Shown one piece after another: positions 1 to 49,025 of a DNA stretch of 49,025 bases. Numbering within the stretch: position 1 is the stretch's first letter; each line of letters starts with the position of its first letter. The DNA is from Pedobacter sp. BS3 (GTDB lineage Bacteria > Bacteroidota > Bacteroidia > Sphingobacteriales > Sphingobacteriaceae): NCBI RefSeq assembly GCF_008274585.1, contig NZ_VTRT01000012.1, positions 1 through 49,025 of the forward strand, written 5' to 3'. The notes beneath the pieces were generated by a model. It was given only the letters and a program-made list of their open reading frames with translations, was not told the DNA's origin and made no database searches. Both the position numbers and the translations under genes were made by a program.

Positions 1-47
1 TCTTTAATATACTGTTTCTCAGTAAAATGCGCAACCTTTTCTTTCAT
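1..47 (-). CDS. 5' end of a gene running off the left edge
   Basis: An ATG at 47 on the minus strand opens a frame of 15 full codons (starting MKEKVAHF) with no stop before the window edge. It is preceded by an A-rich tract, the usual leader of non-Shine-Dalgarno genes in this phylum, and it diverges from the deaminase at 154. The fragment is too short to identify. The open frame could be chance. Confidence 0.35.
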   Translation of the reverse strand, partial: MKEKVAHFTEKQYIK

Positions 48-112
48 TTCTATCTTTTTTTTAATCGCACAACACGTTAAAAAATAAATAATCATCATAA
101 AAAGTTTTATAC

Positions 113-143
113 AATGTCTGGCTAAATTGGCCGGACATTTTTT
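113..143 (+). terminator. Terminator-like hairpin in the deaminase leader
   Basis: A 10-bp stem (113-122 with 130-139, one G-T wobble) has a 7-nt loop and is followed by TTTTTTATTTT. It has the form of an intrinsic terminator on the plus strand, yet it ends only about 10 nt before the deaminase ATG at 154, and the only upstream gene visible diverges. It could be an attenuator of the deaminase or the end of a short leader RNA. The structure is seen; the role is inferred. Confidence 0.55.
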
Positions 144-153
144 ATTTTAGATC

Positions 154-639
154 ATGATAACAACCAACAGGCAGCACGAAAAATTTATGCGGATGGCTAT
201 ACGCCTGGCCGACCAGAATGTACTGGCCGGAAAAGGCGGCCCCTTTGGTGCCGTTATTGTAAAAGACGGAAAAGTAGTAGCCAAAAGTGCCAATACCGTA
301 ACCACTACTACCGATCCAACCGCTCATGCCGAAGTTACGGCCATTCGCCTGGCCTGCAAAAAACTAAAAACCTATAACCTGAGCGGCTGTGTGATCTACA
401 CCAGTTGTGAGCCCTGCCCCATGTGCCTGGGAGCCATTTACTGGGCACACTTAGATAAAATTTACTGGGCCTGTACCCGGAAAGATGCTGCCGAAAATGG
501 CTTCAGCGACCAATTCATATACGATGAAATTGCCAGGCCCCTGACCAAACGAACATTACCGGTTCAGCAACTCTTACACCAGGAAGCACAACGGTCATTC
601 AAGCTATGGCAGGAATCTGATCTTAAGATCGACTATTGA
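154..639 (+). CDS. Nucleoside deaminase (guanine deaminase / CMP-dCMP-type fold)
   Basis: This 161-residue zinc deaminase of the cytidine-deaminase superfamily hydrolyses an exocyclic amino group from a base or nucleoside. The zinc site is visible: H58-A-E60 supplies a ligand and the proton shuttle, and PCxxC (C88, C91) supplies the other two ligands. The length and the TSCEPCPMC context fit small guanine deaminases such as Bacillus GuaD (about 156 residues), and the C-terminal tail beyond the core also resembles GuaD. TadA-type tRNA adenosine deaminase is the main alternative. It is a single gene with a terminator-like hairpin just before the ATG. Confidence 0.85.
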   Translation: MITTNRQHEKFMRMAIRLADQNVLAGKGGPFGAVIVKDGKVVAKSANTVTTTTDPTAHAEVTAIRLACKKLKTYNLSGCVIYTSCEPCPMCLGAIYWAHLDKIYWACTRKDAAENGFSDQFIYDEIARPLTKRTLPVQQLLHQEAQRSFKLWQESDLKIDY

Positions 640-676
640 GATTTAAAGAGAAAAGCTGGCTTATTTGGCAATTCAA

Positions 677-1285
677 TTAACGCCATATATTCCGGATAAA
701 GAGGACAATGGCAATCAGAGCCAGCACAACGGAAATAGTGTGATTGATCACCTTGCTGCTAAAGGCAAATTTTTCGTTCAGGTAATTACTAAATCGTGCA
801 AAGCAGAACAGACTTAAAAAAGCACCAAGGCTTGATCCGGCGCTTAAAACGGCAAGAGCTCCTTTCCCGCTGATGATCCAATCGTGCGAAAGCAGGTAAG
901 TACCCCAAACCATCCAGAAAGGCACCTGCATAGGATTGATAAATCCCAGGATAATACCATATTTAATACTGTCTGTACGTGAGTAATCGGCCTGTTTGGC
1001 CTTCGCCGTGTTTCGCCAGGTGATTACTGCCATCACAACCAATATCACTACCAGTAACCAGTCCAGCCAGAGCATCAGATTTTTTTGATCGGCAAACCAG
1101 TCGGCAAAGTACATAATGGCGTACGTAAAGAAAAACTCTACGATAGCAAAGCTTACAATGAAATACATGGCATGCTTCACACCACGGTTTACCGTAAGCT
1201 GCACAACCGTTAAATTAATATTTCCCAGCGGGATATAGCCGATAAAATTAACTACCAATCCTACCAGGAAGTTCAAAAAAATCAT
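677..1285 (-). CDS. LysE/RhtB-family amino-acid exporter
   Basis: This 202-residue integral membrane protein has about six hydrophobic segments. The N-terminal stretch GYIPLGNINLTVVQL corresponds to the conserved first-helix region of LysE/RhtB exporters, and FINPMQVPFW matches the family's N-P motif near the middle. The family exports amino acids or related small metabolites; the substrate is unknown. ATG at 1285 is chosen over a TTG two codons upstream. It is convergent with the deaminase and lies downstream of a minus-strand terminator (1319-1344), so it probably has its own promoter. Confidence 0.8.
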   Translation of the reverse strand: MIFLNFLVGLVVNFIGYIPLGNINLTVVQLTVNRGVKHAMYFIVSFAIVEFFFTYAIMYFADWFADQKNLMLWLDWLLVVILVVMAVITWRNTAKAKQADYSRTDSIKYGIILGFINPMQVPFWMVWGTYLLSHDWIISGKGALAVLSAGSSLGAFLSLFCFARFSNYLNEKFAFSSKVINHTISVVLALIAIVLFIRNIWR

Positions 1286-1318
1286 GTGCAAAAATAAAAC
1301 TTAAAATTGCACAGGCAA

Positions 1319-1344
1319 TAAAAAAGGTTCCGATACCGGAACCT
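1319..1344 (-). terminator. Intrinsic terminator (second, downstream copy)
   Basis: An 8-bp stem (1325-1332 with 1337-1344) is followed on the minus strand by a T run. The hairpin and its flanks resemble the terminator at 1582-1606, including a shared ACAAGT on the upstream side, as if one had been copied from the other. It sits just upstream of the LysE gene. Confidence 0.65.
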
Positions 1345-1359
1345 CAAATAACAAGTGTT

Positions 1360-1551
1360 TTGATTGAACGAAGCTCCAGCTTCGTTCAATTACTTTTAAG
1401 CCTCCGGCTGATACATTGAATTGGTATTACAAACACCTGCATCCTGATTACAAATTTGATTGAGCGAAGCTCCAGCTTCGTTCAATTACTTTTAAGCCTC
1501 CGGCTGATACATTGAATTGGTATTACAAACACCTGCATCATGATTACAAAT
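1360..1551. repeat. Two tandem 96-bp units with an internal palindrome
   Basis: Units 1360-1455 and 1456-1551 abut exactly and differ at only a few bases. Unit 1 contains a perfect 13-bp inverted repeat with a 2-nt loop (1363-1390). A diverged copy of its first ~37 bp occurs in the opposite orientation at 48861-48897, so it belongs to a dispersed family. No gene is seen in 1286-1633 apart from these units and the two terminators. Confidence 0.9.
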
Positions 1552-1581
1552 CAGAACAAGCATCCACTATATGATAGCAAC

Positions 1582-1606
1582 AAAAAGGCTCCTATCCGGA
1601 GCCTTT
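1582..1606 (-). terminator. Intrinsic terminator of the YceI gene
   Basis: A 9-bp perfect stem (1584-1592 with 1598-1606) and 5-nt loop are followed by a T run on the minus strand, about 30 bp after the YceI stop codon. Confidence 0.85.
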
Positions 1607-1633
1607 AAATCACAAGTAATACGTATTAATCAA

Positions 1634-2170
1634 CTAAGAAGCCTGTTTAACAAACTGTACGTTGATGATCAGCTTAATTTCATCGCCCACCACAACGGCG
1701 CCGGCCTCAGTAACAGCATTCCATTGCAAACCAAACTCTTTCCGGCTTATTTTCCCCATTACTTCAAACCCGGCTTTGGTATTACCATAAAAATCTGTGG
1801 CGCTACCGCCATATTCCACGTTCAACGTAACCGGTTTGGTAATATCCCGGATGGTTAAATTCCCTTGCAGTTGGTAATCATCGCCTCCCTGATGGGTAAA
1901 CGAGGTTGATTGGAAGGTAATTTTCGGATATTTTTCCGCATCAAAAAAATCGGGAGATTTCAGGTGGTTATCCCGGTCTGACTGATTGGTATCAATGCTG
2001 TCCACATCCAGCGAAAAGCTGACAGCAGCATTTGAAAAATCATCATTCTCTGTCTCTAACGTACCGCTAAATGTTTTAAAGCTACCGGTAACGGTAGAAA
2101 TAACCAAATGTTTAACTTTAAATTGTACCTCCGAGTGGGTAGGGTCTACAGTCCATTTTGTTGTTGCCAT
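1634..2170 (-). CDS. YceI-family lipid-binding-like protein
   Basis: This 178-residue protein has the YceI pattern: an N-terminal WTVDPTHSEVQFKVKHL start, a central SIDTNQSDRDNHLKSPDFFD segment, and a late TKAGFEVMGKISRKEFGL segment. YceI proteins are lipocalin-like barrels that bind isoprenoid or other amphipathic ligands. There is no signal peptide, so this copy is probably cytoplasmic, unlike the periplasmic E. coli YceI. The ATG at 2170 is preceded by an A/T-rich leader and followed downstream by its own terminator. The physiological ligand is unknown. Confidence 0.88.
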   Translation of the reverse strand: MATTKWTVDPTHSEVQFKVKHLVISTVTGSFKTFSGTLETENDDFSNAAVSFSLDVDSIDTNQSDRDNHLKSPDFFDAEKYPKITFQSTSFTHQGGDDYQLQGNLTIRDITKPVTLNVEYGGSATDFYGNTKAGFEVMGKISRKEFGLQWNAVTEAGAVVVGDEIKLIINVQFVKQAS

Positions 2171-2241
2171 AATACTAAATTTTAAAACTTACAGCTATTA
2201 TAACAGTTTACAATTAAAATAGTTGTTTAAACATGTAAATA

Positions 2242-3201
2242 TTAGAATATGTCGACAATAAAATGATAAATGCTTCGGCAGCTTACACCCACTACAATAA
2301 TACCAACGGCTACCATAATGGATTTTGCCGAGATCTTACTGGATACACGGGCAGCAATGGGTGAAGCAATAGCGCTGCCGATCACCAATCCGGCAACGGC
2401 ATCCCAATGGATGGTTTTCAGCATGGTGATAAAGGTTAACGAGCTGAGTATGGCTATGAAAAAACGGGTCGCTTTTACAGTACCAAGCGATGTCCGCGGA
2501 TTCCGGCCGCCGGCCATCAGCGACGACAGCACAATAGAACCCCATCCGCCGCCACCAACGGCATCGATAAAACCACCCAGAAAGCCGAGTGTACGTATCC
2601 GCCTGATCTTTTTACCGGCTCTTTTATTACTTTGCAGGTTAAAAGCTTTACGCAAGATAACCAGACCCAGTATTAACGTATATAACGATACAACCGGCTT
2701 GGTATACCTGCTGTAATGCTCAAGCGATGATAACAGGTAAGCCCCTGATACGGCCCCAACAATACCCGCTACAACCAGCAAACGGAACAAACGCTTATTA
2801 ACATTCCTCATGCGATAATGCATCCACCCGGCAATACCGTTGCTAAGCACCTCGGATAAATGTACCGCCGTACTGGCAGATGCGGGTGGAATACCCATTG
2901 ATAATGAAAACGATGTTGATGTTACACCATACGACATGCCGATGGCCCCATCAATCATGGCAAAAACAAAACCTGCCGCCAGAAAATAATAAAACGTGGC
3001 AGGAATACCTTCTACATAAGCTCTGAATTGCGGTTCGGCATGCCAGAATACTGTAATAAGCAGGATTAATGCAGCAATACATATACTCCAGATTATAAAC
3101 TTCCTCGTTCTGGGCTTAGCTGGTTGTTTTTGCACTTCAGGAAATCCGGGCTCAGTATCCTTAACTACAACTCCGGCTATTACTGTTTCTGTTTCGCTCA
3201 T
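2242..3201 (-). CDS. TauE/SafE-family sulfite/organosulfonate permease-like protein
   Basis: This 319-residue membrane protein has a charged cytoplasmic N-terminus of about 40 residues followed by about eight hydrophobic helices. Two glycine-rich half repeats typical of the TauE/SafE family can be seen (DGAIGMSYGVTSTSF and GFLGGFIDAVGGGGWG). The family moves sulfite, sulfonates or other small anions; the substrate here is not evident. ATG at 3201 is preferred to a TTG at 3219 because the longer form adds six residues of no known pattern. It is probably monocistronic. Confidence 0.85.
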   Translation of the reverse strand: MSETETVIAGVVVKDTEPGFPEVQKQPAKPRTRKFIIWSICIAALILLITVFWHAEPQFRAYVEGIPATFYYFLAAGFVFAMIDGAIGMSYGVTSTSFSLSMGIPPASASTAVHLSEVLSNGIAGWMHYRMRNVNKRLFRLLVVAGIVGAVSGAYLLSSLEHYSRYTKPVVSLYTLILGLVILRKAFNLQSNKRAGKKIRRIRTLGFLGGFIDAVGGGGWGSIVLSSLMAGGRNPRTSLGTVKATRFFIAILSSLTFITMLKTIHWDAVAGLVIGSAIASPIAARVSSKISAKSIMVAVGIIVVGVSCRSIYHFIVDIF

Positions 3202-3336
3202 AAAACTAAATCGCAGCAAATATACAATCTATAGATTTAGTAGTTTAATGTTTGGTGATTTTTATTTTGCTTTTAACATGAAGTACTATTTTCCCGGTAG
3301 TGTAAATATGCTCTCAGAAAATGAGCGTAACTGAAG

Positions 3337-4512
3337 TTACAGCATCTCAAATACTCCTGCTGCGCCCTGCCCGTTGCCTACGCACATGGTTACCATGCCA
3401 TATTTTTGGTTACGGTGTTTCAGTTCGTGGAGCAACTGAACGGTTAGCTTTGAACCGGTACAACCTAACGGATGTCCTAAGGCGATGGCTCCCCCATTCA
3501 CATTTACAATTTCAGGATTTAGCCCCAATGTGCGAATAACTGCCAGGGATTGGGAAGCAAAAGCCTCGTTAAGCTCGATAAGCTGGATATCGTCCAGTTT
3601 CATCCCGGCTTGTTTTAGCACTTTCGGGATAGCTTCAACAGGGCCGATACCCATAATTCGCGGCGGCACACCGGCGACCGAATAACTCACCAAACGTGCT
3701 ATTGGTTTAACATTTAATTGTTTCAGCATCTTTTCTGACACCACCAGCACAAACGCGGCGCCATCAGACGTTTGCGATGAATTGCCTGCCGTAATGCAAC
3801 CTCCGGCAGCAAAAACAGGTTTCAGCTTCGCCAGCTTTTCCAGCGAGGTATCGGCCCTGGGCCCTTCGTCAATATCCACTACATATTCACGGGTTTGCTT
3901 TTGCAGCTTATCGTCCAGGTAGGTTTCGTGAACCGTTACAGGAGCAATGCCAACCTGCAAACGACCGTTCTTAATGGCTTCTACAGCCTTCTGGTGAGAA
4001 TGTAAAGCAAATTTGTCCTGGTCTTCCCGGCTGACATTAAACTCTTTAGCTACCGCCTCGGCAGTTAATCCCATCCCCCAGTACCAGTCGGGATGTGTTT
4101 TAGCTACTTCGGGATTCGGCACCAGTTTCCATCCACCGAAAGGCATTCCCGACATCACCTCGACACCTCCGGCAATAATGCAATCGGCCATTCCAGATCG
4201 TATCTTAGCCGTTGCAATGGCAATGGTTTCCAATCCCGACGAACAATAACGGTTTACCGTCATCCCCGGAACTTTGTCGGTATCTAAGGACATCAGCGAA
4301 ATCATGCGGCCAATGTTCAGTCCCTGCTCCGCTTCCGGCGTTGCATTTCCGACAATCACGTCGTCGACCTGGCTTTTATCCAGATCAGGCACCGAAGCCA
4401 TTAATTGCCTGATGACCGTTGTCGCCAAATCGTCGGCCCGTGTAAACCTGAAAACGCCCCGAGGCGCCTTTCCTACAGCGCTTCGAAGTCCTGCTATGAT
4501 GTATGCTTCCAT
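3337..4512 (-). CDS. fadA: Acetyl-CoA C-acyltransferase (3-ketoacyl-CoA thiolase)
   Basis: This 391-residue thiolase catalyses the last step of the beta-oxidation cycle, cleaving 3-ketoacyl-CoA with CoA. The nucleophilic cysteine is in NRYCSSG (C90), the active-site histidine is in [15 protein letters not shown], and the second cysteine is in TMCVGNGQG near the C-terminus. ATG at 4512 gives the usual [15 protein letters not shown] start. The in-frame extension to 4563 only translates the heptamer array and is rejected. It is paired with the FadN-type gene at 5010-7409 in the order of Bacillus fadN-fadA, but the two are separated by a four-helix-bundle gene. Confidence 0.93.
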
Positions 4513-4517
4513 TTTAG

Positions 4518-4559
4518 TATTGGGTAGTGAGTATTGGGTAGTGAGTATTGGGTAGTGAG
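4518..4559 (+). repeat. Heptamer array, six units (arm 2 of the cassette)
   Basis: There are six exact 7-bp units, TATTGGG alternating with TAGTGAG three times. The array begins 5 bp upstream of the fadA ATG and ends 19 bp from the four-helix-bundle stop. It is the inverted partner of the array at 4975-5002. Confidence 0.95.
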
Positions 4560-4578
4560 ACATATCTTATATATTCTC

Positions 4579-4941
4579 TTAATGATTACTATTCATTAAG
4601 CTTTTTTGAAGTTTATAATTCATCTTTTGGAGTTCATCGATAATTTTTAAAATTTCACTGCTTAAGTTACTGTCAATAAAACCTAATTTTTCTGCAATGA
4701 CTATTTGGGTCTGCAATTCATAGGAAGAGCCGTTGGCAATACCCAGAAACTGTATAAATTCTCCTTTTGTATTTCTTCCAGCTCCTTCCGAAATATTTGA
4801 AGAAATTGAAACGGCACATCTCCTGACTTGAGAAGTCAAGCCAAATCGCTCATCAGAGGGAAACTGTGCAGATATTTCATATATCCTGATTGCCAAATCA
4901 ATAGCTTTGCTCCAAACCTTTAATTCTTTAATATTATGCAT
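4579..4941 (-). CDS. Four-helix-bundle protein (23S rRNA intervening-sequence protein family)
   Basis: This 120-residue protein shows the family signature: LKVWSKAIDLAIRIYE at residues 8-22, FPSDERFGLTSQVRR at 27-41, SISSNISEGAGR at 46-57, then FLGIANGSSYELQTQ. The family (TIGR02436) was first seen inside intervening sequences of bacterial 23S rRNA genes. Its fold is related to Avd, a partner of diversity-generating reverse transcriptases, and its biochemical role is unsettled. The gene is visibly more A/T-rich than the fad genes around it and is bracketed by inverted heptamer arrays, suggesting insertion into a formerly adjacent fadN-fadA pair. Confidence 0.88.
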   Translation of the reverse strand: MHNIKELKVWSKAIDLAIRIYEISAQFPSDERFGLTSQVRRCAVSISSNISEGAGRNTKGEFIQFLGIANGSSYELQTQIVIAEKLGFIDSNLSSEILKIIDELQKMNYKLQKSLMNSNH

Positions 4942-4974
4942 AGTTAAATGGTCTTATTCGGGTTCTGCGCCCAT

Positions 4975-5002
4975 CTCAATACCCAATACTCACTACCCAA
5001 TA
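4975..5002 (-). repeat. Heptamer array, four units (arm 1 of the cassette)
   Basis: Read on the minus strand it is TATTGGG, TAGTGAG, TATTGGG, TATTGAG with exact 7-bp spacing. It lies 7 bp after the FadN stop codon and 33 bp before the four-helix-bundle ATG. It is the same sequence as 4518-4559 in inverted orientation. Confidence 0.95.
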
Positions 5003-5009
5003 CCAACAT

Positions 5010-7409
5010 TCAATTCCTCAACGGTTTCCCACCCGTAATAATAGCTTTCAGGCGTTCCAGGGTTTTCTTTTCCCCACAAAGCGATAAAAAGGCTTCGCGT
5101 TCAAGGTCGAGCAGGTATTGCTCGGTTACCAGTGTGGGTTGCGACAAATCGCCGCCGCACATTACCCAGCCCAGCTTTTCGGATATTTTTTTATCGTGTT
5201 CTGATATGTAATGACCGGCATACATGGAGTTTGCCCCGGAATATACGATACCAAGTCCCTGTTTGCCCAACACGCGAATATCGCTTCGCGGGACAGGCTG
5301 CGTATAACCGGCTTCGGCCAGTTCAATGGCTTTCGCTTTGGCATCGGCAATTAAACGACTGCGGTTCATGGTGAGACCATATTTACCCTTTTGCAGGTAA
5401 CCAAGCTCCAATGCTTCGGGCCCTGAAGTGGAGACTTTTGCCATGGCAATGGTTAAAAACCTATCCTTAAATATATTCTGGTCAATCTGGTCTTCTTTAT
5501 ATTCATCGGATGCTCGCAAGGCAAACTCTTTTGAACCTCCCCCACCCGGAATAACGCCTACGCCAAATTCCACCAAACCCATGTAGGTTTCGGCGTTCAG
5601 CTGAACGTAATCGGCATGCAGGCAAAACTCGCAACCACCTCCCAAGGTAAGATTATGTGGCGCAAGCACTACCGGGATAGCCGAATAACGAATACGCATG
5701 GACGTATCCTGGAAAAGTTTTATCGCCCGGTTCAGCGCTTCGAAATCCTGTTCAACAGCCATCATAAACACCATACCGACATTGGCTCCGGCAGAAAAGT
5801 TAGCGCCGTCGTTACCAATTACCAGTCCACGATAATCCTTTTCAGCTAAATCGATAGCTTTATGGATGCCTTCGAGCACTTCTGCGCCAATGGTATTCAT
5901 TTTGGTATGAAACTCGGCATTGAGAATACCATCGCCCAGGTCAATAATGCTTAAGCCATCATTCTGCCACACAGTTTTAGTGGCACGGATATTATCCAGG
6001 ATAATAAAGGCATCCGTTCCGGGAATGGACTTGTAGGTTTTAGATGGAATATCGTAATATTTCCGGATGCCATTTTCCAGCTTATAAAAACCGGTATTGC
6101 CGGCAGCCAGCATTTCCTGTACCCAGGCGGCAGGCTCATGCTGGTATTGCTTCATATACTCCACTGTTTCGCTGACACCCAGGGCATCCCACACTTCAAA
6201 CGGACCAAGCTCCCAGCCAAATCCGGCACGCATGGCGTCATCTATACGGTACAGCTCGTCCGAAATTTCGGGGATACGGTCTGATACATATTCAAACAAC
6301 CCATAAAACGATTGCCGGAATAACTCGCCGGCCTTATCTGTACCTTTGGCATATATCTTTATCCGTTCCCGGAGATTTTCAACCGGTTTTATGGCATCCA
6401 GCGTTGCCGATTTTACTTTTTGCTGCGGCTTGTATTCCAGCGTTTTCAGGTCAAGCGCCAAAATCTCGCTGCTGCCGTCCGCCTTTTTAATCTTTTTGTA
6501 AAAACCCTGCCCGGTTTTATCGCCCAGCCATTTATTCTCTGCCATTTTCTGCACAAAACCGGGCAATCGGAACAATTCTCGGGCTTTATCTTCCGGACAA
6601 TTTTCATATAAGCCATCTGCCACATGAATCATGGTATCCAACCCTACCACATCGCTGGTACGGAATGTAGCCGACTTCGGCCGACCTAACGCAGTACCGG
6701 TAAATTTATCGACTTCTTCTACTGTTAAGTCCAGCTTTTCTACCAGGTGCAGCAAGGCCATAATGGAATATACACCTACGCGATTAGCGATAAAGGCAGG
6801 TGTATCTTTGCATAACACCGTGGTTTTGCCCAGGTATTTATCACCATAACGCATCAGGAAACCGGTTACCTCCGGCTTTGTTTGCGGCGTGGGTATGATT
6901 TCCAGCAAGCGCAGGTAACGCGGCGGATTAAAGAAATGTGTTCCGCAGAAATGCGCCTTAAAATCATCACTCCTGCCCTCATTTAACAAATGAATGGGTA
7001 TGCCTGATGTGTTGGAGGTAATAAGCGTTCCCGGCCTGCGGTATTTTTCAACCTGCTCATAGATATTCTTTTTGATGTCCAGGTTTTCTACAACCACCTC
7101 AATTACCCAGTCGCACGTGGCTATCTGCGGCATATCATCGGTAAAATTACCGGTGCGGATACGTTGTAAAACCTGTTTGGTAAACACTGGCGAGGGGCTG
7201 GATTTGGCGGCTGTATCTAACGACGTATTCACAATACGGTTACGTACTGCTTTATCATTCATCGTCAATCCTTTGCCCTGCTCTTCGGCTGTAAGCTCTT
7301 TAGGAAGCATATCCAGCAAAAGAACTTCGACACCGATATTGGCAAAATGGCAGGCAATACGCGAGCCCATAATGCCCGAACCCAGAACCGCTACTTTTTT
7401 TATATGCAT
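5010..7409 (-). CDS. fadN: 3-hydroxyacyl-CoA dehydrogenase / enoyl-CoA hydratase fusion (FadN type)
   Basis: This 799-residue bifunctional enzyme catalyses the hydration and NAD-dependent oxidation steps of beta-oxidation. The N-terminal Rossmann domain starts with VLGSGIMGS (GxGxxG, residues 9-17). The dehydrogenase catalytic region includes HFCGTHFFNPPRYL and KDTPAFIANRVG. The C-terminal half carries a crotonase domain with LTLGGGCEFCLHADY and VGVIPGGGGSKE. Dehydrogenase-first order and the ~790-residue length match FadN rather than E. coli FadB. Transcription probably continues into the four-helix-bundle gene and fadA. No acyl-CoA dehydrogenase gene follows within the window. Confidence 0.92.
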   Translation of the reverse strand: MHIKKVAVLGSGIMGSRIACHFANIGVEVLLLDMLPKELTAEEQGKGLTMNDKAVRNRIVNTSLDTAAKSSPSPVFTKQVLQRIRTGNFTDDMPQIATCDWVIEVVVENLDIKKNIYEQVEKYRRPGTLITSNTSGIPIHLLNEGRSDDFKAHFCGTHFFNPPRYLRLLEIIPTPQTKPEVTGFLMRYGDKYLGKTTVLCKDTPAFIANRVGVYSIMALLHLVEKLDLTVEEVDKFTGTALGRPKSATFRTSDVVGLDTMIHVADGLYENCPEDKARELFRLPGFVQKMAENKWLGDKTGQGFYKKIKKADGSSEILALDLKTLEYKPQQKVKSATLDAIKPVENLRERIKIYAKGTDKAGELFRQSFYGLFEYVSDRIPEISDELYRIDDAMRAGFGWELGPFEVWDALGVSETVEYMKQYQHEPAAWVQEMLAAGNTGFYKLENGIRKYYDIPSKTYKSIPGTDAFIILDNIRATKTVWQNDGLSIIDLGDGILNAEFHTKMNTIGAEVLEGIHKAIDLAEKDYRGLVIGNDGANFSAGANVGMVFMMAVEQDFEALNRAIKLFQDTSMRIRYSAIPVVLAPHNLTLGGGCEFCLHADYVQLNAETYMGLVEFGVGVIPGGGGSKEFALRASDEYKEDQIDQNIFKDRFLTIAMAKVSTSGPEALELGYLQKGKYGLTMNRSRLIADAKAKAIELAEAGYTQPVPRSDIRVLGKQGLGIVYSGANSMYAGHYISEHDKKISEKLGWVMCGGDLSQPTLVTEQYLLDLEREAFLSLCGEKKTLERLKAIITGGKPLRN

Positions 7410-7426
7410 GGAGATGATTGGATTTT

Positions 7427-7450
7427 AGATATAAGACGTGAGATATGAGA
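7427..7450. repeat. Heptamer array upstream of fadN
   Basis: AGATATA, AGACGTG and AGATATG follow one another at exact 7-bp spacing, then AGA. The array lies in the 394-bp gap 7410-7803 between fadN and the HicB-like gene. The only other item seen in that gap is the palindrome at 7461-7473. Confidence 0.75.
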
Positions 7451-7460
7451 TTTTTTTAAC

Positions 7461-7473
7461 TAAACGTTCGTTA
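7461..7473. promoter_or_regulatory. Palindrome TAAACGTTCGTTA, possible TetR-type operator
   Basis: A 13-bp near-palindrome lies about 55 bp upstream of the fadN start. AACGTTCGTT-like palindromes are common targets of TetR-family repressors, which often control fatty-acid degradation genes. A partial second copy (AAACGTTCAT) lies near 7552. No regulator gene is adjacent, so this is a weak inference. Confidence 0.3.
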
Positions 7474-7803
7474 TCTGATTTTGATTTTAAACTTATGGAA
7501 TACCCGCGGGCGATACAACTATTTTACCAATTTTTTGGCTTTTAACTCAAAAAAACGTTCATACAATAGCGCAGGGGAAAATAAACAGTTATCCTAAATA
7601 TTATTCACAGGAATAAAAAGGATTTTGAATCAATATTAACCTGCCATTTTATGGTAACGCATATATCCATGCAGCAACAAGAAATGGCCCAAAATTCTGC
7701 TTTAAAACAAAAAATTATTAGAATGGTATTATAAAATATCAGAAGTAATATATTATTATTGTATCACTCAAGCGCTAAGCATTTAATACAACATTCAATA
7801 AAA

Positions 7804-8184
7804 ATGGCAAATAAACGGGCTAATGCATTTATAAATCATAAAGGCGTAACTCATCATATCAATATGCCTATACTTACATGGAAAGAAGATGGGATATTTT
7901 ATATATATTCTCCTTTTTTAGATTTAACAGGATACGGCACATCTGAACAAGAAGCGAAAGATTCCTTTAAAATTACATTGACCGAGTTTGTTAAATACAT
8001 GGAGAATAAAGGTACAACCTATGAGGAGCTAAAGAGGCTTGGCTGGACAGTGAACGAAAAAAAGAAAAGGGTTCACCCTCCTGAATATGATCAATTACTT
8101 GAGGATAATGACACATTTAGGGATTTGACAAGCATGCCAGGAGTTGTAACAGATAGCACCAATATTGAGATAGCCTTAGCCTAA
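7804..8184 (+). CDS. HicB-like antitoxin
   Basis: The 126-residue product contains the HicB partial RNase-H-like fold: a beta stretch FYIYSPFLDLTGYGTSEQEAKDSF followed by an amphipathic helix. The acidic C-terminal tail (about residues 90-126) would be the toxin- or operator-binding part. ATG at 7804 is preferred to a TTG 15 codons upstream. The stop overlaps the start of the HicA-like gene by one base (TAATG), so the two are translationally coupled with the antitoxin first. The pair is markedly A/T-rich compared with nearby metabolic genes, which fits horizontal acquisition. Confidence 0.75.
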   Translation: MANKRANAFINHKGVTHHINMPILTWKEDGIFYIYSPFLDLTGYGTSEQEAKDSFKITLTEFVKYMENKGTTYEELKRLGWTVNEKKKRVHPPEYDQLLEDNDTFRDLTSMPGVVTDSTNIEIALA

Positions 8185-8468
8185 TGTCTACAAGGAAACT
8201 ATCTAATATCTCTGTTTCAAAATTCGAATCATTTTTAGAGCTTGCTCAATGTAAACTTGTACGGCAAACAGGCGGGCATATCGTTTATTCAAGATGCGAT
8301 TGTTTAAGACCGATAATATTTCAATCGCATATTGACCCAATGCCAGAATTTATTGTAAAAAACAACCTAAGAATATTGGGTTATTCTAAAAACGATTTTT
8401 TTGATATTCTTGAATGTAAAGTAACTGTTAAAAGAAAGGGGAATTCCTTTATATTAAGTACGGATTAA
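8184..8468 (+). CDS. HicA-like mRNA interferase toxin
   Basis: This 94-residue protein has the HicA double-stranded-RNA-binding-like pattern. RQTGGHIVYSR carries the catalytic G-x-H histidine, and HIDPMPEFIVKNNLRILGYSKNDF corresponds to the conserved helix-strand end of the domain. HicA toxins cleave mRNA and are blocked by HicB. The gene follows its antitoxin with a 1-nt overlap. Antitoxin-first order is less usual than hicA-hicB but occurs. The C-terminus is about 20 residues longer than minimal HicA proteins. Activity is inferred from the motif and the neighbour. Confidence 0.72.
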   Translation: MSTRKLSNISVSKFESFLELAQCKLVRQTGGHIVYSRCDCLRPIIFQSHIDPMPEFIVKNNLRILGYSKNDFFDILECKVTVKRKGNSFILSTD

Positions 8469-8525
8469 ATACCGCCTAAATCCCCGGGCTAATATTTAAC
8501 AAGTATAATAAAGTAACAATTGAAT

Positions 8526-8807
8526 ATGATCAACGTAAACGAATATTTTGGAGGCTCTGTTAAATCCTTAGGCTATGAGCTTGCCGGCAATAAATCAACC
8601 GTGGGTGTTATTGCACCGGGCGAGTATGAGTTCGGTACATCCACACATGAAACCATGCACATTATTGAAGGCAGCTTATCAGCTTTACTGCCCGAAGCAA
8701 TCAACTGGCAAACCTACGCTGCCGGACAGGCTTTCGAAGTTGAAAAAGGAACTTCATTCAAAGTAAAGACCGATGCTCCTGTTGCTTACCTGTGCCAATA
8801 CAAGTAG
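8526..8807 (+). CDS. ppnP: Pyrimidine/purine nucleoside phosphorylase PpnP (YaiE family)
   Basis: This 93-residue single cupin domain matches the family length (94 in E. coli). It starts with VNEYFGGSVKSLGYE and contains GVIAPGEYEFGTSTHETMHIIEGSL, the conserved cupin core, then WQTYAAGQAFEVEKGTSFKVKT. PpnP splits nucleosides with phosphate to a base and ribose-1-phosphate, with broad substrate range. ATG at 8526 gives the family start; a TTG two codons upstream is not needed. Its stop codon is the first triplet of a heptamer array. Confidence 0.9.
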   Translation: MINVNEYFGGSVKSLGYELAGNKSTVGVIAPGEYEFGTSTHETMHIIEGSLSALLPEAINWQTYAAGQAFEVEKGTSFKVKTDAPVAYLCQYK

Positions 8808-8839
8808 TTGATTAGTTGTTTGCGGTTAGTTGTTAGATA
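8805..8839. repeat. Heptamer array, TTAGTTG type
   Basis: There are five contiguous 7-bp units, two of them TTAGTTG and the others close variants. The array begins at the ppnP stop codon. The remainder of the gap to 8999 shows nothing recognisable. A similar motif occurs at 30951-30979. Confidence 0.75.
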
Positions 8840-8999
8840 TTTCTGCCCTTCCGGATAAATTTTACCTGCTTATTCTGATGATTGATGATTAGATGGGATC
8901 TCCGGTTTCATGATTTATAATTTTTTTTGCCATAGTATAAAATATATCACCAGCGAAGACGTTTAGTTTAAACTAATAAATCAATAAATAGCTTCGCTT

Positions 9000-9218
9000 A
9001 TGATTAAAATATCTACATCAAAACAGTCTAAAACTGGCAATTTAACCGAAAACAGGGGTTTTATTCATGCCGGCTCATCTGCCGTTGTACCAGAAAGCTT
9101 AACGGATGATGAACAGAAATTTATGCGGCATCTTACCGATCAGTTAAATAGTCTGGAGAAATCGCCGTCAGAAAACGTTATTCAGCATATACTGGCTTAT
9201 TCTAAAAAGTTAGATTGA
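9000..9218 (+). CDS. Small hypothetical protein
   Basis: This 72-residue polar protein has no membrane segment or signal peptide. The first half is basic and Ser/Thr/Gly-rich, the second half (from about residue 34) looks helical and charged. It has an ATG start, reasonable codon use for this genome, and stops just before a heptamer array. I do not recognise it. It lies between ppnP and the convergent AEC transporter and could be monocistronic. Confidence 0.5.
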   Translation: MIKISTSKQSKTGNLTENRGFIHAGSSAVVPESLTDDEQKFMRHLTDQLNSLEKSPSENVIQHILAYSKKLD

Positions 9219-9221
9219 GGA

Positions 9222-9297
9222 AAGGTTGTAAGGTGAAAGACATAAGGTTTAAGGCTAGCCATTAGTTCATAGTTGATGGCTCACGATCAATAGTGCT
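9222..9297. repeat. Compound heptamer array (AAGGTTT then TAGTTGA types)
   Basis: AAGG/AAGA starts fall at 9222, 9230, 9237, 9244 and 9251, followed by TAGTTCA, TAGTTGA, TGGCTCA and related 7-bp units to about 9297. The array fills the gap between two convergent genes. Confidence 0.7.
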
Positions 9298-9299
9298 TA

Positions 9300-10205
9300 T
9301 TACCAGATAAGCTGCATCACGCCATACCAGAAAGCCGTAGTTATAAAAGCCAGCCCTATGCCCAGGCCCACCATCAAATTTGCCAGTTGCGGATTTAGTT
9401 TGTACTGATCGGCCAGGATGCTTCCTGTTACCAGGGATGGCATGGCCGCTTCAAATACACCAAGCCGGGGTATAATGCCTTTTACATTTAAAAGGAAGGC
9501 TAAACACAATACCAGCGCCGGAGCAATGAGCAGTTTATAGAAAAGTCCCCATGAGAGGTATCTTATTTCAATACCGGATGTTGATAACCTGAGCTGCAAT
9601 CCGATGGAGAATAACGCCAATGGCGCCATGGTTACCACCAGCTTGTCCAGCAACGGGTTTACAGGCGAGATATCCATAAACCGGGGCAGGATAAGTGCCA
9701 GTATAAACGCGATAAACGGCGGAAATTTTAATGCTCTGACAACAATCGTCTTAACCGATAATCCATCTTGCTGAGATGAGCGTAAAGCCGTAATAATGCC
9801 TACGGTAGATAGTAAAACAAAAGTAACCTGGTCGCATATTATCGCGATGCTTAATGTTTGCTCGCCATAATACGCCGCGATAAGCGGAAAACCAAGGAAC
9901 GAGGTATTTGACAATCCGGCAGACAGCTTCAGGGCGCCACTGGTTTCTCTTGAGATGGGATATAACTTTGCCATCAGCGTGACCAGCAACCAGGCTCCTA
10001 CCCATACAATGACAGGCGAAGCTGCCGGAAAAATCATCCTGCTGTTCCATTCAATTTGGGGAATATATTTCAGGGAGAGCGCCGGTAATGCAATATAAAG
10101 CACCCAGGCATTGATGCTGCGAAAAGAATCTTTAGGTAAAACCTTCAAAAGATTAAACAATATCCCCGCACCCAGCGAGACAATAATGAGAAGAAAATTG
10201 ACCAT
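9300..10205 (-). CDS. AEC-family (auxin efflux carrier-like) transporter
   Basis: This 301-residue integral membrane protein has about ten hydrophobic helices arranged as two halves, with INAWVLYIALPALSLKYI near the start and AAMPSLVTGSILADQYKLNPQLAN near the end, as in bacterial AEC/MdcF-type carriers. These move carboxylates such as malate or malonate. The divergent neighbour is malate dehydrogenase, which makes a dicarboxylate substrate attractive but unproven. ATG at 10205. Confidence 0.85.
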   Translation of the reverse strand: MVNFLLIIVSLGAGILFNLLKVLPKDSFRSINAWVLYIALPALSLKYIPQIEWNSRMIFPAASPVIVWVGAWLLVTLMAKLYPISRETSGALKLSAGLSNTSFLGFPLIAAYYGEQTLSIAIICDQVTFVLLSTVGIITALRSSQQDGLSVKTIVVRALKFPPFIAFILALILPRFMDISPVNPLLDKLVVTMAPLALFSIGLQLRLSTSGIEIRYLSWGLFYKLLIAPALVLCLAFLLNVKGIIPRLGVFEAAMPSLVTGSILADQYKLNPQLANLMVGLGIGLAFITTAFWYGVMQLIW

Positions 10206-10376
10206 GAATTGGCCGGCAAATTAGAAATTTTCAACGGAAACTTCAGATCGCTTTTATAAGGGCTTCCAATTCGCGTTTTAGAACAATACTCCTTTATCGT
10301 TTCTTGTACTGATTGTTAAATCCTTTATTCACTACCTCCCAATTGTCAGAAAAAGGTTACAAATAGCCTAAAAGGG

Positions 10377-10407
10377 TTTTACAAACAATGTCAAATGTGT
10401 AACTTCG
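10377..10407 (+). promoter_or_regulatory. Candidate mdh promoter (Bacteroidota type)
   Basis: TTTT at 10377-10380, a 19-bp gap, then TAACTTCG at 10400-10407 approximate the TTTG-N19-TANNTTTG consensus of the primary sigma factor in this phylum. The -7 box lies 37 bp upstream of the mdh ATG. Confidence 0.45.
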
Positions 10408-10444
10408 GGCACTTTGTTAACATTCTAAATCATTATAATTCAAC

Positions 10445-11383
10445 ATGAAAATAACCGTAGTTGGTGCCGGTGCCGTAGGTGCAACCTGTGCCGATAACAT
10501 TGCCCGCAAGGAATTAGCCGAAGAGCTTATTTTGTTAGACATCAAAGAAGGTTTTGCCGAAGGTAAAGCTATTGATATGATGCAAACCGCCGCCTTGCTT
10601 GGATTTGATACCAAAATTAAAGGCGTTACCAATGATTATGCGGCTACCGCCGATTCTGAGGTAGTTGTCATCACATCAGGTCTGCCCCGTAAACCCGGCA
10701 TGACCCGTGAAGAACTGATCGGCACCAACGCGGGTATTGTGAAGCAGGTTACCGAGAATATTTTAAAATATTCGCCCAATACCATCATCATTGTGGTTTC
10801 TAACCCAATGGATACTATGAATTACCTGACGCTGAAAACTTCAGGCTTACCTAAAAACCGTATCTTAGGAATGGGCGGCGCTTTAGATTCAGCACGTTTC
10901 AGGTATTACCTGAGCCAGGAACTGGGCTGCTCGCCGGCCGATCTGAACGCCGTGGTTATCGGCGGTCACGGCGATACCACCATGATCCCGTTGATTGACC
11001 ATGCTACCTGGAACAGTGTTCCGGTTACCAACTTCCTGAGCAAAGAGCAACAGGAAAAAATTGTTGCTGCAACCATGGTGGGCGGCGCTACCTTAACCAA
11101 ACTGATCGGTACTTCTGCCTGGTATGCACCCGGCGCCGGAACTGCCGCCATGGTTGAAGCTATTGTACGCGATGAGAAAAAACTGATCTCATGCGGCGTT
11201 GCCTTAGACGGCGAGTACGGACAAAGCGATATTTCGCTGGTTGTACCGGTTATATTGGGCAAAAACGGATGGGAAAAGATCATTGACTTTAAACTGACTG
11301 CCGACCAGCAAGCTGCCTTTAACAAAAGCGCCGACGCAGTACGTACCATGAACCAGGTTCTAAAAGATTCTAACATTATTTAA
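10445..11383 (+). CDS. mdh: Malate dehydrogenase (NAD-dependent)
   Basis: This 312-residue LDH-like malate dehydrogenase interconverts malate and oxaloacetate in the TCA cycle. The Rossmann motif VVGAGAVGATCA opens the protein. An aspartate at residue 32 (LLDI) after strand 2 indicates NAD preference. The substrate-binding arginines are in GLPRKPGMTREEL, and the catalytic pair is in LDSARFR and GGHGDTT. Full length with a typical start. The retropepsin-like gene follows 20 bp later, so co-transcription is likely. Confidence 0.96.
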   Translation: MKITVVGAGAVGATCADNIARKELAEELILLDIKEGFAEGKAIDMMQTAALLGFDTKIKGVTNDYAATADSEVVVITSGLPRKPGMTREELIGTNAGIVKQVTENILKYSPNTIIIVVSNPMDTMNYLTLKTSGLPKNRILGMGGALDSARFRYYLSQELGCSPADLNAVVIGGHGDTTMIPLIDHATWNSVPVTNFLSKEQQEKIVAATMVGGATLTKLIGTSAWYAPGAGTAAMVEAIVRDEKKLISCGVALDGEYGQSDISLVVPVILGKNGWEKIIDFKLTADQQAAFNKSADAVRTMNQVLKDSNII

Positions 11384-11403
11384 CGCAGAATCTATCGATA
11401 TTC

Positions 11404-11829
11404 ATGATAACTGTTCCTTTAGAAGTTATCAGTCTTCAAGACGACGGCTTCCACCTGCTGGTGGAAGTTGTTGTTTTTGGGCATACCTTTAAAGCGGTAC
11501 TGGATACGGGGGCATCGCGTACCGTGCTGGATAAGCAACAAATCACCGAACTGGCCCAGGAAGAACATTTGCTTGTCCTGTCGGATAAGCTCTCTACCGG
11601 TCTCGGTACTACCACAATGGAAAGCTTCACTATCACATTACCAGACTTCAGGATCGGCAGCCTTGAATTGACCAATTTTGAAACCGCAGTGATTGACCTG
11701 TCGACTATTAATTATGCGTACACCAACCTTGAATTTGAACCGGTTATCGGTGTCATCGGCGGCGATATCCTGATGAAACACCGGGCTGTTATTAACTACG
11801 CCGGGCAAACGCTTCGTTTGGAGATTTAA
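11404..11829 (+). CDS. Retropepsin-like aspartic protease family protein
   Basis: This 141-residue single aspartyl-protease-like domain carries the motif VLDTGASRTVLD at residues 32-43, with the catalytic aspartate at 34, and a C-terminal GVIGGDILMKHRAVINY matching the conserved hydrophobic-G-D/N motif. Such half-size domains act as dimers. No signal peptide is seen, so a cytoplasmic role is likely. The natural substrate is unknown. It is probably expressed from the mdh transcript. Confidence 0.82.
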   Translation: MITVPLEVISLQDDGFHLLVEVVVFGHTFKAVLDTGASRTVLDKQQITELAQEEHLLVLSDKLSTGLGTTTMESFTITLPDFRIGSLELTNFETAVIDLSTINYAYTNLEFEPVIGVIGGDILMKHRAVINYAGQTLRLEI

Positions 11830-11835
11830 TGGGTT

Positions 11836-11856
11836 CAGGCGGAAGGCATAAGGTTA
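11836..11856. repeat. Short heptamer array
   Basis: CAGGCGG, AAGGCAT and AAGGTTA occur at exact 7-bp spacing, just after the retropepsin-like gene. It is only three units and is supported mainly by its likeness to the longer AAGG-type arrays at 9222 and 20086. Nothing else is seen between 11857 and the manA leader. Confidence 0.5.
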
Positions 11857-12030
11857 ATATGCTCCCTAAAATAGAGGCAAAAACAAGGAAGGAGTAGGTG
11901 AAGCGAAATCCTTACTATTCGGAAGAAGTTTGCAGTGTAATCTAATAACCCGGCATTTTTGCAAAACATCCGATACCGGTTCACGCTTAATAAAAGCAAT
12001 TGCTTAATTTAGCCGATATCATTAAAAATT

Positions 12031-13023
12031 ATGTCTGCATTATATCCGTTTATTTTCAAAACCATTTTCAAAGACAAAATATGGGGAGGCGATAAAATAA
12101 AAACCTATCTCCATAAAGATTTCTCTCCCCTGCCAAACTGCGGCGAAACCTGGGAAATATCTGGTGTGAAAGGCGATGTTTCCGTAATCAAAAACGGTCC
12201 GCTGGCAGGTAAAGATCTTGCCGAAATACTAAGTACTTACCAAGGTGAACTGGTTGGCAAGCACAATTACCAGCGTTTCGGCAATGAATTCCCCATACTG
12301 GTAAAGTTTATTGACGCTAACGATGATCTCTCTATACAGGTGCATCCGAATGATGAGCTGGCCGAAAAGCGGCATCACTCCAAAGGGAAAACCGAAATGT
12401 GGTATGTTATCCAGGCCGACCCCGGCTCTACTCTCATCTCGGGATTTAACCAGGAAGTGAATGAGCAGATCTATCTCGATAAGCTCAATAGCGGTCACAT
12501 CATGGATATCCTGAACCGCGAGCAGGTACATGCCGGCGATGTATTCTTTTTACCGGCCGGCCGGGTGCACACCATTGGCAAGGGCTTACTGATCGCCGAA
12601 ATTCAGCAAACTTCAGACATCACCTACCGGATATATGATTTTGACCGGGTTGATGCGCAAGGTCATAAGCGTGAGCTGCATACGCAGGAAGCCCTCGCAG
12701 CACTTGATTATCATGTGTATCCGCATTACAAGAGCCAATACACCCCGGCAAAAAACGAACCCGTTAACGTGGCCCGGTGTCCATACTTTACAACCAACAT
12801 CCTGGAGTATACGCAGGATACACAACATGATTATTCCGCACTGGATTCATTCGTTATCCACGTATGTGTATCGGGTGCATATAGCATTCGTTACAACGAT
12901 ACCCATCTTGATGTAACAATGGGCGATTGCGTGCTGATTCCCGCATCAATAACTAACATCGGCATCCAAACATCCGGAGGCTTTAAAATACTGGAAAGCT
13001 TTATCGAGAAAGAGTCCGATTAA
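12031..13023 (+). CDS. manA: Type I mannose-6-phosphate isomerase
   Basis: This 330-residue cupin isomerase interconverts fructose-6-phosphate and mannose-6-phosphate. Zinc-site residues lie in LSIQVHPND and GKTEMWYVI, and the later AGRVHTIGKG carries the last histidine. The opening IFKTIFKDKIWGG and GETWEISG are typical of short bacterial forms. A TAATTTAG at 12005-12012 resembles a -7 box. The M42 peptidase gene begins 17 bp downstream, so the two are probably co-transcribed. Confidence 0.92.
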   Translation: MSALYPFIFKTIFKDKIWGGDKIKTYLHKDFSPLPNCGETWEISGVKGDVSVIKNGPLAGKDLAEILSTYQGELVGKHNYQRFGNEFPILVKFIDANDDLSIQVHPNDELAEKRHHSKGKTEMWYVIQADPGSTLISGFNQEVNEQIYLDKLNSGHIMDILNREQVHAGDVFFLPAGRVHTIGKGLLIAEIQQTSDITYRIYDFDRVDAQGHKRELHTQEALAALDYHVYPHYKSQYTPAKNEPVNVARCPYFTTNILEYTQDTQHDYSALDSFVIHVCVSGAYSIRYNDTHLDVTMGDCVLIPASITNIGIQTSGGFKILESFIEKESD

Positions 13024-13040
13024 TTTTATTCTGTTTAAAC

Positions 13041-14147
13041 ATGGCAAAAAAGAAAGAACATACAACTGCTTCGGTAGTAACCGAAAAATCACTTCAGTTT
13101 TTAGAACAATACATCAACAATCCCTCTCCCACCGGTTTTGAGTGGGAAGGACAAAAATTATGGCTGGATTATATCAGGCCATACATCGACGAGCATTTTG
13201 TTGACAATTACGGTACGGCCGTAGGCGTGATCAATCCCGAAGCTGAATATAAAGTGGTCATTGAAGCTCATGCCGATGAAATATCCTGGTTTGTAAATTA
13301 CATCTCCAAAGAGGGCTTTATTTATGTCATCCGTAACGGCGGCTCCGACCACCAGATTGCACCTTCCAAACGCGTAAACATCCATACCGATAAAGGCATC
13401 GTAAAAGCAGTGTTCGGATGGCCGGCTATTCATACCCGTCATGGCGAAAAAGAAGAAGCGCCTACATTAAAGAACATCTTTCTCGATTGCGGTTGCACCT
13501 CTAAAGAAGAAGTTGAAGCGCTGGGCATTCATGTAGGCAGCGTAATTACATACGAGGATGAGTTTATCGTACTTAACGACCGCTACTACGTTGGGCGGGC
13601 GCTGGATAATCGCATTGGCGGATTTATGATTGCCGAGGTTGCCCGCCTGCTGAAAGAAAATAAGAAAAAACTACCTTTCGGCTTATATATTGTTAATGCA
13701 GTACAAGAAGAAATCGGTCTGCGTGGCGCCGAAATGATCGCACACCGTATCAAACCAAACGTTGCCATTATTACCGATGTAACGCATGACACCCAAACGC
13801 CCATGATCAATAAAGTTGTTCAGGGAGACCTGTCTGCAGGAAAAGGGCCGGTTGTATCTTATGCCCCGGCAGTTCAAACCAACCTGAACAAGCTGTTGGT
13901 AAGTACAGCGGAGAGCAAAGGTATTCCGTTCCAGCGTCAGGCTTCGTCCCGCTCTACGGGTACCGATACCGATGCCTTTGCTTATTCGAACGATGGCGTG
14001 GTTTCGGCATTAATATCGCTACCCTTACGCTACATGCATACCACGGTAGAAATGGTGCATAAAGAAGATGTGGATAATGTTATCCGGTTAATTTATGAAG
14101 TATTGCTGGCTATTAAACCTGGACACGATTTCAGGAATATTTCCTAA
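13041..14147 (+). CDS. M42-family metallopeptidase (glutamyl aminopeptidase/deblocking type)
   Basis: This 368-residue dimetal aminopeptidase has its metal ligands and catalytic residues in VIEAHADEISWFV (H), GRALDNRIGG (bridging D), AVQEEIGLRG (catalytic EE), ITDVTHDT (D) and LRYMHTTVEM (H). The PSPTGFEWEG start is typical of M42 enzymes, which trim peptides in the cytoplasm as large self-compartmentalised assemblies. Its last codons overlap the first copy of a 39-bp direct duplication (14140-14178), so its native terminator now lies 1.6 kb away at 15753-15770. Confidence 0.92.
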   Translation: MAKKKEHTTASVVTEKSLQFLEQYINNPSPTGFEWEGQKLWLDYIRPYIDEHFVDNYGTAVGVINPEAEYKVVIEAHADEISWFVNYISKEGFIYVIRNGGSDHQIAPSKRVNIHTDKGIVKAVFGWPAIHTRHGEKEEAPTLKNIFLDCGCTSKEEVEALGIHVGSVITYEDEFIVLNDRYYVGRALDNRIGGFMIAEVARLLKENKKKLPFGLYIVNAVQEEIGLRGAEMIAHRIKPNVAIITDVTHDTQTPMINKVVQGDLSAGKGPVVSYAPAVQTNLNKLLVSTAESKGIPFQRQASSRSTGTDTDAFAYSNDGVVSALISLPLRYMHTTVEMVHKEDVDNVIRLIYEVLLAIKPGHDFRNIS

Positions 14148-14178
14148 GTCAGATTCCTTTTCATACAAACAAAAAAGG
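14140..14178 (+). repeat. 39-bp direct repeat, left copy
   Basis: Positions 14140-14178 are identical to 15716-15754. The left copy includes the stop codon of the M42 gene; the right copy leads into the hairpin of the terminator before rpoC. The duplicated pair brackets the MITE-like element and the DUF4143 ATPase gene. Confidence 0.95.
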
Positions 14179-14316
14179 GGCTGTCTCAAAAGTCCCCTAT
14201 GGTCATCCTGAGCCTGTCGAAGGATTGGTTCATTATGGCTACAGGCGCTTCCCCCGAGAATTCGGGGTCAGCGTGACTGTAAATAGATGGTTTTACTGAC
14301 TTTTGAGACAACCTCT
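14176..14316. mobile_element. MITE-like element A
   Basis: A 141-bp non-coding element has 19-bp terminal inverted repeats (14176-14194 and 14298-14316, two mismatches) with core CTGTCTCAAAAGTC. Inside are an imperfect palindrome CCCCGA-N4-TCGGGG (14252-14267) and the dispersed-repeat-like CATCCTGAGCCTGTCGAAGG. No target-site duplication was identified. Its ends resemble those of element B at 43433-43592. Confidence 0.7.
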
Positions 14317-14464
14317 TTCTATTTTCTAAATCATACAAATAAATAATGTAAATAATGGTGCTTCAATAGCTATATTAAGGCAAAGTAATTTATATTACCA
14401 ATATATAAATGTTTACTTTACTAAAATAAGATCTCTTATATTTGTAATATAAACTTTAGAGATC

Positions 14465-15682
14465 ATGTTGCTCAAATCAGAAATAGAGACTGCTTACCTA
14501 CTGCAACAAGCCAAGTTGCAAAACAAAGAAATTGTAATAAACAGGGATAGCGCCAATCTTGTTGATATAAAGAGCGGTGCCGTTCAAATTGTTTCGGGTA
14601 TAAGGCGTTGTGGAAAAAGCACTTTACTCAGAGGGCTGATGAAAAACTATCGTAAAACGGCATTTTTAAACTTTGAAGATCCCAGGATATTCGGTTTTCG
14701 GGTGAGCGATTTTCCCAAACTGGATGAAATTATCCCCAAAAACACGGAAGCTTATTTTTTTGATGAAATACAAAACGTACCTCAATGGGAGCTTTATGTA
14801 CGGCAGTTGCACGATGATGGCAAAAAAGTATTTATCACCGGGTCAAACGCTTCCATGCTTAGTCGCGATTTAGGAACAAGACTTACTGGCCGATATCTGA
14901 ACACAGAATTATTTCCATTTTCTTACACAGAGTATCTTCGTTATAATAAAGAGAAAAAAAGTGAGATATCTTATCAAAATTACCTTACCAAAGGCGGTTT
15001 CCCCGAATTTCTGGTATCAGAAAACCCCGAAATTCTGCAAAATCTTTTAAAAGATATTGTATATCGGGATATTGCTGTACGGTACGGAATAAGAAATGCC
15101 AATACCCTGGTTAATATTACCCTGTTCTTATTATCCAATATAGGCAAAGAAACCTCTTTCAACAGTCTAAAAAAGGCGTTTGAAGTAGGCTCAGCAAATA
15201 GCATAAGCGATTATCTGAGCTGGCTCGAAGATGCTTATTTATTGTTTTTTTTACAAAAGTTCAGCTGGTCTGCCAAAAGCAGACAGATAAGTCCCAAAAA
15301 AGTGTATGCCATAGATAACGGTCTGGCAAAAGCAAATACACTAAGTTTTACCTCCGATTACGGGCGATTGTTGGAAAACCAGGTTTTTATTTACTTGAGA
15401 ACTGCCGGAAAGACATTGTATTATTTTCGCGAAGTAAAAGAATGTGACTTTGTGGTTTTTAATCAAAATAAATGTATAGCGGCAATTCAGGTTTGTTACG
15501 AACTTACAACTGACAATAAAGACAGGGAAATCAATGGATTGGCAGCAGCTATGGATTTTTTCAGCTTAAAAAAAGGATATATTGTTACGCTCAGTCAACA
15601 AGATAGCTTTCACTTTAACGAAAAAGAAATAGTTTGTGTTCCTGCACATGTGTTCTTTTCTGAAGATATATTTCAAGTTTGA
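14465..15682 (+). CDS. AAA-type ATP-binding protein with DUF4143 domain
   Basis: This 405-residue protein has an N-terminal AAA_14 P-loop domain with Walker A GIRRCGKST at residues 45-53 and Walker B YFFDEIQ at 97-103, and a GSNASMLSRDLGTRLTGR sensor/arginine region. The C-terminal DUF4143 domain resembles a restriction-endonuclease fold and includes LLENQVFIYLR and YFREVKECDFVV. These ATPases are widespread, patchily distributed and of unknown function. The gene is more A/T-rich than its neighbours and lies inside the segment bracketed by the 39-bp duplication, consistent with recent gain. Confidence 0.88.
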   Translation: MLLKSEIETAYLLQQAKLQNKEIVINRDSANLVDIKSGAVQIVSGIRRCGKSTLLRGLMKNYRKTAFLNFEDPRIFGFRVSDFPKLDEIIPKNTEAYFFDEIQNVPQWELYVRQLHDDGKKVFITGSNASMLSRDLGTRLTGRYLNTELFPFSYTEYLRYNKEKKSEISYQNYLTKGGFPEFLVSENPEILQNLLKDIVYRDIAVRYGIRNANTLVNITLFLLSNIGKETSFNSLKKAFEVGSANSISDYLSWLEDAYLLFFLQKFSWSAKSRQISPKKVYAIDNGLAKANTLSFTSDYGRLLENQVFIYLRTAGKTLYYFREVKECDFVVFNQNKCIAAIQVCYELTTDNKDREINGLAAAMDFFSLKKGYIVTLSQQDSFHFNEKEIVCVPAHVFFSEDIFQV

Positions 15683-15715
15683 TCATAAACGGGCAACCAG
15701 GGCCTTCAGAATACG

Positions 15716-15754
15716 TTTCCTAAGTCAGATTCCTTTTCATACAAACAAAAAAGG
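15716..15754 (+). repeat. 39-bp direct repeat, right copy
   Basis: Identical to 14140-14178. It is preceded by about 25 bp that weakly resemble the 3' end of the M42 gene (an in-frame P-G then S-stop pattern), and it runs directly into the terminator hairpin. Confidence 0.95.
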
Positions 15755-15770
15755 CGCTCATTTGAGCGCC
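15753..15770. terminator. Bidirectional intrinsic terminator after rpoC
   Basis: A perfect 8-bp stem (15753-15760 with 15763-15770) is flanked by an A run on the left and TTTCTATTT on the right. It would work for the minus-strand rpoC, 21 bp away, and for plus-strand transcripts from the ATPase side. Confidence 0.85.
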
Positions 15771-15791
15771 TTTCTATTTAGCTAAAGCCTG

Positions 15792-18700
15792 TTAAGCTTC
15801 TACTTCTTCGTTTTTCGAGGCCATCAGCTTATCGTATTCTTCCTGAGAACCTACAATAATACGCTCATAGCTACGTAAACCGGTACCTGAAGGAATTAAG
15901 TGTCCAACAATTACGTTTTCTTTTAATCCTAACAACTCGTCGCGTTTACCGCTGATAGCCGCTTCGTTAAGTACCTTGGTTGTTTCCTGGAACGATGCAG
16001 CCGAAATAAACGACTTGGTTCCTAACGATGCCCGGGTAATACCCTGTAACAGCGGACTTGAAGTAGCCGGTACAGCATCGCGTGCTTCTACCAGTTTCAG
16101 GTCTTTACGTTTCAGGACAGAGTTCTCATCCCTTAATTTACGTACAGAAACAATCTGTCCGGCTTTTAAGGCGGTAGAATCGCCCGGATCGGTAACTACC
16201 TTTTTATCGTAGATCTCATCGTTTTCCTGCATGAAATCCCAACGGTCTACAGAGTCTTTCTCTAAGAAACGGGTATCGCCCGGATCCTCGATCTGAACTT
16301 TCTGCATCATCTGGTGCACAATGGTTTCAAAGTGCTTATCGTTAATTTTCACACCTTGCAAACGGTAAACTTCCTGGATACCATTTACCAGGTATTCCTG
16401 CACGGCAGCCGGGCCTTTAATAGCCAGGATATCCGCAGGCGAGATAGAACCGTCTGATAGTGGCATACCGGCTTTCACAAAGTCATTATCCTGTACCAGG
16501 ATATGTTTTGAAAGCGGAACCAGGTATTTTTTGATTTGACCGTCGCGTGATTCGATAGAGATCTCACGGTTACCGCGTTTAACACCTCCTAATGATACCA
16601 CACCGTCAATTTCTGTTACAACGGCAGGATTTGACGGGTTACGTGCTTCAAACAGCTCGGTTACACGTGGCAGACCACCGGTAATATCGCGGGTTTTACC
16701 GGTTGAACGAGGAATTTTGGCAATAACCTCACCTACCTTGATATTATCTCCGTTATCTACCGAAATGTGAGCGCCTACCGGGATGTTGTAGCTCCGGATA
16801 GCCGAACCGCCTTTATCAACGATCTTGATAACCGGGTTCTTAGTTTTATCACGGGTTTCGATAATTACTTTTTCCCTGTGGCCGGTCTGCTCATCTGACT
16901 CTTCACGGAAGGTTACACCATCAATGATTGCTTCAAATTCAACTTTACCGCCAAATTCAGAAATAATAACGGCATTGTACGGATCCCAGCTACAGATACG
17001 GTCGCCTTTGGTAATTTTATCACCATCTTTTACGTACAGGTTAGAACCGTACGGAATGTTATTGGCCATAATTACCCGGTTGCTTCCGGGCTCAATAATA
17101 CGGAACTCGCCGGAACGGCCCAGTACAATATCTACCGGCCCTTCTTCAGTTTCGCGAACTACCGAGCGAACGTTCTCAAATTCAATGATACCATCAAATT
17201 TAGCTACGATCTGAGATTCGGCAGCAATATTTGATGCCGTACCACCCACGTGGAAGGTACGTAACGTTAATTGTGTACCCGGCTCACCGATAGACTGTGC
17301 TGCAATTACACCCACGGCCTCACCTTTTTGTACCCGTTTACCTGTTGCCAGGTTACGTCCGTAGCAAAGCGCACAAACACCACGTTTGCTTTCGCAGGTC
17401 AATACCGAACGAATTTCGATACCTTCCAGCGGTGAATTTTCAATTTTATGAGCAATTTCCTCGTCGATATCCTGGTTGGCTGCAACCAGTAATTCGTTGG
17501 TCAGCGGATCGTACACATCATGCAGCGAAGTTCTGCCGAGTATACGCTCATACAATGGCTCAACAATATCTTCATTATCTTTCAGCGCTGTGGTATAGAT
17601 TCCGCGTAACGTACCGCAATCTTCCTCATTCACAATCATATCCTGAGCCACATCGTGCAAACGACGGGTCAGGTAACCGGCATCCGCTGTTTTTAACGCG
17701 GTATCAGCCAAACCTTTACGTGCACCGTGTGTAGAAATGAAGTATTCCAGAACCGAAAGACCTTCTTTAAAGTTAGAAAGGATCGGGTTTTCGATAATCT
17801 CACCACCTGAACCTGATTTTTGAGGTTTAGCCATCAGTCCCCGCATACCGCACAGCTGACGGATCTGCTCTTTAGAACCACGGGCCCCTGAATCAAGCAT
17901 CATATACACAGAATTGAAGCCCTGATTGTCGGTAGATAAGATCTCCATCACATTGGCGGTCAACCTGTTGTTGATACGGGTCCAGATATCGATGATCTGG
18001 TTATAACGTTCGTTGTTGGTAATGAATCCCATGTTATAGTTATTCATTACTTCTTCAACTTCTTTCGATGCCTGCTCGATCAGCTTGGTTTTAGCTTCAG
18101 GAATATTCAGATCCTGCAAGTTAAACGACAAACCTCCGCGGAACGCCATCTGGAAACCTAATTCCTTAATATCATCAAGGAACTGTGCCGCCCGGGCCAT
18201 ACCGGTAGTTTTCACCACTTCGCCAATAATATCACGCAATGATTTTTTGGTGAGCAGTTCGTTGATATAACCAACTTCTTCAGGTACAACCTGGTTAAAT
18301 AATACACGGCCAACAGTTGTTTCAATAATTTTCTGAACAATACTGCCATCTTTCTCTTTAACGTTGGTTTTTACCTTAATGAAGGCATGCAGGTCTATTT
18401 TTTTCTCGTTGTAAGCAATAATAACCTCTTCGGCAGAGTAAAATGTCTGACCTTCGCCTTTAACCACACGGGTTTCATCTGTTTTACGGCCTTTGGTAAT
18501 ATAATACAGACCTAACACCATGTCCTGGGAAGGAACGGTGATCGGCGTACCATTGGCAGGGTTCAGAATGTTGTGCGATGCCAGCATTAATATCTGCGCT
18601 TCCAGAATTGCCGCGTTACCCAGCGGTACGTGCACGGCCATCTGGTCACCGTCAAAGTCGGCGTTGAACGCGGTACAAACTAACGGGTGCAGCTGGATAG

Positions 18701-20078
18701 CTTTACCTTCTACCAGCTTGGGCTGGAAAGCCTGGATACCCAGACGGTGCAGCGTAGGCGCACGGTTTAACAATACCGGGTGACCTTTGAGCACGTTTTC
18801 AAGGATATCCCACACCAGCGGATCTTTACGATCAACGATCTTTTTAGCTGATTTTACTGTTTTAACCACACCACGCTCAATCATTTTGCGGATGATAAAC
18901 GGTTTGAACAGCTCGGCAGCCATATCTTTTGGTAAACCGCACTCGTGCAGTTTCAGGTTAGGGCCAACCACAATTACCGAACGGGCAGAATAGTCAACAC
19001 GTTTACCTAACAGGTTCTGACGGAAACGGCCTTGTTTACCTTTAAGGATATCTGAAAGCGATTTCAGGGCACGGTTACCTTCGGTTTTAACCGCGTTTAC
19101 TTTACGTGAGTTATCGAAAAGTGAATCCACAGCTTCCTGTAACATCCGCTTTTCGTTACGTAAGATCACTTCCGGAGCCTTGATCTCGATCAGACGTTTC
19201 AGACGGTTATTCCGGATAATTACCCGGCGATACAGGTCATTTAAATCTGATGTAGCGAAACGTCCGCCTTCCAAAGGAACCAGCGGGCGTAACTCAGGCG
19301 GAATAACCGGAACGATCTTTACGATCATCCACTCAGGATTATTCTCAATACGGGTTTTCGCACCACGGAAAGCCTCAACAACCTGCAAGCGTTTTAACGC
19401 TTCGTTTTTACGTTGCTGTGAAGTTTCGTTAGCTGCCTGGTGGCGCAGATCATAAGATAGCTGATCCAGATCCAGGCGTTTCAGAAGCTCTTCTAAAGCT
19501 TCTGCACCCATTTTAGCGATAAATTTCTGAGGATCTTTATCGTCTAAGTACTGGTTTTCTTTCGGCAGGGTATCTAAGATATCCAGGTATTCTTCCTCGG
19601 TCAGGAAATCCATTTTTGAGATTCCGTCAGCTTCTTTAATACCGGGCTGGATAACCACATAACGCTCGTAATAGATAATTAAATCCAAACGTTTGGTGGG
19701 CAGACCTAACAAATAACCAATTTTATTAGGTAACGAGCGGAAATACCAGATATGAGCTACAGGAACCACCAGGTTGATGTGTCCCATACGCTCACGGCGT
19801 ACTTTCTTCTCTGTTACCTCAACACCGCAACGATCGCACACGATACCCTTGTAACGGATACGTTTGTATTTACCGCAGTGGCATTCGTAATCTTTTACCG
19901 GGCCAAAAATACGCTCGCAGAATAAACCATCACGCTCAGGTTTATAGGTACGGTAGTTAATGGTTTCGGGTTTTAACACTTCGCCGCTTGAACGTTCCAG
20001 GATAGCTTCCGGAGACGACAATCCGATGGTAATCGTGGTGAAGTTACTTTTTATTTTATTATCCTTTTTGTAAGACAT
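15792..20078 (-). CDS. rpoC: RNA polymerase beta' subunit
   Basis: This 1428-residue catalytic subunit shows the N-terminal zinc ribbon ([22 protein letters not shown]), the magnesium-binding NADFDGDQM, the second zinc cluster ([13 protein letters not shown]) and the trigger-loop region [16 protein letters not shown]. Length and order are typical for Bacteroidota. It is the last gene of the minus-strand ribosomal/RNA polymerase block, and the gap to rpoB is almost wholly a heptamer inverted repeat. Confidence 0.98.
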
Positions 20079-20085
20079 ACTCTTT

Positions 20086-20164
20086 AAGGTTAAAGGCTGA
20101 AGGCTGGAAGGTGGAAGGCATAGGGCGCTTAAACCCTCTACCTTCTACCTTTATACCTTCTACC
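20086..20164. repeat. Two-arm heptamer array in the rpoB-rpoC gap
   Basis: On the plus strand AAGG/AGGG starts fall at about 20086, 20093, 20100, 20108, 20115 and 20122, and the facing arm has CC at 20134, 20141, 20148, 20156 and 20163. Both arms share the 7,7,8,7 spacing, so the units can pair in register as a long imperfect hairpin in the mRNA. It occupies nearly all of the 90-bp gap. Confidence 0.9.
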
Positions 20165-20168
20165 TCAA

Positions 20169-23100
20169 TTAATCTAACGTAATATCTAAACCTAAACCTC
20201 TCAATTCATGAACCAATACGTTGAATGATTCAGGAACAGACGGTGTCGGCAGATTCTCGCCTTTAACAATGGCTTCGTAAGTTTTGGCCCTACCGATAAC
20301 GTCATCCGACTTAACGGTAAGTATTTCCTGAAGGATATTTGCTGCACCGAATGCTTCGAGCGCCCAAACCTCCATCTCACCAAAACGCTGACCACCAAAC
20401 TGCGCTTTACCGCCCAACGGCTGCTGGGTAATGAGCGAATATGGCCCGATAGAACGAGCGTGCATCTTATCGTCAACCATGTGGCCTAATTTCAGCATAT
20501 AGATAATACCTACGGTAGTCGGTTGGTCAAAACGCTCGCCGGTCAAACCATTGTACAGGTAAGTTCTTCCCGATGCAGGGATACCGGCTTTTTCTACCCA
20601 CGCTTCTACTTCATCGTGCGAAGCACCATCAAATATCGGGGTTGCAAATTTCACGCCCAGTTCTTTACCTGCCCAGCCCAGAACAGTTTCATAGATCTGT
20701 CCAAGGTTCATCCGCGAAGGTACACCCAGCGGATTCAGCACAATATCAACCGGTGTTCCATCTTCCAGGAACGGCATATCTTCATCACGTACAATACGGG
20801 CAACAATACCTTTATTACCGTGACGTCCGGCCATTTTATCACCTACACGTAGTTTACGTTTTTTAGCGATATATACTTTGGCCATTTGTACAATTCCTGA
20901 AGGCAGCTCATCACCTACGCTGATGGCAAACTTATCACGTTTGTAAGCTCCCAACTCCTCATTCAGCTTGATGTTATAATTATGAAGCGTCATCTTGATC
21001 AGCTCATTCTTATCCTCATCAGTTGTCCATTTGGTTGGGTTGATGTTGGCAAACTCAAGCTCTGAAAGAATCTTCTGCGTAAACTTCACGCCCTTAGGTA
21101 CAAGCAGCTCTTTGTAAACATTGTATACACCCTGAGAGGTTTTACCATTTACAATATTGAACAACTTATCCAGTAAGGTATCTTTCAACTGCTTAAGCGC
21201 TTTCTCATGCTTAACATCCAGCTTATCCAGTTGTGCTTTTTCTTCGGCCTTTGATGTTTTCTTGGCACGGGAGAACAGCTTGGTATCAATAACAACTCCA
21301 CTGATAGAAGGAGGAGTTTTCAACGAAGCGTCTTTTACATCGCCTGCCTTATCACCAAATATGGCACGCAGTAGCTTTTCTTCCGGCGAAGGATCAGACT
21401 CTCCTTTCGGAGTGATCTTTCCGATCAGGATATCGCCTTCCTTAACATCAGCACCAATGCGGATGATACCGTTTTCATCAAGGTCTTTTGTGGCCTCTTC
21501 AGAAACGTTCGGAATATCCGGGGTCAGCTCTTCTTCACCACGTTTGGTATCGCGTACCTCAAGCTCAAATTCCTCGATATGCAGTGAGGTAAAGATATCC
21601 TGACTAACAACACGCTCAGAGATCACAATAGCATCCTCAAAGTTAAAGCCCTGCCATGGCATGAACGCCACTTTCAGGTTTCTTCCCAATGCCAGCTCGC
21701 CATCCTGTGTTGCATAACCTTCGCATAACACCTGCCCTTTTACAACCTGCTGTCCTTTACGAACAATAGGTTTCAGGTTAATACAGGTACTTTGATTGGT
21801 CTTTTTGAATTTGGTTAAGCGGTATGATTTTACCTCGTCATCAAATGATACCAGCACGTCATCAGAATTACGCTCATAGCGGATACGGATCTCATTGGCA
21901 TCAACGTATTCAACCACACCTTTGCCTTCGGCATTGATCAGCGTACGCGAATCGCGGGCAACAGGGCCTTCCAAACCGGTTCCAACAATCGGCGCTTCAG
22001 GACGTAACAATGGTACTGCCTGACGCTGCATGTTTGAACCCATCAGGGCACGGTTAGCGTCATCGTGCTCTAAGAACGGAATGAGCGATGCGGCAATAGA
22101 GGTGATCTGGTTTGGCGCAACGTCCATTAAATCCAGTCTTTCCGGCTCAATAACCGGGAAGTCACCCGCATAACGTGCTTTTACACGTGGGGTGATAAAG
22201 TTACCTTTATCATCGTATTCGGCATTTGCCTGTGCAATGGTTTTACCATCTTCATCTTCCGCCGAAAGGTAAATTACCGGTTCTTCAACCATTACCCGGC
22301 CGTTTTCTACCTTGCGGTACGGCGTTTCAATAAATCCTAAGTTATTGATCTTGGCATGTACGCAAAGCGATGAGATCAGACCAATGTTCGGACCTTCGGG
22401 CGTTTCAATGGTACACAAACGACCATAGTGCGTATAATGAACGTCACGAACCTCAAACCCGGCACGCTCACGCGACAGACCGCCTGGCCCTAAAGCTGAA
22501 AGACGACGCTTGTGCGTAATTTCTGCCAGCGGGTTGGTTTGATCCATGAACTGTGATAACTGGTTTGTTCCGAAGAACGAGTTGATCACAGACGACAAGG
22601 TACGTGCATTGATCAGGTCGGTTGGTGTAAACACCTCGTTATCACGAATGTTCATACGCTCACGGATAGTACGGGCCATACGGGCCAGACCTACGCCGAA
22701 CTGAGCATATAATTGCTCGCCAACGGTACGTACACGACGGTTTGACAAGTGGTCAATATCGTCAACCTCGGCCTTAGCATTGATCAGCTTGATGAGGTAT
22801 TTAACAATGGCAATGATATCGTCTTTTGTTAATACTTTGATCTCATCAGGCGTATCCAGCTTCAGCTTCCGGTTAATACGGTAACGGCCTACATCACCCA
22901 GATCATAACGTTTGTCTGAGAAGAACAAACGCTCTATGATACCGCGTGCTGTTTCTTCATCAGGTGGTTCGGCGTTACGTAACTGACGATAGATGTGCTC
23001 TACCGCTTCTTTCTCTGAGTTGGATGTATCTTTTTGTAATGTATTATAGATGATAGAATAATCTGCATTGTTAGCCGCATCTTCTTTAGTAAGAATAATG

Positions 23101-23978
23101 GTTTTAACACCTGCATCGATAATCATATCAATATGGTCATCTTCTAAAATAGTTTCCCGTTCAAGGATGATCTCGTTACGATCAATAGAAACTACCTCGC
23201 CGGTATCTTCGTCTACAAAATCCTCAACCCATTTTTTCAATACCCTGGCGGCAAGCTTACGGCCTACATACTTTTTAAGGCCTGATTTGCTTACTTTTAC
23301 TTCATCGGCAAGCTCAAATAATTCAAGGATATCTTTATCTGAATCATAGCCGATAGCACGCAACAGCGTAGTTACGGGGAATTTTTTCTTACGGTCGATG
23401 TAAGCATACATCACGTTATTCACGTCTGTAGCAAACTCGATCCAGGAACCTTTGAACGGGATAACACGGGCAGAATACAGCTTTGTTCCGTTGGTGTGAC
23501 GGCTCTGGCCGAAAAATACGCCCGGCGAACGGTGTAATTGTGACACAATAACACGCTCAGCCCCGTTAACCACAAAAGTTCCTTTGGGTGTCATGTACGG
23601 GATAGTTCCCAGGTAAACATCCTGAACAATGGTTTCAAAATCCTCGTGCTCCTCATCATTACATGATAAGCGCAGTTTCGCTTTCAACGGAACACTGTAG
23701 GTCAGCCCTCTTTCAATACACTCCTGTATATCGTAACGCGGAGGGTCAATAAAATAATCCAGAAACTCTAAAACGAAGATGTTTCTTGAATCGGAAATCG
23801 GAAAGTTTTCAGAGAAAACTTTGAACAAGCCTTCCTGATGGCGGTTATCTGAAGTTGTTTCCAACTGGAAAAACTCCCTGAAAGATTCTAACTGTACATC
23901 CAGAAAGTCAGGATAATCAATTACCTTCCTGCTGGTTGCAAAATTTATTCTTTCGTTACTCTGATTTTTATTTGCCAA
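20169..23978 (-). CDS. rpoB: RNA polymerase beta subunit
   Basis: This 1269-residue subunit includes the rifampicin-region sequence [33 protein letters not shown], the [13 protein letters not shown] loop, GRHGNKG near the catalytic centre, and the C-terminal [21 protein letters not shown]. The rifampicin-region residues look wild type (D in FMDQ, H in THKRR, S in RRLSALG). It is transcribed after rplL, with a hairpin between them at 24082-24105. Confidence 0.98.
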
Positions 23979-24081
23979 TGGATTTATGATTTTAGCTTAA
24001 TAAATAAACTGATAACTTGTTTATCCGCTCGTGGAGGCGGAATTGTAAGTCAAACAAACATAGATGTATACAAACGCCAAT

Positions 24082-24105
24082 AGACTCCGGCGAAAACCGG
24101 AGTCT
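24082..24105 (-). promoter_or_regulatory. Hairpin between rplL and rpoB (possible attenuator)
   Basis: A perfect 9-bp stem (24082-24090 with 24097-24105) has a 6-nt loop and no T run on the minus strand. In many bacteria the rplL-rpoB gap holds a partial terminator or processing site that sets the ribosomal protein to polymerase ratio. The position fits such a role, but function is inferred. Confidence 0.55.
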
Positions 24106-24135
24106 AAGGGTTATGATTTATTGAATATTAAGAAC

Positions 24136-24519
24136 TTACTTAATTTCAACAACAGCTCCTGCTTCTTCTAATTGTTTTTTCAGGGCTTCAGCTTCGTCTT
24201 TAGCAACACCTGCTTTTAATTCTTTAGGTGCACCGTCAACTAAATCTTTAGCTTCTTTCAGACCTAAACCGGTTAAGTCTTTTACTAATTTAACTACAGC
24301 TAACTTCTGGCCACCAGCTTCTTTTAAGATTACATCAAAAGTGCTTTTTTCTTCAGCAGCAGGAGCTTCAGCAGCACCACCTGCAGCAGGTCCAGCAACA
24401 GCTACTGCAGCAGCAGCAGGCTCAATACCATACTCATCTTTTAAGATTTGAGCTAACTCGTTAACTTCTTTTACTGTTAAGTTTACTAACTGCTCAGCAA
24501 ACGCTTTTAAATCTGCCAT
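24136..24519 (-). CDS. rplL: 50S ribosomal protein L7/L12
   Basis: This 127-residue stalk protein has an N-terminal dimerisation segment ([24 protein letters not shown]), an Ala/Pro/Gly hinge at about 36-55, and a C-terminal factor-binding domain ([35 protein letters not shown]). It follows rplJ as usual. The ATG leader is A/T-rich without a Shine-Dalgarno sequence. Confidence 0.97.
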
Positions 24520-24581
24520 TTTATTTAAATTTTTAAAAAATTACTAATTTGTTTTAAATGTTCGGACTTTCCAGGTGTCCG

Positions 24582-25100
24582 TTAACCTCTTTCCTGTAAT
24601 GTTTTAACCAAACCTGCAATAGTGCTTCCGCCTGATTTAAGGGCGCTAACCACGTTCTTAGCAGGCGACTGCAATAAGCCGATGATCTCTCCGATAAGTT
24701 CCTCTTTTGATTTCAGGGTTGCCAGAGCATCTAATTGTTTATCGCCGATAAACAATGCAGAGTCAATGTAAGCACCTTTCAGAACAGGTTTATCGCCGGT
24801 TTTACGAAGCTCCTTAATTAATTTAGCAGGAGCATTGGCTACGGATGAGAATAAAATGGTTGATGAACCTTTTAACACACCATTAAGCTCGGGCGAATCT
24901 ACTCCGGCAGCTTCCAACGCTTTACGAATAAGCGTATTTTTTGCTACCTGAATGGCTATACCGTTTTCGAAAAACTTACGACGGATAGTGTTGACCTGCG
25001 CCACAGTTAAGTCGGCAGTATCAGTAATGTAGAAATTACCGTACTCTTTGATCCGTTCAGTTAACTCCTGAACTATTTCAAATTTTTCTTCTTTTCTCAT
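24582..25100 (-). CDS. rplJ: 50S ribosomal protein L10
   Basis: This 172-residue protein forms the base of the L7/L12 stalk. The N-terminal rRNA-binding domain includes VAQVNTIRRKFFENGIAIQVAKNTL, and the C-terminal helices (VVSALKSGGSTIAGLVKTL) bind L7/L12 dimers. It starts 3 bp after rplA and precedes rplL, the standard order. It is normally an autogenous regulator of this operon. Confidence 0.97.
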   Translation of the reverse strand: MRKEEKFEIVQELTERIKEYGNFYITDTADLTVAQVNTIRRKFFENGIAIQVAKNTLIRKALEAAGVDSPELNGVLKGSSTILFSSVANAPAKLIKELRKTGDKPVLKGAYIDSALFIGDKQLDALATLKSKEELIGEIIGLLQSPAKNVVSALKSGGSTIAGLVKTLQERG

Positions 25101-25103
25101 GAC

Positions 25104-25802
25104 TTAGATCCCCGCTACTGTTTTAGTTTCAACTTCTATTCCGGGACTCATTGTTGAAGACATGTGAATGCTTTTGAAATAAGTTCCTTTTGCAGCCGAT
25201 GGTTTTAATTTAGAGATGGTTTGAATAACTTCTAACGCATTCTCATAAATTTTATCTGCCGGGAATGATACTTTCCCGATTGAAGCATGAATGATACCTG
25301 TTTTGTCGACCTTGAAATCTATTTTACCGCCTTTTACATCAGTTACTGCCTTACCTACTTCGGTAGTTACAGTGCCTGATTTAGGGTTTGGCATCAGGTT
25401 ACGCGGACCTAATATACGGCCCAGGCGTCCTACTTTTGCCATCACACTTGGCATGGTAATAATGATATCAATATCAGTCCATCCACCTTCTATTTTAGCA
25501 ATATACTCATCCAAACCTACGTAATCTGCACCGGCAGCTTTAGCTTCTTCTTCCTTATCAGGAGTTACAAGCGCTAAAACCCGCACAGTCTTACCAGTAC
25601 CATGAGGCAGCGTTGCAATACCACGTACCATTTGATTGGCTTTACGCGGATCTACTCCCAGGCGTACATCAATATCAACTGATGCATCGAACTTGGTGGT
25701 AGTTACTTCTTTAACCAAAGCCGCAGCTTCTGATAAAGAGTATGCTTTTCCTGCTTCAAGTTTGGAATGTGCCTTTTTCTGATTTTTTGTTAATCTAGCC
25801 AC
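25104..25802 (-). CDS. rplA: 50S ribosomal protein L1
   Basis: This 232-residue protein is full length. [33 protein letters not shown] and the final [11 protein letters not shown] are conserved L1 segments. L1 forms the mobile ribosomal stalk at the E site and in many bacteria represses its own operon. It lies 23 bp downstream of rplK. Confidence 0.97.
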
Positions 25803-25825
25803 TTCTTAAACTGATTTTGAGTTAA

Positions 25826-26269
25826 TTAATTATTCCAGGGAGCTGTACCGCTAACGGTAATTCCCATACTACGAGCTGTACCAGCCACCATTTTCATGGC
25901 AGACTCTACTGTAAATGCGTTCAAGTCGGGCATTTTATCTTTTGCAATAGCCTCAACCTGTTCCCAGCTTACACTGGCAACTTTTTTACGGTTTGGCTCG
26001 GCAGAACCACTTTTTTGTCCTGTTGCTTCCAATAGCTGGATAGCAACCGGAGGGGTTTTAATGATAAAATCGAAAGACTTATCAGCATACACAGTAATTA
26101 CAACAGGCAGCACTTTACCTGGTTTGTCTTGGGTACGGGCATTAAACTGCTTGCAAAATTCCATAATGTTCACACCCTTAGCACCTAATGCAGGTCCTAC
26201 CGGCGGAGACGGATTTGCGGCGCCACCTTTGACTTGTAATTTTACTAACGCACTGACTTCTTTTGCCAT
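25826..26269 (-). CDS. rplK: 50S ribosomal protein L11
   Basis: This 147-residue protein has [29 protein letters not shown] at the N-terminal domain and [24 protein letters not shown] in the rRNA-binding C-terminal domain. It is the GTPase-associated-centre protein and target of thiopeptides. It follows nusG after a 140-bp gap that contains a two-arm heptamer array. Confidence 0.97.
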
Positions 26270-26341
26270 TTTAATTTACTTTGTTTTATTACTCAATGTT
26301 AGTAAGTTGGAAGCTATGTAACATTTAAGATTTTATAGTTC

Positions 26342-26403
26342 AGATATTTAGATGTTAGACATGAGATGTTAGACCAAGGTCTCATATCTCAAATCTGTTA
26401 TCT
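26342..26403. repeat. Two-arm heptamer array in the nusG-rplK gap
   Basis: AGA-headed units start at 26342, 26350, 26357, 26364 and 26371. The facing arm has TCT at 26380, 26387, 26394 and 26401, exactly 7 bp apart. The arms meet at the perfect palindrome AGACC-AA-GGTCT (26371-26382). Confidence 0.9.
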
Positions 26404-26409
26404 CACATC

Positions 26410-26952
26410 CTACTCTTTTTCAACCTGCATATAATTCAGCTCAAGCGGGGTTCTTCTTCCGAAGATCTTAACCATTACCTTAAGCTTTTTCTTTTCTTCG
26501 TTTATTTCTTCAATAACACCGGTAAAGCCGTTAAACGGACCATCCATTACTTTGACATTTTCACCAACGTAATACGGTACGTTCATCATTTCGCCCTGCT
26601 CGCTCATCTCGTCTACCTTACCCAGTATACGATTTACCTCTGCCGCACGCATGGGAACAGCGTTACCGCCTTTATCACCTAAAAAGCCGATTACACTATT
26701 TATATTTTTGATGATATGCTCAAGCTCACCGTCTAAAGCGGCTTCTATCAGCACATATCCCGGATAGTAGTTGCGCTCTTTGGCAATTTTTTTACCATCA
26801 CGCATCTGGTAGTATTTCTCCATAGGTATTAATACCTGCGGCACCAGATGCGAAATACCCAGCCGGTTTACTTCTGCTTCTATATACTGTTTAACTTTCT
26901 TCTCTTTTCCGCTAACAGCCCTTACAACATACCATTTCAATTGCTCGCTCAT
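26410..26952 (-). CDS. nusG: Transcription termination/antitermination factor NusG
   Basis: This 180-residue protein has the NGN domain (WYVVRAVSGKEKKVKQYIEAE, then YYPGYVLIEA) and a C-terminal KOW domain (GENVKVMDGPFNGFTGVIEEI). It binds the polymerase clamp and links transcription to Rho or the ribosome. It is encoded 12 bp after secE in the usual secE-nusG order. Confidence 0.96.
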   Translation of the reverse strand: MSEQLKWYVVRAVSGKEKKVKQYIEAEVNRLGISHLVPQVLIPMEKYYQMRDGKKIAKERNYYPGYVLIEAALDGELEHIIKNINSVIGFLGDKGGNAVPMRAAEVNRILGKVDEMSEQGEMMNVPYYVGENVKVMDGPFNGFTGVIEEINEEKKKLKVMVKIFGRRTPLELNYMQVEKE

Positions 26953-26964
26953 GTTCCAGGTATT

Positions 26965-27162
26965 TTAGCCAGCCAGTGATTTATAAAACAATTCCAGTAA
27001 GCCTCCTGCCGATCTGTCCATAGCCAGTATGATCAAAGCAATGATAGCAGATGCTATTAAAACTACTACGGCAGAGCTTTGAAGTTCACGCCAGGTTGGC
27101 CAGGTGACCTTTTGAGTCATCTCGGTATATGATTCTTTTATAAATTCTACTACGTTAGCCAT
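26965..27162 (-). CDS. secE: Preprotein translocase subunit SecE
   Basis: This 65-residue short form has an N-terminal amphipathic region (VVEFIKESYTEMTQKVTWPTWREL, with the conserved VTWPT) and one membrane helix at about residues 30-48. It stabilises SecY in the translocon. It lies directly after tRNA-Trp and before nusG. Confidence 0.95.
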   Translation of the reverse strand: MANVVEFIKESYTEMTQKVTWPTWRELQSSAVVVLIASAIIALIILAMDRSAGGLLELFYKSLAG

Positions 27163-27177
27163 TTATTTTAGCTTAAG

Positions 27178-27248
27178 CACGGGCACAAGGATTCGAACCC
27201 TGATCAAAGGTTTTGGAGACCTCTATTCTACCATTGAACTATGCCCGT
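27178..27248 (-). tRNA. tRNA-Trp (CCA)
   Basis: A 71-nt cloverleaf with 7-bp acceptor (ACGGGCA with TGCCCGT), anticodon CCA in the loop CTCCAAA, a T arm with GGTTCGAATCC and discriminator G. CCA is not encoded. A partial, altered copy lies just upstream (27267-27328). Confidence 0.95.
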
Positions 27249-27266
27249 GTATCAATCTTTTTAAAA

Positions 27267-27328
27267 CGAACCCTGATCAAATGTTTTGTCCCGAGTGCTC
27301 GGGATATCTGCCATTGAACTATGCCCGT
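27267..27328 (-). pseudogene. tRNA-Trp remnant with a palindrome in the anticodon region
   Basis: The first 18 nt are identical to tRNA-Trp, and a 21-nt stretch through the T loop matches at 20 positions. The anticodon arm between them is replaced by a perfect palindrome, TCCCGAG-N2-CTCGGGA (27289-27304). The 3' half of the T stem and the 3' acceptor strand are missing. It cannot fold as a tRNA and lies 18 bp from the intact gene. Confidence 0.85.
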
Positions 27329-27336
27329 ATATATTT

Positions 27337-27370
27337 ACAAAGTACTCAGAGTATTTTCTGAGTACTTTGT
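27337..27370 (-). terminator. Strong hairpin downstream of tuf
   Basis: A perfect 13-bp stem (27337-27349 with 27358-27370) has an 8-nt loop between tuf and tRNA-Trp. The minus-strand flank after the stem is A/T-rich but not a clean T run, so this may be a weak terminator or an RNA-processing site. Confidence 0.5.
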
Positions 27371-27403
27371 TATATATTTTTTGTCCCTTGGGGGAAGCAA
27401 AAA

Positions 27404-28591
27404 TTATTTCAGGATTTCAGTTACCTGACCTGCACCTACGGTTCTGCCACCTTCACGGATAGCGAAACGCAGACCTTTTTCCATCGCTATAGCGTTGATC
27501 AGTTTTACAGTGATCGTTACGTTATCGCCAGGCATAACCATTTCTACACCGTCAGCAAGTGTGATCTCGCCAGTTACGTCTGTAGTACGGAAATAGAACT
27601 GAGGACGGTATTTGTTAAAGAACGGAGTGTGACGACCACCTTCTGCTTTTGACAATACGTAAACCTCTGCTTTGAACTCGGTGTGAGGTGTTACTGAACC
27701 TGGTTTACAGATAACCATACCACGACGGATATCGGTTTTCTCAATACCACGTAACAATAAACCTACGTTATCACCAGCTTCACCACGGTCAAGAATTTTA
27801 CGGAACATCTCAACCCCGGTTACAGTTGATTTCAGGTTTTCTGCACCCATACCCAGGATATCTACCGGATCACCTGTGTTGATCACGCCACGCTCAATAC
27901 GACCTGTAGCTACAGTACCACGACCAGTGATTGAGAATACGTCTTCAACCGGCATCAGGAACGGAAGATCAGTCAGACGCGGAGGAATTGGAATGTAGCT
28001 ATCTACAGCATCCATCAATTCCATAATTTTAGCAACCCATTTCGGATCACCGTTCAAACCGCCAAGAGCTGAACCTTGAATTACAGGGATATCATCGCCA
28101 GGGAATTCATAGAATGATAATAATTCACGGATTTCCATTTCCACAAGCTCTAACAGCTCAGGATCGTCTACCATGTCTACTTTGTTCATGAAAACAACCA
28201 AAGCAGGTACACCTACCTGGCGAGCTAACAGGATGTGCTCGCGGGTTTGAGGCATCGGGCCATCAGTAGCGGCAACCACCAGGATAGCACCGTCCATCTG
28301 GGCAGCACCGGTAACCATGTTTTTCACATAGTCAGCGTGTCCCGGACAGTCAACGTGTGCATAGTGACGGTTAGCGGTTTGATATTCAACGTGAGCTGTA
28401 TTGATAGTGATACCTCTTTCTTTTTCTTCAGGAGCTGAGTCGATTGAATCGAAAGAACGTGCTTCAGATAATCCTGCATCAGCCAGTACTTTTGTAATAG
28501 CGGCAGTTAAAGTTGTTTTACCGTGGTCAACGTGACCGATTGTACCGATATTTAAGTGCGGCTTACTGCGGTCAAATTTTTCTTTTGCCAT
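27404..28591 (-). CDS. tuf: Elongation factor Tu
   Basis: This 395-residue GTPase delivers aminoacyl-tRNA to the ribosome. G1 [11 protein letters not shown]2 [13 protein letters not shown]3 DCPGHADY and G4 NKVD are intact, followed by the two beta-barrel domains ([19 protein letters not shown] and later). It lies in the classic tRNA-tuf-tRNA-Trp-secE arrangement. The leader (ATAAGTATACAAA before ATG) has no Shine-Dalgarno sequence. Confidence 0.98.
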
Positions 28592-28651
28592 TTTGTATAC
28601 TTATTAGTAGGTTAATTTTATATTACTTGTTTTTGATATTACGTTTTCCTG

Positions 28652-28723
<72 letters not shown>

Positions 28724-28733
28724 TTTTATCTAC

Positions 28734-28802
28734 TTGCAGTTTAATGTTACCCGTTTCAAAATAAAAAACTGCAAACGGCATACTGCCGACTGCCAACTAA
28801 AT
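28734..28802. repeat. Two-arm heptamer array between tRNA-Gly and tRNA-Thr(GGT)
   Basis: Right arm: ACTGCAA, ACGGCAT, ACTGCCG, ACTGCCA, ACTAAAT at exact 7-bp steps (28768-28802). Left arm (28734-28761), read on the minus strand, contains ACGGGTA, ACATTAA, ACTGCAA, also at 7-bp steps. Confidence 0.85.
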
Positions 28803-28808
28803 TTACCG

Positions 28809-28881
28809 AGCGGAAGACGAGATTCGAACTCGCGACTTATAGCTTGGAAGGCTATCGCTCTACCAACTGAGCTACTTCCGC
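28809..28881 (-). tRNA. tRNA-Gly (TCC)
   Basis: A 73-nt cloverleaf, acceptor GCGGAAG with CTTCCGC, anticodon TCC in CTTCCAA, T arm with AGTTCGAATCT. Part of the four-tRNA cluster upstream of tuf. Confidence 0.96.
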
Positions 28882-28885
28882 TTTT

Positions 28886-28962
28886 GATTTAAGATTCCGG
28901 ATCTACGATCTCAGATTTGCAATCCGGCCAATCGTAATTCGTAAATCCTTACATCTACAATC
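28886..28962. repeat. Two-arm heptamer array between tRNA-Tyr and tRNA-Gly
   Basis: GAT-headed units start at exactly 28886, 28893, 28900, 28907 and 28914. The facing arm has ATC-ended units at 7-8 bp steps to 28962. Confidence 0.85.
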
Positions 28963-28967
28963 TTCTG

Positions 28968-29048
28968 TGGGGAGAGAAGGATTCGAACCTTCGTAGCCGA
29001 AGCAACGGATTTACAGTCCGTCCCATTTGACCGCTCTGGTATCTCCCC
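28968..29048 (-). tRNA. tRNA-Tyr (GTA)
   Basis: An 81-nt class II tRNA with a long variable arm, acceptor GGGGAGA with the matching 3' strand, anticodon GTA in ACTGTAAA, and T arm GGTTCGAATCC. Confidence 0.95.
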
Positions 29049-29055
29049 ATCGTTT

Positions 29056-29120
29056 GATTTCAGATGTACGATTTTAGATTTACGAATTGATCGTAAATCG
29101 TAATTTTACAATCTAAAATA
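29056..29120. repeat. Two-arm heptamer array between tRNA-Thr(TGT) and tRNA-Tyr
   Basis: GAT/GAA-headed units start at 29056, 29063, 29070, 29077 and 29084, exactly 7 bp apart. The facing arm carries the complementary GTAAATC-type units. The motif is shared with the array at 28886-28962. Confidence 0.85.
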
Positions 29121-29125
29121 AACTG

Positions 29126-29198
<73 letters not shown>

Positions 29199-29267
29199 TT
29201 TTATGTTTTGTACAATCTTATTTAAGAACTTACCTGAAGCACATTTACACCTGTGCGAAAGGGACTG

Positions 29268-29298
29268 CAAATCTACAAAAATTAAACCCTGTACAAAA
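29268..29298 (-). promoter_or_regulatory. Promoter of the tRNA-tuf operon
   Basis: On the minus strand TTTTG (29298-29294), an 18-bp gap, then a perfect TANNTTTG box, TAGATTTG (29275-29268). This matches the Bacteroidota sigma-A consensus and lies about 70 bp upstream of tRNA-Thr(TGT). Confidence 0.75.
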
Positions 29299-29304
29299 TT
29301 TTTT

Positions 29305-29340
29305 TGAAAAAAAATTCGGCAGGCAAAAACCTGCCGAATT
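29305..29340 (-). terminator. Intrinsic terminator of the rpsU-xerC-hpf unit
   Basis: A perfect 11-bp stem (29313-29323 with 29330-29340) has a 6-nt loop and is followed on the minus strand by eight or more T. It lies 34 bp after the hpf stop and just upstream of the tRNA-tuf promoter. Confidence 0.92.
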
Positions 29341-29374
29341 ACACGCATAACTTAGTATGTTGACATCCTGATTT

Positions 29375-29719
29375 TTACAGGGAATTTACTTCATTAACCA
29401 ATATATCTTTATGGTTACTTGCTTTGATCCGGGCTTTTGTTTTGTGCTTATCTACCTGTTTTTTTAACGATTCTATAGCAAGATCGGTTGCTTCTTCAAA
29501 CGTTTTACATTGCTCTTTGCTAAAAAGCTGCGAGCCCGGTATCGTCAGCTTGATCTCTACAATCTTATTTTCTTCTTCTTCGGTATTCTGCAATTTTAAA
29601 TACACTTCGCCACTGATAATACGATCAAAAAACTGATCCAGCTTGTCGGCTTTTTTCTGAATGAACTCTAATAACTTTTTGTCTGCGTCAAAATGGATAG
29701 ACTGAACACTAATTTTCAT
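29375..29719 (-). CDS. hpf: Ribosome hibernation-promoting factor (short HPF/RaiA family)
   Basis: This 114-residue single-domain protein starts MKISVQSIHFDADKKLLEFI and has the typical DLAIESLKKQVDKHKTK segment. The short HPF form binds the 30S decoding region in stationary phase to inactivate ribosomes. No long-form C-terminal dimerisation domain is present. It is the last gene after rpsU and xerC, followed by a strong terminator. Confidence 0.9.
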   Translation of the reverse strand: MKISVQSIHFDADKKLLEFIQKKADKLDQFFDRIISGEVYLKLQNTEEEENKIVEIKLTIPGSQLFSKEQCKTFEEATDLAIESLKKQVDKHKTKARIKASNHKDILVNEVNSL

Positions 29720-29734
29720 AATTGCCTCCTTGTT

Positions 29735-30613
29735 TTAAGCCTTTGGATGGGCTTGTTTATAGATTGATTTTAAACGTTCGGCTGTGTTATGGGTATATAC
29801 CTGGGTTGCCGCCAAACTTGCATGCCCAAGTAACTCTTTAATAGCATTGATGTCTGCACCTTTATCCAGCAGGCTGGTTGCAAACGTGTGTCGTAAAACG
29901 TGCGGGCTTTTCTTATCGGCGGTTGATATGTATGACAAGTACTTTTTCACGATACGATAAACGAAATTCGGATAAGCAGCGCTTCCTGAATCTGTAACGA
30001 TCAGAGCCTGTGTTTTGTTATCAAAATTCTGCTTTTTTTTCTCGTTCAGGTATTGCTTCAACAAAGCAATGACAGATATGTGCAAGGGGATGATCCGCTC
30101 TTTACTACGCTTACCAAACACCTTGACCATACGACCGTAAAAATCAATACTTTGTTCCTGCAACGAGGTCAGCTCGGACAGGCGCATGCCCGTTGCGAAT
30201 AGCAATTCGATAATTAAACGCTCACGTACACCCTTAAAGCTATCATCAAACGTTTGGGCATTATCCAGCAGCACGGTGAGCTTATGATCATCAACCACCA
30301 CGGGCAGGCGTTTGGGCGTTTTAATAGCTTTGACTAATGCAGTGGGATTTTCTGTTATCAGGTTTTCCTTTTGCAAGAATTTAAAGAGAGAACGCAGTGC
30401 CGATAGCTTCCTGTTGGCTGTTTTAGCACCGTTGGCTTCTATTAAGGTAACCAGCCACGAGCGTATATGCCGGTGCTTAACAGCATCCAGGCTAACTTCT
30501 ATACTGGTAAGGTAGGTATTGAACTGGTCAAGATCGTGTTTATAGGCCGTAAGTGTATGAGGAGATACCCTTTTTTCAAATTCCAGGTAACGAATAAAAC
30601 GCTCTATAAACAT
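29735..30613 (-). CDS. xerC: Tyrosine recombinase XerC
   Basis: This 292-residue recombinase has an N-terminal SAM-like core-binding domain (about 1-85) and a C-terminal catalytic domain. The catalytic residues are visible: R in LLFATGMRLSELTSL, H-x-x-R in SPHVLRHTFATSLL, H in LLGHASL and the nucleophilic Y in TQVYTH. Length fits a Xer protein that resolves chromosome dimers at dif. Genomic context (between rpsU and hpf, a housekeeping unit) supports XerC/XerD rather than a phage integrase. ATG at 30613 is preferred to a TTG one codon earlier. Confidence 0.92.
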   Translation of the reverse strand: MFIERFIRYLEFEKRVSPHTLTAYKHDLDQFNTYLTSIEVSLDAVKHRHIRSWLVTLIEANGAKTANRKLSALRSLFKFLQKENLITENPTALVKAIKTPKRLPVVVDDHKLTVLLDNAQTFDDSFKGVRERLIIELLFATGMRLSELTSLQEQSIDFYGRMVKVFGKRSKERIIPLHISVIALLKQYLNEKKKQNFDNKTQALIVTDSGSAAYPNFVYRIVKKYLSYISTADKKSPHVLRHTFATSLLDKGADINAIKELLGHASLAATQVYTHNTAERLKSIYKQAHPKA

Positions 30614-30679
30614 CAAAAACTACTTATATATCCAGCAAGTGAATATACAAATAGTTTTTAATAAAGAAATTTATATCGA

Positions 30680-30871
30680 TTAAATTACGTCCTGATTGAG
30701 GCCTTGTTTGTAGATGGCTTTTTTAACCACGTTTCTGCGGGCAACCGATTTCTTTTCAAAGGCCTGACGACTGCGCAGTTCTCTTAATACGCCGGTTTTT
30801 TCAAATTTCTTTTTGAAACGCTTCAATGCCTTGTCTAACGATTCGCCTTCTTTAACGTTGATAATGATCAT
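30680..30871 (-). CDS. rpsU: 30S ribosomal protein bS21
   Basis: This 63-residue basic protein starts MIIINVKEGESLDKALKRFKK and continues LRELRSRQAFEKKSVARR, matching bS21. In Bacteroidota bS21 helps to hide the anti-Shine-Dalgarno end of 16S rRNA. This gene carries a strong Shine-Dalgarno sequence of its own (30882-30891), in contrast to other genes here, and a clear promoter at 30913-30944. Confidence 0.96.
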   Translation of the reverse strand: MIIINVKEGESLDKALKRFKKKFEKTGVLRELRSRQAFEKKSVARRNVVKKAIYKQGLNQDVI

Positions 30872-30881
30872 ATCTTTAATA

Positions 30882-30891
30882 CCACCTTTCT
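30882..30891 (-). promoter_or_regulatory. Shine-Dalgarno sequence of rpsU
   Basis: AGAAAGGTGG matches 9 of 10 positions of the 16S anti-SD complement AGAAAGGAGG and ends 10 nt before the ATG. Other highly expressed genes in the window (tuf, rplL, rplJ) have none. This fits the autoregulatory model reported for bS21 in Flavobacterium. Confidence 0.8.
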
Positions 30892-30912
30892 TTTTAAAAT
30901 TTTTACGGGCTG

Positions 30913-30944
30913 CAAATGTAATATTAATTTATGAAACTTACAAA
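30913..30944 (-). promoter_or_regulatory. rpsU promoter
   Basis: TTTG (30944-30941), a 20-bp gap and TACATTTG (30920-30913) give a perfect match to the Bacteroidota primary promoter consensus. The -7 box is about 42 bp upstream of the rpsU ATG. Confidence 0.8.
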
Positions 30945-30950
30945 CGTGTT

Positions 30951-30979
30951 GATAGTGATTAGTTGTTAGTTGTTAGTTG
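30951..30979. repeat. Heptamer array with three TTAGTTG units
   Basis: Exact TTAGTTG copies lie at 30959-30965, 30966-30972 and 30973-30979, preceded by GATAGTG. It lies directly upstream of the rpsU promoter. The 520-bp gap 30872-31392 otherwise holds the rpsU control sites and two hairpins (31181, 31226); no convincing gene was found. Confidence 0.85.
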
Positions 30980-31180
30980 CCGGGGCAGAGTTAAGGCGTC
31001 AGCTTACAAAGCTGTATTATTTCCGCTATTTATTATGCCATACATGTTTTTGAAAAGCACTTGCAGTAGTTCATCGGCAAAGATAGTCCTGCCATCCGCT
31101 GTAGCCCTCATTACATTCGGGGCTGTCGCTCCTGTCAGGTTTAGCCTGGTTAGGACAATGCTCCTATTACCTTTCTGAGA

Positions 31181-31209
31181 CTTTGACAACTTTTAGAAAG
31201 TTGTCAAAG
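31181..31209. repeat. Perfect 13-bp inverted repeat
   Basis: Arms 31181-31193 and 31197-31209 (CTTTGACAACTTT and its complement) flank a 3-nt loop. It is not followed by a clean T run on either strand and is probably an intergenic palindromic repeat rather than a terminator. Confidence 0.8.
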
Positions 31210-31225
31210 GTAGCGGACTAAAAAT

Positions 31226-31258
31226 AACGCAGCCAGCGTTCAGAACGCTGGCTGCGTT
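31226..31258 (-). terminator. 15-bp perfect hairpin downstream of the OmpA-TPR gene
   Basis: Arms 31226-31240 and 31244-31258 pair perfectly around a 3-nt loop. On the minus strand it is followed by ATTTTTAG, a weak T tract. It is the best candidate for the end of the type IX-type operon, about 135 bp after the last stop. Confidence 0.65.
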
Positions 31259-31392
31259 GCTAATTCCGATAAAACCCTGCTACAGGCGACTACCGAGCTT
31301 TGCGCCTGACGGAGAAAATTTCGCAAGTTTAACTTTTCTTTATTATTGTTTCAGGCAGTAAAGATGACGACTACGCTATTTAGAAATCACCT

Positions 31393-33384
31393 TTAAAAAC
31401 TACGCCGACCTGCTTTACTACCGGGAGCCACTTTATCCATAGACAATACCGGCTCAACTTTTACCACTTTAAACTCGGTACGCCGGTTTAGCTGGTGCTC
31501 TTCCTTAGAACAGGCCACGCCATCTTTACAACGGTTGATCAGCTCGGTTTCGCCCAGGCCCACCGATGTCAGGCGTTGCTGCGCTATACCGGCATGATTT
31601 AAATAATTTACCGCGGAAGCAGCCCGCTTTTGCGATAACCACAAATTATATGTCGCCGGGCCTCTTGAATCGGTATGCGAACGTATCTGAACATTAACAT
31701 CCGGAACCTGGTTCATAAAGTCAACTACCCTATTCAGTTCAGGAACAGCATCTTTGCGGATATCCCATTTATTAAAATCGTAATAAATATTGTTCAGTCG
31801 AACGATGAATGTATTTTTAACGCGTTCAAGCTCAAATTTCACATCGTAAATGGTAGATTGCTTCACTCCTTTGGTGCTGATACGGCCTATCTGCCGGGCA
31901 TAATATTTTTCTTTATCGCCGGTTACCATGTAATCCATATCCGCTTCCAGCTCAAAATTAAAGTGACCCAGAGCATCAGATACCTTGCTTACTTCCTTAC
32001 CCGTAGCCTGGTTAACAAGCACGATGTGAATATCTTCCAACGGCATTAAAGTTTCTTTATCTACCACCAGGCCGTTTACGGCAAGTACCGGTTTTTGTGG
32101 CGCCGGTTTAACTACACGGAACCGGTAAATATCATCTAAGCCTTTGCCGCCTTCACGGTTGGAAGATAAATAACCGGAATCATCATTGGTAAACCATATC
32201 CCAAAATCATCTTTAGGCGAATTATACGGCGCTTTCAGGTTTTCGGCTACCGAGAATGTAGTATAAGCGCCATCTGCTGAAAACAGGTCAAGCCCACCCA
32301 TGCCCAGGTTCCCTTCTGACGCAAAATAAAATTTCCCGTCTTTGCGTACATACGGGAACGCTTCATCTCCTGTTGTATTAATATTTGCCCCGCAGTTTTT
32401 CGGAGCGCCCCAGGTACCGTCCGCATTTTTCTTAGCGGCATAGATATCCATTCCGCCATAGCCGCCAGGCATATCAGATGCAAAATATAATATAGTACCG
32501 TCCGGCGATAAAGCCGGATGCTGAACAGAATAATCGCGGCCATTTCCGAATAATATTCGCGGTGTTTGCCAGGCGCCATTCTGTTTAACAGCCATATATA
32601 TGGCATTTTTCACTACAACCAGGCTCTCCCGCTTGCGGTTGGCAGGCAGATCTGTGCGGGTATAGTATAAGGTATCGCCACTGGCGGTAAATGCACAGGG
32701 ACCGTTATGATACTTCTCGTTTACAGGCTTGGGCAACGGAACAACGGTGTTTTCCATGCCGGTTAAACCTGCCTGGTAGATCTTAAGATAAGGATTGCCC
32801 GTCCAGCCGTAAATAACATCTTTACGGTTGTACTTCCCTATCGAAAACAGCCTGTCTGATATAAAATAAAGCGCATTGTTTAACACCACGGGAGAAAAAT
32901 CGGAGTATTCTGAATTTACAGACAGCTCATTTTCAATGCGTACGTTCCTGTCGGGATTTTCGGCCCAGGTTCGGGCCATATCACAGGCATTGGCCATTAC
33001 CTGCGCCTCTTTTGCTTGCTGAGGCACATGCTCACCGTATAACAGATAATTGTTTTTAGCCTCGGTATATTTGCCGTTTTGCTTCAGCATATCGGCATAA
33101 TACTTATAGTTTACCGGATCAAATCCCTTAAAGGTCAGCACCCGTGCATACGCAGCCTCGGCATGCTGCGAGTCATTCATATAATTATAGCAGCTGGCAA
33201 TTTTCTGGGCGATCTCCAGCGAAGGCTGCTTTGTCATGAGCTTCTCGTAGATATCCAGGGCAAACTTAAAATCGTATTTTTCGTAATATTTATTTGCTTT
33301 TTCGATATCGTCAGAGAAAATATTCTGCGGGAAAAAGTAGGCAGCAAAAACTATCGTAATAACAAGTAAAGATTTATATCTCAT
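31393..33384 (-). CDS. OmpA-family protein with TPR and PD40 repeats (PorE-like)
   Basis: This 663-residue cell-envelope protein has an N-terminal signal-like segment, then TPR-type helices (about 30-140, NKYYEKYDFKFALDIYEKLM), WD40-like PD40 beta-propeller blades (about 145-410; HPALSPDGTILYFASD, GGMDIYAAKK), a carboxypeptidase-regulatory-like beta-sandwich (about 430-510) and a C-terminal OmpA peptidoglycan-binding domain (VQIRSHTDSRG, LSQKRAASAVNYL). This layout is shared by type IX secretion proteins such as PorE. It is the last gene of a four-gene operon, 10 bp after the PorP/SprF gene. Confidence 0.88.
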   Translation of the reverse strand: MRYKSLLVITIVFAAYFFPQNIFSDDIEKANKYYEKYDFKFALDIYEKLMTKQPSLEIAQKIASCYNYMNDSQHAEAAYARVLTFKGFDPVNYKYYADMLKQNGKYTEAKNNYLLYGEHVPQQAKEAQVMANACDMARTWAENPDRNVRIENELSVNSEYSDFSPVVLNNALYFISDRLFSIGKYNRKDVIYGWTGNPYLKIYQAGLTGMENTVVPLPKPVNEKYHNGPCAFTASGDTLYYTRTDLPANRKRESLVVVKNAIYMAVKQNGAWQTPRILFGNGRDYSVQHPALSPDGTILYFASDMPGGYGGMDIYAAKKNADGTWGAPKNCGANINTTGDEAFPYVRKDGKFYFASEGNLGMGGLDLFSADGAYTTFSVAENLKAPYNSPKDDFGIWFTNDDSGYLSSNREGGKGLDDIYRFRVVKPAPQKPVLAVNGLVVDKETLMPLEDIHIVLVNQATGKEVSKVSDALGHFNFELEADMDYMVTGDKEKYYARQIGRISTKGVKQSTIYDVKFELERVKNTFIVRLNNIYYDFNKWDIRKDAVPELNRVVDFMNQVPDVNVQIRSHTDSRGPATYNLWLSQKRAASAVNYLNHAGIAQQRLTSVGLGETELINRCKDGVACSKEEHQLNRRTEFKVVKVEPVLSMDKVAPGSKAGRRSF

Positions 33385-33394
33385 GCAAACATCC

Positions 33395-34375
33395 TTAAAA
33401 ATACCGGGGCGTAAGAAGTGCCGTCCCCGCTTTTTTCCCGTTTAATGTAAAACCCACCGAAATTTCGTGTGTACCGTTGGAGTAATTGGTCAATGCAGAC
33501 AACGAGTAATCGTATGCATACCCTAATCTGAGATTTTTGGCCACAAATACTTCCAATGCACCTACTAACGAATTTTGCTGAAAATTAGCAACATTCAAAT
33601 TGCTTTTTTTCCACAAATTAACACCGGCCCGGTATGAGGCTCCCAGCCACACCGTTTCCTTTAACAGGAAAAACGTACTGACATCGATATTGGTGGGACT
33701 TTTTGTGTCTTCGCGTATCAGCAGCGAAGGTTTAAATTTAACATCATCGCCAATATCCGCCAGGTATCCGGCGCCTAAAAAATAATGCCTGCCCTGCCGG
33801 GCAATGGTATTGTTAGAGCCATCCCGGTAATTAATGGCATGCGATAACAGGTTTACCACAGAACCCTGCACATAAAACCGGTCGTTATTATAAAATACGC
33901 CAAATTTAGCGTCCGGGCTAAAATACGTTTGATGCCCGTTTGTAAAGTTGGGATCATCGGCTTCATCAACTACAGCCTGCCGGGCATTTAATACATATTC
34001 CGTAACACCGATTGCCAGCCCAAACGATAAACGGGCATTATCATCACTCACTGGTAAACGATAGGAATAGTCAACAAAGGCCGAGGTCTGACGCTGAAAG
34101 CCTATTTTATCATTAATAAGCGATAAACCTAAGCCTACCCGTTTTTCATTAAAGAACGCTCCGTCGGCTATGAACGATTGTGTGTTCGGCGCCCCGTCTA
34201 TACCCGTCCATTGATTGCGATGCAGCAAACTGAGATTGATGGTTTCCTTATATCCCGCATAAGCCGGGTTAATAACCAGCATATTGAACATATACTGGCT
34301 GTACTGCGGATCCTGCTGTGCAAGCGCTTTTAAACCGGTACCGATAAAAAGACATATAACGAGCAAACGGTTCAT
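33395..34375 (-). CDS. PorP/SprF-family type IX secretion outer-membrane protein
   Basis: This 326-residue predicted beta-barrel has a signal peptide ending near ALAQ. The opening QDPQYSQYMFNMLVINPAYAGYKETINLSLLHRNQWTGIDGAPNTQ is the hallmark of the family. SprF-like proteins are needed to export and attach specific type B CTD cargo encoded next to them. Here the cargo candidate is the CHU_C protein encoded just upstream, with a 1-nt gap between stop and start. Confidence 0.92.
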   Translation of the reverse strand: MNRLLVICLFIGTGLKALAQQDPQYSQYMFNMLVINPAYAGYKETINLSLLHRNQWTGIDGAPNTQSFIADGAFFNEKRVGLGLSLINDKIGFQRQTSAFVDYSYRLPVSDDNARLSFGLAIGVTEYVLNARQAVVDEADDPNFTNGHQTYFSPDAKFGVFYNNDRFYVQGSVVNLLSHAINYRDGSNNTIARQGRHYFLGAGYLADIGDDVKFKPSLLIREDTKSPTNIDVSTFFLLKETVWLGASYRAGVNLWKKSNLNVANFQQNSLVGALEVFVAKNLRLGYAYDYSLSALTNYSNGTHEISVGFTLNGKKAGTALLTPRYF

Positions 34376-34376
34376 A

Positions 34377-35609
34377 TCAGTTTTTCTTTATCATGGTAAT
34401 AAAGCCCTTATAGGTCTTCAGTTCGCCGTTTATAGTAGCCTTAAGCACGTAAAAGTAAGTACCCGAGTTCAGGTTTCCCCCATCCCAGGCTTTCGCCGAT
34501 GAATAGCCTTTGGACTTAAAAACCTCATCGCCCCAGCGATTAAAAATGGTCAGCTCGTTATCCGGATACTGGTCAATATTTTTAATCAGCCAGGTATCAT
34601 TTTTGCCATCTCCATCAGGCGAAAAGCCGTTAAAAAAGGAGAGTGCACCGTTATTATTGTTATTCCCAGGATTGGTTATGTTCTTTGTGCTGGCAAACGT
34701 AACGGCTACATGGTCAAGCGGCTGTAAGGTGCTCAGCAACAGGTTGCGGTTTAAATTATCGCCAAATGAGCCTGATTCTGCCGTACCGGGAAACGACTTG
34801 CTCCACAAACCATTTAACCGGCTCACGAGCATATCAAAATCACCATCGGCATTGGTATCCTGATAAAAACGGATATCCGCTGAAGCGATACCCGAATGAT
34901 AATTAAGCACGTAATAGTATTTATCAAATACGGTACCGACATCAGCCATTTTCTGTTCACGGCTTTCCGGTTCCGCGTTTACAAAAGACGCCGAATAATA
35001 ACTGTCACCGGTTTCGCGAAGCGAGATACTGAGCGGCCTGTAGCGGGTTATTCCGTTTTGTATAGAACCGAACGGGTAAACGTACGGGTTACCGTTCCGA
35101 AGCTTTCTCTTCAAATACCCACCTTCGTCTGTACTGATGATTCCCGAGGCCCGTGTTAAGCTTCCGGCATCGTCATCAGATAAGGTTAATGTATACTGTT
35201 TGGTTATTTTCAGCTCAGCATCATTCAAATGCAGGTAACCGGCTACCGTGGCATTTGCAGCAAGTGTTTTAACCGCGTTATTCAAAAGTACTACATTCGG
35301 TAATGATACGGCATTCTCGCCGGCCATTACCTGATTATCTCCGGCATATTGAACCAGACCGTCAGAACGGTTATCAAAGATCCGGGAGCCAGCATCTTTA
35401 TTGAGCATATCGCCGGTAATAACCAGCTTACCTTTATGATATATTGAATCAGAATGTGCGCCAGCTGCAAGCTGGGTGTATGAGCCGTCAATGTATAACA
35501 AGCCGTCTGTTGCGATGAACAGTTTACAGCCATTATTCGTCACCTGCGCCTGCGACCGAACGGCACACGCATAACAAAAAAGAAATATAAGGACTGTAAT
35601 ATTCCGCAT
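34377..35609 (-). CDS. Secreted protein with type B gliding-motility C-terminal domain (CHU_C)
   Basis: This 410-residue protein has an N-terminal signal peptide (about residues 1-21) and a beta-rich body. The last ~85 residues are a clear type B sorting domain: FFNGFSPDGDGKNDTWLI, then YPDNELTIFNRWGDEVF, WDGGNLNSGTYFYVL and a final YKGFITMIKKN. Such domains direct export by the type IX system and surface anchoring. Its ATG overlaps the stop of the collagen-like gene (TAATG). The body is unusually short for a SprB-type adhesin, and its own function is unknown. Confidence 0.88.
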   Translation of the reverse strand: MRNITVLIFLFCYACAVRSQAQVTNNGCKLFIATDGLLYIDGSYTQLAAGAHSDSIYHKGKLVITGDMLNKDAGSRIFDNRSDGLVQYAGDNQVMAGENAVSLPNVVLLNNAVKTLAANATVAGYLHLNDAELKITKQYTLTLSDDDAGSLTRASGIISTDEGGYLKRKLRNGNPYVYPFGSIQNGITRYRPLSISLRETGDSYYSASFVNAEPESREQKMADVGTVFDKYYYVLNYHSGIASADIRFYQDTNADGDFDMLVSRLNGLWSKSFPGTAESGSFGDNLNRNLLLSTLQPLDHVAVTFASTKNITNPGNNNNNGALSFFNGFSPDGDGKNDTWLIKNIDQYPDNELTIFNRWGDEVFKSKGYSSAKAWDGGNLNSGTYFYVLKATINGELKTYKGFITMIKKN

Positions 35610-36700
35610 TACTGAATTACTACAATATGGTATGTCATGGAAGCAGGATCCTTAACGGTGCTGCTGGCATTGAAGAATTTCACTTCAACAGTACCTGCTG
35701 CCGATACCCGGCAATAGGAAATGATCACCCCGTCGGGCAAAGCAACATCCGGCGATACCGTAACCACCGGTTTAAGACCGATTGATGCACCGGAAACCGC
35801 AAAAGTCTGTATAGAGGCTTCCCCTGCCGGGATAGCCGGAACATCCTTAACCACCGAAGCCTTGAGCACATTGGTTATTACTGAGCCGCCCTGTCCCAGG
35901 ATGACATCGCCATTCACATGCAGCTTAGCGCCCGGATTGGATGTGGCTATACCTACATTCCCGGTAGATTTTACCCGCATGCGCTCGGTGCCCTTGGTTC
36001 CCACTACAAAATCCTTCTCATCCCGCGTGCCAATATAAGTTCCGCCTGTACCGCTGGCAGCCGGAGTGGTAGCGCTGTTACCCGTTAACAACCAACTGTC
36101 TGAACTGCCGCCTGATTTCAGGTTGGCAACCAGTTGCCAGCCGCCGGTAGTTTTAGTATATACATCAGCGGTCAGGTTATCCAGGTAATAATCGCCGGTT
36201 ATGCCTAACGTTTCTACAGGCGAGTTACTATCGGTATACCATTTGGCGCCATTTTCTCCGGGGTCTCCCTTCTCGCCTTTTTCTCCCTTGTCGCCCTTAT
36301 CACCCTTTGCTCCGGCGGGGCCGGCCGGGCCAGCTGGGCCCGGAGGTCCGACCAGGCTTGATGCATCGGTCGACAGATCCGTCCATTTATTATCCAGCCA
36401 GTAGTTGAATTTATTTTTATCTGTATTATAGATGAGTAAGCCGTTTATGCCGGTATTAGTAACACCATCGGCCTGAAGGCTGTTACGCTGAAGCTCTGTT
36501 AACCGCGGAATCAACAGGCCCTTGGCCGTAGAATATATATCGAGTATTGCTTTGCTGTTAGGTGTTTCTGTACCAATGCCTACAGCGCCTGTCTGAGCAT
36601 GCACACGCATACCCGTAAGTATAAAAACCAGCAGCATGCATTGAAATATAACCGGCTTTACAGGCGCAGCACCTCCTATTTTGCCAATATTTTTTCTCAT
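35609..36700 (-). CDS. Exported collagen-like surface protein
   Basis: This 363-residue protein has a signal peptide ending near VHAQ (residue 36). An N-terminal region (GIGTETPNSKAILDIYSTAKGLLIPRLT) is typical of Bacteroidota tail-fibre-like surface proteins. Twelve Gly-X-Y triplets follow at residues 118-153 (GPP/GPA changing to GDK/GEK), then a second fibre-like motif (GNVGIATSNPGAKLHVNGD) and a beta-rich C-terminus. Gly-X-Y tracts imply a trimeric collagen-like rod. No type IX sorting domain is seen on this protein. It is the first gene of the operon, translationally coupled to the CHU_C gene. Confidence 0.82.
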   Translation of the reverse strand: MRKNIGKIGGAAPVKPVIFQCMLLVFILTGMRVHAQTGAVGIGTETPNSKAILDIYSTAKGLLIPRLTELQRNSLQADGVTNTGINGLLIYNTDKNKFNYWLDNKWTDLSTDASSLVGPPGPAGPAGPAGAKGDKGDKGEKGEKGDPGENGAKWYTDSNSPVETLGITGDYYLDNLTADVYTKTTGGWQLVANLKSGGSSDSWLLTGNSATTPAASGTGGTYIGTRDEKDFVVGTKGTERMRVKSTGNVGIATSNPGAKLHVNGDVILGQGGSVITNVLKASVVKDVPAIPAGEASIQTFAVSGASIGLKPVVTVSPDVALPDGVIISYCRVSAAGTVEVKFFNASSTVKDPASMTYHIVVIQ

Positions 36701-36885
36701 AAATTATTGTACTGTTATTCTGTGTGGAAACCTAATAACTTTATTACCCATCAGTATAAATAATTAATACCAGGCATTAATACCGCATTAGCCCCTAAAA
36801 TGTTACATTTTTCTTCACTTTGGTTAAAAACAGTAGGCTGTTAGCTATAAATACCTTAATTTAGCCGGATTATCAAACTTCAATA

Positions 36886-37731
36886 ATGACTACAGACATC
36901 AAACATTTAGAAAGCATTGCCAGTCAGGTACGCAGAGACATTGTGCGCATGGTTCATGGCTGCCAATCAGGGCACCCGGGCGGCTCATTAGGATGCGCTG
37001 ACTTTTTTGTAGCTCTCTACTTCCATGTATTAAAACACAACAAAAACTTTAACATGGACGGTATTGGCGAAGACTTATTTTTTCTCTCTAACGGGCATAT
37101 ATCACCCGTGTGGTATAGCACATTAGCCCGTGCCGGCTATTTCCCGGTGAGCGAGCTTGCTACCTTCCGCAAGATAGATTCAAGATTGCAGGGACACCCC
37201 ACCACCCATGAACATCTTCCGGGCATACGCATTGCCTCCGGTTCATTAGGCCAGGGATTATCGGTTGCCATTGGCGCTGCACTGACCAAAAAGCTGAATA
37301 ACGATCCTCAACTGGTATTTTCTTTGCATGGCGATGGTGAATTACAGGAAGGACAAATATGGGAAGCCGCGATGTTTGCCCCGCACAATAAAGTGGATAA
37401 TCTGATCTCAACTATCGATGTGAACGGACAGCAAATAGACGGGCCGACAGAGAAAGTTTTATCGCTGGGAAGCCTGCGAGCTAAATTTGAAGCCTTCGGC
37501 TGGGATGTACTGGAAATGAACGGTAACGACATGACCGATATTATCCGGGTACTTGAGCTCGCTAAAAGCAAAACCGGTAAAGGCAAACCGATCTTAATAC
37601 TGATGCAAACTAATATGGGTCATGGTGTTGATTTCATGATGGGATCGCACAAATGGCACGGTGTTGCTCCAAATGACGAGCAACTGGAGCTGGCCCTCGG
37701 ACAATTAGAATGTACTTTAGGAGATTATTAA
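36886..37731 (+). CDS. Transketolase, N-terminal subunit
   Basis: This 281-residue half-enzyme carries the thiamine-diphosphate-binding domain: HGCQSGHPGGSLGCADFF, then SGSLGQGLSVAIGAAL and the ThDP motif GDGELQEGQIWEAAMFA-HNKVDN. Split transketolases, coded as two adjacent genes, are common in Bacteroidota. It acts in the non-oxidative pentose phosphate pathway. A TAATTTAG at 36857-36864 is a possible -7 box. The C-terminal subunit follows after a 70-bp gap that contains a short heptamer array. Confidence 0.93.
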   Translation: MTTDIKHLESIASQVRRDIVRMVHGCQSGHPGGSLGCADFFVALYFHVLKHNKNFNMDGIGEDLFFLSNGHISPVWYSTLARAGYFPVSELATFRKIDSRLQGHPTTHEHLPGIRIASGSLGQGLSVAIGAALTKKLNNDPQLVFSLHGDGELQEGQIWEAAMFAPHNKVDNLISTIDVNGQQIDGPTEKVLSLGSLRAKFEAFGWDVLEMNGNDMTDIIRVLELAKSKTGKGKPILILMQTNMGHGVDFMMGSHKWHGVAPNDEQLELALGQLECTLGDY

Positions 37732-37766
37732 TTCATATCTTATTGCGTCGTGCCGTTGTTTAGAAC

Positions 37767-37801
37767 CAATTGGCAATACGCAATACCGCAATTTGCAACT
37801 A
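37767..37801. repeat. Heptamer array between the transketolase genes
   Basis: CAA-headed units begin at 37767, 37774, 37781, 37789 and 37796. An imperfect inverted arm (TTG-type) can be seen at about 37743-37762. Confidence 0.65.
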
Positions 37802-38758
37802 ATGAAAAAATATACATATACAGAAAAAAAAGATACCCGTTCAGGCTTCGGCGCCGGCTTACTGGAAGCCGGTAAGAAAAACAGCAATGTGGTGGCCCTA
37901 TGCGCCGATCTGGTTGGCTCATTAAAAATGAATGATTTTATTAAAGAGTTCCCGGAGCGTTTTATACAAACAGGAATTGCAGAGGCCAACATGATGGGCA
38001 TTGCCGCGGGCATGACCATTGGCGGTAAAATTCCCTATACCGGAACGTTCGCCAACTTTTCTACCGGTCGTGTGTACGACCAGATACGCCAGTCAATAGC
38101 CTACTCTGGTAAAAACGTAAAAATATGCGCTTCGCATGCCGGTTTAACCCTGGGTGAGGACGGCGCTACACACCAGATACTGGAAGATATCGGCTTAATG
38201 AAAATGCTTCCGGGTATGACCGTGATCAACACCTGCGATTACAACCAGACCAAAGCGGCCACCATTGCCATAGCCGATTACGAAGGTCCGGTATACCTCC
38301 GCTTTGGACGACCTGTTATCCCGGTATTTACCGACCCTGATCAGAAATTTGAAATTGGCAAAGCCTGGATGGTGAACGAAGGTACCGATGTGAGCATCTT
38401 TGCTACCGGTCACCTGGTATGGAAAGCCATAGAAGCCGGTGAAAAACTGGCAGAGATGGGTATCAATGCCGAGATCATCAATATACATACCATTAAACCG
38501 CTTGATGAGGAGGCCGTACTGAAATCGGCCGCTAAAACCGGCTGTGTGGTTACCGCCGAAGAGCATAACCGCCTGGGTGGCCTGGGCGACAGTATTGCCC
38601 AGGTGCTGGCAACACACCTGCCAACACCACAGGAATATGTTGCTGTGAATGATTCGTTCGGCGAAAGCGGTACGCCAGACCAGCTGATGAAAAAATATGG
38701 GCTGGAAGCCGATAACATCGTTGAAGCCGTGCAAAAAGTAATGAAGCGTAAAGCATAA
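37802..38758 (+). CDS. Transketolase, C-terminal subunit
   Basis: This 318-residue protein holds the pyrimidine-binding and C-terminal domains: GFGAGLLEAGKKNSNVVALCADL, RFIQTGIAEANMMGIAAGM, and HAGLTLGEDGATHQILEDIGLM with the conserved aspartate and histidine. The final third (DVSIFATGHLVWKAIEAGEKL to EEHNRLGGLGD) matches the transketolase C-domain. ATG at 37802 is chosen over an in-frame TTG at 37793. A terminator follows at 38770-38808. Confidence 0.93.
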   Translation: MKKYTYTEKKDTRSGFGAGLLEAGKKNSNVVALCADLVGSLKMNDFIKEFPERFIQTGIAEANMMGIAAGMTIGGKIPYTGTFANFSTGRVYDQIRQSIAYSGKNVKICASHAGLTLGEDGATHQILEDIGLMKMLPGMTVINTCDYNQTKAATIAIADYEGPVYLRFGRPVIPVFTDPDQKFEIGKAWMVNEGTDVSIFATGHLVWKAIEAGEKLAEMGINAEIINIHTIKPLDEEAVLKSAAKTGCVVTAEEHNRLGGLGDSIAQVLATHLPTPQEYVAVNDSFGESGTPDQLMKKYGLEADNIVEAVQKVMKRKA

Positions 38759-38769
38759 ACGTTAAAACA

Positions 38770-38808
38770 AAAACGTCCCGTATACTTTTAACCTATACGG
38801 GGCGTTTT
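38770..38808 (+). terminator. Terminator of the transketolase operon
   Basis: A 13-bp stem with one G-T pair, A run before and TTTT after. It lies about 12 bp after the transketolase stop and ends just before the sigma-factor ATG. Confidence 0.85.
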
Positions 38809-38816
38809 AACAAACC

Positions 38817-39365
38817 ATGCAGATAGAGGACGCTGACATACTTGAAAAATTCCAGAATGAACGCACACGGAATGAGGCGTTCAACCTTCTCCTAAAAAAA
38901 TACCAGCAAAAAATCTATTGGCACATCCGCCGCCTGGTCATAGACCATGACGATGCTGATGACCTGGTGCAGGAAGTATTTATCAAGGTATGGAAAAACC
39001 TTTCCGGCTTCCGTAATGATTCGCAATTATATACCTGGATCTATCGCATTGCCACCAACGAATCCATTACCTTTCTGAATCGTAAAAAGCAGCGGAATAA
39101 CATCCCGCTGGAAGATATTAATCCCGAGCTGGCAGGATCATTAAGAGCCGGCAGCTATTTTAACGGTGATAAAGCCCAGATGAAACTGCAGCAGGCCATA
39201 CTGACACTGCCCGACAAACAACGGCTGGTGTTTAACATGAAATACTTCGACGACATGAAATATGAGGATATTTCTGCCGTACTCGGAACCAGCGTAGGAG
39301 CCCTGAAAGCCTCTTTTCACCTGGCCGTAAAAAAAATAGAGCAATACCTGCTCAGTAAAGATTAA
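38817..39365 (+). CDS. ECF-type RNA polymerase sigma factor
   Basis: This 182-residue sigma factor has region 2 (DHDDADDLVQEVFIKVWKNLSGFRNDSQLYTWIYRIATNESITFLNRKK) and region 4 (LPDKQRLVFNMKYFDDMKYEDISAVLGTSVGALKASFHLAVKKI). The pair that follows, a single-pass membrane protein and a small exported protein, is what one expects of an ECF sigma with its anti-sigma and sensor. The start lies only 8 bp after the transketolase terminator, so its promoter must overlap that region or it depends on read-through. Confidence 0.92.
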   Translation: MQIEDADILEKFQNERTRNEAFNLLLKKYQQKIYWHIRRLVIDHDDADDLVQEVFIKVWKNLSGFRNDSQLYTWIYRIATNESITFLNRKKQRNNIPLEDINPELAGSLRAGSYFNGDKAQMKLQQAILTLPDKQRLVFNMKYFDDMKYEDISAVLGTSVGALKASFHLAVKKIEQYLLSKD

Positions 39366-39396
39366 ACCTTTGGCATCCAAAACTATCTGTTAAAAT

Positions 39397-40017
39397 ATGG
39401 ATCTGGATAATTTACATGATGATTGGAAACAAGCCGCTCCGAACCTGGCCGTTTTGCAGGGTAGTAATCCATATACGGTTCCTGAAGGATATTTTGCCGA
39501 ACTGGAACAAAAGATTACCAGCCAGTGTACTATTCAGCCATTTTTAACAGACGGTGGATTCTCATTGCCCGGGAATTATTTTGATGAGTTGCCTTCGCGG
39601 ATAGAAGCCGCCATATATGCCGATACGCTGAAACAGGAAATTACCGCAGACGGGTTTGCCGTGCCTGCCGGGTACTTTGATACACTCGAACGATCTGTAC
39701 AAAATAAAATACAACCTGTCAGTAAGCATGGCAAAGTTCGCAGGCTTTATCAATCGTGGATGAGCTATGCCGCGGCCGCCTGTATCACTATTGCCACAGT
39801 TGCCGGTATTTATTTCAACTACCAGCAACATTCCATCGAAGCCCAAATGGCTAAGATCCCCGAACAGGAGATCATCAATTACCTTGAGCTTCATACCGAT
39901 GCGGGCGACATCACAACCATTGTAAATAATATCGATCCGACAGCCGATATTTTTAACAGCAGTGAAATGATCAGCGATCAGGAATTAAGCGATTATTTAG
40001 AACAAACAGCATTATAA
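39397..40017 (+). CDS. Single-pass membrane protein with GYF repeats, candidate anti-sigma factor
   Basis: This 206-residue protein has one membrane helix at about residues 124-141, so residues 1-120 are probably cytoplasmic. The cytoplasmic part has three spaced copies of a P-x-(G)-Y-F-x-x-L motif (residues 25-40, 55-69, 87-101: VPEGYFAEL, LPGNYFDEL, VPAGYFDTL). The C-terminal periplasmic part repeats an acidic QE-x-x-x-YLE motif (about 157-164 and 195-202). Position directly after an ECF sigma gene suggests the anti-sigma role. No zinc-binding HxxxCxxC motif is seen. Confidence 0.65.
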   Translation: MDLDNLHDDWKQAAPNLAVLQGSNPYTVPEGYFAELEQKITSQCTIQPFLTDGGFSLPGNYFDELPSRIEAAIYADTLKQEITADGFAVPAGYFDTLERSVQNKIQPVSKHGKVRRLYQSWMSYAAAACITIATVAGIYFNYQQHSIEAQMAKIPEQEIINYLELHTDAGDITTIVNNIDPTADIFNSSEMISDQELSDYLEQTAL

Positions 40018-40029
40018 GGAGCAGTGACG

Positions 40030-40446
40030 ATGAGATTGAGCATAATAATTCTTTTTGTATGTAGCCTGGTAACAACTACAAGCCTGTATGCACAACCCGG
40101 CAAGGCTAAAAAAATTGATATGCTGAAAATTGCATACCTTACCAAACGCCTTGACCTGAACGAAGAGCAGGCAAAACAATTCTGGCCGGTTTATAATAAT
40201 TATCAAAACGAGCTGGGTGCACTTATACGTGAAAAACGCCTGAGCAGCATCAAAAAGACCAAAGGCCCGGATACCGGCCTGGATGATGAGCTTACGTTTG
40301 AAAGCAGGATACTGGATCTGCGGAAACACTACCGTAATGAATTTAAACGCATACTGCCGCCCGAAAAAATAGCCACTTTATTCAGGGCCGAACGTGAATT
40401 CAGAGAACAGCTTATTGAAGAGCTGAAGCAGCGGCGAAAAAAGTAA
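40030..40446 (+). CDS. Small exported protein, Spy/CpxP-like sensor candidate
   Basis: This 138-residue protein has a signal peptide ending near LYAQ (residue 23) and a helical, highly charged mature part. LTKRLDLNEEQAKQFWPVYNNYQNELGAL resembles the LTxxQ-type helices of Spy/CpxP proteins. Comparable genes next to ECF sigma operons in Flavobacteria are called sensors of ECF-type sigma factors. ATG at 40030 is preferred to GTG at 40024 and is preceded by AAGGAG overlapping the upstream stop, suggesting coupled translation. Confidence 0.7.
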   Translation: MRLSIIILFVCSLVTTTSLYAQPGKAKKIDMLKIAYLTKRLDLNEEQAKQFWPVYNNYQNELGALIREKRLSSIKKTKGPDTGLDDELTFESRILDLRKHYRNEFKRILPPEKIATLFRAEREFREQLIEELKQRRKK

Positions 40447-40468
40447 TATTCTCCAACTGGCGAATTTG

Positions 40469-40476
40469 TATTTTTG
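40469..40476 (+). promoter_or_regulatory. TATTTTTG box at the start of the aminotransferase gene
   Basis: A perfect TANNTTTG -7 element ends 4 bp before the ATG at 40481. If used, transcription would begin at or just inside the start codon, giving a leaderless mRNA. The matching -33 element is weak. Confidence 0.4.
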
Positions 40477-40480
40477 CACA

Positions 40481-41665
40481 ATGCTTACCAACCGCCAGCT
40501 TTTCCTGCTTAATACCGCACAAACATCATCTTCTCCACGGTTGCTTGAAGTAGAGCGGGCAGAAGGAATTTATCTGTACGATCCCGCCGGTAAATCTTAT
40601 ATGGATTTAGTTTCGGGCTTTGCCGTAAGCAATGTAGGGCACCGGCATCCGCAGGTGTTAAGTGCTATCCATGAGCAATTAGACAGATACATGCATGTAA
40701 CGGTATACGGCGAGTTTATACAAAGTCCGCAGGTAAAATTTGCAGAGAAGCTGACCGCTGTGCTTCCCAAAAGCTTAAACGCTGTTTATTTTGTTAATTC
40801 CGGTGCAGAGGCAACCGAAGGCGCTTTAAAGCTGGCCAAACGCTACACCGGCCGCAGCAAGATCATATCCTGTTTCAACTCATACCATGGCAGCACCCAG
40901 GGTGCGCTCAGTGTGATGGGCAATGAACATTACAAACAGGCTTACCGCCCTTTGCTGCCCGATGTTTATTTCATCCATTATAATAATATTCCTGACTTAG
41001 CGCTTATTGATACCGATACCGCCTGTGTGATCTTAGAGACCATACAAGGCGAAGCCGGCGTCCGTGTACCATCGGCAGCATACATGCAGGCCCTGCGCCA
41101 GCGCTGCACAGAAACAGGCGCTTTATTGATCATGGATGAAATACAGACCGGTTTTGGTCGCACCGGCACCTTATTCGGTTTTGAGCAAACAGGCATTGTA
41201 CCCGATGTTTTATTACTTGCCAAAGGCATGGGCGGCGGCATGCCAATAGGTGCGTTCATTGCAGATAAAACCATTATGGACTGCCTGAAAGAGAACCCGA
41301 TACTGGGCCACATTACCACATTCGGCGGTCACCCGGTATCTTGTGCCGCCGGTTTAGCGGCCCTGAATATTATTTTAGAGGAAAAGCTTTTTGCCGATGT
41401 CCCAGCCAAAGAAAAGCTGTTCCGGGAACTGCTTGATCATCCGCTCATTAAAGAGATCCGCGGAAGCGGCTTGTTACTGGCTATCCAGTTAGAAACCTTT
41501 GACCAAGTTGAAACCGTCAGCAGGTTATGTCTTGATAACGGCCTGATCATCGACTGGTTTTTACACTGCGATACGGCATTACGCATCGCTCCCCCACTTA
41601 CTATTACCCGTGAAGAGATCAGGGAAGCTTGTGCCAGGATCATTCGGGCGTTGGATATGCTGTAG
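40481..41665 (+). CDS. Class III PLP-dependent aminotransferase (acetylornithine/aspartate type)
   Basis: This 394-residue class III (ornithine-type) aminotransferase has PLP-site residues in VNSGAEATEGALKLAKRY (phosphate contact), LIMDEIQTGFGRTG (PLP-binding D) and LLAKGMGGGMPIGAF (Schiff-base K). Length and sequence style fit acetylornithine aminotransferase-like enzymes, but no arginine genes are near, so the amino donor is uncertain. ATG at 40481 is preferred to an upstream non-ATG start. It follows the sigma operon by 34 bp and carries its own -7-like box. Confidence 0.85.
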   Translation: MLTNRQLFLLNTAQTSSSPRLLEVERAEGIYLYDPAGKSYMDLVSGFAVSNVGHRHPQVLSAIHEQLDRYMHVTVYGEFIQSPQVKFAEKLTAVLPKSLNAVYFVNSGAEATEGALKLAKRYTGRSKIISCFNSYHGSTQGALSVMGNEHYKQAYRPLLPDVYFIHYNNIPDLALIDTDTACVILETIQGEAGVRVPSAAYMQALRQRCTETGALLIMDEIQTGFGRTGTLFGFEQTGIVPDVLLLAKGMGGGMPIGAFIADKTIMDCLKENPILGHITTFGGHPVSCAAGLAALNIILEEKLFADVPAKEKLFRELLDHPLIKEIRGSGLLLAIQLETFDQVETVSRLCLDNGLIIDWFLHCDTALRIAPPLTITREEIREACARIIRALDML

Positions 41666-41722
41666 CCTGACCAGGGCACTGCCGCTTTATGAAAAGACCT
41701 TCAGGCTAAGCAAAAAATTACA

Positions 41723-42508
41723 TCACGCTGTAACCGCACGGTCTAAATGCACATACCCGCCATCTACATGAATAAGCTGACCGGTGGTATGGCTGGATCT
41801 TTCTGAAAGTAAAAAAACAGCAGTATCGCCAATTTCTTCCGACGTGGTCATACGCCTTCCCAACGGAATTAACGCGTTTATCTTTTTAAGCTGCTCTTCC
41901 GGATTGGGCAACGATTGAATCCAGCGACCGTATAAAGGCGTAAAACATTCGGCAACAATAATGGCGTTTACCCGGATGCCATATTTTAATAATTCCACCG
42001 CCCATTCGCGGGTTAACGCGTTACGTGCCCCGTTTGATGCCGCGTAGCCGGACGTTCCACCCTGACCGGTTTCGGCGGTTTTAGAACCGATATTGATAAT
42101 GGCTCCCTTTGTTTTTTTAAGCTCGCTAATCGCGTAATGGGTTACCAGGTAATAATGTGTCAGGCTTTTGTGCAGCGAATCCATAAACTGCTGATATGTT
42201 CCATGCTCCAGACTCACACTATCGTTTACACCGGCGTTATTCACCAATCCGTCAATACGGCCCAGCATAGCCACAACAGCCTTAACGGCCCGTTCACATT
42301 CCTGCGGCTGGGTGAGTTCGGCGGTTACCTGGAAAGCACGCTTACCGGTAGCTTCAATTTCAGCAATGGTTTTCAGGTTATCCTGCTCGTTCCGGCCTAT
42401 AATTACAGGAATTGCGTCCTCACGTGCCAGGGCTTTTACAATGCCCTCGCCTATTCCTTTGGCACCGCCGGTAACCACTACTACCTTATCCTTAAGATTT
42501 AAGTCCAT
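41723..42508 (-). CDS. SDR oxidoreductase, candidate L-fucose/L-rhamnose dehydrogenase
   Basis: This 261-residue classical short-chain dehydrogenase has the cofactor motif VVTGGAKGIGEG, NNAG in LVNNAGVND, a serine in NIGSKTAE and catalytic YxxxN (SGYAASNGARN; N replaces the usual K). That Y-x-x-x-N is an oddity and may lower or change activity, or S/Y may be aligned slightly differently. It lies 34 bp after the FAH-family gene and probably belongs to the sugar cluster. ATG at 42508 replaces an upstream TTG. Confidence 0.8.
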   Translation of the reverse strand: MDLNLKDKVVVVTGGAKGIGEGIVKALAREDAIPVIIGRNEQDNLKTIAEIEATGKRAFQVTAELTQPQECERAVKAVVAMLGRIDGLVNNAGVNDSVSLEHGTYQQFMDSLHKSLTHYYLVTHYAISELKKTKGAIINIGSKTAETGQGGTSGYAASNGARNALTREWAVELLKYGIRVNAIIVAECFTPLYGRWIQSLPNPEEQLKKINALIPLGRRMTTSEEIGDTAVFLLSERSSHTTGQLIHVDGGYVHLDRAVTA

Positions 42509-42542
42509 AATCAATAATATCAGTCAAAAGGAAAAACCTCGA

Positions 42543-43394
42543 TTAACTATACGCTACCACTTCCTGCCGGGATTGTCCTAAGCCGTCAATGCCCAGCTCA
42601 ACTACATCGCCCGGTTTAAGGTAAACCTGTGGATTCATTCCCAAACCAACGCCTGCCGGTGTTCCGGTTGAAATAATATCGCCGGGAAGCAGCGTCATGA
42701 ACTGGCTCAGGTATGAAACCAGAAATGGGATTTTAAAAATAAACGTCGAGGTATTACCATCCTGCATGGTTTTACCATTAACTTTTAACCAAAGGCGCAA
42801 GTTATCCGGATTCGAAATCTCATCTTTAGTGGCCAGAAAAGGGCCTATCGGTGCGAAGGTATCACAGCCTTTACCCTTATCCCAGGTACCATTACGCTCT
42901 AACTGGAACGCCCGTTCAGAAACATCGTTATGCAGGCAATAACCGGCAACGTAATCCATTGCTTCCGCTTCGCTTACGTAACTCGCTTTTTTGCCAATCA
43001 CAAAGGCCAGCTCTACTTCCCAATCGGTTTTCTCCGATTTTTTGGGTATCACGATGTTGTCAAATGGGCCGACTAAGGCCGTAGTAGATTTCATGAACAG
43101 CACCGGTTCCGGCGGCAATGGTGCTCCCGTTTCATGGGCGTGGTCGGCATAATTCAGTCCAATGCACAGAATTTTTGAGGGACGTGCCACCGGCGAACCA
43201 ATCCGTGTGCCTTCTGCAAGTGGTACCAGCTTTGCTTTGCTGGTTTCGATAAAGGATGCCAGACGTGTTAAACCGTCCGTTTCAAAGAATTGCTCATTGA
43301 AATCCTCACCAAAAGCCGAGGCATCATAGTAAACATCATCCAGTATTACTCCCGGTTTTTCTTTATTCAGTGCTCCGTGTCGTATCAGTTTCAT
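42543..43394 (-). CDS. Fumarylacetoacetate hydrolase-family enzyme (2,4-diketo-3-deoxy-sugar-acid hydrolase type)
   Basis: This 283-residue FAH-fold hydrolase has metal-ligand residues in DWEVELAFVIGKK (E-x-E) and CLHNDVSER (D), plus the FMKSTTALVGP active-site loop and DIISTGTPAGVGLG. In the non-phosphorylating pathways for L-fucose and L-rhamnose, such enzymes cleave 2,4-diketo-3-deoxy acids to pyruvate and lactate. The SDR and mutarotase neighbours support that reading over a role in tyrosine breakdown. Confidence 0.85.
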   Translation of the reverse strand: MKLIRHGALNKEKPGVILDDVYYDASAFGEDFNEQFFETDGLTRLASFIETSKAKLVPLAEGTRIGSPVARPSKILCIGLNYADHAHETGAPLPPEPVLFMKSTTALVGPFDNIVIPKKSEKTDWEVELAFVIGKKASYVSEAEAMDYVAGYCLHNDVSERAFQLERNGTWDKGKGCDTFAPIGPFLATKDEISNPDNLRLWLKVNGKTMQDGNTSTFIFKIPFLVSYLSQFMTLLPGDIISTGTPAGVGLGMNPQVYLKPGDVVELGIDGLGQSRQEVVAYS

Positions 43395-43432
43395 ATTTTT
43401 TAATTATTTCAATTTAATAGAATCTTACAGTT

Positions 43433-43592
43433 GGAGGGTGTCTAAAAAGCTTTCGTCATCCCGATCCCGAAGTCTCGGGAGAGGGATCTCCGCCAGAAAT
43501 GCTTAGGAAGAAGATTTTGCTTCGCAGCTACTTCGTGGTCTCCTCCTAAGGTCGTCGAAATGACGCAGCTTTTTGACTTTTTAGACACTCTT
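43433..43592. mobile_element. MITE-like element B
   Basis: A non-coding ~160-bp element has inverted ends with a 12-bp perfect core, GTGTCTAAAAAG (43438-43449) and its complement (43577-43588). An inner pair CGTCATC / GATGACG-like and the palindrome TCCCGA-N4-TCGGGA (43465-43480) match features of element A. It lies between the FAH gene and the second SDR. No target duplication was identified. Confidence 0.7.
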
Positions 43593-43600
43593 TTTATTAA

Positions 43601-43621
43601 TACCGGATTTAAAATCCGGTA
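43601..43621. repeat. Perfect 10-bp palindrome beside element B
   Basis: TACCGGATTT and its complement are separated by one base. It is followed by a 23-bp stretch (43635-43657, GATTACAAAT then GAGCGAA) resembling part of the dispersed repeat at 1446-1466. Together with element B this fills the 270-bp gap 43395-43664. Confidence 0.7.
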
Positions 43622-43664
43622 CTATAGCCATCAGGATTACAAATCCCGATGAGCGAAATAGTTG

Positions 43665-44429
43665 TTAGTTATTCAATTTAATAAAGCCTCCGTCTATGGC
43701 GTAATCGTTACCGGTAATGAACGATGCTTCGTCTGAACAGAGGTAAAGAATCAGTTTCGATATTTCATCGGGTGTACCCATCCGGCCAATGGGCTGTGTT
43801 TGCGACAGCTTCTCAAACATTTCTTTTTCCTTTCCGGGATAATTTTTTGCCAGGAAACCGTCTACAAAAGGTGTATGTACCCTTGCCGGGGATATGCTGT
43901 TGCAACGGATATTATCCTTAATATAATCTTTCGCTACCGATAAGGTCATGGCGTAAACAGCACCTTTGCTCATGGAATACGCGAACCTGTCCGGCAAACC
44001 TATCACCGCGGCAATAGAGGCCAGGTTCACGATGGCTCCGCCACCTTGTGCCTTCATTAACGGGATAGCGGCATACAGGCAATTGTAAACACCTTTTACA
44101 TTTACCTGGAATACTTTTTCAAAATCATGCTCGGATGTAGTTTCCACTTTGCCGATGTGTGATATACCGGCGCTGTTAACCAGGACATCGACCCGGCCTA
44201 TGCGTTGAAACGTTTCGCATACCGCCTGCTGACGGGTTACATCACATGCTTCGGCGAAAGCTTTACCGCCAAAGGCTTCAATTTCCCTGACTGTTTCTTC
44301 CGCATTGTCACGGTTTAAATCAACCACGTATACCGTTGCCTGCTGCCGGGCAAAGGTTAACGCTACAGCCTTACCGATACCGCTTCCGGCGCCTGTTACT
44401 ACCGCCGTTTTATTTGCTAAACTGAACAT
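43665..44429 (-). CDS. SDR oxidoreductase, candidate 2-keto-3-deoxy-sugar-acid dehydrogenase
   Basis: This 254-residue classical SDR has cofactor motif VVTGAGSGIGKA, an acidic residue after strand 2 (VVDLNRD) indicating NAD, NSAG, serine in NLASIAAV and catalytic YxxxK (AYSMSKGAVYA). It resembles 2-keto-3-deoxy-L-fuconate / L-rhamnonate dehydrogenases. It directly follows the mutarotase gene with 1 bp between them, and element B separates it from the FAH gene. Confidence 0.85.
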   Translation of the reverse strand: MFSLANKTAVVTGAGSGIGKAVALTFARQQATVYVVDLNRDNAEETVREIEAFGGKAFAEACDVTRQQAVCETFQRIGRVDVLVNSAGISHIGKVETTSEHDFEKVFQVNVKGVYNCLYAAIPLMKAQGGGAIVNLASIAAVIGLPDRFAYSMSKGAVYAMTLSVAKDYIKDNIRCNSISPARVHTPFVDGFLAKNYPGKEKEMFEKLSQTQPIGRMGTPDEISKLILYLCSDEASFITGNDYAIDGGFIKLNN

Positions 44430-44430
44430 C

Positions 44431-44766
44431 TTATTTTTTTAATGAGAATATATTTTCCATCAGCACCCATTTTTCACCGGGTTTTGCCCCGGGCATTTCC
44501 TGCTGGTATTTCCACATCAGCTCTTCCCATTCCTGTACTTTGGGATTGGAAGCATCCATTTCGGCTTTACGCTCAAAACTGAAGGTATCGTCTGCCTCAA
44601 TAATCATGAACAGGCGGTTGGCATACCGGTATATTTCCATGCTCAGAATTCCGGCGTTATGAATGCTGTCCCTGATCTCCGGCCATATATTTTCATGCCA
44701 GCGGATATATTCTTCAATGAGCGCCGGGTCATCCTTTAAATCAAGCGCAAGACAATGTCTTTTCAT
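44431..44766 (-). CDS. L-rhamnose mutarotase (RhaM)-family protein
   Basis: This 111-residue protein has the RhaM pattern: CLALDLKDDPALIEEYIRWHENIWPEIRDSIHNAGI with the catalytic histidine, YRYANRLFMIIEADD and the C-terminal EWEELMWKYQQEMPGAKPGEKWVLMENIF. The family interconverts anomers of L-rhamnose, and relatives serve L-fucose. ATG at 44766 is chosen because the five extra residues from the upstream TTG only translate the heptamer repeat. It is a one-domain dimeric enzyme of expected size. Confidence 0.9.
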   Translation of the reverse strand: MKRHCLALDLKDDPALIEEYIRWHENIWPEIRDSIHNAGILSMEIYRYANRLFMIIEADDTFSFERKAEMDASNPKVQEWEELMWKYQQEMPGAKPGEKWVLMENIFSLKK

Positions 44767-44770
44767 AAAG

Positions 44771-44890
44771 TCAAAATTCAAAAGTTAAAATTCAAAAGCC
44801 ATAAACACACAAGCCTGAAAAATTCAAAAGTTAAAAGTCAAAATTCAAAAGGCCTGAACGCACAAGCCATAATAAGTTAAAAGTTAAAAC
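44771..44890. repeat. Heptamer array with 53-bp higher-order period
   Basis: Four exact TCAAAAT/TCAAAAG/TTAAAAT-type units at 44771-44798 repeat at 44824-44851 and, truncated, at 44877-44890. They are separated by two related 25-bp spacers, both containing CACAAGCC. The super-unit offset is exactly 53 bp. The array fills the gap between the mutarotase and GH105 genes. Confidence 0.9.
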
Positions 44891-44897
44891 TGGTTAA

Positions 44898-46046
44898 TTA
44901 TTGTAACAGGGCTGCTGCTGTCCAAAGTACCGGCGCTTGTCCGTGCAAATCGCCGGTAAGGCGCTTGCGGTCAAGATAATATTGCCGGTCATTTTTCTTG
45001 TTCGTCCCTTCACAAACATCGCTAATATCGGCATTTGCATCAATATGCTTAACCAATGCCAGCCATGCCTTACGGGCGGCAGGCGCATACGTTTTTTTAT
45101 CCAGCCAGCCCTGTTTAACCCCGGTTACCATCGCAAAAGCGAACATACCGGTTCCTGAGCTTTCTTCCCACGATTCCGGGTCGTCTATAAGCTGCCGCCA
45201 CATGCCCGATTCGGACTGATATTTCAGTAACGAAGCCATCATTGTTTTATAGCCTGTTAAAATACGGGGCCTGTCCGGGTTATTTGCCGGTAACGAGCTT
45301 AAAATCTCGGCCATACCGGCGGCCATCCACCCGTTTCCGCGTCCCCAGAAAAAAGGCACATCCGGTGCATGGTAAAAAAGACCATTGGGCCGCTGAAGCG
45401 AATCGAGGTAAACCACCATTTCTTTTGCTGCCCGGTTAATGTATTTGCTGTCGCCCGTGGCCCGGTAAGCCTGCGCCTGTAAGGCATTGATCATAAACAT
45501 ATCGTCAATCCACAGGCGGGTTTGCCAGGTTAATCCCCGGTTATAAAAAATATACGATTGCGGAACAACCCGCTTCCCTTCCGGCGGGCCCCATTGCTTG
45601 TCGGCAATGTGCTGACCTAAGTCCAGATAGCGTTTATCCTTGGTTTGCCTGTACAATTCTAACGGGACAGTGCCAAAAACACAGTAATCTACATGATCGG
45701 GTACCGGAATCATGTGGGCTTCGCTGGTGAAAAGCGGCTCAAAACGTTTAGCTAAAGCATCAGTTAATGAGTCGTTTTTGGTGGCACTTGCAAATTTCAA
45801 CGCTCCATACCAGGCACAGCTTTCCGGATAGGTAATCACTCTTGGCGGAGTGGGTTTCCCGAAATTGGTATGCGGCGTTGCCAGAAAATGTACAGCGATG
45901 CGTTTTCCTACTTCAAGGGGCGAATATCCCGCAGGCCAGTGTTTTAAATCGCCGGAAGGCTGAGCATAAACACTATTGGTTACCAACCAGGTAACTAATA
46001 GTGCTATTATACTATAATATCCTGATAATCCTTTCTTTATGTTCAT
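44898..46046 (-). CDS. Glycoside hydrolase family 88/105, unsaturated uronyl hydrolase
   Basis: This 382-residue exported enzyme has a signal peptide ending near VYAQ (residue 29). The alpha/alpha-barrel family signatures are visible: TWQTRLWIDDMFMINALQAQAY with the catalytic aspartate, HAPDVPFFWGRGNGWMAAGMAEIL and SGTGMFAFAMVTGVKQGWL. Family members (YteR-like) hydrate and cleave unsaturated galacturonyl-rhamnose, and relatives act on ulvan or arabinogalactan fragments. Co-location with a fucosidase and RhaM suggests a substrate rich in deoxy sugars and uronic acid. Confidence 0.88.
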   Translation of the reverse strand: MNIKKGLSGYYSIIALLVTWLVTNSVYAQPSGDLKHWPAGYSPLEVGKRIAVHFLATPHTNFGKPTPPRVITYPESCAWYGALKFASATKNDSLTDALAKRFEPLFTSEAHMIPVPDHVDYCVFGTVPLELYRQTKDKRYLDLGQHIADKQWGPPEGKRVVPQSYIFYNRGLTWQTRLWIDDMFMINALQAQAYRATGDSKYINRAAKEMVVYLDSLQRPNGLFYHAPDVPFFWGRGNGWMAAGMAEILSSLPANNPDRPRILTGYKTMMASLLKYQSESGMWRQLIDDPESWEESSGTGMFAFAMVTGVKQGWLDKKTYAPAARKAWLALVKHIDANADISDVCEGTNKKNDRQYYLDRKRLTGDLHGQAPVLWTAAALLQ

Positions 46047-46167
46047 ACCATTTGAAGCAGCCTATAATAAAGTCAAGCCCTTATTTTACCTGCACAATAA
46101 AGATAATTTTTAATTATTCACAATCAGTTACATTAGCATGTCATTCAACAATTTTGCCCTGCCGGCT

Positions 46168-47037
46168 TTAATGCGTCTCCCGCGACAAGCTGACTACAGG
46201 GACACTATTCCGGTAAATAAATCCGGCAATTACTTCCGGGTTTTCTATAGGGAAATGATGTCCATCCAGTTCCCGTTTGCCCGTAGTCATAGGTATTACC
46301 GTTGCGGGGCCGCCCTTCTGAATATAGTTGTTAATCAGCACAGCGGTATTTTCGGCGTAGGGCACAATACTATCTGTCAGGCTAATGGCATGAAGCACCG
46401 GAACTTTATATGCAGCCAGGGCTTCAAGATTATCTTTAGGCTGATTGGTGTAATTCAACGCTTGCTCTTCGGTAAAACCGTAAGCCTGCAACAGCTTTTT
46501 CCAGTCGTTTGCCGAACCTTTGCTTTTTCCTTTCCCGGCAGGCCAGCTCTTAAAATCGCATACCGGCGCCTCAGCGTAAATACAGCTTACTTTTTCAGGA
46601 TGCCGCTTGGCCCAGCCATACACATACAAGCCTCCGCGGCTAACGCCCTCTAAGGCAACTTTCGCGGCAAAGCCTTTTTCGCCGGTCAGATACCGGTAAA
46701 AATCATCCCATACGGATAAGGCTTTCGGGCATCCGTACAGGTTATTGGCATTGATGTAAGCAACATAAAATCCTTTTCCCAGCAGCATACTGTCTACCTG
46801 GGTATGCCAATTGGGAAAATGCGCCCGCCAAACCCAGGGTTTGCCGGGCAGGGGTTTCCGGGGTGTTATAATCCAGGCAGGAATTCCGTTCAGCTTAAAT
46901 TCAGTTCTGGTAAACTGGTGCCATGCCGATTGCTTTTCACCGGTTATAACCGGCTGCGCCGCTGCCTGATAAATACATCCCAGGCATATCAACAACAGGC
47001 AAAATCCTTTGATTACCGGATAACTTCTTCGGGACAT
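46168..47037 (-). CDS. Exported alpha/beta hydrolase
   Basis: This 289-residue protein has a signal peptide ending near AAAQ (residue 28). The catalytic triad can be proposed: nucleophile in EGVSRGGLYVYG, acid in SLTDSIVPY and histidine in LDGHHFPI. The neighbourhood makes a carbohydrate esterase (deacetylase or similar) likely, but the family is not specific enough to say. ATG at 47037 is preferred to an upstream TTG. It starts 2 bp after the GH29 stop, so the two are almost certainly co-transcribed. Confidence 0.78.
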   Translation of the reverse strand: MSRRSYPVIKGFCLLLICLGCIYQAAAQPVITGEKQSAWHQFTRTEFKLNGIPAWIITPRKPLPGKPWVWRAHFPNWHTQVDSMLLGKGFYVAYINANNLYGCPKALSVWDDFYRYLTGEKGFAAKVALEGVSRGGLYVYGWAKRHPEKVSCIYAEAPVCDFKSWPAGKGKSKGSANDWKKLLQAYGFTEEQALNYTNQPKDNLEALAAYKVPVLHAISLTDSIVPYAENTAVLINNYIQKGGPATVIPMTTGKRELDGHHFPIENPEVIAGFIYRNSVPVVSLSRETH

Positions 47038-47039
47038 GA

Positions 47040-48473
47040 TCAATCTAATTCCCCGGTTTTCATCCTGGCTGCCGGTTTAACGCCTTTACTTTCCACCTCG
47101 CCTTTTACGGTTAGCTTAATGACCGAAGCAACTTTATCAGGAGCCTGTTCCGGAACCTGTATCTGTGCTCCATCCGGAGACATGCTTGTTTTTAGCCGCT
47201 TGCCGCTGGCTAATAATGATGCTGATATGATTTCATTTTTCAACCCGGGAAGCTCCAGCTTTCCATCTTTCGGCCATTCAAAAACCGACAGGTATAACGT
47301 TGTTCCGCTACCGGTATCTTTCCGGGTAATGCGGCCCCAGCTTACGGCAGGTAACGGATTTGCCTTAGTGGCGTAGATGGCTTCGCTGTTTACGTTCATC
47401 CACTCGCCAATCGCTTTTAAGCGGTCTATGCTTTCCTGTGGAAATGTTCCGTCTGGTTTTGGCCCTACGTTCAGCAGGTAATTTCCGCCTTTTGAGGCAA
47501 TATCCACCAGGTTACGGATAAGCGTTTCTGCTGACTTCCATTTATTATCTGATTTACGATAACCCCAGGTACCGTTCATGGTCATGCAGGTTTCCCAATC
47601 CCTGCCGTCCAGTTCATTTAAGCCCGGTATTTTTTGCTCGGGTGTTCCGGTATCGCCGGGAAAGTTCGGGCGTTTCAAACGGTCGTTAGTGATGATCTGC
47701 GGTTGCAATTTCAGTACGTTTTGCAGCTTCAACGCGGCTTCGTCGGTCATGTTGGTTGGTGTATCCCACCACAATACGGCAATTTCACCGTAATTGGTCA
47801 ATAATTCTTTAACCTGCGGTACCGAAACATCGTTAATGTATTGCTCGAAGGTTTTGGTTTCCTGTGCGGGATCCCAGTGTCCGTGATGGGCAGCCGTATA
47901 GGCATCGATTTTAGCACTGTCGGGATTTGGCCAGCCTTCCCGCATCAGTTTCCTTGCAGCCGCACCGCCAGGATTGTTCCAATCCTGCGCCTGTGAGTAA
48001 TAAAAGCCCAGCTTGATACCGTATTTTTTACAGGCTTCGGCCAGCGGCTTCAATAAATCTTTCCCATAAGGTGTCGCATCGGTAATATCCCAGTCGGACG
48101 CTTTGGAATTGAACAACGCGAACCCGTCGTGATGCTTGGCCGTAATAACGATGTATTTCATACCGGCATCTTTAGCCATCTTTACCCAGGCGTCGGCATC
48201 GTATTTTACGGGATTAAACTCCCTGGCCACCGCCCTGTATTCCGCAACGGGAATTTTCATGCGGTTCATAATCCATTCCGCTCCGCCCCTGGCCTGCTGA
48301 TGACCTTTATATTCGCCGCCTAATTGCGCATACACACCAAAATGGATGAACATCCCGAAACGGGCTTCCCGCCACCATTTCATCCGCTCATCTTTGGAAA
48401 GCGTTTGTTGAGATTGTGCCTGTGACACTAAAAAGGTACACATCAGCAGCAAACCTATCAATCTACGTATCAT
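47040..48473 (-). CDS. Alpha-L-fucosidase, glycoside hydrolase family 29
   Basis: This 477-residue exported enzyme has a signal peptide ending near SQAQ (residue 20). The GH29 barrel is clear: KWWREARFGMFIHFGVYA, AGMKYIVITAKHHDGFALFNS, LGFYYSQAQDW and the nucleophile in AVLWWDTPTNM. A C-terminal beta-sandwich follows after about residue 350. It releases L-fucose from glycans, which would feed the mutarotase and SDR/FAH enzymes encoded downstream. It is the first gene of the minus-strand cluster, with a 14-bp inverted repeat just upstream. Confidence 0.93.
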   Translation of the reverse strand: MIRRLIGLLLMCTFLVSQAQSQQTLSKDERMKWWREARFGMFIHFGVYAQLGGEYKGHQQARGGAEWIMNRMKIPVAEYRAVAREFNPVKYDADAWVKMAKDAGMKYIVITAKHHDGFALFNSKASDWDITDATPYGKDLLKPLAEACKKYGIKLGFYYSQAQDWNNPGGAAARKLMREGWPNPDSAKIDAYTAAHHGHWDPAQETKTFEQYINDVSVPQVKELLTNYGEIAVLWWDTPTNMTDEAALKLQNVLKLQPQIITNDRLKRPNFPGDTGTPEQKIPGLNELDGRDWETCMTMNGTWGYRKSDNKWKSAETLIRNLVDIASKGGNYLLNVGPKPDGTFPQESIDRLKAIGEWMNVNSEAIYATKANPLPAVSWGRITRKDTGSGTTLYLSVFEWPKDGKLELPGLKNEIISASLLASGKRLKTSMSPDGAQIQVPEQAPDKVASVIKLTVKGEVESKGVKPAARMKTGELD

Positions 48474-48474
48474 A

Positions 48475-48550
48475 AAACTGATTTGAATTTTATTCGTTAA
48501 TACCTGGTTTTTCTACGGCAAATAACTAAAAAAAACATTCAAATCAGTTT
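48475..48550. promoter_or_regulatory. 14-bp perfect inverted repeat upstream of the fucosidase gene
   Basis: Arms 48475-48488 (AAACTGATTTGAAT) and 48537-48550 (its exact complement) are separated by 48 bp and lie directly before the GH29 start codon. They may be paired operator half-sites or a leader hairpin holding the start codon region. The structure is seen; the role is inferred. Confidence 0.6.
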
Positions 48551-48600
48551 ATCCGGTTAGCCTTATAGTAAGCTGAACTAACATGGCGTTAAGTAAAAAT

Positions 48601-48754
48601 GGACAGTGGACAGTGGATAGTGGATAATGGACAATGGACAATGGACAGTGAATAGTGAATAGTGAATAGTGGATAGTGGATAATGGATAATGAACAATGG
48701 ACAATGGACAATGGATAGTGGATAATGGACAGTGGGCAATGGACAATGGAGAAT
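48601..48754. repeat. Uniform array of 22 heptamers
   Basis: Twenty-two consecutive 7-bp units without a phase break, all variants of G-G/A-A-C/T-A-A/G-T such as GGACAAT and GGATAGT. A further TCAAAAG-TTAAAAG pair lies at about 48814-48827. The region 48474-49025 shows no gene. Confidence 0.95.
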
Positions 48755-48860
48755 GAGAATAGAGAATAGAGAAAATCCTGATACTTGTCCCGGGTAATTC
48801 GAGGTTCAGAATCAAAAGTTAAAAGGCTATAAGTACCAACCATTCTTGTAGCCTATCAAT

Positions 48861-48897
48861 ACGTAACTGAACGAATCCGGAGCTTCGCTCGATCAAA
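48861..48897 (-). repeat. Diverged copy of the 1456-1492 dispersed repeat
   Basis: Read on the minus strand, about 32 of 37 positions match the start of unit 2 of the 96-bp tandem repeat, including GAGCGAAGCTCC and TTCGTTCA. The sequence after it (48898-49025) contains GGAGCTCC and A/T-rich stretches; I see no gene there. Confidence 0.75.
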
Positions 48898-49025
48898 CTT
48901 ATTATTTTCAGGAGCTCCTAACACAAAACGACATCTTTTGTCCCTACAGGCAATGTCATTAAGTTAAGAAAATAGGGATATAAAAGGATTACAGTAGTTA
49001 GTTTTGAATCGACTAAAACACAAAA

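Follow-up and report, generated by a model that had tools for sequence, protein, structure and literature searches.

The closest described relatives of the locus analyzed here are the intervening sequences (IVSs) found in the 23S rRNA genes of Coxiella, Leptospira, and other bacteria. In excerpts of PMC4990558, the Coxiella IVS lies in helix 45 and carries 28-bp terminal inverted repeats, which form a stem, around the S23p open reading frame (ORF), with tandem GACAGAT heptamers upstream of that ORF; the insert is cut from the rRNA transcript, and the fragmented rRNA is still functional. The same excerpts cite an old proposal (Ralph and McClelland 1993) that IVSs are mobile and that their ORF serves mobility. 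Heptamer repeats are also described in the excerpted text of two other papers, of the GGGAATC type in Xanthomonas and Nostoc (PMC4692102) and of the TAACTGA type in Beggiatoaceae (PMC4679880). According to these excerpts, the repeats are mostly intergenic and have a period of 7, as do the arms of the cassette described below, and two Xanthomonas genomes contain 70 and 75 convergent inverted heptamer pairs and Nostoc only a few (PMC4692102). The excerpts make no tie to the S23 gene family, and one of the two papers describes heptamer repeats as generally without mobile-element association. Three further papers (PMC5524665, PMC10053308, and PMC10910872) mention the S23/IVP gene family in the excerpted text, without arms, and no tie of S23/IVP genes outside rRNA to heptamer arms was found in the excerpts of open-licence papers. 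We file an IVS-type element outside rRNA as what is new here, with the Coxiella IVS, the Xanthomonas and Nostoc repeats, and the TAACTGA repeats as partial precedents.

Other systems share single features with this locus. RAYT/REPIN systems consist of a gene between inverted repeats together with dispersed gene-less copies, a layout that recurs here, but our cassette is without a Y1 nuclease and its ends vary by locus. Avd of diversity-generating retroelements (DGRs) has the same four-helix-bundle fold as the protein encoded here, but no reverse transcriptase was found in the genome and the two proteins are only about 10% identical. The fixed, shared terminal inverted repeats of DNA transposons and MITEs are not seen, as the words in the arms vary apart from an AG core.

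An S23-family gene lies between inverted heptamer arms in the fadN-fadA operon

The window, by which we mean the whole stretch of 49,025 nucleotides that was analyzed, comes from Pedobacter sp. BS3. The original prediction placed a four-helix-bundle gene between two inverted heptamer arms inside the fadN-fadA pair, and the sequence and Tandem Repeats Finder (TRF) bear out the order fadN, four-unit arm, gene, inverted six-unit arm, fadA:

3337..4512, minus strand: fadA-like thiolase gene, downstream operon neighbor, start codon ATG at 4512
4516..4559, minus strand: 3' arm, six inverted heptamers of the same family as the 5' arm, 3 bases ahead of the fadA start (sequence, TRF)
4579..4941, minus strand: four-helix-bundle gene of the S23 / 23S rRNA intervening-sequence protein family, Avd-like fold, 120 amino acids (PF05635, TIGR02436)
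4975..5004, minus strand: 5' arm in gene orientation, four heptamers GTATTGG/GTAGTGA/GTATTGG/GTATTGA, near the fadN stop codon (sequence, TRF)
5010..7409, minus strand: fadN-like gene (3-hydroxyacyl-CoA dehydrogenase / enoyl-CoA hydratase), upstream operon neighbor, stop codon TGA

The array at 4516-4559 has a 14-bp double unit, AGTATTGGGTAGTG, with 100% matches (TRF). The longest fadA ORF would start at 4563, within the cassette; orthologues favor the start at 4512. The four-helix-bundle gene lies on the same strand as fadN and fadA and is the only content of the cassette, which does not encode a Y1 transposase. As predicted, it is A/T-richer than its surroundings, with a GC content of 33.1% compared with 50.5% for fadA, 47.3% for fadN, and 44.1% for the whole window. 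In the RNA, the arms pair into an uninterrupted closing stem of 26 bp, and the z-score of the whole cassette is -6.1. Rfam at gathering scores found only tRNAs in the window, so this copy does not lie in 23S rRNA.

The gene product matches PF05635 (E 3.7e-38, 130.4 bits, cutoff 33.8) and TIGR02436 (E 8e-36, 122.6 bits, cutoff 24) well above the cutoffs, confirming its assignment to the S23 family. Since a single-sequence structure model was poor (pLDDT 55.5), we used an AlphaFold2 model based on a 44-row alignment (pLDDT 96.5) in its place. In Foldseek searches, this model matched 2gsc (TM 0.92, E 6e-8) and 2rld (TM 0.79, E 1e-4), each an entry with five chains; 2gsc is described as a homopentamer in excerpts of PMC4990558. 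As for structural kinship to Avd, the model superposes on Avd of the Bordetella phage retroelement (4dwl) with a TM of 0.78 and on Avd-sized chains of the DGR ribonucleoprotein (8ub7) with a TM of up to 0.83, but the Foldseek E values (0.084 and 0.075, respectively) are not significant, and the match to the Avd HMM is weak and below its cutoff (E 1.1e-4, 22.5 bits against 80). Neither profile searches nor Foldseek found a nuclease domain in the gene.

Inverted arms accompany the gene family across phyla

PF05635 is present in at least 116 of 148 Bacteroidota genomes; loci were taken from the best-scoring matches, which favors strong members of the family. In the Pedobacter genome itself, the 14 matches fall at 12 loci, and frameshifts split two of these. 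When flanks were compared among 41 loci, the own 3' flank was the best inverted match to the 5' flank at 10 of these 12 loci and ranked second and third at the remaining 2. Across 117 Bacteroidota genes, the inverted score averaged 17.4 for matched and 11.5 for mismatched flanks, and matched flanks exceeded the 95th percentile of mismatched pairs in 65 genes and the 99th in 41, compared with none of 314 gene-free control spans (drawn from the loci in the set at that stage) above the 99th. This gene set derives from 150 HMM hits after removal of repeats in overlapping loci and of genes less than 360 bp from a locus end; duplicates were removed ahead of the edge test, so that at least two genes of the Pedobacter genome (L003 and L005) were lost, and one frameshifted gene (L010) counts as two pieces.

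Inverted arms were present at 48 of 74 usable named loci (75 of 80 entered), a set that covers Bacteroidota as well as Proteobacteria, Clostridia, Acidobacteria, Planctomycetes, candidate phyla, and more. They were also present in 24 of 32 usable viral contigs (33 of 41 loci entered, near-copies and fragments being left out) and, by eye, at all seven plasmid loci, five from cyanobacteria, one from Gemmatimonadota, and one from Azospirillum. Over the 230 loci compared (Bacteroidota, other phyla, plasmids, and viral contigs), scores above 15 were reached by 137 inverted matches, 27 direct, 7 mirror, and 30 complement matches, leaving 93 loci without an inverted match above 15. The direct, mirror, and complement controls, together with the gene-free spans, rule out chance or composition as the origin of the arms. 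The original prediction had named a lack of such arms around homologous genes as evidence against itself; at 137 of 230 loci in this flank check, the arms were there.

Periodicity in the flanks, measured over lags 4 to 15, peaked at lag 7 and its double, 14; a smaller group of loci peaked at 8. Heptamer words differ between loci but share an AG core; 96 of 148 5' arms repeat this AG in register at a period of 7 or 8, compared with 8 of 148 shuffled ones. At the 148 armed loci, the median arm is 36.5 bp long with 85% identity between the pair; the 5' arm lies a median of 27 bp ahead of the start codon and the 3' arm 8 bp past the stop codon. Where the array directly follows the upstream stop codon (25 loci), the periodicity begins at that stop. 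This upstream stop is TAG in 31 of 89 cases, compared with 142 of 732 across segments of eleven genomes (P = 0.0014) but 81 of 280 in the loci themselves; we dropped the TAG excess as a signal because it depends on the background chosen.

Two loci of the Pedobacter genome, L001 and L009, have words in both orientations within a flank, forming a hairpin beside the gene; this applies to both flanks of L001 and to the 3' flank of L009. Two plasmid cassettes sit inside CRISPR operons, one between cas6 and cas4 in Pseudanabaena (L147) and the other between cas10 and cmr3 in Picosynechococcus (L149). The association of the four-helix-bundle family with CRISPR may thus reflect mere insertion.

One cassette occupies a 23S rRNA hairpin loop

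Locus L151 of Azospirillum lipoferum aligns along its full length to bacterial large-subunit (LSU) rRNA (2043.9 bits). Its gene, with arms of GACGGAT and GACAGAG, is inserted in the sense orientation in a hairpin loop between LSU model positions 1218 and 1219, which we take to be helix 45 of 23S rRNA. The window cassette has what defines an IVS in structure, namely, an S23p/PF05635 ORF in the sense direction inside stem-forming terminal inverted repeats. The insertion in a 23S helix is found in L151; the window copy lies instead between fadN and fadA. Another trait of rRNA IVSs is excision by RNase III without religation. The window arms differ further from those of 23S rRNA IVSs in being heptameric on both sides and locus-specific and in belonging to a family that recurs as gene-less arrays. 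At least two IVSs, those of L151 and Coxiella, thus have an architecture in common with the operon cassettes, and the copy in the 23S rRNA loop leads us to read the cassette as an IVS-type element living in operons.

Related genes often share arms at unrelated sites

The relation between genes and arms was examined in 9173 pairs of armed loci with unrelated outer flanks. Both arms were alike in 0 to 0.4% of pairs with a gene similarity below 0.5, in 2.4% at 0.5 to 0.6, in 8.8% at 0.6 to 0.7, and in 46.7% (7 of 15 pairs) at 0.7 or above. These 15 pairs, which share members, comprise 11 from viral contigs (4 sharing both arms) and 4 nonviral ones (3 sharing both arms). When loci were permuted within each collection, the observed fraction at a similarity of 0.6 or above (0.137) was reached in 0 of 2000 permutations (mean, 0.025; maximum, 0.077), and the observed mean arm score was reached in 5 of 2000. 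In the Bacteroidota set alone, the same trend is seen on few pairs, with arms shared in 3 of 14 at 0.6 to 0.7 and in 2 of 3 at 0.7 or above. Arms are thus often common to related genes whose surroundings are unrelated, and we therefore disfavor an origin of the arms from the target site.

There are exceptions. The genes at L098:7013 and L140 are 75% identical and have unrelated arms, and the two genes at L031 are related (0.65) and have different arms. Genes clustered within one operon (L098, L097, L088, L111, and L128) have no close kin among themselves and do not share both arms, leaving local hopping as a general rule unsupported. In one such cluster (L098; G092:C14:219500-228000), 8.5 kb holds four four-helix-bundle genes that are only distantly related.

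The fadN-fadA junction is polymorphic

Among 30 loci of relatives with a fadA orthologue, classed by eye, the fadN-fadA gap was empty in 10, contained the gene in 7, and contained arrays only in another 7; of the remaining six, four have longer gaps with other or unviewed content (the two longest, L041 and L045, were left out of viewing) and two have no fadN within reach. The gene is therefore not fixed at this junction, which the original prediction had listed as a finding that would count against it. The 10 empty gaps measure 7 to 75 bp without an array, including one of 8 bp in a genome of the same genus, in agreement with the expectation that fadN and fadA are otherwise close. At the seven gene-bearing junctions, arms are clear by eye in six and weaker in L047. 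TAA serves as the fadN stop codon in 9 of 10 empty cases, compared with 2 of 14 cases bearing a gene or array.

On a tree of 191 rows, from which viral loci, rows with internal stops, and rows shorter than 85 amino acids were left out, the seven junction genes need seven changes; resolution is poor, with 90 of 188 branches open, and well-supported branches force only two. Two junction genes, those of L031 and L038, lie near each other. The nearest kin of the window gene, in a clade with an SH-aLRT support of 99, sit not at this junction but after fadA, in the genomes G013 and G012, where GTATTGN words are found too. A gene after fadA combined with gene-less arrays at fadN-fadA occurs in four genomes: in three (G012, G018, and G038), one heptamer family is seen by eye at both places, and in G013 the gene-less array uses another word than the gene after fadA. 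These arrays of the same family as the next junction lend support to the predicted arms-only form.

A junction in another genus bears the gene in three genomes and a 42- to 63-bp spacer in three others, a pattern in which insertion and loss look alike. Comparison of occupied with empty sites, between which the spacers have diverged, fixed no target-site duplication or exact ends, and the best empty-site spacer differs.

Gene-less heptamer arrays recur in the Pedobacter genome

Four further arrays lie in the window on neither strand in particular:

20093..20165, no strand: gene-less two-arm array, AAGGCTG-type / CTACCTT-type, candidate arms-only form (TRF; hairpin score 13.8)
30948..30979, no strand: short solo array, GTTGTTA (TRF)
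44762..44889, no strand: one-armed solo array, AAAGTCA/AAATTCA type (TRF)
48598..48773, no strand: solo array AATGGAC/AGTGGAC, 22 units in one direction, without a second arm (TRF)

The prediction that such arrays are two abutting arms with the gene removed fits one of the four viewed (20093-20165) but not the others, whose regions (30900-31020, 44750-44900, and 48585-48790) have hairpin scores of 6.0 to 6.8. Words similar to those of the 48598-48773 array adjoin the gene at L009 in the same genome.

In 449 kb of this genome, strict arrays numbered 14 at lag 7 and 8 at lag 14, with none at lags 5, 6, and 8 to 13. The 14 lag-7 arrays occupy 12 places, with 9 intergenic by a crude test, and both four-helix-bundle genes in these 449 kb (window 4579 and C21:197502) lie away from all of them. 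Tandem copies of the window word are found at 12 other places in the genome (28 matches in total, of which 8 lie in the window arms), compared with 6 matches for the reversed pattern; a permuted word, with 16 matches, turned out to represent a genuine heptamer family here and was unusable as a control. Viewed by eye, whole intergenic stretches at the window-word places are mosaics of several heptamer families, whose words partly resemble the arms of other cassettes in the genome. In the mosaics at L353 to L380, several families follow one another, G-rich words first and then C-rich ones.

The arms of the genome's own cassettes matched other places in the 449 kb with a mean of 2.9 matches (6 of 9 arms with at least one), compared with 0.26 for the arms of other Bacteroidota (10 of 58 matching; P = 8e-5) and 0.35 for those of the other collections (12% of 81). 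The genome thus contains gene-less arrays of the same families as its cassettes. Outside this genome, the link is weak. Four genomes that lack the gene had no lag-7 arrays in 320 kb, nor did a single-copy genome in 80 kb, and five gene-rich genomes yielded 2 strict (6 loose) in 400 kb, with none in three of the five; at 80 kb per genome, these arrays are too few to relate array density to gene number.

A probable mobile cassette that is also maintained in place

We conclude that the window locus is probably one copy of a widespread minimal cassette, made up of an S23/Avd-like gene and inverted AG-core heptamer arms. The candidate mobile cassette of the original prediction gains support from the polymorphic junction, from the arms shared by related genes at unrelated sites, and from the arrays in the genome itself. 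Against this reading stand the 93 of 230 loci without an inverted match above 15 and the 8 of 15 most similar pairs that do not share both arms.

Such a cassette might work as follows. Sense bias and tight packing suggest that the gene is promoterless and expressed by read-through of the host operon. The product, pentameric by homology, may recognize the AG-core heptamers of its own arms as RNA, DNA, or both; the AG core, the retroelement-subunit fold, and the joint inheritance of gene and arms all suggest a ring-forming protein that reads its own arms. In the transcript, the paired arms would fold the cassette off and so render insertion nearly harmless, and, by analogy with rRNA, excision-like handling would make insertion into an operon tolerable. 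At a low rate, machinery encoded outside the cassette, such as host repair or a transposase acting in trans, would copy either the cassette or a single arm into a further gene junction and so leave arms-only forms.

A different explanation, which we consider unlikely, is a stable operon-embedded regulator that is not mobile: a vertically inherited gene whose protein acts on the hairpin of its own mRNA and whose arms have grown by slippage. Several results speak for it. Judged by a crude ORF test, both neighbors run in the same direction as the gene in 79 of 117 cases and both run opposite to it in 7 (P = 1.5e-16), and the RNA stem of the window is stable. Among 21 orthologous pairs at fixed loci, several of them from one genus, the 18 with a defined ratio have a median dN/dS of 0.06, indicating strong purifying selection in place. 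In 18 pairs of orthologous loci, some with weak arms, 112 of 1252 aligned arm sites differ (8.9%, gaps at 89 positions not being counted), at pS values of 0.06 to 0.71; the 3' arm of G103 shows one-sided growth. Opposed to this are the matching arms of related genes at unrelated sites, the polymorphic fadN-fadA site with seven occupants requiring seven changes on the weakly resolved tree, and, in three genomes, the hairpins made of arms alone that lie near the gene and belong to its heptamer family. The arm mismatches carry no wobble signature either: they comprise 185 G-U and 222 A-C pairs (P = 0.07). Lacking this G-U excess, the arms look more like two site arrays than like a stem kept base by base, and, despite the strong stem of the window cassette, we rejected selection on base pairing in an RNA stem.

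The same data bear on how a mobile cassette would behave. Many copies are old, vertically inherited, and under selection in place, and transposition must therefore be rare. Given the low dN/dS and the few arm differences, protein and arms appear to be kept in place as well as movable; this conservation is more than a purely selfish passenger would need. The strong purifying selection indicates that the gene probably also acts where it sits, and, since protein and arms are both conserved there, the protein probably has an additional job on its own transcript.

A passenger role for the gene is less likely still; in this reading, the arms would be terminal sequences that a Y1 transposase of the REP-associated type, or host repair, mobilizes in trans. 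The Pedobacter genome has three PF01797 (Y1 transposase) matches, all on contigs other than that of the window, gene-less arrays are common in it, and the gene has no detected nuclease domain. A single transposase could, however, hardly recognize locus-specific words beyond the AG core, and a passenger fits poorly with a gene that is under purifying selection and keeps together with its arms. Retro-mobility, in which the Avd-like protein would work with a reverse transcriptase as in DGRs, seems highly improbable: the fold match to Avd and DGR Avd chains (TM 0.72 to 0.83, Foldseek E 0.075 or worse), the weak Avd HMM match (22.5 bits against a cutoff of 80), and a sense orientation suited to an RNA intermediate are set against a genome without a PF00078 (reverse transcriptase) match, a domain matched in 3 of 14 control genomes.

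The mobile cassette reading can be extended, tentatively and with somewhat more doubt than confidence, to a pan-bacterial class of minimal mobile elements, in which a ring-forming Avd-like protein would recognize self-specific end arrays with lineage-specific words, spread would take place between operon junctions and rRNA helices, and gene-less remnants would make up bacterial heptameric repeats. Three loose ends would meet here: the S23/IVP proteins, the IVSs that fragment 23S rRNA, and the heptamer repeats of several phyla, which have no agreed explanation. If one element links all three, the proposal of IVS mobility becomes testable with many well-marked copies, and one protein family with a different word at each locus would offer a new protein-repeat specificity to study.

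Two other repeats were seen in the window. Positions 1359-1551 hold a tandem duplication of 96 bp (97% identity) with a GAACGAAGCTCCAGCTTCGTTC hairpin and with GAGCGAAG in one copy. Positions 36247-36340 show 9-, 18-, and 27-bp periodicity within a coding stretch that may encode a collagen-like repeat protein.
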